Below, piece after piece: positions 1 through 32,743 of a stretch of DNA of 32,743 nt. Both the position numbers and the translations under genes were made by a program. This stretch comes from Acetobacterium woodii (lineage in GTDB: Bacteria; Bacillota; Clostridia; Eubacteriales; Eubacteriaceae). The DNA lies in NCBI GenBank assembly GCA_016213825.1, contig JACQZP010000029.1, forward strand, positions 1-32,743, in the 5' to 3' direction. The notes beneath the pieces are model-generated. The model saw nothing but the letters and a program-made list of their open reading frames with translations. It searched no databases and was not told where the DNA came from. The stretch's first letter is position 1. Every line of letters starts with the position of its first letter.

Positions 1-110
1 AAATTGAGGATACAGAAAGCGGTCTGCTGATGATCTGGAAGAAGAACCCCAGGCCTATGGTTGCACGTCTCATCGAGCATGCAAAGAGCTTTTATATAGA
101 TTTAAAATAG
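1..110 (+). CDS. C-terminal end of a LysR-like regulator (partial)
   Basis: An open frame enters from the left edge (first full codon at 3) and stops at TAG 108-110, giving 35 residues. The stretch LLMIWKKNPRP followed by ARLIEHAKSF resembles the end of the effector-binding domain of LysR-family regulators, where a hydrophobic strand and a short Trp-Lys-Lys segment lead into the last helix. Only the tail is visible, so the family call rests on a short match. No terminator hairpin is evident just after the stop. Confidence 0.45.
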   Translation, partial: IEDTESGLLMIWKKNPRPMVARLIEHAKSFYIDLK

Positions 111-178
111 TGTGGTACAGTTGCGGCATTATTTATGTCATTCCATACAGTTATGTGTGACTTGTATGAGACTTACTC

Positions 179-517
179 ATCAACTTCAAGGTTATTTTTT
201 GGGGACTGCGCTGAAAATTTTCCACTATGTAAAAGCAGTATCATATGCATAGGAGGATGAGGAAAATAGTAAGCAATAACAGCAAATATTCTGAGGAAAT
301 GAGAGAACGAACTGCAAGACATATCATAGAAACAGGAAAATCTGCCACAAGCATGGCAGAGGAATTAGGAATCGATACGAACACGGTATGTCGTTGGGTA
401 AGAGATTATCGGAGAAAACATAATCTTCCCAGCTACGCCGAAAGCAAGGGTATAAAACGATCAGAGAATAAAGGCAAGAATATTTCCTGTGTAGATAAAA
501 AACTTTGATCAACTTCA
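179..517. repeat. 10-bp direct repeat ATCAACTTCA flanking an IS3 OrfA remnant
   Basis: ATCAACTTCA occurs at 179-188 and again at 508-517, bracketing the truncated OrfA; the second copy begins on the last base of the OrfA stop codon. IS3-family target duplications are normally 3-5 bp, so this is more likely a deletion scar or chance than a true target-site duplication. Confidence 0.4.
245..508 (+). pseudogene. Truncated IS3-family transposase OrfA remnant
   Basis: The 87-residue product begins with a Tnp helix-turn-helix: KYSEEMRERTARHIIETGK, then TSMAEELGIDTNTVCRWVRDY. This is the DNA-binding OrfA module of IS3-type transposases. Intact OrfA proteins continue into a leucine-zipper coiled coil and overlap an OrfB integrase by -1 frameshift. 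Here the reading degenerates after SYAESKGIKR and stops, with no OrfB (DDE) downstream. An AGGAGG sits at 251-256, inside the frame rather than before the ATG at 245, so the start is uncertain. It is probably nonfunctional. Confidence 0.75.
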
Positions 518-555
518 GCCTCGAAATTTGTCTAAGAACGCAAAAAATAATACAA

Positions 556-581
556 TTTAGCGTAAATGGCATTACGCTAAA
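556..581. repeat. 10-bp perfect inverted repeat
   Basis: Arms TTTAGCGTAA (556-565) and TTACGCTAAA (572-581) are perfect reverse complements around a 6-nt loop. No T-run follows on either strand, so this is not a standard terminator. It lies between the two transposase remnants and may belong to the end of one of them. Confidence 0.5.
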
Positions 582-627
582 AAGTATATTGTTAAATATT
601 GGTATTAGATCTAAAAAACTCAAGTAT

Positions 628-1103
628 TTATATTAAAAGGGAGTGAATCTTGCCCCAATCTTTTCTCTGTCCGGTCCATTTTTTGGTGATATCCATGGTT
701 GCCAGATACAGCATTTTAAAGAGACTGTCATCCGTTGGGTATAATGATTTTTGCTTCAATGTCCTGAGTCAGGGTATTTTTGTGTTTGGGCATCAATTGG
801 GGTTCAAACTCCCCATTCCGGTCTCTGAGAACGTCAATTTCCAGATCGCCCAGACTGGTATGGACCGTTTTCTTCGAATAACCGTTCCGGCTGTTCTCGG
901 TTTCCTTGTACTGATAAATCATAACGGGTATAGCCCAGTTCGTCATCCAATTCAGCAGTGAGACCGTCTTCCAGCACGTGTCGCATCATTTCCTTCATCA
1001 GTTCCTGAATATCATTTGGATCTTAGGTGGGATTCTCACTTAAAAAACTTTCCCCTAATTTCCGACGATTCTTTTCCTCGTTACTTTCGTTTCTTCTTGC
1101 CAT
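628..1103 (-). pseudogene. IS256/mutator-family transposase, internally deleted and frameshifted
   Basis: A start at 1103 is preceded by AGGAGG with 8-nt spacing. The N-terminus (MARRNESNEEKNRRKLGESF) meets an in-frame TAA near 1025. Family sequence resumes (ELDDELGYTRYD), then shifts frame near 915 into NSRNGYSKKTVHTSLGDLEI and TLTQDIEAKI. At about 735-745 the frame jumps directly to PTDDSLFKMLYLATMDITKK, which belongs near the C-terminus of IS256-type transposases, and ends at IHS followed by LLI and a stop. Most of the central DDE catalytic region is therefore missing. Full-length relatives are about 400 residues. The element is dead. Confidence 0.85.
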
Positions 1104-1168
1104 AATAAAAACCTCCTGGCTAATGTATTTATTCTACATCAACCACGAGGTTTACAAAATTTTTGACC

Positions 1169-1341
1169 TGTCTCTCTTATCCTGATATTATTGTTTATGT
1201 GCCAACCCTGACCATTTTTATGGGCAGTGTTCTCATGGGAGTACCGATTTCAGCAATGCTACCAAACTCCTATGTACTTTTTTACCATTCTTTTGTATCG
1301 GATTAATGCTACTTATGGTTTTCAGCGGTTTAATTTATTAA
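1169..1341 (+). pseudogene. Frameshifted C-terminal fragment of an integral membrane protein
   Basis: Reading + from 1169 gives a hydrophobic segment (YPDIIVYVPTLTIFMGSVLM, then GVPISAMLPNSYVLF). At the T-run 1278-1283 the frame changes and continues as LPFFCIGLMLLMVFSGLIY to a TAA at 1339-1341. Adding one T restores a single frame, so this looks like the tail of a transporter or permease broken by a homopolymer deletion. Its 5' part is missing where the IS256 remnant adjoins. I cannot name the family. Confidence 0.5.
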
Positions 1342-1752
1342 ACATTCGATGAAATGTGCCGGAATGCCTGTCAAAACTAAACAGGAAGTAGCATAACCAT
1401 CGATTTTTACCCCAAGCTTGAAAACTAACCTTTTATGTCTGATAACCGAAAGGGGCTTTTGCAAAATTGCGAATATGCAACGGTGCAAAAGCCCTTTTTA
1501 TTTGCGGTTAAGAAAGTAAGACTTCAAAATCTTACTGATTGTGATCGCATTAGTTCTGAGCGGGCAGTCAAGCAGATGGAAGTACATAAATTATGATGTG
1601 ATTTTTTTTCGCCATCGGCTGATGAGCTTTATTTCTTCTGACTGAAGCATACCGCAATATGGGACAATATCCTTTGCTATTTCGCCATTTCTGATACTAT
1701 ATAGTCGTTTCTAAACACAAACTGGTCTAAATTCTGAAACAAGCCGGACTTC
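1342..1752. other. Intergenic stretch without a supported gene
   Basis: Apart from the terminator-like hairpin at 1453-1494 I see no coding frame with recognisable composition or ribosome binding site on either strand. It separates the decayed mobile-element zone from the TetR gene, whose 3' end is at 1753. Confidence 0.5.
1453..1499 (+). terminator. Rho-independent terminator-like hairpin
   Basis: GGGCTTTTGCA (1453-1463) pairs with TGCAAAAGCCC (1484-1494) and is followed on the + strand by TTTTT. It would have terminated the broken membrane-protein gene that ends at 1341. Confidence 0.7.
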
Positions 1753-2319
1753 TCAAAGGGTCACTACAATAACCGAATGGATTCCACTTTTTACAAAGGA
1801 TTTAATATATTCTATATCACTATTTGTCACCTGATTTTGGTTCCTTAGTAAAGCCAGAAGTCCATTGATAATAAATATTGCAAGTACACGGAATATTCGA
1901 TATTGAGTTATGTCAATATTCCGACGATTCATTTCTTCCATAATCGCATTATCTATTTTTTCGGTAAAGTAACCGCTATTGGTATTAAAATGAACGATAT
2001 TATCAACTCGGCAATCTGATAATGACCAATACAAATTATCAATAAAACTATCTGGATCATCAAACAACTTTGGGAATTCAGCAAGGTTATTAATAATATA
2101 ATCGATGGTTTCTTTTTCAAGCTTCTTAATAAGGTCAAAAATAGTTTCATAATGAGCATAGAATGTTGATTTATTAATTTCTGCTCTTTGTGCCAGTTCG
2201 CGAACCGTTATTTTGCTTACCTCTTTTTCCTGGCTCAGTTGATGAAACGCTTTTCTGATTGCTTTCTCTGTTTTTATACTTCTCAAATCATTTTTATTCA
2301 TCTGTTTTGAGTTATCCAC
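1753..2319 (-). CDS. TetR/AcrR-family transcriptional regulator
   Basis: This 188-residue protein has an N-terminal TetR helix-turn-helix. After KTEKAIRKAFHQL come ITVRELAQRAEINKSTFYAHY, the recognition-helix region, and then an all-helical ligand domain typical of TetR proteins. The start is GTG at 2317-2319, preceded by GAAGGA with about 6-nt spacing; an internal ATG seven codons in is an alternative. It is divergent from the TMEM175-like/DUF4097-like unit, and a 23-bp palindrome lies between them, so a local repressor controlling its neighbours is the simplest reading. The ligand is unknown. The C-terminal half is hydrophobic (LAIFIINGLLALL), as expected for the dimer interface. Confidence 0.88.
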   Translation of the reverse strand: MDNSKQMNKNDLRSIKTEKAIRKAFHQLSQEKEVSKITVRELAQRAEINKSTFYAHYETIFDLIKKLEKETIDYIINNLAEFPKLFDDPDSFIDNLYWSLSDCRVDNIVHFNTNSGYFTEKIDNAIMEEMNRRNIDITQYRIFRVLAIFIINGLLALLRNQNQVTNSDIEYIKSFVKSGIHSVIVVTL

Positions 2320-2420
2320 ATTTTTCCTTCTTTCATTTTCGTTTATCCAACCAAATTATTAAAAAGTGTCGTTTACCCTACTATTCTCAGCTTAATTGAT
2401 GGTTGTAATGTTTTATTCCC

Positions 2421-2443
2421 TTTGTTAGTATAACCATAACAAA
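2421..2443. promoter_or_regulatory. Putative TetR operator in the divergent intergenic region
   Basis: TTTGTTA (2421-2427) and TAACAAA (2437-2443) form a 7-bp inverted repeat with a 9-nt centre, 23 bp overall. It lies between the GTG of the TetR gene and the start of the TMEM175-like gene. Size and placement suit a TetR dimer; binding is inferred. Confidence 0.5.
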
Positions 2444-2506
2444 TAATATATACAACAATTTTTGGTTATCAGACAGATGTTGTTTTGCAGAGAAAGGATG
2501 TTTCGA

Positions 2507-3349
2507 TTGTATAATTTCAACGATTTTAAATTAATTACAGAAAACAATCACAAAAGAATTACGACACTGTTTGATGCTATCATTGCAATTGCTATGACAA
2601 TGATGGCATTAGCGATCTCAGTCACAGGCTATCAAACCTTTGATATCCAAACACTACTGATGTTATTTGATAAAATCACGGTATATCTGATCAGTTTCAT
2701 AGCACTCGCCAGCATTTGGGGGATACATACTATTTTGTATTCTTCATTTATGACACTTGGCAGTCTTGGGAGCATTTTAATGAATATTGTATTAATGTTT
2801 TTGATCACAATCTTCCCAATACTGACGAAACTTATGTCCGAATTCCATCAAAATATCATGCTGCAATATATTTACGTTGGCTGCTTCTTAATAATGGAAT
2901 TAATAATGGGACTCTTTCTTCTTTTGGCCAAACGGCAAACTATTAATAGCCGCAAAATGCAGCTAGAAAAAGTAAGATACTTTATCGAATTAAAAAATAG
3001 TTTTCAGAAAGAGCCCTCCACTGATTTAGATATTATCCATAACAAACTGATATTGGCTGAGAAGTACTTTTTTAACAAAGAACTCTCAAATAGCTTATTT
3101 CAGGAACTATTGCTTACTTTACCTGAGCAGATACAAAAACAATATCATCAACAAAAATTACACAACAGGATGGCTTATTCAAAAGCATTATCGTTTTTAA
3201 TAACGATGTTTTTTGTTGTGACTACTTCCGTCGCGATATTAATTAAGAACCCCTTGTGGTGTTATTTCATTATTCTCATTGGAGGATTAAGCAGCATACT
3301 CAGCAATATTTTAATTAGTCAGTATTATAAAAAGAAAGGATCGATGTAA
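2507..3349 (+). CDS. TMEM175-like (DUF1211) integral membrane protein
   Basis: The N-terminal helix KRITTLFDAIIAIAMTMMAL aligns with the first helix of the TMEM175/DUF1211 potassium-channel family, whose hallmark is R...FSDGVFAIAxT. Here the Asp and the AIAxT core are kept but the FS is LF. Further hydrophobic helices follow (YLISFIALASIWGIHTILY; SILMNIVLMFLITIFPIL; YVGCFLIMELIMGLFLLL). Then come a hydrophilic segment of roughly 80 residues rich in Lys/Gln and two C-terminal helices. An upstream in-frame TTG lies at 2462 and an ATG at 2498. I prefer TTG 2507 because AAAGGA sits 8 nt before it. It is one base from the next gene, implying an operon. Ion selectivity cannot be judged from sequence. 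Confidence 0.65.
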   Translation: MYNFNDFKLITENNHKRITTLFDAIIAIAMTMMALAISVTGYQTFDIQTLLMLFDKITVYLISFIALASIWGIHTILYSSFMTLGSLGSILMNIVLMFLITIFPILTKLMSEFHQNIMLQYIYVGCFLIMELIMGLFLLLAKRQTINSRKMQLEKVRYFIELKNSFQKEPSTDLDIIHNKLILAEKYFFNKELSNSLFQELLLTLPEQIQKQYHQQKLHNRMAYSKALSFLITMFFVVTTSVAILIKNPLWCYFIILIGGLSSILSNILISQYYKKKGSM

Positions 3350-3350
3350 A

Positions 3351-4046
3351 ATGAAAATGAAATACATGGAATACAAAGCACGTGAGATTGATAAACTGGA
3401 AATAAATTGTCGTATTTATAACATCTGCGTTCTAAACTCCTTAAGTGACAAGATAGAAATCACCTGGTGCGATACGATTATGCGTACTCTTGATATTAAA
3501 CCAGAAGGTAACCAACTTAATATTACAGATCATGCTGCGATTGGAATTTATGGAACATTAGCTTTGATTGATTTAAAGAAAGATTCGCAGTTACTTATAA
3601 AAGTGCCTACAGACTTTAAGGGAAAACTGATTTTTCAAACCAAAGAAGACAAAATACGGCTCACCGATGTATCTATTTTAGGAAATATTGGAATCTCTTC
3701 AAATTCAGGAGAAATACTTTTAGAAAATGCAAATGCCAACCTTATCGATATCCGTGTTAATCATGGAAATATCAATTGCTATGCTGTGAATGTATCGGAT
3801 CTGTTGGATATATCATCAGAAAATGGAAAAATTGATTGTTTCATTAATAGTCCTGAAGAAAACTATACTGTATTTTGCCAAACCAGGAACCGTCGATGTA
3901 ATTATCCCGAAACAAGTGGTACCGGAGAACGAAAACTTCGAATTGTTTCAAAAATGAGTGCCATTAACATCCAATTCCAAGATGGTGTAATCGCTAGAAA
4001 ATCTTCGCAACGATACAATCGACATGGCTCTTTTAAAGACTGGTAA
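3351..4046 (+). CDS. DUF4097-like beta-solenoid protein
   Basis: The 231-residue protein has no signal peptide or membrane helix. It shows repeating short beta-strand units with Gly/Asn turns (GNIGISSNSGEILLENANAN; IDIRVNHGNINCYAVNVSDL; ISSENGKIDCF), the pattern of DUF4097/DUF4098 right-handed beta-helix proteins. It follows the TMEM175-like gene with a single intervening base, and AAAGGA precedes the ATG by 10 nt. In Firmicutes, DUF4097 proteins often sit with small regulators and membrane proteins in envelope-stress modules, so a partner role at the membrane is plausible but inferred. The C-terminus is basic and polar. Confidence 0.6.
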   Translation: MKMKYMEYKAREIDKLEINCRIYNICVLNSLSDKIEITWCDTIMRTLDIKPEGNQLNITDHAAIGIYGTLALIDLKKDSQLLIKVPTDFKGKLIFQTKEDKIRLTDVSILGNIGISSNSGEILLENANANLIDIRVNHGNINCYAVNVSDLLDISSENGKIDCFINSPEENYTVFCQTRNRRCNYPETSGTGERKLRIVSKMSAINIQFQDGVIARKSSQRYNRHGSFKDW

Positions 4047-4188
4047 AAATTTTTCACAATTTTAGTATCTATTGATAATTAATTATTGTAACGATATCCT
4101 AGATAAAATATCATTTGGTTTCAATATTTTTTAAGATAAACCTATGTTTTTTGCCATCGGTCGATCGTTTATTACGGCAATCATGCAG

Positions 4189-4228
4189 AGAGGCAGAAGT
4201 CTAAAAATTATTCTGCACTTCTGCCTCT
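4189..4228. repeat. 12-bp perfect hairpin between convergent genes
   Basis: AGAGGCAGAAGT (4189-4200) pairs with ACTTCTGCCTCT (4217-4228) around a 16-nt loop. It sits between the convergent ends of the DUF4097-like gene and the isomerase-like gene, so a bidirectional terminator is the likely role, although neither side has a strong T-run. Confidence 0.6.
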
Positions 4229-4287
4229 AGTATCAAAATTCATTTCATCTACCCCATCTTAACACTTAATAGGATAAGATCGATTGT

Positions 4288-5133
4288 TTATACATATTGG
4301 TTCATAAATTCAGCACTTTGCTGGAATGATTTTACTGGCGATTTTTCAACCCAGTTTTTGTGGGTTTCCAAAACTACTGCTGCCACGCTATTTTTCTTTG
4401 CTGTTTCAACCATTTCTACGAGATTCATATTTCCATATCCAAGCTCCATACTGTCTGACTTTAAAATAGAACCGGTTTTTCCTGTCACCCGAGCTCCCCG
4501 GTCATTGATATGATAAAGTTTCATTCGCTTTCCCAGTTTTTTCATCAATGCCAGTACATCCACGCCAGTTTCTGTTGGCCAGTAAGAATCAAATTCAAAG
4601 TTGACATATTCCTGATCCGTCTTTTCTATTAATAGATCAAATGCCGTCTTCCCCTGTGCCACTTTTCGAAACTCGCAGTTGTGATTATGATAAAGTAAGA
4701 AAATTCCGCCTTGTTTCAAAATTTCTCCCGCTCCATTTAGTTTTTCAGCTAATTCCAGCACTGCTGTTTTATCAGAATAGTCAAAATGATGCATCCCTGT
4801 TACCACCACGTAATTGGTGTGGAAAGACTTTGCTTCCTCTATGATTTCCTCAGGAGCCTTTAGAATACTTCCGAGATCTTCATGAATACTGACCACCTTA
4901 AGCCCTGATTCTGCTATCAATTGCTGCCAATCCAGGTTGCCGCTTTTACCCATGGGCATACCGGCAAGTCTAGTCACGATACGAATCGTCATTGGCATCT
5001 TCTTAATCATAAATCCACAAAGCTCTATTCCATCGTAGCCGGCTTCGATCATCAGCTTAATCGTTTCTTTGGCTTTTTTCTCGGTGCCTATCACGGTGCG
5101 CAGCTGAAATTGTTGTATTGCTTTTACTGTCAT
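4288..5133 (-). CDS. Sugar phosphate isomerase/epimerase-like TIM-barrel protein
   Basis: At 281 residues this matches the AP_endonuc_2 (xylose isomerase-like) TIM-barrel family. Visible motifs are AGYDGIELCG (31-40), H84 in VSIHED, YHNHNCEF (148-155, E154), FEFDSYW (D182), LYHINDRG (H208) and VVLETHKNW (E256). E154, D182, H208 and E256 are in the positions expected for the divalent-metal site of IolE/tagatose-epimerase-like members. The sugar substrate cannot be read from sequence. The ATG at 5131-5133 lacks a good Shine-Dalgarno of its own, and a tiny ORF with a strong one ends one base upstream (5135-5170). A dehydrogenase gene lies upstream on the same strand, about 120 bp away. Confidence 0.82.
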   Translation of the reverse strand: MTVKAIQQFQLRTVIGTEKKAKETIKLMIEAGYDGIELCGFMIKKMPMTIRIVTRLAGMPMGKSGNLDWQQLIAESGLKVVSIHEDLGSILKAPEEIIEEAKSFHTNYVVVTGMHHFDYSDKTAVLELAEKLNGAGEILKQGGIFLLYHNHNCEFRKVAQGKTAFDLLIEKTDQEYVNFEFDSYWPTETGVDVLALMKKLGKRMKLYHINDRGARVTGKTGSILKSDSMELGYGNMNLVEMVETAKKNSVAAVVLETHKNWVEKSPVKSFQQSAEFMNQYV

Positions 5134-5134
5134 G

Positions 5135-5170
5135 TTATCGCTTGAATAATATATCCATAAGATAAATCAT
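5135..5170 (-). CDS. Possible 11-residue leader peptide, translationally coupled
   Basis: Reading MIYLMDILFKR then TAA, this ORF follows AAGGGAG by 4 nt and stops one base before the ATG of the isomerase-like gene. The main gene has no good Shine-Dalgarno itself, so reinitiation after this mini-ORF is plausible. There is no protein-level evidence for it. Confidence 0.25.
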   Translation of the reverse strand: MIYLMDILFKR

Positions 5171-5256
5171 TCATCTCCCTTTATTTTTGGATTGTATTGC
5201 TAACAGTGTAAATATATTGTACATATTTATCAAGACCCTCAATCCGTTTTTAGTAT

Positions 5257-6054
5257 TTAATGTTCATAGGCTGTCATTACTTTATTCATCATGCTCATGG
5301 CAAAAATTGAACTGATTTTATATAACACATTCATGACATTACAATCTTTTCCAATATAAGTACGCAGTTTTTTCTTTTCCATCGACTTGATGATCAGTTC
5401 TGCCGCTTTTTCAGATGTTAATAGCATATTGGTTTTGCTGTTCTCAACTGATACACTATTGGGGATCTTTGAATTTCTCATGATATCCGTCGCAATCCCA
5501 CCGGGAATAACCACCGATACAGAGACATTTGTATCTTTTAATTCTGAAGACAATCCTTCTGTGAGTAGTTTTACTGCTGCTTTGGATGCACCATACACAC
5601 TTTGCCCGGGAACTGGTAAGAAGCCTCCCATACTTGAAACATTTACGATATGTGCTTCCGGACATTTCAGCAAGTGTGGCAAAAATGCTTTTACCATATA
5701 CAAAGTTCCGTAGAAATTGATATTCATTACACGTTCAATCCGTTCCATATCCAATTCATTCAATTCGACAAAAGGTTGAATGATACCTGCATTGTTGATG
5801 ATGCCGTCTACCTTCCCATGCTCTTGCATGACTGTTCTTGCAAATGCGAAAACAACTTCTTTATTTGATATATCAACCACATAGGTAAATAGTTTGTTTT
5901 TGTTTCCGGCAACTTTCATTGTTTCGTTTAATGCTTCCGGATTAATATCGACTGCTAGTACGGTCGCCCCTTTGTTAAGGAGCTGTAAAACCAACGCTCT
6001 TCCAACACCATTTCCACCACCGGTTACAACAATATTTTTTCCTTGTGCTTTCAT
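5257..6054 (-). CDS. Short-chain dehydrogenase/reductase (SDR)
   Basis: This is a classical SDR of 265 residues from my chosen start. It has the dinucleotide-binding TGGGNGVG (11-18), an acidic residue after the second strand (AVDINPE) favouring NAD, NNAG (87-90), and the catalytic S141, Y154 and K158 in VNVSSM and YGASKAA. The C-terminal 30 residues are hydrophobic (VLYKISSIFAMSMM), hinting at membrane association or a lipid-like substrate. An AAAGGAG is followed after 6 nt by ATG 6052-6054 and after 3 nt by ATG 6055-6057, so the longer upstream in-frame start at 6084 is unlikely. Substrate unknown. It runs in the same direction as the isomerase-like gene. Confidence 0.9.
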   Translation of the reverse strand: MKAQGKNIVVTGGGNGVGRALVLQLLNKGATVLAVDINPEALNETMKVAGNKNKLFTYVVDISNKEVVFAFARTVMQEHGKVDGIINNAGIIQPFVELNELDMERIERVMNINFYGTLYMVKAFLPHLLKCPEAHIVNVSSMGGFLPVPGQSVYGASKAAVKLLTEGLSSELKDTNVSVSVVIPGGIATDIMRNSKIPNSVSVENSKTNMLLTSEKAAELIIKSMEKKKLRTYIGKDCNVMNVLYKISSIFAMSMMNKVMTAYEH

Positions 6055-6136
6055 CATTTTCTCCTTTATATTGTGAATAATCATATTACTTAAAGTTACT
6101 TTTTAGCGCTCCTGAAAACTATTGCGATTTCATTTG

Positions 6137-6175
6137 AAAGGCGATGGCGGCTTTTATTTAAGTACCATCGCCTTT
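6137..6175 (-). terminator. Terminator hairpin after the exporter operon
   Basis: AAAGGCGATGG (6137-6147) pairs perfectly with CCATCGCCTTT (6165-6175). It lies just beyond the 3' end (6188) of the ATPase gene, the last gene of the minus-strand exporter operon, and before the separately expressed dehydrogenase. The T-run on the minus strand is short. Confidence 0.6.
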
Positions 6176-6187
6176 TCTTGAAAATAT

Positions 6188-7588
6188 TCAGTTTTCGTTT
6201 GCCATCAGAAACCGGACTGGCGATAAGGTCTCTTCATCATCCTCATCAGATAAGGTGGTTATACTGGTGCCACATTCCTTATCCACAACACAACGCACTT
6301 TGCTCAGTTCTTCTTCCATCAGAAAAGGGGAATGAGCAGTAATCATAATTTGATAATTTGACGAAAGCTTCCCGATCAGTCGCATCAGGTCTTTTTGAGC
6401 AATCGAATGAAGATTTAAACCTGGCTCATCCAATAAAAAAATATAAGGACTGGCTTTGGCTTCATTTACTTTTTCAATTGCACTAAACCAGACCCAAAAT
6501 GAGAAAAACCAGTTAAATCCTCGACTCCGGTTTTCTAACGGAAGCGATACCATCTTTTTTAGATTTTGAACGCGAATTTCCATAAAGGTCTCATAGGTTG
6601 TCGCAAGCTCCGCTTTTTTTCCTCCGATATAGCCGAGAAAGCTTTTTTTTCGGTCAACTTTTTTATGCTCTGTTTCTTCCCGGATGATTTCAAATTCAAT
6701 CCGCAAATTCTGGTTTGTTCGCCAGTATTTAAGTAGTTCTTTGGTCATGTTTGCCTGCGTAATTTCTATTTCCGACTTATAGGCTTCAAAATCCTGGGCA
6801 TTCAATACCTCATCCAGATCAATGTCTGCCAGTTTCAAAAACATCTTCGCCGTTTTTTCTGCTTCAGTCAGGTTTTCTTCTTTTAAAAGACGGTTCAAGG
6901 AAACTCTTGAAGGCAGCAAATGATAATCGCCATAATACATAAACTTGGGAATATTTGGCAGTAAATACTTTCTAAATACATATTCATTAATCGGATTTTC
7001 CCATTGCAGAATATTTTCAAAATACTGATCGAGATTTTCCAGTGAATTGATCTCCTCTGGTGATGTATCAGCGGACAGGTTTTTTATGAATTCCTGAAAG
7101 CCTTCCATATTTCTGATGTGTGCCAGTTTTTTTTGATACTTTAGAATATTCCCATCTACTTTTGAAGCATATGCCTCCCAAAAATCTTTTGGTTGGTATT
7201 CAAAAGCATTATTAATGATTTGATGTTTGCCAAGATAATTGGTGATTCGAGAAAACCCGATTCCTTCAACTGGTAGATGCATTTCGGATTCGATCGCTGC
7301 TGACAATTCCTCTGCTACATGATAATGGAGGGTTACCGCCAAGGGGGTACCTACGGCTTTATCAAGGTTTCTTTTTTTGATTCGCGGATAATCGAATGTC
7401 GGATTGTAAGCATATTTAGGATCACTGCTGTCAAAATAGTTGGCTTTAGCCAGGGCTTCCAGAACACTGGTTTTACCTGCTTCATTTTTCCCCATCAATA
7501 AAGTGACATCTTTTTCAATCTCAAAAGTCTGTTCAGTTTCAATGCATTTATACTGATGAATTGTTGCTCTTATTAAATTAATCCTCAT
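6188..7588 (-). CDS. AAA-family (OLD/RecF-like, SMC-type) ATPase without nuclease domain
   Basis: The 466-residue protein has a Walker A GKNEAGKT (33-40) preceded by a RecF/OLD-like N-terminus (INLIRATIHQYKCIE). A long helical insertion follows, then a Walker B FLLDEPGLNLHS (D387, E388) and a switch-type TAHSPFL (H419). This is the split ABC-type ATPase architecture of OLD/RecF/Rad50 relatives. After the ATPase core there are only about 45 more residues (acidic, DEDDEE), so the TOPRIM nuclease of true OLD proteins is absent. It starts 16 bp after the YhgE-like gene, apparently cotranscribed with an exporter, which is unusual. DNA repair, defence or an accessory exporter role are all possible. 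Confidence 0.8.
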   Translation of the reverse strand: MRINLIRATIHQYKCIETEQTFEIEKDVTLLMGKNEAGKTSVLEALAKANYFDSSDPKYAYNPTFDYPRIKKRNLDKAVGTPLAVTLHYHVAEELSAAIESEMHLPVEGIGFSRITNYLGKHQIINNAFEYQPKDFWEAYASKVDGNILKYQKKLAHIRNMEGFQEFIKNLSADTSPEEINSLENLDQYFENILQWENPINEYVFRKYLLPNIPKFMYYGDYHLLPSRVSLNRLLKEENLTEAEKTAKMFLKLADIDLDEVLNAQDFEAYKSEIEITQANMTKELLKYWRTNQNLRIEFEIIREETEHKKVDRKKSFLGYIGGKKAELATTYETFMEIRVQNLKKMVSLPLENRSRGFNWFFSFWVWFSAIEKVNEAKASPYIFLLDEPGLNLHSIAQKDLMRLIGKLSSNYQIMITAHSPFLMEEELSKVRCVVDKECGTSITTLSDEDDEETLSPVRFLMANEN

Positions 7589-7604
7589 TTTTTTACAGCC
7601 TTTC

Positions 7605-8453
7605 CTAATCTCTTCGAATCAGATTTAGCAGCTTTTCAAAAAATCCTGGTTCTGTTTTTACTTCTTCCACAACTTTTGTTTCATCTGGTATTTCCACACC
7701 TTCTGCAGCGAGGGCATAAGAAACTTTTCCCATATGCGTGTTTTGAGCAGAAACATAAGAAACCGGTACATCACTCGTTGGCACTGCATTGATTGTCACA
7801 TCATCCATCTCAAAATCCTTTACTTCCGTTGTCACTTCAAACTCTGCCTCCGTTGCTGGCATCACCATAAAAGTCAGCTTCTCATCAGAACCGGCATCAG
7901 ACAGCTCCGCACCGTTTGCCTGAATATTTTTACACTTCTCGGTATCCAGGTTTAGCCCAATCTGAAGCCGGTAGTTATTAAAAAAGGTGTCATTAACTTG
8001 AGCTGGATTTTTCAGAGCCTTGATATGCATTTTCAGATTCCCATCAGCTCCAGCTAATTCATCCAGCTTTACGCTCTTATCATCCAAAGTATAGGAAATT
8101 TCAAATTTCCAGGGCAGTTGCGCATTATTAAGCTCACCCTGATAAAAGAATTTCCCATTCTCTGAGTAAAAACTGTATTCATCCTCATCTTTTTCAATGG
8201 TGTCCAGATTGGTAAGGTTTTTAACCACTGCATAATCACCATAATCAGTTATTTCCCCTTCTTTTGTAACTGTAAAGGTATTGACGACATAAGAATTTAT
8301 CACTTTCCCCTCATAATCCAATGAAACATAGACATTTTCATTTTTAGAATATTCTGCATCTGAAGCAGCAAAAACGCCCGTTGTCAATGACAACCCCAAT
8401 CCAACTGTTATTGCGCCAATGGTAAGTCCTTTGACTATTGTCTTTTTATTCAT
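7605..8453 (-). CDS. Secreted YhgE-like partner of an MMPL exporter
   Basis: A clear signal peptide (MNKKTIVKGLTIGAITVGLG, ending VFAAS) is followed by extracellular beta-rich sequence. The opening NENVYVSLDYEGKVINSYVV and the middle YTLDDKSVKLDELAGADGNL match the conserved opening of YhgE/Pip-type extracellular regions in Firmicutes. The C-terminus ends in a short amphipathic basic helix (FFEKLLNLIRRD). The ATG follows AGGAGG by 8 nt, and the start overlaps the end of the MMPL gene by 8 bp, so translation is probably coupled. It likely acts outside the membrane with the MMPL protein. Long YhgE proteins carry C-terminal transmembrane helices, which this one lacks. Confidence 0.7.
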   Translation of the reverse strand: MNKKTIVKGLTIGAITVGLGLSLTTGVFAASDAEYSKNENVYVSLDYEGKVINSYVVNTFTVTKEGEITDYGDYAVVKNLTNLDTIEKDEDEYSFYSENGKFFYQGELNNAQLPWKFEISYTLDDKSVKLDELAGADGNLKMHIKALKNPAQVNDTFFNNYRLQIGLNLDTEKCKNIQANGAELSDAGSDEKLTFMVMPATEAEFEVTTEVKDFEMDDVTINAVPTSDVPVSYVSAQNTHMGKVSYALAAEGVEIPDETKVVEEVKTEPGFFEKLLNLIRRD

Positions 8454-10641
8454 TCTTATTACCTCCTGTTATCCATGGTACCGAATCATCAACATCATCG
8501 CCAATATTCACCAACATTGTTTCTCCTGATAAAACCGGCACCCGCTTTTTCAGTCCCGATTTATTCCACTGCCCTTCGGGATTGGCATCTTTTTCACCAC
8601 TCTGATAAAAATCTGACTTCCAGGTAGTCAGTGGAATCAGTTTATCGGTCATTAATAGCAATGCCGGCAAGAATAGACACACCAGAACCAAGGGAATCAA
8701 TGCACCTCTCCCGATGAGCATACCCAGCGCAGCAACCATTGCATTGGTTGATACCAGCGCCAGTGAAAAACCTGCGAAGGCAAGAATCGCCGCTGAAACC
8801 AGAATCGCCGAAATGACATCGGTCACTGTTTTTTCCATTGCCTTTTGGGCGGGCATCAGCTTGCGGTTTTTCATGTAATGATCCGTCAGAAAAATTGCAT
8901 AATCGATCGTGGCCCCCATTTGAAGAGCACTCACCACTAGAAAACCAACATAAATTAGACTGCTGCCGGTAAAGAAAGGCACCGCCATATTAATCCAAAT
9001 AGCACATTTAATGGTCAGAATCAATAAGACAGGAATTAGCCAGGATCTAAACATCACCGCAAGTACGATAAATATTGAAAGGACGGTCAGGAAATTGACC
9101 ACCTTATTATCACTTTCCACTGTATTCTTCATATCATAAAGATTAGCACTCTGTCCACAGGACAATGTTTCATCGCCGTAATAAGTAGCCGCTTCAGCAC
9201 GGACATTTTTGACCAGATTAAAAGATTCACTGCTTTCGTCCGGCAGATTTGAAAAAACGATCAACCGAGCATAATTGTCCGAATAAAAATTGTCGGTAAC
9301 GTTATCCGGCACCACTGTTTCCGGTATTTTATTTCCAACCGCCGTAGTATAAGATTCTACCTTAGTGACATAATCCATTTTACTAATGGAATCGGCAAGC
9401 AGCATTTCTTTGGTACTGTCCCCTTTGGGCACAAGCAATACAAGAACATTATCAACGCCAAACTTTTCCTCAATTGTCTGTGTTGCGATGGAATGACCCG
9501 AAGCATCACCACTTCCATAAATGAACTGATTTTCACTTTGGCCTAAGTAACAAAAGAAAGAAATTATAGCAATTACCAGAAAAATCGGGATATGTCTTTT
9601 AACTGCCAGTTTTCCAACCTTTTTAAAACTTGGCAGAAAAGATCTGTGTCTGGTCTTATCAATCCACTTATTGAAAAGCAGAATCATTGCTGGTAAAAAT
9701 GTCAAACAAAATACCAGACTCAACGTCACTCCTTTGACCAGACTTATTCCCATATCCGGACCAATTTTGAAATTCATGGCGATCAACGCCATAAATCCGA
9801 AGATGGCGGTTAAGGCACTGGCCACGATTGTTGCGGTCGAATCTTTCATTGCCAGTTTCATGGCTTTAGCATCATTTTTTTCAGTTTTTCTGCGCGCCGC
9901 AAAACTCGCTGAAAGGATCACCGCATAGTCCAATGAAACTGCCATCTGGAGAATCGGTACGACTGCCAAAGTTACATACGATATTTCCCCCCGAAAAATT
10001 TCGGTTCCAAGATTCAATAACACAGCAGCGCCCATGACCAACAGGTAAATAAAGGGTTCAACCCAACTGGTTGTGGCAAGAATCAGAATTAATATGATCA
10101 GTGGTCCCAACAAACAAACCGCCTTGATGGATTCAGCGGATGCCAACCGTTGAGCATCAGCTTGCTCGACGGCGGTCCCCGACATCATCACCTTGTCCCC
10201 CAACCGTGACTGAATCTGATCGGTGACTGACTGTTCCTTTCCATCAGCAATAGCGACTGAGAAGAGGGCATCCCCATCTTTATAATAATCATCAATAATC
10301 GTCTGATCCTGGTTTTCCAATGGCACATGTGTATCCACTACGTCATCCAGCCAGTTAACTTTTTCAACCCCAGCGATCCCTTCAATCTGTGATTTAAGGG
10401 CCAGGCCCTCTTCAATGCTGACATTTTCCATTAATACATTACAATTGGGAATCGCTTCGCCAAATTCGTTTTTCAATGTGTTGAGCGCAATGGTTGAATT
10501 GGCGTCATCCGGCAAGTAATCAGTCATGTTGTAGTTGATCCCAACCCGAAAAAAGCACAGGGCAGAAATCAAGGTCAAAATTAGTGCAATCAGCACGATG
10601 CCTTTTTTATGTTTTACAATACTTTCAGTAAATCGTTCCAC
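8446..10641 (-). CDS. MMPL/RND-superfamily membrane exporter
   Basis: At 731 residues with two homologous halves, this has the RND/MMPL layout: an N-terminal helix, a large extracellular loop, then a helix bundle, repeated. Each half carries the family's intramembrane DY motif: AVSLDYAVILSAS in the first and GATIDYAIFLTDHY in the second, the proton-relay positions of MmpL-type pumps. The extracellular loop begins NYNMTDYLPDDANSTIALN, typical of Firmicute members. The GTG start at 10639-10641 follows AAGGAGG by 6 nt. It leads the operon with the secreted partner and ATPase, and is divergent from an OmpR-type two-component system. Likely substrates are lipids or amphiphilic antimicrobials, by family inference only. 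Confidence 0.92.
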   Translation of the reverse strand: MERFTESIVKHKKGIVLIALILTLISALCFFRVGINYNMTDYLPDDANSTIALNTLKNEFGEAIPNCNVLMENVSIEEGLALKSQIEGIAGVEKVNWLDDVVDTHVPLENQDQTIIDDYYKDGDALFSVAIADGKEQSVTDQIQSRLGDKVMMSGTAVEQADAQRLASAESIKAVCLLGPLIILILILATTSWVEPFIYLLVMGAAVLLNLGTEIFRGEISYVTLAVVPILQMAVSLDYAVILSASFAARRKTEKNDAKAMKLAMKDSTATIVASALTAIFGFMALIAMNFKIGPDMGISLVKGVTLSLVFCLTFLPAMILLFNKWIDKTRHRSFLPSFKKVGKLAVKRHIPIFLVIAIISFFCYLGQSENQFIYGSGDASGHSIATQTIEEKFGVDNVLVLLVPKGDSTKEMLLADSISKMDYVTKVESYTTAVGNKIPETVVPDNVTDNFYSDNYARLIVFSNLPDESSESFNLVKNVRAEAATYYGDETLSCGQSANLYDMKNTVESDNKVVNFLTVLSIFIVLAVMFRSWLIPVLLILTIKCAIWINMAVPFFTGSSLIYVGFLVVSALQMGATIDYAIFLTDHYMKNRKLMPAQKAMEKTVTDVISAILVSAAILAFAGFSLALVSTNAMVAALGMLIGRGALIPLVLVCLFLPALLLMTDKLIPLTTWKSDFYQSGEKDANPEGQWNKSGLKKRVPVLSGETMLVNIGDDVDDSVPWITGGNKNE

Positions 10642-11080
10642 TTTTTTCCTCCTTTTTGTTAAATGACTCAGGTTTGGTGAAAATTGTCGGTTTCAATCTC
10701 TCTTTCTATTCCTCCTTTAAAGTGTTATATTTTGCTTTGTCTATCCACTATTTTCATCGGCCTATCACCGAGACAAAGTATAACTTTGTAAGGTAACATC
10801 AAAGTAAAAACATATATTTTTTTCTGCATTTTTAAAATCTTTACTTTTTCTACTTAATAATCCGGTTGATTACTAGATAAAGCTTTTTAGTTTATCCTGT
10901 CATTATTAATAAAACCAGCTCAACCTATTGTTGGAAGACGAAGTTTCTGCTAGTATTATGTGATATGCTTATGTTTTTTACGTTGTTGTTACTTTTAAAA
11001 AATATAATATTGTAGAACTAAACTTATTTATTTGAGAAAGTGGATGTAATTTAGCAGAAATACATTCTTTAGGAGATTAT
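10642..11080. other. Divergent intergenic regulatory region
   Basis: About 440 bp separate the exporter operon from the two-component system with no supported gene. It holds the 17-bp palindrome at 10773-10789, a second AAAGGAGG (minus strand, 10711-10718) not next to any ATG, and a TATAAT at 11003-11008 upstream of the response regulator without a good -35. Confidence 0.5.
10773..10789. promoter_or_regulatory. 17-bp palindrome, putative operator of the exporter operon
   Basis: ACAAAGT (10773-10779) and ACTTTGT (10783-10789) are perfect reverse complements with a 3-nt centre. On the minus strand a TATACT hexamer falls inside the palindrome, so a bound protein would cover a possible -10 of the exporter promoter. 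It is about 130 bp upstream of the MMPL GTG. Confidence 0.45.
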
Positions 11081-11755
11081 ATGGCGACTATTCTTATAGC
11101 AGAAGATGATATGAATATTCAATTACTGATGACCGAACGGCTTACGCCATTCTACACTATTTTGTGTGCCAATAATGGCGATGAAGCTCTGACAATTATT
11201 GAAAACCAACCCATTGATCTATTGATTACAGATATTATGATGCCTGAAATGGATGGCTTTGAACTGATTAAAACGCTGCGCCAGGATAACTATCAGCTCC
11301 CTGTGCTGATTCTCACTGCCAAACAATCCTTTGACGATAAACAGACGGGTTTTTACTATGGTACGGATGACTATCTAACAAAGCCCGTTAATTATGATGA
11401 GCTTCATTGGCGCATCGATGCTTTGCTTCGTCGAGCCAATATTGCCAATGAAAAAATAATCCGTATCGGCGATGTCGTCATCGATCAATCCGGCTATACC
11501 TTTTTTAAAGGCGACCGCAAAGTAGATCTTAATAAAAAAGAATTTGAGTTACTTTTTAAATTTCTTTCATATCCCGGAGTGATTTTTACAAAAAATCAGC
11601 TTCTTGATGATATCTGGGGGTTCGACTCAGAAAGCAGTGAAGATACTGTCAAAACCCATATCAATCGCTTGCGAAATCAAGTTTCTGAATTTAATGAATT
11701 CCAGATAATTACCATAAAAGGACTAGGTTACAAAGGTGTTATTAATGAATCATGA
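11081..11755 (+). CDS. OmpR/PhoB-family response regulator
   Basis: This 224-residue regulator has a complete receiver: acidic pocket E8, D9, D10; phosphoacceptor D51 (ITDIMMPEMDG); T79 and K101 (LTKP). The DNA-binding winged helix follows, with VDLNKKEFELLFKF, LDDIWG, and the recognition segment SSEDTVKTHINRLRNQV. The ATG follows AGGAG by a normal spacing. It overlaps the sensor kinase gene, so the two are cotranscribed. Divergence from the MMPL exporter operon suggests that operon as a target. No mutation of key residues is seen. Confidence 0.94.
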   Translation: MATILIAEDDMNIQLLMTERLTPFYTILCANNGDEALTIIENQPIDLLITDIMMPEMDGFELIKTLRQDNYQLPVLILTAKQSFDDKQTGFYYGTDDYLTKPVNYDELHWRIDALLRRANIANEKIIRIGDVVIDQSGYTFFKGDRKVDLNKKEFELLFKFLSYPGVIFTKNQLLDDIWGFDSESSEDTVKTHINRLRNQVSEFNEFQIITIKGLGYKGVINES

Positions 11756-12815
11756 AGCAGAAAAGAAGGATACACATCAATTTAAGACAAAAAAAATGAA
11801 AACCTCTCAATACATCACACTCTGGTTAGTCATACCAAGCCTGTTAATTATTATCGGTTCCATTAGTATTGCAGCTTTTGTTGACTACGTTGTCAACGTC
11901 TGGGTTTATCACAATCTGGACTATCACCCTATTGCAGCTCTTGGCATGATTTTTCCCATGGAAATTCTGATGGGCAGCCTCTATATTGTCTTTTCAAAAC
12001 TCTTTTACAGCTATACTGCTGAACTAGCTAATGCTATTTCAAAAATTGCCAATGGCGAGTTCAATGTTTTACTGGAAGAAAATCATGGTGGGCCTTTAAA
12101 AGAAGTCTATCAGAATTTCAATCTGATGAGCAAAGAGCTGACAGGTGTTCAAACCCTCCGTAATGATTTTATCAACGACTTTTCTCATGAGTTCAAAACG
12201 CCTTTATCTTCCATCAACGGATTTGCCAACCTTCTGCTTGAGGGCGATCTGTCCCCTGAACGTGAACAACAATATTTAACGATCATTGCCAAAGAAAGTG
12301 CCCGACTTGCCGACCTGACACAAAGCCAACTGCTGCTTTCTAAAATTGAATCCCAGCAGATCATTGTTAATAAAACCCCTTTTTCCCTGGATGAGCAAAT
12401 CCGGCAATGCGTGATCATCCTTTCTTCAAAATGGGAATCTAAACAATTGAATCTTTCTCTGGAACTGACGCGGATTACCTACACCGGTGATGCGGCCTTA
12501 CTGCAGCATCTTTGGCTTAATCTTTTAAGCAATGCCATCAAATATACACCGGATCACGGTGACCTCTCCATTAGTTCCAATATAGAAAAGGAGCATGTTC
12601 AAATAAGTATTAGTGATACCGGCATCGGTATACCTCAATCGGAACTGGATATAATTTTTAATAAATACTACCAATCCAACCCAAGCTATGCCACTAAAGG
12701 CCTGGGGTTGGGACTTTGCATTGTTAAACGGATCATTACTTTGTGCAATGGTTCCCTCCAGGTTGAAAGTTCACCCGGTTCCGGTAGTACCTTTACTGTG
12801 ATACTACCTCGATAA
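11745..12815 (+). CDS. Membrane sensor histidine kinase
   Basis: I prefer ATG 11745 (AAAGG 8 nt upstream) over the GTG at 11736, giving 356 residues and an 11-bp overlap with the response regulator. Two transmembrane helices (about 24-46 and 63-85) enclose only a short external loop of about 15 residues, so it senses within or near the membrane, like kinases associated with exporters. A HAMP-like linker leads to the H-box DFSHEFKTPL (H148), N-box LLSNAIKYTP, G1 DTGIGIP and G2 KGLGLGL. All catalytic motifs are intact. Its cognate is the overlapping OmpR-type regulator. Confidence 0.93.
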   Translation: MNHEAEKKDTHQFKTKKMKTSQYITLWLVIPSLLIIIGSISIAAFVDYVVNVWVYHNLDYHPIAALGMIFPMEILMGSLYIVFSKLFYSYTAELANAISKIANGEFNVLLEENHGGPLKEVYQNFNLMSKELTGVQTLRNDFINDFSHEFKTPLSSINGFANLLLEGDLSPEREQQYLTIIAKESARLADLTQSQLLLSKIESQQIIVNKTPFSLDEQIRQCVIILSSKWESKQLNLSLELTRITYTGDAALLQHLWLNLLSNAIKYTPDHGDLSISSNIEKEHVQISISDTGIGIPQSELDIIFNKYYQSNPSYATKGLGLGLCIVKRIITLCNGSLQVESSPGSGSTFTVILPR

Positions 12816-12939
12816 TATTGGTAATTTGACATCTATATAAAGCCCATATTTATGGTTAAAAACATTGCCATTGTAGCTGGTTTCCCACAATATTCATCAG
12901 CAAAGTCTGGTTAAAATTTATTTGCTCAAAAATATTTTA

Positions 12940-13863
12940 TCAGTAAAAGACACTTTTCAATGCCTCAACCCGTTTGATAACACTTTGGCGCACAATGTCA
13001 CTGTTTTCAGCAATTTCAAAACCATGGATCGTTCCCTTTGTCTGATTAAACTCAACCGAAATGCCGTTTTCTGTCAAAGCTTTGGCAAAATTTATCCCTT
13101 CATCCCGCAAACAGTCAAATTCAGCAACTTCAATATAGGCATCCGGCAGGTTTTCTAATGAAGTTGCTTCCATGGGTGAGGCATACTCTTTGTTTGAATG
13201 AACCCCTTCACCAAGATAGAGCTGCCACATTTTTTGATTCTGCTTGCCATTCCAAAGCGGGGTATCTGTAAATTCTTTAACTGACTCCGTTATCTGCCGG
13301 GCATCGGTGACCGGATAGATAAGCATCTGAAAGCAGATTTTCGAGGCCTTTCGATCACGAGCCATCAGACAGACAGCCGCTGCCAGGGCCCCGCCGGCAC
13401 TATCTCCGCCAACTGCAATTTTACTGGAATCAATACCAATAGTTGCCGCATTTTGGCAGACCCATTCAAAGGCGGCAAAACAATCTTCAACCCCAACCGG
13501 AAAAGCATGTTTCGGTGCCAACCGATAATCAACAAACACGACTTTACATGGCGTTTTAAGTGCATATTCACAGATTAACTGCTTGTGGAAGGCTGCCGAC
13601 TTCAAGACAAAGGCCCCGCCGTGCAGATAAATCAGACAGGGTAATGCCTCTTTTATGCCCTCTGGTTCATAGATCCTTATCTCAATGGGTTCATTTTGAT
13701 AACCGGGGATCTTTTTTATAATCTCACGCACCCCTTTTTCCGGCTTCTTTTTATTGAAACTTGTCTCGATGATCCCATTCATCAACGGCAGCAGAGCTGG
13801 CGATATCGGCGTTTTCATTTTTTCATATTTTTTAAAGTCGCTATGGATCTTGTATTTCCCCAA
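12940..13863 (-). CDS. Alpha/beta hydrolase, HSL-family esterase/lipase
   Basis: The 307-residue protein has the hormone-sensitive-lipase (fold-3) signature. The oxyanion motif is HGGAF (81-85), the nucleophile elbow GDSAGG holds S155, the acid is D250 in AEFDCLRDEG, and the His is H280 in TIHGFE. YRLAPKHAFP before the elbow is also typical. The start is TTG at 13861-13863, with GGAGG 6 nt upstream. No signal peptide, so cytoplasmic. It likely hydrolyses short-chain acyl esters; the natural substrate is unknown. It converges with the two-component genes on its downstream side. Confidence 0.92.
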   Translation of the reverse strand: MGKYKIHSDFKKYEKMKTPISPALLPLMNGIIETSFNKKKPEKGVREIIKKIPGYQNEPIEIRIYEPEGIKEALPCLIYLHGGAFVLKSAAFHKQLICEYALKTPCKVVFVDYRLAPKHAFPVGVEDCFAAFEWVCQNAATIGIDSSKIAVGGDSAGGALAAAVCLMARDRKASKICFQMLIYPVTDARQITESVKEFTDTPLWNGKQNQKMWQLYLGEGVHSNKEYASPMEATSLENLPDAYIEVAEFDCLRDEGINFAKALTENGISVEFNQTKGTIHGFEIAENSDIVRQSVIKRVEALKSVFY

Positions 13864-13963
13864 CGGTGTCCTCCAAATTTTTAAGTTTAATTTTCAAATC
13901 AAGTTCTGGTAAAAATGTTTTACTCATTTATACCGTTCTTATTAAACCAATGTCACAACAGCC

Positions 13964-14470
13964 TTACTCTTTAACTAATGCATAGAGCTTCATATCTTCT
14001 ACCTGACCATTTTTGATGGCATTTTTTCTTAGAATTCCTTCCAGCTTAAAGCCAGCTTTTTCAAGAATACGACAAGACGCAGGATTTCGTGAAAAAGGTT
14101 CGGCAAAGATTCGAATGATATCCGTCGTTTTAAAAATCAGCTCACAAATCTGTATTACCGCACTTGTTCCGTAGCCTTGTCCCCAATAGGGCTCGCCAAT
14201 ATAATAACCCAACTCAGCTGTTTTTGAATGGATATTATCTTTTCGAAAGACGCCAATACTGCCAATTACCTTATCTTCATATGCAATTGCAAAAGCATAG
14301 GTTTGATCTTTATCGGAACGCAACATTGCATTGATATAGTCTTTGGCATTCTCTTCCGTATATGGAAATGGTAAACCATCCCGCAAATTATCGAGGATTT
14401 TTTTGTTACTAAGTGCTTCTGCCAGCTGATGGGCATCTTCAGTCTTCCATTTGCGTATTTTACAATTCAA
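13964..14470 (-). CDS. GNAT acetyltransferase, RimJ/RimL type
   Basis: The protein aligns with Acetyltransf_3 GNAT enzymes. Visible are an N-terminal strand (CKIRKWKTEDAHQLAEAL), KVIGSIGVFRK, the acetyl-CoA loop ELGYYIGEPYWGQGYGTSAV (QGYGT), and the typical end NPASCRILEKAGFKLEGILR. GNATs of this type acetylate N-terminal or small-molecule amines. I take TTG 14468-14470 as the start because GAAGGAG lies 9 nt before it. An in-frame TTG at 14486-14488 would overlap that ribosome binding site. It may share a transcript with the esterase, whose start lies about 100 bp downstream. Confidence 0.88.
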   Translation of the reverse strand: MNCKIRKWKTEDAHQLAEALSNKKILDNLRDGLPFPYTEENAKDYINAMLRSDKDQTYAFAIAYEDKVIGSIGVFRKDNIHSKTAELGYYIGEPYWGQGYGTSAVIQICELIFKTTDIIRIFAEPFSRNPASCRILEKAGFKLEGILRKNAIKNGQVEDMKLYALVKE

Positions 14471-14488
14471 TATAATTTTCTCCTTCAA

Positions 14489-14932
14489 ATAAATTTTATT
14501 AAATATACCAATCGTAAAACTTACGGATATGATTGCAATGCATTTAATTTCCTGCCCTAGGCATATCCCCTGTATGTACGACGAGAATCAAGAGAACTAA
14601 ATTGCTTTGATCAAAAATTATTTAGTTTGATTACATCATTTAATGATCCAGGAAATACCACTTTCCCATTTTTCTTCGTAAGCAGTGCATACGCGTTGGT
14701 TGTTACTACCGATACCATTGGCAAAAGCTACCACCATTTTCATGCATTTGGTAATGTTACTTGGTACTTCCTGTTTATATTTTGGATTCTCCTGCAAACA
14801 ATTCTTCCTTCGCCATGTTCATCCTCTAAACTTTACTTTCTTACTATTTTACCACTTAATCATGCCCCTGGCAAAAATTGCTATCATAGAAAAACAATAT
14901 TATTCGTATTTTAATCAATTAATGCTTTTGTT
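14489..14932. other. Intergenic region, no supported gene
   Basis: Only low-complexity frames are present. On the minus strand two short pieces (MAKEELFAGESKI, and one starting MKMVVAFANGIGSNNQ) sit close together in different frames and could be a decayed small gene, but I recognise neither. No clear terminator hairpin for the kinase-GGDEF gene (3' end at 14933) was found here. Confidence 0.4.
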
Positions 14933-17900
14933 TTAATACTTATGCTTGGAATAAAAAACAAACTGATTCTTTCCGTTATTCTTGGCAAGATACATCGCTT
15001 TATCTGAATTTAAAATCAATTCTTCGGCTGTCATCCCGTCAAAATTCAACAAACTAATACCGATACTCGATGTTACAACGGCTTGAACCCGCAAGTCATC
15101 AAACACAATCGGCATCTCCACAGCCGCTATGATCCGATGGCAAACGCTTTTGATTTCCGAAATCGACTGAACATTTTCCAGAATCAGCACAAACTCGTCT
15201 CCACCCATTCGCGAAACAGTATCACAACCTCGCACCGAAGCTACAAGCCTTTGTGCGACTGTCATCAGAACGAGATCACCCTTGTCGTGACCGTATTGAT
15301 CATTGATGAACTTGAAGCCATCCAGATCAATAAACAAAACCGCCAAATTTGATTTGTTCATACCGGCCAGTTCAATGGAGTGCTCCAGATATGTCTGAAA
15401 CATTCTACGATTCGGCAGATTGGTAAGATAATCATAATTCGCCATTTGTTCAAGTCGCTTTTCAACATTCATTCTTACGGCAATTTCTGCTCGTAACTCC
15501 CGGGTTCTGTCATCAACTAATTGCTGCATATTATTGAATAAATAAGCATTTTCAAGAGAGATAGCCAGCTGTGCCGCAATTATTTTTAACGCCTCGGTAC
15601 GCTGTTTGTCAAATACACCTTCGATCAAATTGTTTTCAAGGTAAAGAAGCCCTTTAAGTTCGCCCTTATTGATCACCGGCAAACACATCACCGATTTACA
15701 ACCATGCGATAAAATATATTCATCACTTCCATAAATATCTGAAGCCGTTGTGTCATCAATAATCACACTCTCATGAGCTCTTTCCACATAATTAAGGATT
15801 TTCAGCGGAAGGCTGCCTGTTTCAACTGGCAGATCAGCCAAAATTGAAAATGATTCGCCTTCTGAATGACCTTCGGCTTGAACAAAGTAATCATCCCCTT
15901 TTTTTATCAGGTAGTAGATATCCTGGGCACCTGAATTTTCAAGCAATACACCGATGAGTCTTTCAAGGATTGCTTCAAGCTTTGTTTCCCCTGAAATTGC
16001 TTGCGATGCGCTAATGATTGCTGAAAAGTCAATTACTGATGAATTTTTTAAGAACATTCCCGAAGAGATACTGATTTTTGAGTTTGACACCGTTTTGGCA
16101 GTAACCGGGCGGTCTTCTCTAAACTTTAAACTGTTGAATCGCAAACGTGATAATACATCGTACTCTTTATTCATCTGTTCAGTTTTTGCGGTTGCTCCCC
16201 AGGATAAATATGCTGAATATGCCTGTTTCAGATAAATCGTCGCTAATCGCAGTGAATCCATTTTCATGAATTGAATACCTGCCAATTCACAGGCCAAAGC
16301 ATAATGATAAATCCGGTTGCTTTCAGCTGCACCGATCATGGCTTTTTCATATAAGACCAACATTTTTTTGTATACATTAAAGGAATCGGTATTTTTATTT
16401 TCAAGCATATACTTTTCGGCTTCAATCAAATCGTACAAATGACGAAAATTACCGGGGGCATCGGCGGCGCGTTCACCGAGCCAAATCTGATTGGTGGTCA
16501 GTTTGCAAATTAGCAAGGTCTTTTCTTCCTCGGTGCACGTTTCACGCTCTATTTTTTTGCAAATAGCAAGTGAATTGAGAAAATTATGCAAGACATTTGC
16601 ATAAAAGCCGGTTATTGACGGCATTAATGGTGCCGCCTTTTCGGTCAGTTCAAATACCGTATCAAAATCCAGATAAATTGCTGCCGAAAGGGATCGCAGC
16701 GTATAATAAAAACAAAGTGCCATATTGTTTTCACTGACTTCCCGAAGATGTGCCGCTTCATTAAAACCACTATCATTAAAACTGCCCTGCGAACCTGTCG
16801 TTACCAGTGATTTGCACAATTGCCGAAACGCTATAAAGCTTCCGTAAGCATGGATATTCCCATGTTGTTGGGCAAATGCCAAGGCCGTATCCGACTCGGC
16901 GACCAACTCATCTATATTTCCGCACGTTTCAAGGATCATCTGCTGGGTCGTAAAATAAGTGAAACAGGCAAACTCAAAATCGCCAACGGTGATGTTACCA
17001 CTGCATGATTCCCGGGCATAGATCATACAATTCTTTAGATCTTCAAACCAATGGCAATTAATCAGGGCAAACAAATGATACATCCGAAATATCCGGTATC
17101 CGTTTTTTTCAGCTAATGTCATGGCACTGCGAACAAGATGATAGGATAACGTGTAATCATTTCGAAACGGGATCAATAACAGCGTCAAACTGCCATAGAG
17201 CGATAGCCCATCTGGGGTATAGCCGTTTTCAAGCACCCGCTTGGCACTGGTAATAATCGCCCAGAATGAGAAAAGCGGATTATAGAAAAAGCCCGCTGTG
17301 CAAATCCGGTTTAAAATCTTGCCAATCGAAAATTCCAATACACAATCGGCCTCTGGCAGGGCTTCAACTCCTGGAAACGCCTCGTTATTAATTTCATCAT
17401 AGAAGATCGCTATTTCCTTTAAAATTGTGTTTAACAAATCATCCGCCGGAAAATGGATCCCTAATTTCTCCAATAGTGCAATCCCCAGCATAAATGCATC
17501 CTGATATTGGCCTCGATTAGAAAGGCCAATCGCCTGGAGACAGCAGCTGTCGGTGAGATTAATCGGCTCTGCTGCCATATCTTCAAGCAAAACATAGATG
17601 GCATCTGCTTGCTCATATTTTGCGATGCTGCATAAAGCCAAATGATATTCAAGATACACCGAAAAAATCAAATCATCATCAACGTGCATTTCATCAAAGC
17701 TGTCGATAATTTGCTCCAGATAATGAATAGCCGTATCAAATGCCGAGGCAAGCGATGCCAAATGCGCTACTCGAAGAAGCATATCGGATACCCTTCTTTT
17801 TTCAGTTGCTTCATCAATCATCCTAAAGGCCTTGGAGTAATTATCCGCCATGACAAACTGCTTTTTAGTGTGTTTACCCTTTCCAAAACCGATTTTTTCA

Positions 17901-20005
17901 TAATGTACAGCCAGCTGGTAATGGATCTTGCCTCTTTTTATTTCTGGCAATATCGTATAAAAGGTTTGCTGAAATCGGTCATGGGCAAATTGAAATTCAG
18001 CTTCATCGCTGCCAATGTTATTGATGATCGGGTAGACCACCTCAAGTGAAACCGCCTGCCTTAAATCATTTATAATTTGCTCAGGCTTCTCTCCGGATAT
18101 CTCAGAAAGGGTACTTATTTTAAATCGTTGCCCGATACAGGCTCCTAGCGAAAGTATTTTTACTGTTTCTTGAGGCATCTGATTCACATTCCGAATCAGA
18201 AAGTCCACCACATTCTCTTCAGCTGGACAGGCTTTAATCGCCTCGATATTCCATTTCCAACTTTTTTCCTGGTCATCAAAAAAGATGAATTTTTCCCGCC
18301 AGCATAACTTAATAAATTGCTTGAGATAAAATGGATTCCCATTCGTTTTAGTGTAGATAACATCCGTCAGCTCAGTAACGGATGTTGTGCTGCAATGAAA
18401 AGCATCGGCAAGCATTTGTGTTGCCGCATCAAGGACTAATCCCGCAAGGGTTATTTGCCGGATATTCACTTGCCTGATAACCATCTTATTTAGACTGTGA
18501 ATCAGCGGATGACCCTCACTGATTTCATTGTTGCGGTAGCAGGCCACTATTTGCAAACCACTGATTTGATCATTTTCCATTATTTCTTCAATCATTGCCA
18601 TTGAACCCATGTCGGCAAGGTGAATATCATCAATAAAGATTACCAGTGGTCGGTCAGGCGAAGCAATCACTGCCAACAAGCTCTGTAAAGCCGCCTTAAG
18701 TCTGGTTCCTTTCTCAAGTGGCGAAAGCTCCGGCTGCTGCTGGGATGCACCCAAAAGCAATGCCAGTTTGGGAATTTTTTCAACAAGAAGCTGGCCATCC
18801 TGCTTAAGAGCCGTTTCAATCCGTTCTTTCCAAAGCTTAACATTTTTTTCATTTTCAGCAAGAACAAAATCGCAAAACTGCTCGATCGCCTGGGAAATGG
18901 CAATGTATGGTATATTTCTAAGATACTGGTCAAATTTTCCCGAGATAAACATGCCATTTGAGTTGGCCATCGGTTTATACAGTTCGCTCACCAATGAAGT
19001 CTTACCAATACCAGAATGCCCTGCTAGTGTCACCAGTTGCTTTCCGCCTTTTAAAATTTCCTGATAGGCTGACACAAGAACGGCAATCTCATTATCTCGA
19101 CCGTATAATTTTTTCGGCATTTCAAAATGATCCAAATAATCCCCAGCGCCAAGTTCGAATTGGACAATTTGATCATCTGCGTCAAGCATTTCACAACACT
19201 TATTCAGATCAAATAAAATCCCTTCTGCTTTTAAATAGCGATCCTGTGGCATTTTTGCCATCAGCTTAGCGACAAGCTGCGACAGCATTTGAGGTATATC
19301 CGGATTAAGCTCTTTAACTAATGGCGGCAACTTTGCCAGATGCATATAAATAATTTGTGATTGGCTCTCTGATTCAAAGGGATGGCAACCACAGAGCATT
19401 TCAAAAAAAGTGACGCCCAACGAATAAAAGTCCGTTCTAAAGTCAATCAAATGATTCATTCTGCCCGTCTGTTCTGGAGAGATGTAGTATAAAGTTCCTT
19501 CCGAAACGGGCGTGTCCATAGTCAGGGATTTTTCGTGTGAAAATGCTGTTGATAATCCAAAATCAATAATCATGACCTTTCGGGTTTTATCATTGAAGAT
19601 AATATTGGCTGGATTTAAGTCTTTATGGATAAAACCGGCATTATGAATATCTGAAAGTGCCTGAACAATTTGCTGACCAATATCAAGAAACTCTCGAATC
19701 GATATTTTGTGATTCTTGATATAATCCTGAATGGAAATCCCATCACAATAGTCCAATACTAAATAAAAAACATCGTCAATTTTTAAATAATCAATCGCTT
19801 CCGGAACAAAACTGCTCTTGATTTTTTTTAAGATGGCGTATTCATCCTGAAGCTTAGCAAACCCGAACGCATTGATTATGTCTTCATTTGTAGTCTTCAA
19901 GATAACGGATTTTCCCGTCAGTTTATTGATCGCTGTATAGACATTGCTATTTTTTGAACTGTACATGTGTTTGATATTATGATAATGATCGCCCGTGTTA
20001 AGCAT
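14933..20005 (-). CDS. Giant Ser/Thr kinase - AAA ATPase - GAF - GGDEF signalling protein
   Basis: At 1690 residues this joins four modules. Residues 1-275 are a Hanks-type kinase with VILK (K37), HKDLNPAN (D129, N134), DFG (148-150) and ISPEQTGR, so catalysis looks intact. Residues about 300-600 are an AAA_16-type ATPase with Walker A GHSGIGKT (329-336) and Walker B FIDD (459-460). A long alpha-helical repeat region (about 650-1340) leads to a GAF domain (about 1350-1500), a coiled linker (DDRTRELRAEIAVRM) and a diguanylate cyclase with GGDEF (1601-1605) and the product-inhibition motif RxxD (1592-1595). No membrane helix is seen. The first half matches cyanobacterial HstK-like multikinases, which normally end in a histidine kinase. 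A SARP-like promoter lies at 20146-20178, about 140 bp upstream. Confidence 0.93.
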   Translation of the reverse strand: MLNTGDHYHNIKHMYSSKNSNVYTAINKLTGKSVILKTTNEDIINAFGFAKLQDEYAILKKIKSSFVPEAIDYLKIDDVFYLVLDYCDGISIQDYIKNHKISIREFLDIGQQIVQALSDIHNAGFIHKDLNPANIIFNDKTRKVMIIDFGLSTAFSHEKSLTMDTPVSEGTLYYISPEQTGRMNHLIDFRTDFYSLGVTFFEMLCGCHPFESESQSQIIYMHLAKLPPLVKELNPDIPQMLSQLVAKLMAKMPQDRYLKAEGILFDLNKCCEMLDADDQIVQFELGAGDYLDHFEMPKKLYGRDNEIAVLVSAYQEILKGGKQLVTLAGHSGIGKTSLVSELYKPMANSNGMFISGKFDQYLRNIPYIAISQAIEQFCDFVLAENEKNVKLWKERIETALKQDGQLLVEKIPKLALLLGASQQQPELSPLEKGTRLKAALQSLLAVIASPDRPLVIFIDDIHLADMGSMAMIEEIMENDQISGLQIVACYRNNEISEGHPLIHSLNKMVIRQVNIRQITLAGLVLDAATQMLADAFHCSTTSVTELTDVIYTKTNGNPFYLKQFIKLCWREKFIFFDDQEKSWKWNIEAIKACPAEENVVDFLIRNVNQMPQETVKILSLGACIGQRFKISTLSEISGEKPEQIINDLRQAVSLEVVYPIINNIGSDEAEFQFAHDRFQQTFYTILPEIKRGKIHYQLAVHYEKIGFGKGKHTKKQFVMADNYSKAFRMIDEATEKRRVSDMLLRVAHLASLASAFDTAIHYLEQIIDSFDEMHVDDDLIFSVYLEYHLALCSIAKYEQADAIYVLLEDMAAEPINLTDSCCLQAIGLSNRGQYQDAFMLGIALLEKLGIHFPADDLLNTILKEIAIFYDEINNEAFPGVEALPEADCVLEFSIGKILNRICTAGFFYNPLFSFWAIITSAKRVLENGYTPDGLSLYGSLTLLLIPFRNDYTLSYHLVRSAMTLAEKNGYRIFRMYHLFALINCHWFEDLKNCMIYARESCSGNITVGDFEFACFTYFTTQQMILETCGNIDELVAESDTALAFAQQHGNIHAYGSFIAFRQLCKSLVTTGSQGSFNDSGFNEAAHLREVSENNMALCFYYTLRSLSAAIYLDFDTVFELTEKAAPLMPSITGFYANVLHNFLNSLAICKKIERETCTEEEKTLLICKLTTNQIWLGERAADAPGNFRHLYDLIEAEKYMLENKNTDSFNVYKKMLVLYEKAMIGAAESNRIYHYALACELAGIQFMKMDSLRLATIYLKQAYSAYLSWGATAKTEQMNKEYDVLSRLRFNSLKFREDRPVTAKTVSNSKISISSGMFLKNSSVIDFSAIISASQAISGETKLEAILERLIGVLLENSGAQDIYYLIKKGDDYFVQAEGHSEGESFSILADLPVETGSLPLKILNYVERAHESVIIDDTTASDIYGSDEYILSHGCKSVMCLPVINKGELKGLLYLENNLIEGVFDKQRTEALKIIAAQLAISLENAYLFNNMQQLVDDRTRELRAEIAVRMNVEKRLEQMANYDYLTNLPNRRMFQTYLEHSIELAGMNKSNLAVLFIDLDGFKFINDQYGHDKGDLVLMTVAQRLVASVRGCDTVSRMGGDEFVLILENVQSISEIKSVCHRIIAAVEMPIVFDDLRVQAVVTSSIGISLLNFDGMTAEELILNSDKAMYLAKNNGKNQFVFYSKHKY

Positions 20006-20145
20006 TTGAACTTCCTCTTTCCTTGATCGGATCTGCTACTTATGAATCTGATTCCATCACCGAAACTTCCGCTTCAGTGTGCCGCTGGGTTTTAAATGGT
20101 CGGAAAATGCCGCTGTTCTTAACATTCCCGATCCTTTGTAATTCT

Positions 20146-20178
20146 ATTATAGGGTTGAATTTTGAACCAGATTTGAAC
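20146..20178 (-). promoter_or_regulatory. SARP-like operator/promoter of the kinase-GGDEF gene
   Basis: On the minus strand GTTCAAA (20178-20172), 4 nt, GTTCAAA (20167-20161), 9 nt, then TATAAT (20151-20146). The two heptamers are an exact direct repeat with an 11-nt period. The hexamer 17 nt before the -10 (AAATCT) is not a -35, so the promoter should need an activator. The predicted start of transcription is about 135 nt before the ATG. The same layout is found at 30283-30315. Confidence 0.72.
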
Positions 20179-20207
20179 AACTGCTCCTGCTAAATCGTCT
20201 GTAACGC

Positions 20208-20254
20208 AAAAAAGGCTGATCCATTCAGTTTATTACCAAATTCACCAACCTTTT
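20208..20254 (-). terminator. Terminator of the pseudokinase/histidine-kinase gene
   Basis: On the minus strand AAAAGGTTG (20254-20246) pairs with CAGCCTTTT (20218-20210, one G-T pair) and is followed by TTTTTT overlapping 20213-20208. It lies 29 bp past the 3' end of the upstream giant gene (20283) and before the SARP-like promoter, so the two giant genes are probably separate transcripts. Confidence 0.6.
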
Positions 20255-20282
20255 GATAAAACACGTTATTGCTATTTATTTT

Positions 20283-23200
20283 TTAATATTGACTTTCTAG
20301 TGAAGCATTGCTCTGCGAGGATTGAGCCATCCGTACCATTGGGATCTGTATTACCGCCCGGGTTCCTCCTCCCGACATTCTTTCTATTTCTAAACCATGT
20401 CCATACAATCTCACTAATCGCATATTGATATTTTTCAATGCTACCCCCGAGCCTTCGCTACCATTTTGACACTTTTCAAAGACATCCTCCGGAATTCCGA
20501 CGCCATCGTCCGTAACGCTGATGATGACAGATTCTTCTTTGCGATGAACTGAAATTTTAACGGTACCGCCATTTTTTTGTGCTGCCAAACCATGCTGTAC
20601 GGCATTTTCTACCAAGGGCTGAATAATAAGAGGCGGTAGTAGACATATAATCTGATCTTCAAGATCATAAACAATATTGAGCCGTTTGCCAAATCGGGCT
20701 TTCTCGATAAACAGATAGGCCTCCACCAGTTCCAGCTCCTTTTGCAGGGTTACAAGCTTATCCCGATTTTTAAAATCAAAGCTGCCCCGCAAGAACGCAC
20801 TGAGGTTTGCCAGTAAATCCCGGGTCATCTGTGGTTCATCCAAGGAAAAGGCGGCAATGGTATTAAGGGTATTGTAAAGAAAATGGGGCTTGATCTGTGC
20901 CTGCAAAAAGGCAATCTCAGATCGTAATAATTCCTCGGTGGAACGATGCAGCTCCTCCTTTGTCGCAATCAAGTTAGAAAATAATTGAACATTTCTGATT
21001 GAAATTGAAAATTGAGTGGCCAATAATTGAAGAATCTCAACCTGACTGTCAGTAAAAATCGCTTTGGCTAAATTGTTTTCGAGGTACAAGATTCCGGTGA
21101 TCATTCCCTGATTTTTAATGGGCATCGCGATCAGCGATTTTGTTTGATTTTTTTCAATATAAACATCCTGTTGGAACTCCCCCTGTCTTGCCGCATCCCT
21201 TAGTACCACCGCTTCGCCGGTGTGAATGCAAAAATTGATCACCGCCTGGGGCAGCAGTTCCTCGGCTTCTTTGAGGTTGACAGCTTGTAACACTTCAATC
21301 TCATCTTCACCGGTAAAAAAGGCTGCTTCGATCTTCCAGCCGGGTTCCTCCTTTAGCAGGAGATAGGCTTTCTGAGCCCCGGAATTTTCCACCACTATTT
21401 TCATAATTTTTCTTAACAAATCTGGCAGTTGCACTTCTTTGGCAACCGCTTGATAAGCACTGATGATAGCAATTAAGTCGATGTTTTGTACCGCCATCTT
21501 CTCGACAGTTGATATGTTATTCCCGGGAAGCTTAAGCAAATCATGGTATTTATCTGCCAGCTGCCTAACTTTTGCCGCTGCACCCCAACGCTGATAGCCC
21601 TGAAAGGCTTCACTCATAAAAAATGCAGCCTGTCTGTGCCTGCCTTGCGCTAAAAACATTTTGGCGGCCAGTTCATTTGTCAGCGCTTCATCCCGAAGAA
21701 AGCCATTTCGTGCCGCCGTTTCGGCTGCCACTTCGTAGTATTCAAGGGCTTGATCGATTTTTCCTTCAATTCGAGCCAGTTCAGCTTGCAACAGCAACTG
21801 CAGATGCAAAAAATTATCTGGGCAATAGCTTGACCACGCCTTCACATATTTATATTCACGCTTTAACCGCTTGAGCGCCTTTCTGCTTGCTTCCCCCTTC
21901 ATCCCGGCAAAATTCGCCGCTAGAACTAAAAAGCTGCAGATTCGGCACTCCACCACATAGGGTGTCCCGGCATGATATTTCAGATACTTATCCGATTCTG
22001 CCAGATAGTCCAGCGCTTTGGTATAATCGTCATATAAATAATGAATGTACATCTTTTCTTTATAGTACACCCCGATGCCGGATAACGAATTGGTTTCCCG
22101 AAAATTCTTAAGACATTGCTCTTCACTGCCAATGATTCCCATGCCACCATTTTGTTCCTGGGTCTGTTGAGATACATCCAGCGAGAATTGATGATCCGTT
22201 AAGCCCAGGTAATTGAGCCATCGATTGATAAATAAAAACGACATACTGTACCCATATTGGTTATTTGTCTGCCTGATTAAGGGAACCTGCTCCATCGCTT
22301 TTTGGGTTAATAATCTCAAATCCATATCTGCCTTGAAGGCATACATAAAAGTTCCGGCTAAAACCACCTGATAATGATCGCCAAACCTTAAAGCATCTTC
22401 CAGGGCTTTTTTAAACCATTGATCCACATCCTGAAAAGACTCACTCCAGGCATAGCCTAAAAAACCATAGGCAAATAAAACCCCAGCCCGAAATTTAGCC
22501 CGTTCTTCGGTTTCAACCAGCTTAAGCGCCAATTTGTGGAATTGATAAGAGCCTTTTAAATCCCCCAATACCGCCAGCAACACCCCATATCCAGAATAAA
22601 TCGAAACTGCTTCCTGACTATTTCCATATTTAAGAGTCAGACTTAGACTCTTTAAAGTTGAGAACAGAAACAAATTAACATTGCCGCCGTTATAGGTCAC
22701 ACTGCTTAACTCGCTCATAATTCGAATGATCAACTTTACTTTATCATTTTTTAGCGGGGCGGCATGCAAGAGCTGCTCTGTGCTTTTCCCCAGGAGCAGT
22801 CCTTTTGCCAAAGCCAATTCTTTAATAACCAGATGAAATCCTGGTTTAAACGGCAATCGAACTCCCAGTAGCCGTAAACCGAGGACGCCATAGTAAATTA
22901 CCTGATCCAGCTGTCCTAAATACCGATATAAAACACTCTGCATTAATCTGATTTCGGCCTGATCGATGGCAGTTTTGGCTTGCTTCATCAGGATCTCAAT
23001 CTGGGCTTCGGCCAACTTGTATTCCTTATTCAAGTAAGCGCATTCTGCATAGGTTTTGATTATTTCAAAAGTCAGCTGATAATCCTGACTCCAGGAATTA
23101 TCGGGCAAGAGACTAATTGCCTTTTCAATGTACTGCCGAGCCAGTTGAAAGGAGGTGGCCGCTTTGGCCTTTTGAGAAGCCCACAAATTTAATCGCAACA

Positions 23201-25217
23201 CCATTAATCGTTCTTCACGCTCAGCAATCAAGTCCAACCCTTCATTTAAATGACATACGATTTGAATCGCCTGATCCTTTACCTGATCAACCGGCAGATT
23301 CTGGCGGATACTGTTACCAATTTTTAAATGGAGCTGCTTTTTAATTTCCGGTTGAATCAATGCTTCACAGGCCTGTTGAATGCGGTCATGAGCAAATCTG
23401 AAGGTCCGCTTATCATCTGCTAGACTTAATTCGTAGTAATTATTTCCCGGGATAATAATTTCCCGATCAACGGCTTCCTTCAGATGGTCAATGATCTCCT
23501 GTTCATTCATATTCTGAACCGTCATTAACAACTTCAGGTCAAATATGGAGCCGATTAAAGCTCCGACTTTAAGCAACACTTGTGTCTGTAGTGGTAATTT
23601 TAAAATTTGCCCGATCATAAAGTCAACAATATTATCACTGATTGTCATATTCTGAATTTCTGCCTCGTCCCATTCCCACTGATGGTTGTCTTCTTTGTAA
23701 TAGATAAAATGGTCAGTATGCAGATGCAGCAACAAACTTCTGACAAAAAAGGGATTTCCTTGAGTTTTTCTGTGAATGAGTCTGGCCAGAATTTCTGCTT
23801 TCTCCTGATTGCAATGGACGGTATCAATAATAATCTGGGCAACATGCTTCTGATCCAACGCTTTGACAATCAGGCTTGAAGCCTGGCTCATTTTTTGAAG
23901 TTCACCAAGCGAACAATTCAATGGGTGATTTTCTTGAATTTCATTATCCCGGTAACCAATAACAATAATCAAGCTGTCCAGCTCGCCAAAGGTTAGCAGA
24001 TATTTGACCAACTCCAAGGAAGCCTGATCACACCACTGAAAATCATCTAAAAACACCGCCAAGGGCTGTTCTTTTCTCGCAAAGGATTTAAAAAAGTTGC
24101 CAAAAGTCGTTAAAAAACGGTTTCTGTTTTCTGTCGGCTCCAGTTCCTTTACTTCATCCTGTTCACCGATGATCAACCGAAGCTCTGGTACCAGATCAAT
24201 GATCAATTGTCCATTATTATTCAATGCTTTTAACAACCGCCTTTTCCACTGATCCAACATCAAATCCGATTCCTGCAAAAGCATGCGAGTTAATTCTCTG
24301 GTAATCTGTGTGAAAACAAAATAGGGGGTATTTACTTGTAACTGTTCCGCTTTACCACTGGCAAAAAAAACATCTACTTCAGTTGTCGATCGAAACATCT
24401 CCTGAATCATGGCTGTTTTTCCCACGCCTGCGCAACCACCTACCAGAAGAATCTGTGAGCCGCTTTCCAAAACCTGCTCATAGAGCTGCTGGATGATTTT
24501 TCTTTCTTTTTCCCGGCCATACAATTTTTGCGGGATCTGAAATTTGTTTGACCAATCATCACGTCCCAGTTCAAAATCTGCAACAACCCCAAAAGACCTG
24601 ATTGCCCCCATACAGCGTTTGAGATCACAGATAATCCCTGAAGAACTTTGATAACGGCGCTCCGGTTCCTTTTCCATTAATTTCATGATGATGTTAGAAA
24701 TAGCCTTCGGGATGCCCGGATTGATGTGATCCGGCGCTATCGGATTTTTGGCGATGTGGCAATGCATCATCTCCAGCATACTGTCAGCCATAAATGGTTT
24801 TTGTCCGGTTATTAATTCATACATGGTAACGCCAAGGGAATAATAGTTCGAACGATAATCGATGGTTCGACCCATTCGTCCCGTCTGTTCCGGTGAAATA
24901 TAGGTTAACAGATATAAATCAGGATGTTCTTTTGTGGTGATTGCAACTTTTTTAGATATTTGAACATTTATCATGGCGTCATGACCCAAAGCTGATTTTG
25001 CCACAAAGATATCCGGATTCACTGAAGCGAGAATCTGATTTTTTTTGTGACTTTCTTCAATCGTTGCGATCATTTCAATGAATAGCTTTATAATGGTTAA
25101 TAATTTATCCTTTGAAAGCTGCTGATCCCCATCTCTGATGCTTTTAAATAGTTGACTGTCAAAAATCGGCATTCCCTGGCTGCCCTGCCGATGAAAATCA
25201 TGCTTTTGCTCCTGCAT
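20283..25217 (-). CDS. Giant pseudokinase - AAA ATPase - GAF - LytS-type histidine kinase
   Basis: The 1644-residue protein parallels its neighbour but differs at both ends. Its kinase region is degenerate. There is no glycine loop or catalytic Lys, the catalytic loop reads HKKNQILASVNPDIF (no Asp), and DFG is missing. YISPEQTGRMGR (about 106-117) and the C-lobe (YYSLGVTMYELITGQKPF) remain. An AAA_16-type ATPase follows (Walker A GGCAGVGKT, 260-268; Walker B FLDD, 391-392), then helical repeats, a GAF domain (about 1250-1400), and a LytS/YehU-type kinase: QIKPHFLYNTLN (H1445), PLVENAVQHG (N1538), DDGVGIP, and GSGVALKNINMRL. The start is ATG after GGGGG at 7 nt. It lies 31 bp after the BTAD response regulator, its likely phosphorylation partner. 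Confidence 0.93.
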   Translation of the reverse strand: MQEQKHDFHRQGSQGMPIFDSQLFKSIRDGDQQLSKDKLLTIIKLFIEMIATIEESHKKNQILASVNPDIFVAKSALGHDAMINVQISKKVAITTKEHPDLYLLTYISPEQTGRMGRTIDYRSNYYSLGVTMYELITGQKPFMADSMLEMMHCHIAKNPIAPDHINPGIPKAISNIIMKLMEKEPERRYQSSSGIICDLKRCMGAIRSFGVVADFELGRDDWSNKFQIPQKLYGREKERKIIQQLYEQVLESGSQILLVGGCAGVGKTAMIQEMFRSTTEVDVFFASGKAEQLQVNTPYFVFTQITRELTRMLLQESDLMLDQWKRRLLKALNNNGQLIIDLVPELRLIIGEQDEVKELEPTENRNRFLTTFGNFFKSFARKEQPLAVFLDDFQWCDQASLELVKYLLTFGELDSLIIVIGYRDNEIQENHPLNCSLGELQKMSQASSLIVKALDQKHVAQIIIDTVHCNQEKAEILARLIHRKTQGNPFFVRSLLLHLHTDHFIYYKEDNHQWEWDEAEIQNMTISDNIVDFMIGQILKLPLQTQVLLKVGALIGSIFDLKLLMTVQNMNEQEIIDHLKEAVDREIIIPGNNYYELSLADDKRTFRFAHDRIQQACEALIQPEIKKQLHLKIGNSIRQNLPVDQVKDQAIQIVCHLNEGLDLIAEREERLMVLRLNLWASQKAKAATSFQLARQYIEKAISLLPDNSWSQDYQLTFEIIKTYAECAYLNKEYKLAEAQIEILMKQAKTAIDQAEIRLMQSVLYRYLGQLDQVIYYGVLGLRLLGVRLPFKPGFHLVIKELALAKGLLLGKSTEQLLHAAPLKNDKVKLIIRIMSELSSVTYNGGNVNLFLFSTLKSLSLTLKYGNSQEAVSIYSGYGVLLAVLGDLKGSYQFHKLALKLVETEERAKFRAGVLFAYGFLGYAWSESFQDVDQWFKKALEDALRFGDHYQVVLAGTFMYAFKADMDLRLLTQKAMEQVPLIRQTNNQYGYSMSFLFINRWLNYLGLTDHQFSLDVSQQTQEQNGGMGIIGSEEQCLKNFRETNSLSGIGVYYKEKMYIHYLYDDYTKALDYLAESDKYLKYHAGTPYVVECRICSFLVLAANFAGMKGEASRKALKRLKREYKYVKAWSSYCPDNFLHLQLLLQAELARIEGKIDQALEYYEVAAETAARNGFLRDEALTNELAAKMFLAQGRHRQAAFFMSEAFQGYQRWGAAAKVRQLADKYHDLLKLPGNNISTVEKMAVQNIDLIAIISAYQAVAKEVQLPDLLRKIMKIVVENSGAQKAYLLLKEEPGWKIEAAFFTGEDEIEVLQAVNLKEAEELLPQAVINFCIHTGEAVVLRDAARQGEFQQDVYIEKNQTKSLIAMPIKNQGMITGILYLENNLAKAIFTDSQVEILQLLATQFSISIRNVQLFSNLIATKEELHRSTEELLRSEIAFLQAQIKPHFLYNTLNTIAAFSLDEPQMTRDLLANLSAFLRGSFDFKNRDKLVTLQKELELVEAYLFIEKARFGKRLNIVYDLEDQIICLLPPLIIQPLVENAVQHGLAAQKNGGTVKISVHRKEESVIISVTDDGVGIPEDVFEKCQNGSEGSGVALKNINMRLVRLYGHGLEIERMSGGGTRAVIQIPMVRMAQSSQSNASLESQY

Positions 25218-25248
25218 GTATGTGCCCCCATAATCATTTCAATACTTT

Positions 25249-26370
25249 TTAAACTTCTTCAAACGCTGAGTAAGGATTAGAAATTAATGTCTCCATATCA
25301 ATATTTTCCCATGATTCTGCTTCTTTTTTAACATTTTGATAATGGGCTTGGGCCGCTTCTTTATTATTCAGCAAAAAATAAACGGCAATGATCTTTACAT
25401 GAATTGATGCATTAAATGGGAAATTTTTCTCCAATTTTTTTAAATAAAGTAAGGCCGACTCAAATTTTTGTTTTTGAACTTCGGTTTCAATAATTTTTTC
25501 CATGAGCTCAAGATAATTCAGTTCTAATTCAGCCTGTCTTCCTGCTGCCCATAAATATCCGTTATGCATTAAATAACCATCCTGATACAGATCAATAGCC
25601 AATTTTTGTTCCTCCAGATTAAGATGTCCTTCTTTAAATTGTTTATACAACGCCAAAAATTCATGATAGTCCCATTTATCAGGCATCCACACCAGCGAAC
25701 ATTTTCCACCATCTTTGCGGCTACTTTGAATGGTATTATTCAATCCAAAATGATCAAGATCCTTTCGCAATTGATAAAGCGTCGTATAAAAAATTGATTG
25801 CGCCCGGTCAGCACCCCGATCATACCAGAGTTCTTCCATGATATTTTCTTTTGATATTGCATTACCCTGTTGATGAATTAAAAAAGCAAAAAGTTCTTCC
25901 GTCTTTGCGGTTCGAAATTGCATCTTTTCGCCCTGCTCTGCGACTACCGAAAATCGCCCAAATGAACAAACCGACACATGATGGTGCTTTTTATTGCGGC
26001 CTTGTTCTGACCGTCTTTTTTCATACCGATTCAATGTTTTGTTGATTCGCTCTGCTGTTAAAGGTTTTAAAATATAATCAAAGGCCTCAATTTCAAAGGC
26101 ATCGACTGCATAGCTGTCATAGGCGGTAACAAAGACTATTGCCACTTCCGGCTTAATTTCGTTGATTCGCCCAGCCAATTCAAGCCCCAGCATCCCCGGC
26201 ATTTTCATATCCAGAAAGATCAAATCGACTTCAATCATCGGCAAACCTTCCATCAGCTCTTCCTGATCTGAGTAAGAGCCACATATTTTTACGTCGTTGC
26301 ATGTCATTAAAACACTTTCAGCCATTTTCAGTGCCGGCAACTCGTCATCTACAATTATTACTCGAATCAT
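25249..26370 (-). CDS. Response regulator with SARP-like winged helix and BTAD output
   Basis: Residues 1-120 are an intact receiver: D8, D9, phosphoacceptor D54 (FLDMKMPG), T82 and K102 (ILKPLTAERIN). A linker leads to a winged helix (about 133-225; FRTAKTEELFAFLIHQQGNA, then SKENIMEELW and QSIFYTTLYQLRKDL), followed by a BTAD helical domain (about 229-365; WDYHEFLALYKQF, SALLYLKKLEKNFPF). This is the receiver-SARP architecture, not the LytTR output that usually pairs with LytS-type kinases. SARPs bind heptamer direct repeats 11 bp apart, and two such sites occur in this window (20146-20178 and 30283-30315). The ATG follows AGGGAG by 9 nt. Its own upstream region lacks the heptamers, so expression may be independent of itself. 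Confidence 0.9.
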   Translation of the reverse strand: MIRVIIVDDELPALKMAESVLMTCNDVKICGSYSDQEELMEGLPMIEVDLIFLDMKMPGMLGLELAGRINEIKPEVAIVFVTAYDSYAVDAFEIEAFDYILKPLTAERINKTLNRYEKRRSEQGRNKKHHHVSVCSFGRFSVVAEQGEKMQFRTAKTEELFAFLIHQQGNAISKENIMEELWYDRGADRAQSIFYTTLYQLRKDLDHFGLNNTIQSSRKDGGKCSLVWMPDKWDYHEFLALYKQFKEGHLNLEEQKLAIDLYQDGYLMHNGYLWAAGRQAELELNYLELMEKIIETEVQKQKFESALLYLKKLEKNFPFNASIHVKIIAVYFLLNNKEAAQAHYQNVKKEAESWENIDMETLISNPYSAFEEV

Positions 26371-26440
26371 CGGTCAATTCTCCCTTAATGTATTCTTTGT
26401 CAATCTTAACATATTTTTTCATTTTTAAATATATACGTCG

Positions 26441-26487
26441 AAAAAAGCTGACTCAAAACGGCTTTGTAAGTTTTGCATCAGCTTTTT
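26441..26487 (-). terminator. Rho-independent terminator of the ABC exporter operon
   Basis: AAAAAGCTGA (26442-26451) pairs with TCAGCTTTTT (26478-26487); an inner CAAAAC/GTTTTG extends the stem. On the minus strand six T residues follow. It lies 130 bp beyond the ABC operon and before the response-regulator start, insulating the two; it could work in both directions. Confidence 0.8.
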
Positions 26488-26620
26488 CAAAACTAATCTC
26501 CACAACCAAGGATTGGATAACGATTGCTCTACCATCCCTCCAGTAGCTAAAATTTTTCAAGCCACTTAACAGCTACCTTCCACAATCACCTGTTGTGGAT
26601 GGACACCGCCTTCAACTATA

Positions 26621-28459
26621 TTAACCAACCTCTGGTGCCGCTGCAAACTGGCTCTCGTACATTTGCCGGTAAAAAGTTTCTTCGGCCAGAAGTCCTTCAT
26701 GCGTTCCTTTTTCGATAATGTCACCATCTTTCATTACCAAAATCATATCTGCTGTTTTGATGGTTGACAGGCGATGGGCAATAACGAAGCTGGTTTTGCC
26801 CTCCATAATCTGAGCCATAGCATTCTGGATTGCCAACTCAGTTCGGGTATCCACGCTGGAAGTCGCCTCATCCAGAATCAACAGAGTCGGATTAACCAGC
26901 ATCACCCGGGCAATGGTTAGAAGCTGCATTTCTCCCTGGGACAGACTGCCATCTTCACCGGCAATCACCGTGTCATATCCCTTTGGCAGGGTCCGAATAA
27001 AGTGATCGCATCGGGATGCCGTTGCCGCCGCCACAATCTCCTCGCGGGTGGCATCCATTTTGCCATAGGCGATGTTTTCGGCGATGGTACCATTAAACAA
27101 CCAGGTATCCTGTAATACCATCCCCACAATTTTTCGCAACTGACTTTTTGACAGCTCCCGAATGTCGGTATCGTCAATTAGAATGCGTCCGCCATTTAAT
27201 TCATAAAACCGCATCAGCAGATTAACCAAGGTGGTTTTTCCGGCGCCAGTTGGTCCAACAATGGCCACCATTTCATTGGGCTTCACCGACAAACTGACGC
27301 CATTCATCAGCATCTTCTCGGGAATATAACCAAACTGCACATTCTCAAAGGTCACCGCTCCCCGGGTTTTTGGTAACTCTTTCAATGAGGGACTATCTGG
27401 CAGTTCTTCTTCCTCATCCAATACATCTAACACCCGCTCCACCGATGCCATCGCAGCCTGGAAAGAATTGAGAAAATAGGACGACTGGGTAATGGGCTCA
27501 GAAATCTGATTGACATATTGCAAAAACGCCTGCACGATCCCAATGGTCATCGTATTGTTGACAACCAGAATTCCGCCGACAATCGCCGTCATTACGAAAC
27601 CCAACTGCGTCAGAAAGCGGATCACCGGATAAATAGCAAACATCACAAACTGGGCTTTTTTATTAGCTTCGTACTGCCGCTGGCTAATGGCTTTAATTGT
27701 TCCCTGCATCGCTTCCTGACGGTTAAAGGTTTTGATAATCAGATTTCCGGTAAACATCTCTTCGATTTGGCCGTTTAACTCCCCTAAAACCGACTGATTA
27801 TCCAAGGATACCTTGAAATTCTTGGCCGAAATCCATTTGGTAACCACCACACTGATGGACATGGACAACAAAATCAGAACCGTCAAAAAAGCATTGAGCG
27901 ATAGCATCACTGCGATGCTAACCACAATATTCACCGCACCGTTAATAAACTGGAGCAATCCCGTTTTCAGCACCTCGGCCACCCGATCCAGATCGTTGGT
28001 GGTTCTGCTTAACAAATCACCAGTCTGGTGGGAATCGTAATAGCGTAACGGCAACTTTGTTATTTTTTCACTGACTTTTTTGCGTAACGAAAGCACCAGC
28101 TTTTCACCGACGCTGGCCATGGTATACTCTTGCACAAACGAGAAACAGGCACTTAATAAATAGGCTGCCGCCAGTATGATCAGCGGTACTCCGATGATTT
28201 CCGCCAACTCGGCAAAGCCTCCGCCGGGGCCGTTTACCTGCAGGGTACCAATTAGAGCATCGATAGCCCATCCCATAATCAGCGGAGTCACGGCAAACAA
28301 GCCGATACTTAGCAGCGTAGACAGTGCAATCAATACCATAGCGACTTTCTGCTCTAAAAGTAGAGAAATCAGTCGTCTGATGGTTTTTTTGGTATTTTGG
28401 GGTGCATCCACCATTTCCGGGTTTATGCTCGATCGTTCTTGTGTATTTTTCTCATCCAT
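26621..28459 (-). CDS. ABC exporter half-transporter, catalytic-Glu subunit
   Basis: The 612-residue protein has a six-helix ABC_membrane domain and a C-terminal nucleotide-binding domain. Walker A is GPTGAGKTT, Walker B LILDEATSSVD keeps the catalytic Glu, and the switch is IAHRLS. The signature is LSQGEMQ instead of LSGGQ, so the composite ATP site it forms with the partner's Walker motifs is weakened. This is the TM288/BmrD-type half of a heterodimeric exporter. It begins 3 bp after the partner gene, with AAGGGAGGG upstream. Family substrates are drugs, lipids or peptides; none is indicated here. It extends about 60 residues (mostly polar) before the first helix. Confidence 0.95.
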   Translation of the reverse strand: MDEKNTQERSSINPEMVDAPQNTKKTIRRLISLLLEQKVAMVLIALSTLLSIGLFAVTPLIMGWAIDALIGTLQVNGPGGGFAELAEIIGVPLIILAAAYLLSACFSFVQEYTMASVGEKLVLSLRKKVSEKITKLPLRYYDSHQTGDLLSRTTNDLDRVAEVLKTGLLQFINGAVNIVVSIAVMLSLNAFLTVLILLSMSISVVVTKWISAKNFKVSLDNQSVLGELNGQIEEMFTGNLIIKTFNRQEAMQGTIKAISQRQYEANKKAQFVMFAIYPVIRFLTQLGFVMTAIVGGILVVNNTMTIGIVQAFLQYVNQISEPITQSSYFLNSFQAAMASVERVLDVLDEEEELPDSPSLKELPKTRGAVTFENVQFGYIPEKMLMNGVSLSVKPNEMVAIVGPTGAGKTTLVNLLMRFYELNGGRILIDDTDIRELSKSQLRKIVGMVLQDTWLFNGTIAENIAYGKMDATREEIVAAATASRCDHFIRTLPKGYDTVIAGEDGSLSQGEMQLLTIARVMLVNPTLLILDEATSSVDTRTELAIQNAMAQIMEGKTSFVIAHRLSTIKTADMILVMKDGDIIEKGTHEGLLAEETFYRQMYESQFAAAPEVG

Positions 28460-28462
28460 GAC

Positions 28463-30190
28463 TTAGCCCTCCCTTTTAGCCTGAGAATCTGCAATTTCCC
28501 GATAGAGACTACAGTTTTTCAGAAGTTCTTCGTGACGGCCGATTCCCGCAATTTTTCCGTTATCCAGCACAATGATCTGATCAGCATCCATAATGCTGCT
28601 GATGCGCTGGGCAACCACCACCAGACAGGCTTCTTTCATCGTCAGCTTCAGTTCACTTCTCAACGCCGCATCGGTTTGATAATCCAGTGCCGAAAAGCTG
28701 TCATCGAAAATATAAATGGGTGCTTTTTTAACCAAGGCCCGGGCAATACACAAGCGTTGCTTTTGTCCACCGGAGAAATTGCTGCCGCCCTGAGCAACCG
28801 GGCTCTGATATCCTGCTTCCAGCGTGGTAATAAAGGCCTCTGCCTGGGCAATTTTGGCTGCCTGCCGGAGTTCCAAATCGGTGGCGTCGGGTTTGCCGGT
28901 GCGCAGATTGTCAGCAATGGTGCCGCTGAACAAAAACGCCTTCTGGGGTACATAGCTGATGCACTCCCGTAGATCCTGCTGGGTCATCTTCTTGATGTCA
29001 TTTCCCGCTACAAAAATCTCACCTTCCTGAATGTCATAAAGGCGCAGCATCAATGCCACAATGGTACTTTTACCCGAACCGGTTCCCCCAATAATGGCAG
29101 TTGTTTTTCCAGCTTCACAACCGAAACTGATATTTCTCAGAACCGGCTCTTCCGCCCCCTGATAAGAAAAACTGACGTCATTAAAGGCGATTCGCTTGCT
29201 ACCCTTGACGCTTGGCGATACTACTGCTTCCGGATCGTCGGCTATTTCAGGCTCTGTATCCAATACCTCACTGATTCGTTCCAGACAGGCAATCATCCGA
29301 GGGACCATTACAATAACCATTGCCGACATCATCAAAAACATCAAGATAATCACGGTATATTGCATGACTGCCATAATGCTGCCAATCTGAGTAGTTGCCT
29401 GCAACACCATATACCCGCCAAACCACACCACCGCCACCATAGTAATCCCCATAATTGCCCACACCATCGGATTAAACATCGCAAAAATCCTATTGAGGTG
29501 AATCACATTGTCGGCATATGCCACAAAGGTATCATCCGAACGTTTCTGCTCATAGCTGGTGTTGTCAAATGCTCGGATTACCCGCACACCTACAACCGAT
29601 TCCCGAACAATCCGATTAACCCGATCGACCCGGTTTTGGATGGTTCGGGAAATCGGGCTTGCTTTTTTAAAAAGAACCAGAATCAGAATTAAAAAAACCA
29701 CCATCGCTACCAAAGGAATATAAACCAATTCCATGCTGACCATCCCGGTCATCACTACGGCTGCCACCGCAATCAGTGGCGTTGGCAGAATCAATTGAGT
29801 GATCATGATCATGGTCTGCTGAATAATGGTAACGTCCCCGGTGGCCCGGGTGATCATGGAGGCTGTTCCAAATTGATTAAACTCTTTGATGGAAAGAAAC
29901 TGGGTTTTATCAAAGATCAGCTCCCGCATGTGTTTGCCAGTTAGTGATGCCAGATCGGCACACAGATAACTGCTCCAAAGCGAAATGAGGGCAGTGATTC
30001 CGGCTGCTGCTAACATCTCCAGACCGATCCAAAGAATGGTGTCGATATCTTTTTCCATGATTCCCACGTTGATAATTTGCGCAACAAAGAATGGCACCAG
30101 TAAAATCCCGAATACCTGCATCAAGGTTACCAGGATAATGGTGCCAATCATCCCTTTTTTGCTTTTAAGAAATACTATTAGATGGTTCAT
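28463..30190 (-). CDS. ABC exporter half-transporter, degenerate-site subunit
   Basis: This 575-residue half-transporter (start at 30190, AAGGAG 7 nt upstream; an in-frame ATG at 30217 lacks a ribosome binding site) has six helices then a nucleotide-binding domain. Walker A is GGTGSGKST and the signature is canonical FSGGQKQR. Walker B reads YIFDDSFSALD, with Asp replacing the catalytic Glu, and the switch is VAQRIS, with Gln for His. These are the hallmark changes of the TM287/BmrC-type subunit, which holds the non-hydrolysing site. With the downstream gene it forms one consensus and one degenerate ATP site. It is the first gene after the SARP-like promoter at 30283-30315. Confidence 0.95.
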   Translation of the reverse strand: MNHLIVFLKSKKGMIGTIILVTLMQVFGILLVPFFVAQIINVGIMEKDIDTILWIGLEMLAAAGITALISLWSSYLCADLASLTGKHMRELIFDKTQFLSIKEFNQFGTASMITRATGDVTIIQQTMIMITQLILPTPLIAVAAVVMTGMVSMELVYIPLVAMVVFLILILVLFKKASPISRTIQNRVDRVNRIVRESVVGVRVIRAFDNTSYEQKRSDDTFVAYADNVIHLNRIFAMFNPMVWAIMGITMVAVVWFGGYMVLQATTQIGSIMAVMQYTVIILMFLMMSAMVIVMVPRMIACLERISEVLDTEPEIADDPEAVVSPSVKGSKRIAFNDVSFSYQGAEEPVLRNISFGCEAGKTTAIIGGTGSGKSTIVALMLRLYDIQEGEIFVAGNDIKKMTQQDLRECISYVPQKAFLFSGTIADNLRTGKPDATDLELRQAAKIAQAEAFITTLEAGYQSPVAQGGSNFSGGQKQRLCIARALVKKAPIYIFDDSFSALDYQTDAALRSELKLTMKEACLVVVAQRISSIMDADQIIVLDNGKIAGIGRHEELLKNCSLYREIADSQAKREG

Positions 30191-30282
30191 GTACAAACTC
30201 CTTCCTTTTTCACCCAAAGACCTTTAAGCTGTTTGATATCTTTTATCACCTTTTTTTTCAATAATAAACACCTTTGCTTGTT

Positions 30283-30315
30283 ATTATAGCTATTTAGTTT
30301 GAACCGAATTTGAAC
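30283..30315 (-). promoter_or_regulatory. SARP-like operator/promoter of the ABC exporter operon
   Basis: On the minus strand GTTCAAA (30315-30309), 4 nt, GTTCAAA (30304-30298), 9 nt, then a perfect TATAAT (30288-30283). The hexamer at the -35 position (AAATTC) is poor. Heptamers, spacer lengths and -10 match those at 20146-20178 exactly, while the spacer bases differ. The 5' leader before the ATG would be about 85 nt. Confidence 0.75.
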
Positions 30316-30351
30316 AAAGGCTTTAGTGGATCCTACCAAAAACCACAAAAA

Positions 30352-30386
30352 TCTGGTGAATTCAACTTTTTCGCGAATTCACCAGA
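30352..30386. repeat. 12-bp perfect hairpin upstream of the ABC promoter
   Basis: TCTGGTGAATTC (30352-30363) and GAATTCACCAGA (30375-30386) flank an 11-nt loop. The minus strand continues TTTTTG, terminator-like, but no minus-strand gene lies directly upstream. It is upstream of the TATAAT, so it is not in the ABC leader. It may insulate the operator region from read-through. Confidence 0.55.
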
Positions 30387-30607
30387 CTTTTGACAAAATC
30401 CATTTTATTTTATAGAATATTAATTATTTTATAAGTATCAGACTGATATGATTAAATTTTTTTAAAACTCCTTTTGAATCTCCCGAAGATTTATCTACTT
30501 CGGGTTTAACTGGATGAATCAGGGGATATCAGAATGAAATCATACTGCCTAAACAAGATGGCGTTAAACGATTTCGCACTAATCTATTTTATAAAGGATG
30601 TGAACCA

Positions 30608-31621
30608 ATGAGCAAAGTAAAAGAAACACGACTTCCTTACCTAAACAATACCTCTGCTATTTTCATCACCCTGACCATCAATCTTGGCATCTTATTAATA
30701 ACCGGATGGGGTCAGGCATTCGACTTTACATTTATTCTTGTTGATGCTGCCATCAGTGGTGTTCTGACTTCGGTGATCAACGTCTTGCTGGTTCGCCACT
30801 ATGTCAACATCGCCAAAAAAAATCGCAGCTTGCCAACAAACATTCCGATTAGTCGGTTTATGATGCGACTGCCAAAGAATACCTATCTCTTTGCAGGATT
30901 GTGTGCTCTTTTTTTCGGTCTCCTGACACCGCTTATTAACGGCTTCGTCTTCAACTACTATGGTTTTGAAACCCTTTCCTTTTCTCAGATGCTTGTTTTA
31001 AAGCTGATCTATTGCTACTTCCTCAGTGCCAAAATACTGGAGGTCGCTATTTTTCGCTTCGTCCAGCCGGATTTAACCGGTCAGATGCCTAATCAAGCCA
31101 CCACCGCTGCTCCTCCCAAACACTCGGCTCCACGCGTTTCTTCTTTTCAACAGTTGTTCAACAATTGGATGACCGACTTTGGATTAAATATGTTCCGCGG
31201 TCTGATCTTAGGCACCACCATCGTTACCAGTACCGACTATGTCCTGATTGCACCCACACTCCTTCGCAGCGTGGCTACAACCGGCCCCATCTCTGGTATC
31301 ATTGTTACCTTTATGACGGTCCCCGCTATTGCTGGTGAAATCATTTTTTCAGTTGGAGCCGGAAAAATCACGCCGTTGGCAAACTCAAATTCTTTAATCG
31401 CCTGGTTGCCAAAGAACCGGTGGCTACTGGCTTTTGCGCTCTGCCTGCCAATCATTATTCTGACCACCGCCGTCTATTTCGCGGTCCTGAGCTTTTTCGG
31501 ATTTCAGTCTCTGAATTTTTTCCAGTTTTTCTTTATCCGAACTGCTTATACGACCGTGCTGGTTAAGTCGGCACTGGTTCCTCTGATTATGTTTCGTTAC
31601 CGACAGCCTAATGCGGTTTAA
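30608..31621 (+). CDS. Internally duplicated integral membrane protein, unknown function
   Basis: I do not recognise the family. The 337-residue protein has about eight hydrophobic segments in two similar halves joined by a polar Pro/Ala-rich linker (about residues 160-178). The repeat is clearest where LPKNTYLFAGLCAL ... YYGFETLSFSQMLVLKLIY (first half) matches LPKNRWLLAFALCL ... FFGFQSLNFFQFFFIRTAY (second half), each ending FRFVQPD or FRYRQPN. Such duplication suggests a pseudo-symmetric transporter or channel. The ATG follows AAAGGA. A weak hairpin (30482-30504) lies upstream. It is divergent from the ABC exporter operon. No signal peptide. Confidence 0.85.
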   Translation: MSKVKETRLPYLNNTSAIFITLTINLGILLITGWGQAFDFTFILVDAAISGVLTSVINVLLVRHYVNIAKKNRSLPTNIPISRFMMRLPKNTYLFAGLCALFFGLLTPLINGFVFNYYGFETLSFSQMLVLKLIYCYFLSAKILEVAIFRFVQPDLTGQMPNQATTAAPPKHSAPRVSSFQQLFNNWMTDFGLNMFRGLILGTTIVTSTDYVLIAPTLLRSVATTGPISGIIVTFMTVPAIAGEIIFSVGAGKITPLANSNSLIAWLPKNRWLLAFALCLPIIILTTAVYFAVLSFFGFQSLNFFQFFFIRTAYTTVLVKSALVPLIMFRYRQPNAV

Positions 31622-31858
31622 GATGGGTTATGGTAAAAAGCAGTTTCAAACCCTGCGACTGAATGGATATTTTTTAGGAAAAGTCCTTTGCATCAACGGT
31701 TTCGCGTGTTTTTAATGTACAAAGTTTAAGTTAATTCCTAAAACAGCCTATTTAGAACTGACATCATCTTTGGAAGGTAACCGACCATAAAATCCACATA
31801 TTAAGCCAATTCAAATATTGCTGGTGGCTTGTTCGTTTCCATTGAACCGTCACTTCAG

Positions 31859-32269
31859 CTAAGAAATAATTTTTTTAATCGTTAACCTGTTTTCGTTATT
31901 CTCAAAAGCGTAGTTTACTGTATCCATGGTCTTTTTAATCATCAGTATGCCGAGTCCCCCAATTTCCCGTTCTTCAGCCGACAAGGTAATATCCGGCTCA
32001 GCATTATCAAGAGAATTAAATGGATTTCCCTGGTCAATAAACCGAATTTCCAACTGTGACGGTTCATCATGATGTTCCAACTCTATTGTCACTTTCCCAC
32101 CATTCGGCGTATAAGCATAACGAACAATATTCACATAGATTTCCTCGACAGCAAGACCAATTAGAAATATTATTTTCATACTAGCATCCAATACCTCCAA
32201 TTCGTCATCAATAAATTCAAGTACCTTCGACAAATTTTCTGTAGACGCATTAACGGTTAATTTTTTCAT
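31859..32269 (-). CDS. RsbW/SpoIIAB-like anti-sigma factor Ser/Thr kinase
   Basis: The 136-residue protein is a stand-alone HATPase_c_2 domain. It has the N-box LAVEEIYVNIVRYAY, the G1 region FIDQGNPFNSLDN, and the G2 GGLGILMIKKTMD. These match small anti-sigma or anti-anti-sigma kinases (RsbW, SpoIIAB, BtrW). The Asp of G1 is present, so ATP binding is likely. ATG follows AAGGAG by 7 nt. No sigma factor or STAS antagonist is visible in the window, so its partner is elsewhere. It lies about 90 bp after the end of the ChW-repeat gene on the same strand. Confidence 0.88.
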   Translation of the reverse strand: MKKLTVNASTENLSKVLEFIDDELEVLDASMKIIFLIGLAVEEIYVNIVRYAYTPNGGKVTIELEHHDEPSQLEIRFIDQGNPFNSLDNAEPDITLSAEEREIGGLGILMIKKTMDTVNYAFENNENRLTIKKIIS

Positions 32270-32355
32270 CTCTGTTCTCCTTTACTGTTGGTCAACAACT
32301 CCACTGAACTGTCCAGGTCACCTCACATCTTTTTTATTTCTGAGCGATGCTTAGA

Positions 32356-32743
32356 TCAGTTTTTAACCAGTCTGATCTCGATGGCCTCCAGCCGCAGACC
32401 CTGGCCCTCAGTTCCGGCACTTTCGCCATTGCTGGCCCAGGTGGCTTCCCAACCCTGGTTCTGAACATGGGTTCGGTATTCAACCGCATACCCCGGCATA
32501 TCGATCAATCTGATCTGGATGCCTTCCAGCCGTAGACCCTGGCCCTCGGTGCCGGCGGTGGTGCCACCGCTTGGCCAGGCGGTTTCCCAGCCCTGGTTCT
32601 GGATATGGGTGCGGTATTCAATCTTGGCACCAACGGGCAGATCATCGCCAATGAGATTGATTTGAATCCCTTCCAGACGCAGACTTTGGCCCTCGGTACC
32701 GGCGGGATTACCATCGGTTGCCCAGCTGGTTTCCCAGTCTTTA
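32356..32743 (-). CDS. C-terminus of a ChW-repeat (clostridial hydrophobic W) surface protein, partial
   Basis: The minus-strand frame enters at the right edge and stops at TGA 32356-32358. The 128 visible residues hold about 2.7 copies of a repeat of roughly 48 residues: YRTHIQNQGWETAW, then GGTTAGTEGQGLRLEGIQIR. This is the ChW repeat (PF07538), named for clostridia and carried by secreted cell-surface proteins, often beside hydrolase or binding domains. Copies differ at few positions (WETSW, WETAW, WEATW), suggesting recent duplication. The N-terminal domains and signal peptide lie outside the window. Antisense frames over this repeat are artefacts of its composition. Confidence 0.9.
   Translation of the reverse strand, partial: KDWETSWATDGNPAGTEGQSLRLEGIQINLIGDDLPVGAKIEYRTHIQNQGWETAWPSGGTTAGTEGQGLRLEGIQIRLIDMPGYAVEYRTHVQNQGWEATWASNGESAGTEGQGLRLEAIEIRLVKN

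Follow-up and report, generated by a model that had tools for sequence, protein, structure and literature searches.

The window, a stretch of 32,743 nucleotides that forms contig C19 of the 3.94-Mb Acetobacterium source genome (G000), contains two promoter elements of the form GTTCAAA-N4-GTTCAAA-N9-TATAAT, and we consider it likely that the receiver-BTAD response regulator whose gene lies between them uses both as operators. Judging by the sequence comparisons described below, the elements are specific and very probably functional, and the most likely role of the regulator is to activate an ABC exporter operon and the gene for a kinase-GGDEF protein. SARPs are known chiefly for activating the antibiotic clusters of actinomycetes. 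In an acetogen, a SARP gated by a receiver, together with its predicted operator, would provide a concrete DNA target for a little-studied class of regulators. If this is true, a two-component signal is tied to an exporter and a predicted c-di-GMP enzyme, and targets become predictable in relatives, where several of these regulators adjoin giant surface proteins.

The two elements and their locus

The transcription order on the minus strand is element 2, the first and the second exporter gene, an intergenic region, the regulator, a 1644-aa kinase, element 1, and the kinase-GGDEF gene. The features are as follows.

30346-30392, minus strand: hairpin 5' of element 2, homologous to the hairpin at element 1 (fold -26.4 kcal/mol, z -6.8)
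30283-30315, minus strand: element 2, heptamers 30309-30315 and 30298-30304, TATAAT 30283-30288, upstream of the ABC exporter genes
28463-30217, minus strand: ABC half-transporter 1, proposed target; likely ATG at 30190, after GGAAGGAG
26621-28459, minus strand: ABC half-transporter 2, proposed target, same operon as half-transporter 1
26371-26620, minus strand: intergenic region 5' of the regulator gene
25249-26370, minus strand: receiver-winged helix-BTAD response regulator, proposed activator (Pfam, AlphaFold, Foldseek)
20283-25217, minus strand: 1644-aa protein, proposed partner kinase (Pfam: partial Ser/Thr kinase-like region, AAA_16, GAF, His_kinase, HATPase_c)
20214-20250, minus strand: hairpin followed by a T run, terminator-like, separating the kinase gene from element 1 (fold -13.2 kcal/mol, z -2.4)
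20146-20178, minus strand: element 1, heptamers 20172-20178 and 20161-20167, TATAAT 20146-20151, upstream of the kinase-GGDEF gene
14933-20005, minus strand: 1690-aa Ser/Thr kinase-AAA_16-GAF-GGDEF protein, proposed target (Pfam)

Both elements match the pattern given in the earlier note without a mismatch. In each, the heptamers are repeated with a spacing of 11 bp, and TATAAT follows 9 bp after the repeat. No -35 hexamer was found 15-19 nt 5' of either -10 (the best match comprising two of the six bases), and a promoter scan detected no ordinary sigma-70 promoter at element 1 or element 2. For SARPs, the literature describes heptamers with 4-nt spacers (PMC5930380, partial text) and repeats spaced by 11 or 22 bp, the last of them about 8 bp from the -10 (PMC10936776, partial text). 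The distance of 9 bp here compares with the published 8 bp, the borders of the repeats being counted differently.

The intergenic region 26371-26620 contains no GTTCAAA pair, so autoregulation of the BTAD regulator via the element was rejected, and the regulator and kinase genes probably have a promoter of their own. The 1644-aa and 1690-aa proteins are ∼28% identical across most of their length. A putative leader peptide preceding the exporter, spotted by eye in the G000 sequence, was dropped because its frame stops early in a related genome (G010). On the opposite strand, a divergent gene for a 337-aa protein without Pfam match (30608-31621) has a good sigma-70 promoter, TTGACA-17-TAGAAT at 30390-30418 (plus strand), which overlaps the hairpin 5' of element 2.

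The regulator and its proposed mode of action

The regulator combines a receiver domain (Response_reg, 75 bits, with D54 within FLDMKMP) with an OmpR-type DNA-binding domain (Trans_reg_C, 26.4 bits at a cut-off of 26.2) followed by BTAD (30 bits at a cut-off of 22.1), that is, an output part of the SARP type. As the receiver has its aspartate and the next gene encodes His_kinase and HATPase_c domains, the pair has the composition of a two-component system, with phosphorylation itself being predicted. The AlphaFold model had a mean pLDDT of 84.5 for the full-length protein and 88.4 for the C-terminal half. For the full-length model, Foldseek matched AfsR plus many OmpR-type regulators, and VIA-align yielded matches of the receiver domain only, which are uninformative about the output domain, and this is why a separate model was made of the C-terminal half. 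Its PDB matches at E ≤ 0.001 (six rows) were confined to AfsR (8k60 and 8hvr, both AfsR within its transcription complex) and EmbR (2fez and 2ff4), with TM-scores of ∼0.7 normalised by the query, so that the C-terminal half is predicted to fold like these two proteins. A phmmer search with a partial regulator query produced no useful PDB match. In AfsR, the recognition-helix residues T88 and R92 contact the box (PMC10936776, partial text); at these positions the regulator has threonine and glutamine, respectively, according to our own mapping anchored on the LRK motif.

The mechanism that we propose relies on analogy with AfsR, from which we infer binding by the regulator, the role of phosphorylation, and activation. 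The histidine kinase (20283-25217) would phosphorylate the receiver domain of the regulator, and two regulator molecules would then sit side by side, one per GTTCAAA, on the same face of the helix and at the usual place of the -35 box. The bound molecules would recruit RNA polymerase to the TATAAT located 9 bp downstream, and the ABC exporter genes and the kinase-GGDEF enzyme would thus be switched on.

Like AfsR and the Streptomyces SARPs, the regulator is predicted, by the fold match, to have an OmpR-type winged helix and a BTA domain, and the elements resemble the afs box in having direct repeats spaced by 11 bp just 5' of a -10 and no good -35 (PMC10936776, partial text). Unlike these proteins, it carries a receiver in front, rather than being a SARP alone or having a NOD-TPR tail; its host is an acetogenic Firmicute, and its repeat is GTTCAAA. 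The candidate targets also differ from those of SARPs, being an exporter and a kinase-GGDEF enzyme, and in the window we noted no antibiotic cluster. Response regulators with the receiver-winged helix-BTAD order are presumably those of COG3947, which share the domain order of the window regulator. Among the papers listed for Clostridium, Clostridia, Firmicutes, COG3947, the SAPR family, and A. wieringae response regulators, none appeared to concern the operator of a receiver-BTAD regulator, subscription papers being thinly covered.

Conservation, rarity and competing explanations

Full-length close homologues of the regulator occur in four of the 19 genomes of the genus sample, these being G000 itself, G017 (96% identity), G016 (86%), and G010 (72%). 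The comparison of orthologous loci proposed in the earlier note came out in its favour in two of the relatives, as G017 has both elements (the exporter element exact, site 1 with TATACT as the -10) and G010 has an exact exporter element, with no kinase-GGDEF orthologue at the threshold used. It came out against it in G016 (A. wieringae DSM 1911, locus L153), which has neither element although its regulator ORF is intact. In this genome the counterpart of window positions 29762-31543 is absent, and with it the promoter of exporter 1, element 2 included, and the first 152 codons of this gene; similarity to the window extends no further than the end of the kinase gene, and both this gene and the one for exporter 2 are broken, each into two reading frames. 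The absence of the elements therefore accompanies decay of the locus, despite the intact regulator ORF.

Between the exporter and the regulator, G010 and G016 carry another gene containing a GGDEF region (L148:8139-9815 and L153:8484-10067), the one in G010 encoding a HisKA_7TM-PAS-GGDEF protein. Because this other gene stands where the kinase-GGDEF gene is missing, each of the four genomes has a GGDEF protein at the locus, in one of two forms. In G017, the kinase-GGDEF gene is disrupted near codon 10 (L154:1-150 and L240:10500-10698), and the contig ends of L154 and L240 have ATGTGCGAAGTTTGAG and a short repeat in common, as the insertion of a mobile element would leave.

As a control, we considered 11 loci of the genus where an exporter half is 60-64% identical to the first ABC protein and lies on another contig or distant from the BTAD regulator; a partial twelfth copy in G006 was left out. 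No GTTCA pair occurs within 400 bp upstream of any of the 11 (three or four mismatches of 10 at best), and eight have a promoter of the TTGAC...TATGATA type. G000, G010, G016, and G017 each also carry such a paralogue. Since the unlinked paralogous exporters lack the element, it goes with the regulator and not with the exporter family.

Similarity of the two elements by chance is scarcely credible. The genome-wide search suggested in the earlier note recovered the exact 18-mer GTTCAAA-N4-GTTCAAA at two places in G000, both being the window sites, and at none for the reversed control. With up to two mismatches, the 18-mer is just moderately over background (64 places compared to 39 in the control), which would suit a chance origin; hence only near-exact copies are informative. 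The entire 33-mer with up to three mismatches was absent from 100 dinucleotide shuffles of the window (mean 0.00). In 67 genomes of the order, it occurs with at most one mismatch at five places in three genomes (one place for the reversed control), and all five belong to loci of the window's receiver-BTAD regulator, the independent lineages being few, as G000, G010, and G017 are close relatives. The shuffles and the 67-genome counts already make a chance origin very unlikely. Two further exact 18-mers were rejected: one in G001 is within a 3065-aa ORF, the other, off-locus in G010, is within a broken kinase-like reading frame, and neither has a -10. Single GTTCAAA copies are more numerous in the window than the earlier note had it: apart from the elements it listed positions near 786, 12147, and 12596, while there are 16 copies including four within the elements (9.7 expected; 16 reached by 6 of 100 shuffles), and the copy placed at about 786 is at 802.

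The two sites probably descend from one old duplication of a terminator-operator-promoter module, in which the operator and the -10 have since been kept. Between the sites of G000, all 20 functional bases are identical as against five of the 13 spacer bases (Fisher 9e-5), and the flanks are identical at 31 of 60 upstream and 16 of 50 downstream positions. Among the five elements known, six of the 10 pairwise comparisons give 20/20 functional bases and four give 19/20, the latter all involving G017 site 1 with its TATACT. The exporter promoters of G000 and G017 share the full 18-mer and the -10 and agree at 39 of 60 positions upstream and 23 of 50 downstream; however, orthologous exporter promoters alone say little, because in all three comparisons the spacer, too, is largely preserved (10-12 of 13). 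Further upstream, the 107-110 bases 5' of both elements are homologous around the hairpin: the score between the G000 sites is 37, compared to 26 for the best of 500 shuffles, and that between the upstream region of the G010 exporter and the G010 kinase terminator is 63 (shuffle maximum 28). Two of the 15 upstream comparisons are weak, namely G017 site 1 with site 2 (22, reached by 5 of 500 shuffles) and G000 site 2 with G017 site 1 (28, shuffle maximum 27). No further copy of the upstream module was seen in 151 kb of other G000 sequence, which is a small part of the genome. The view that the elements are not a simple sequence duplication thus stands as regards recent copying, and fails as regards common origin, given the homologous upstream hairpin; the argument for it from differing spacers does not hold either, since the G017 sites have the same 18-mer, spacer included. 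The hairpin common to both upstream regions would also agree with promoters that were simply inherited with the duplicated module, being constitutive or serving some unknown regulator, with a repeat that has no role. This we consider quite improbable, as the functional bases have been kept at 20 of 20 while the spacer and flanks diverged, and there is no -35 box.

The geometry of the elements, which had been taken to point to a SARP, is no proof of one, because PhoP-type regulators and the OmpR-type response regulator RR2 have it too, the box of RR2 being near-identical. RR2 (G000:C26:35807-36478; 35807-36544 for the locus; orthologues at L185-L198), found in 16 of the 19 genus genomes at the threshold used, is the main rival for the window elements: it might bind them, with the BTAD regulator having other targets, or both might compete, although we find this rather unlikely. 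In 13 of its 16 orthologous loci, TTCAA-N6-TTCAA-N10-TAYAAT lies 5' of its own gene (GTTCAAGATTCATTCAACTTAAGATGATACAAT in G000), and a relaxed pattern occurs in the 19 genomes at 31 places (three in the control), which are 13 RR2 promoters, five at BTAD loci, and 13 scattered. PhoP of M. tuberculosis likewise requires 7-bp repeats with a 4-bp spacer (PMC4832192, partial text). Yet for all the wide distribution of RR2, the GTTCAAA form with a -10 is found only at BTAD loci; position 7 of the repeat is A in five of five window-type elements and in none of 13 RR2 boxes; RR2 is encoded on a different contig; and GTTCA repeats also occur at two distant receiver-BTAD loci, the RR2 survey having covered the 19 genus genomes. 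Phosphate-type control, with a PhoP orthologue using the elements as PHO boxes, deserves little credence. PhoB/PhoP boxes do consist of two 7-bp repeats with a 4-bp spacer, that of S. coelicolor being GTTCACC in 11-nt units, and PhoP and AfsR compete at afsS in this species (PMC4415409, partial text). But PhoB/PhoP have no BTA domain, their regulon is not local, and their repeat differs at positions 6-7. Moreover, the relaxed pattern has just four places in G000 (the two window elements, the promoter of RR2, and a site within a coding ORF, with phosphate genes not located), so that this pattern reveals no larger regulon using the box. As to RR2 itself, a similar repeat in G014 faces the gene divergent from it, and the G006 orthologue (G006:C29:22320-22952) was read with one in-frame TAG.

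Distant receiver-BTAD loci and other BTAD proteins

A profile search identified two more receiver-BTAD regulators in G004, a member of the genus, and two in other families of the order (one in G024, one in G061). In all four loci (L151, L152, L254, and L255), the neighbors are a kinase of the His_kinase type and a giant surface protein, the latter bearing ChW, YDG, collagen-binding, SpaA, or Cna_B-type domains; at a Pseudogracilibacillus locus (L005), the next gene begins, in our reading, like that of a secreted protein. In six intergenic regions (1504 bases) beside these five distant regulators, we searched for GTTCA-N6-GTTCA, allowing one mismatch, with TAnnnT 11 bp further on. The pattern is present in two of the six, in G024 and in the regulator's own promoter in G061, and the second G061 region has the GTTCA repeat in a 22-bp-spaced form; no GTTCA pair was found in the regions of the two G004 loci (G004a and G004b) or L005, leaving two of five distant loci positive. 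The background is four hits in 3.24 Mb of strand (one RR2 promoter, one hit in L014, and two that represent a single conserved box close to a PAS-BTAD gene in two genomes), and the bare numbers overstate the strength of the result, because the exact form of the test was settled after the sequences had been seen. The region of G004b contains a perfect 7-base repeat of another sequence with a period of 11. In a test of periods, 11 ranked top for G004b (shuffle fraction 0.001) and for the two G061 regions (0.062 and 0.024), and shared the top rank for G024 (0.063); it did not rank top for G004a (0.14) or L005 (0.48). In G024, G061, and G004b, the regions between regulator and target have a hairpin 5' of the repeat, as at element 1.

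The residue at the T88 position is threonine in the lineages with GTTCA repeats and leucine, asparagine, or serine in the three without. This correlation is suggestive, not exclusive, because RR2 has valine there, in our reading, and still has TTCAA boxes. The statement of the earlier note that the regulator activates both of its targets is favored by the uniqueness of the motif, the five near-exact copies at its loci, the 11 paralogues devoid of the element, the predicted SARP fold, and the related operator at two of the five distant loci; the three loci without it and the non-specific geometry weigh against. More tentatively, and with somewhat less than even confidence, the receiver-BTAD regulators of Clostridia may be a class of self-contained local regulons outside actinomycetes. 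A portable module of terminator, GTTCA-type 11-bp repeat, 9 bp, and -10 would stand before neighboring targets, an exporter and a GGDEF enzyme here and giant surface proteins in distant members, and the operator would follow the recognition helix, threonine at AfsR T88 going with GTTCA.

Matches to the regulator in G041-G044 cover residues 3-239 only. The second BTAD protein of G000, encoded on C15, is of PAS type and comprises 422 aa. A conserved GTTAACA-TAAC-GTTCACA box is located 4-5 kb from the PAS-BTAD gene in G000 and G014, and was not found in G018. A conserved box GTTAACATAACGTTCACA-N9-TATTAT, at a distance of 4-5 kb from a PAS-BTAD gene in two genomes, is present in L201 near 4900 (minus strand) and in L204 near 13690 (plus strand), upstream of an ORF of 130-141 aa. 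Among the plasmid matches listed (best 25 of 93 and best 25 of 47), no record covers 80% of the query; the annotated ones are mostly BtsR/YehT or LytTR-type receivers, and one is a locus on a Butyrivibrio plasmid (L287).
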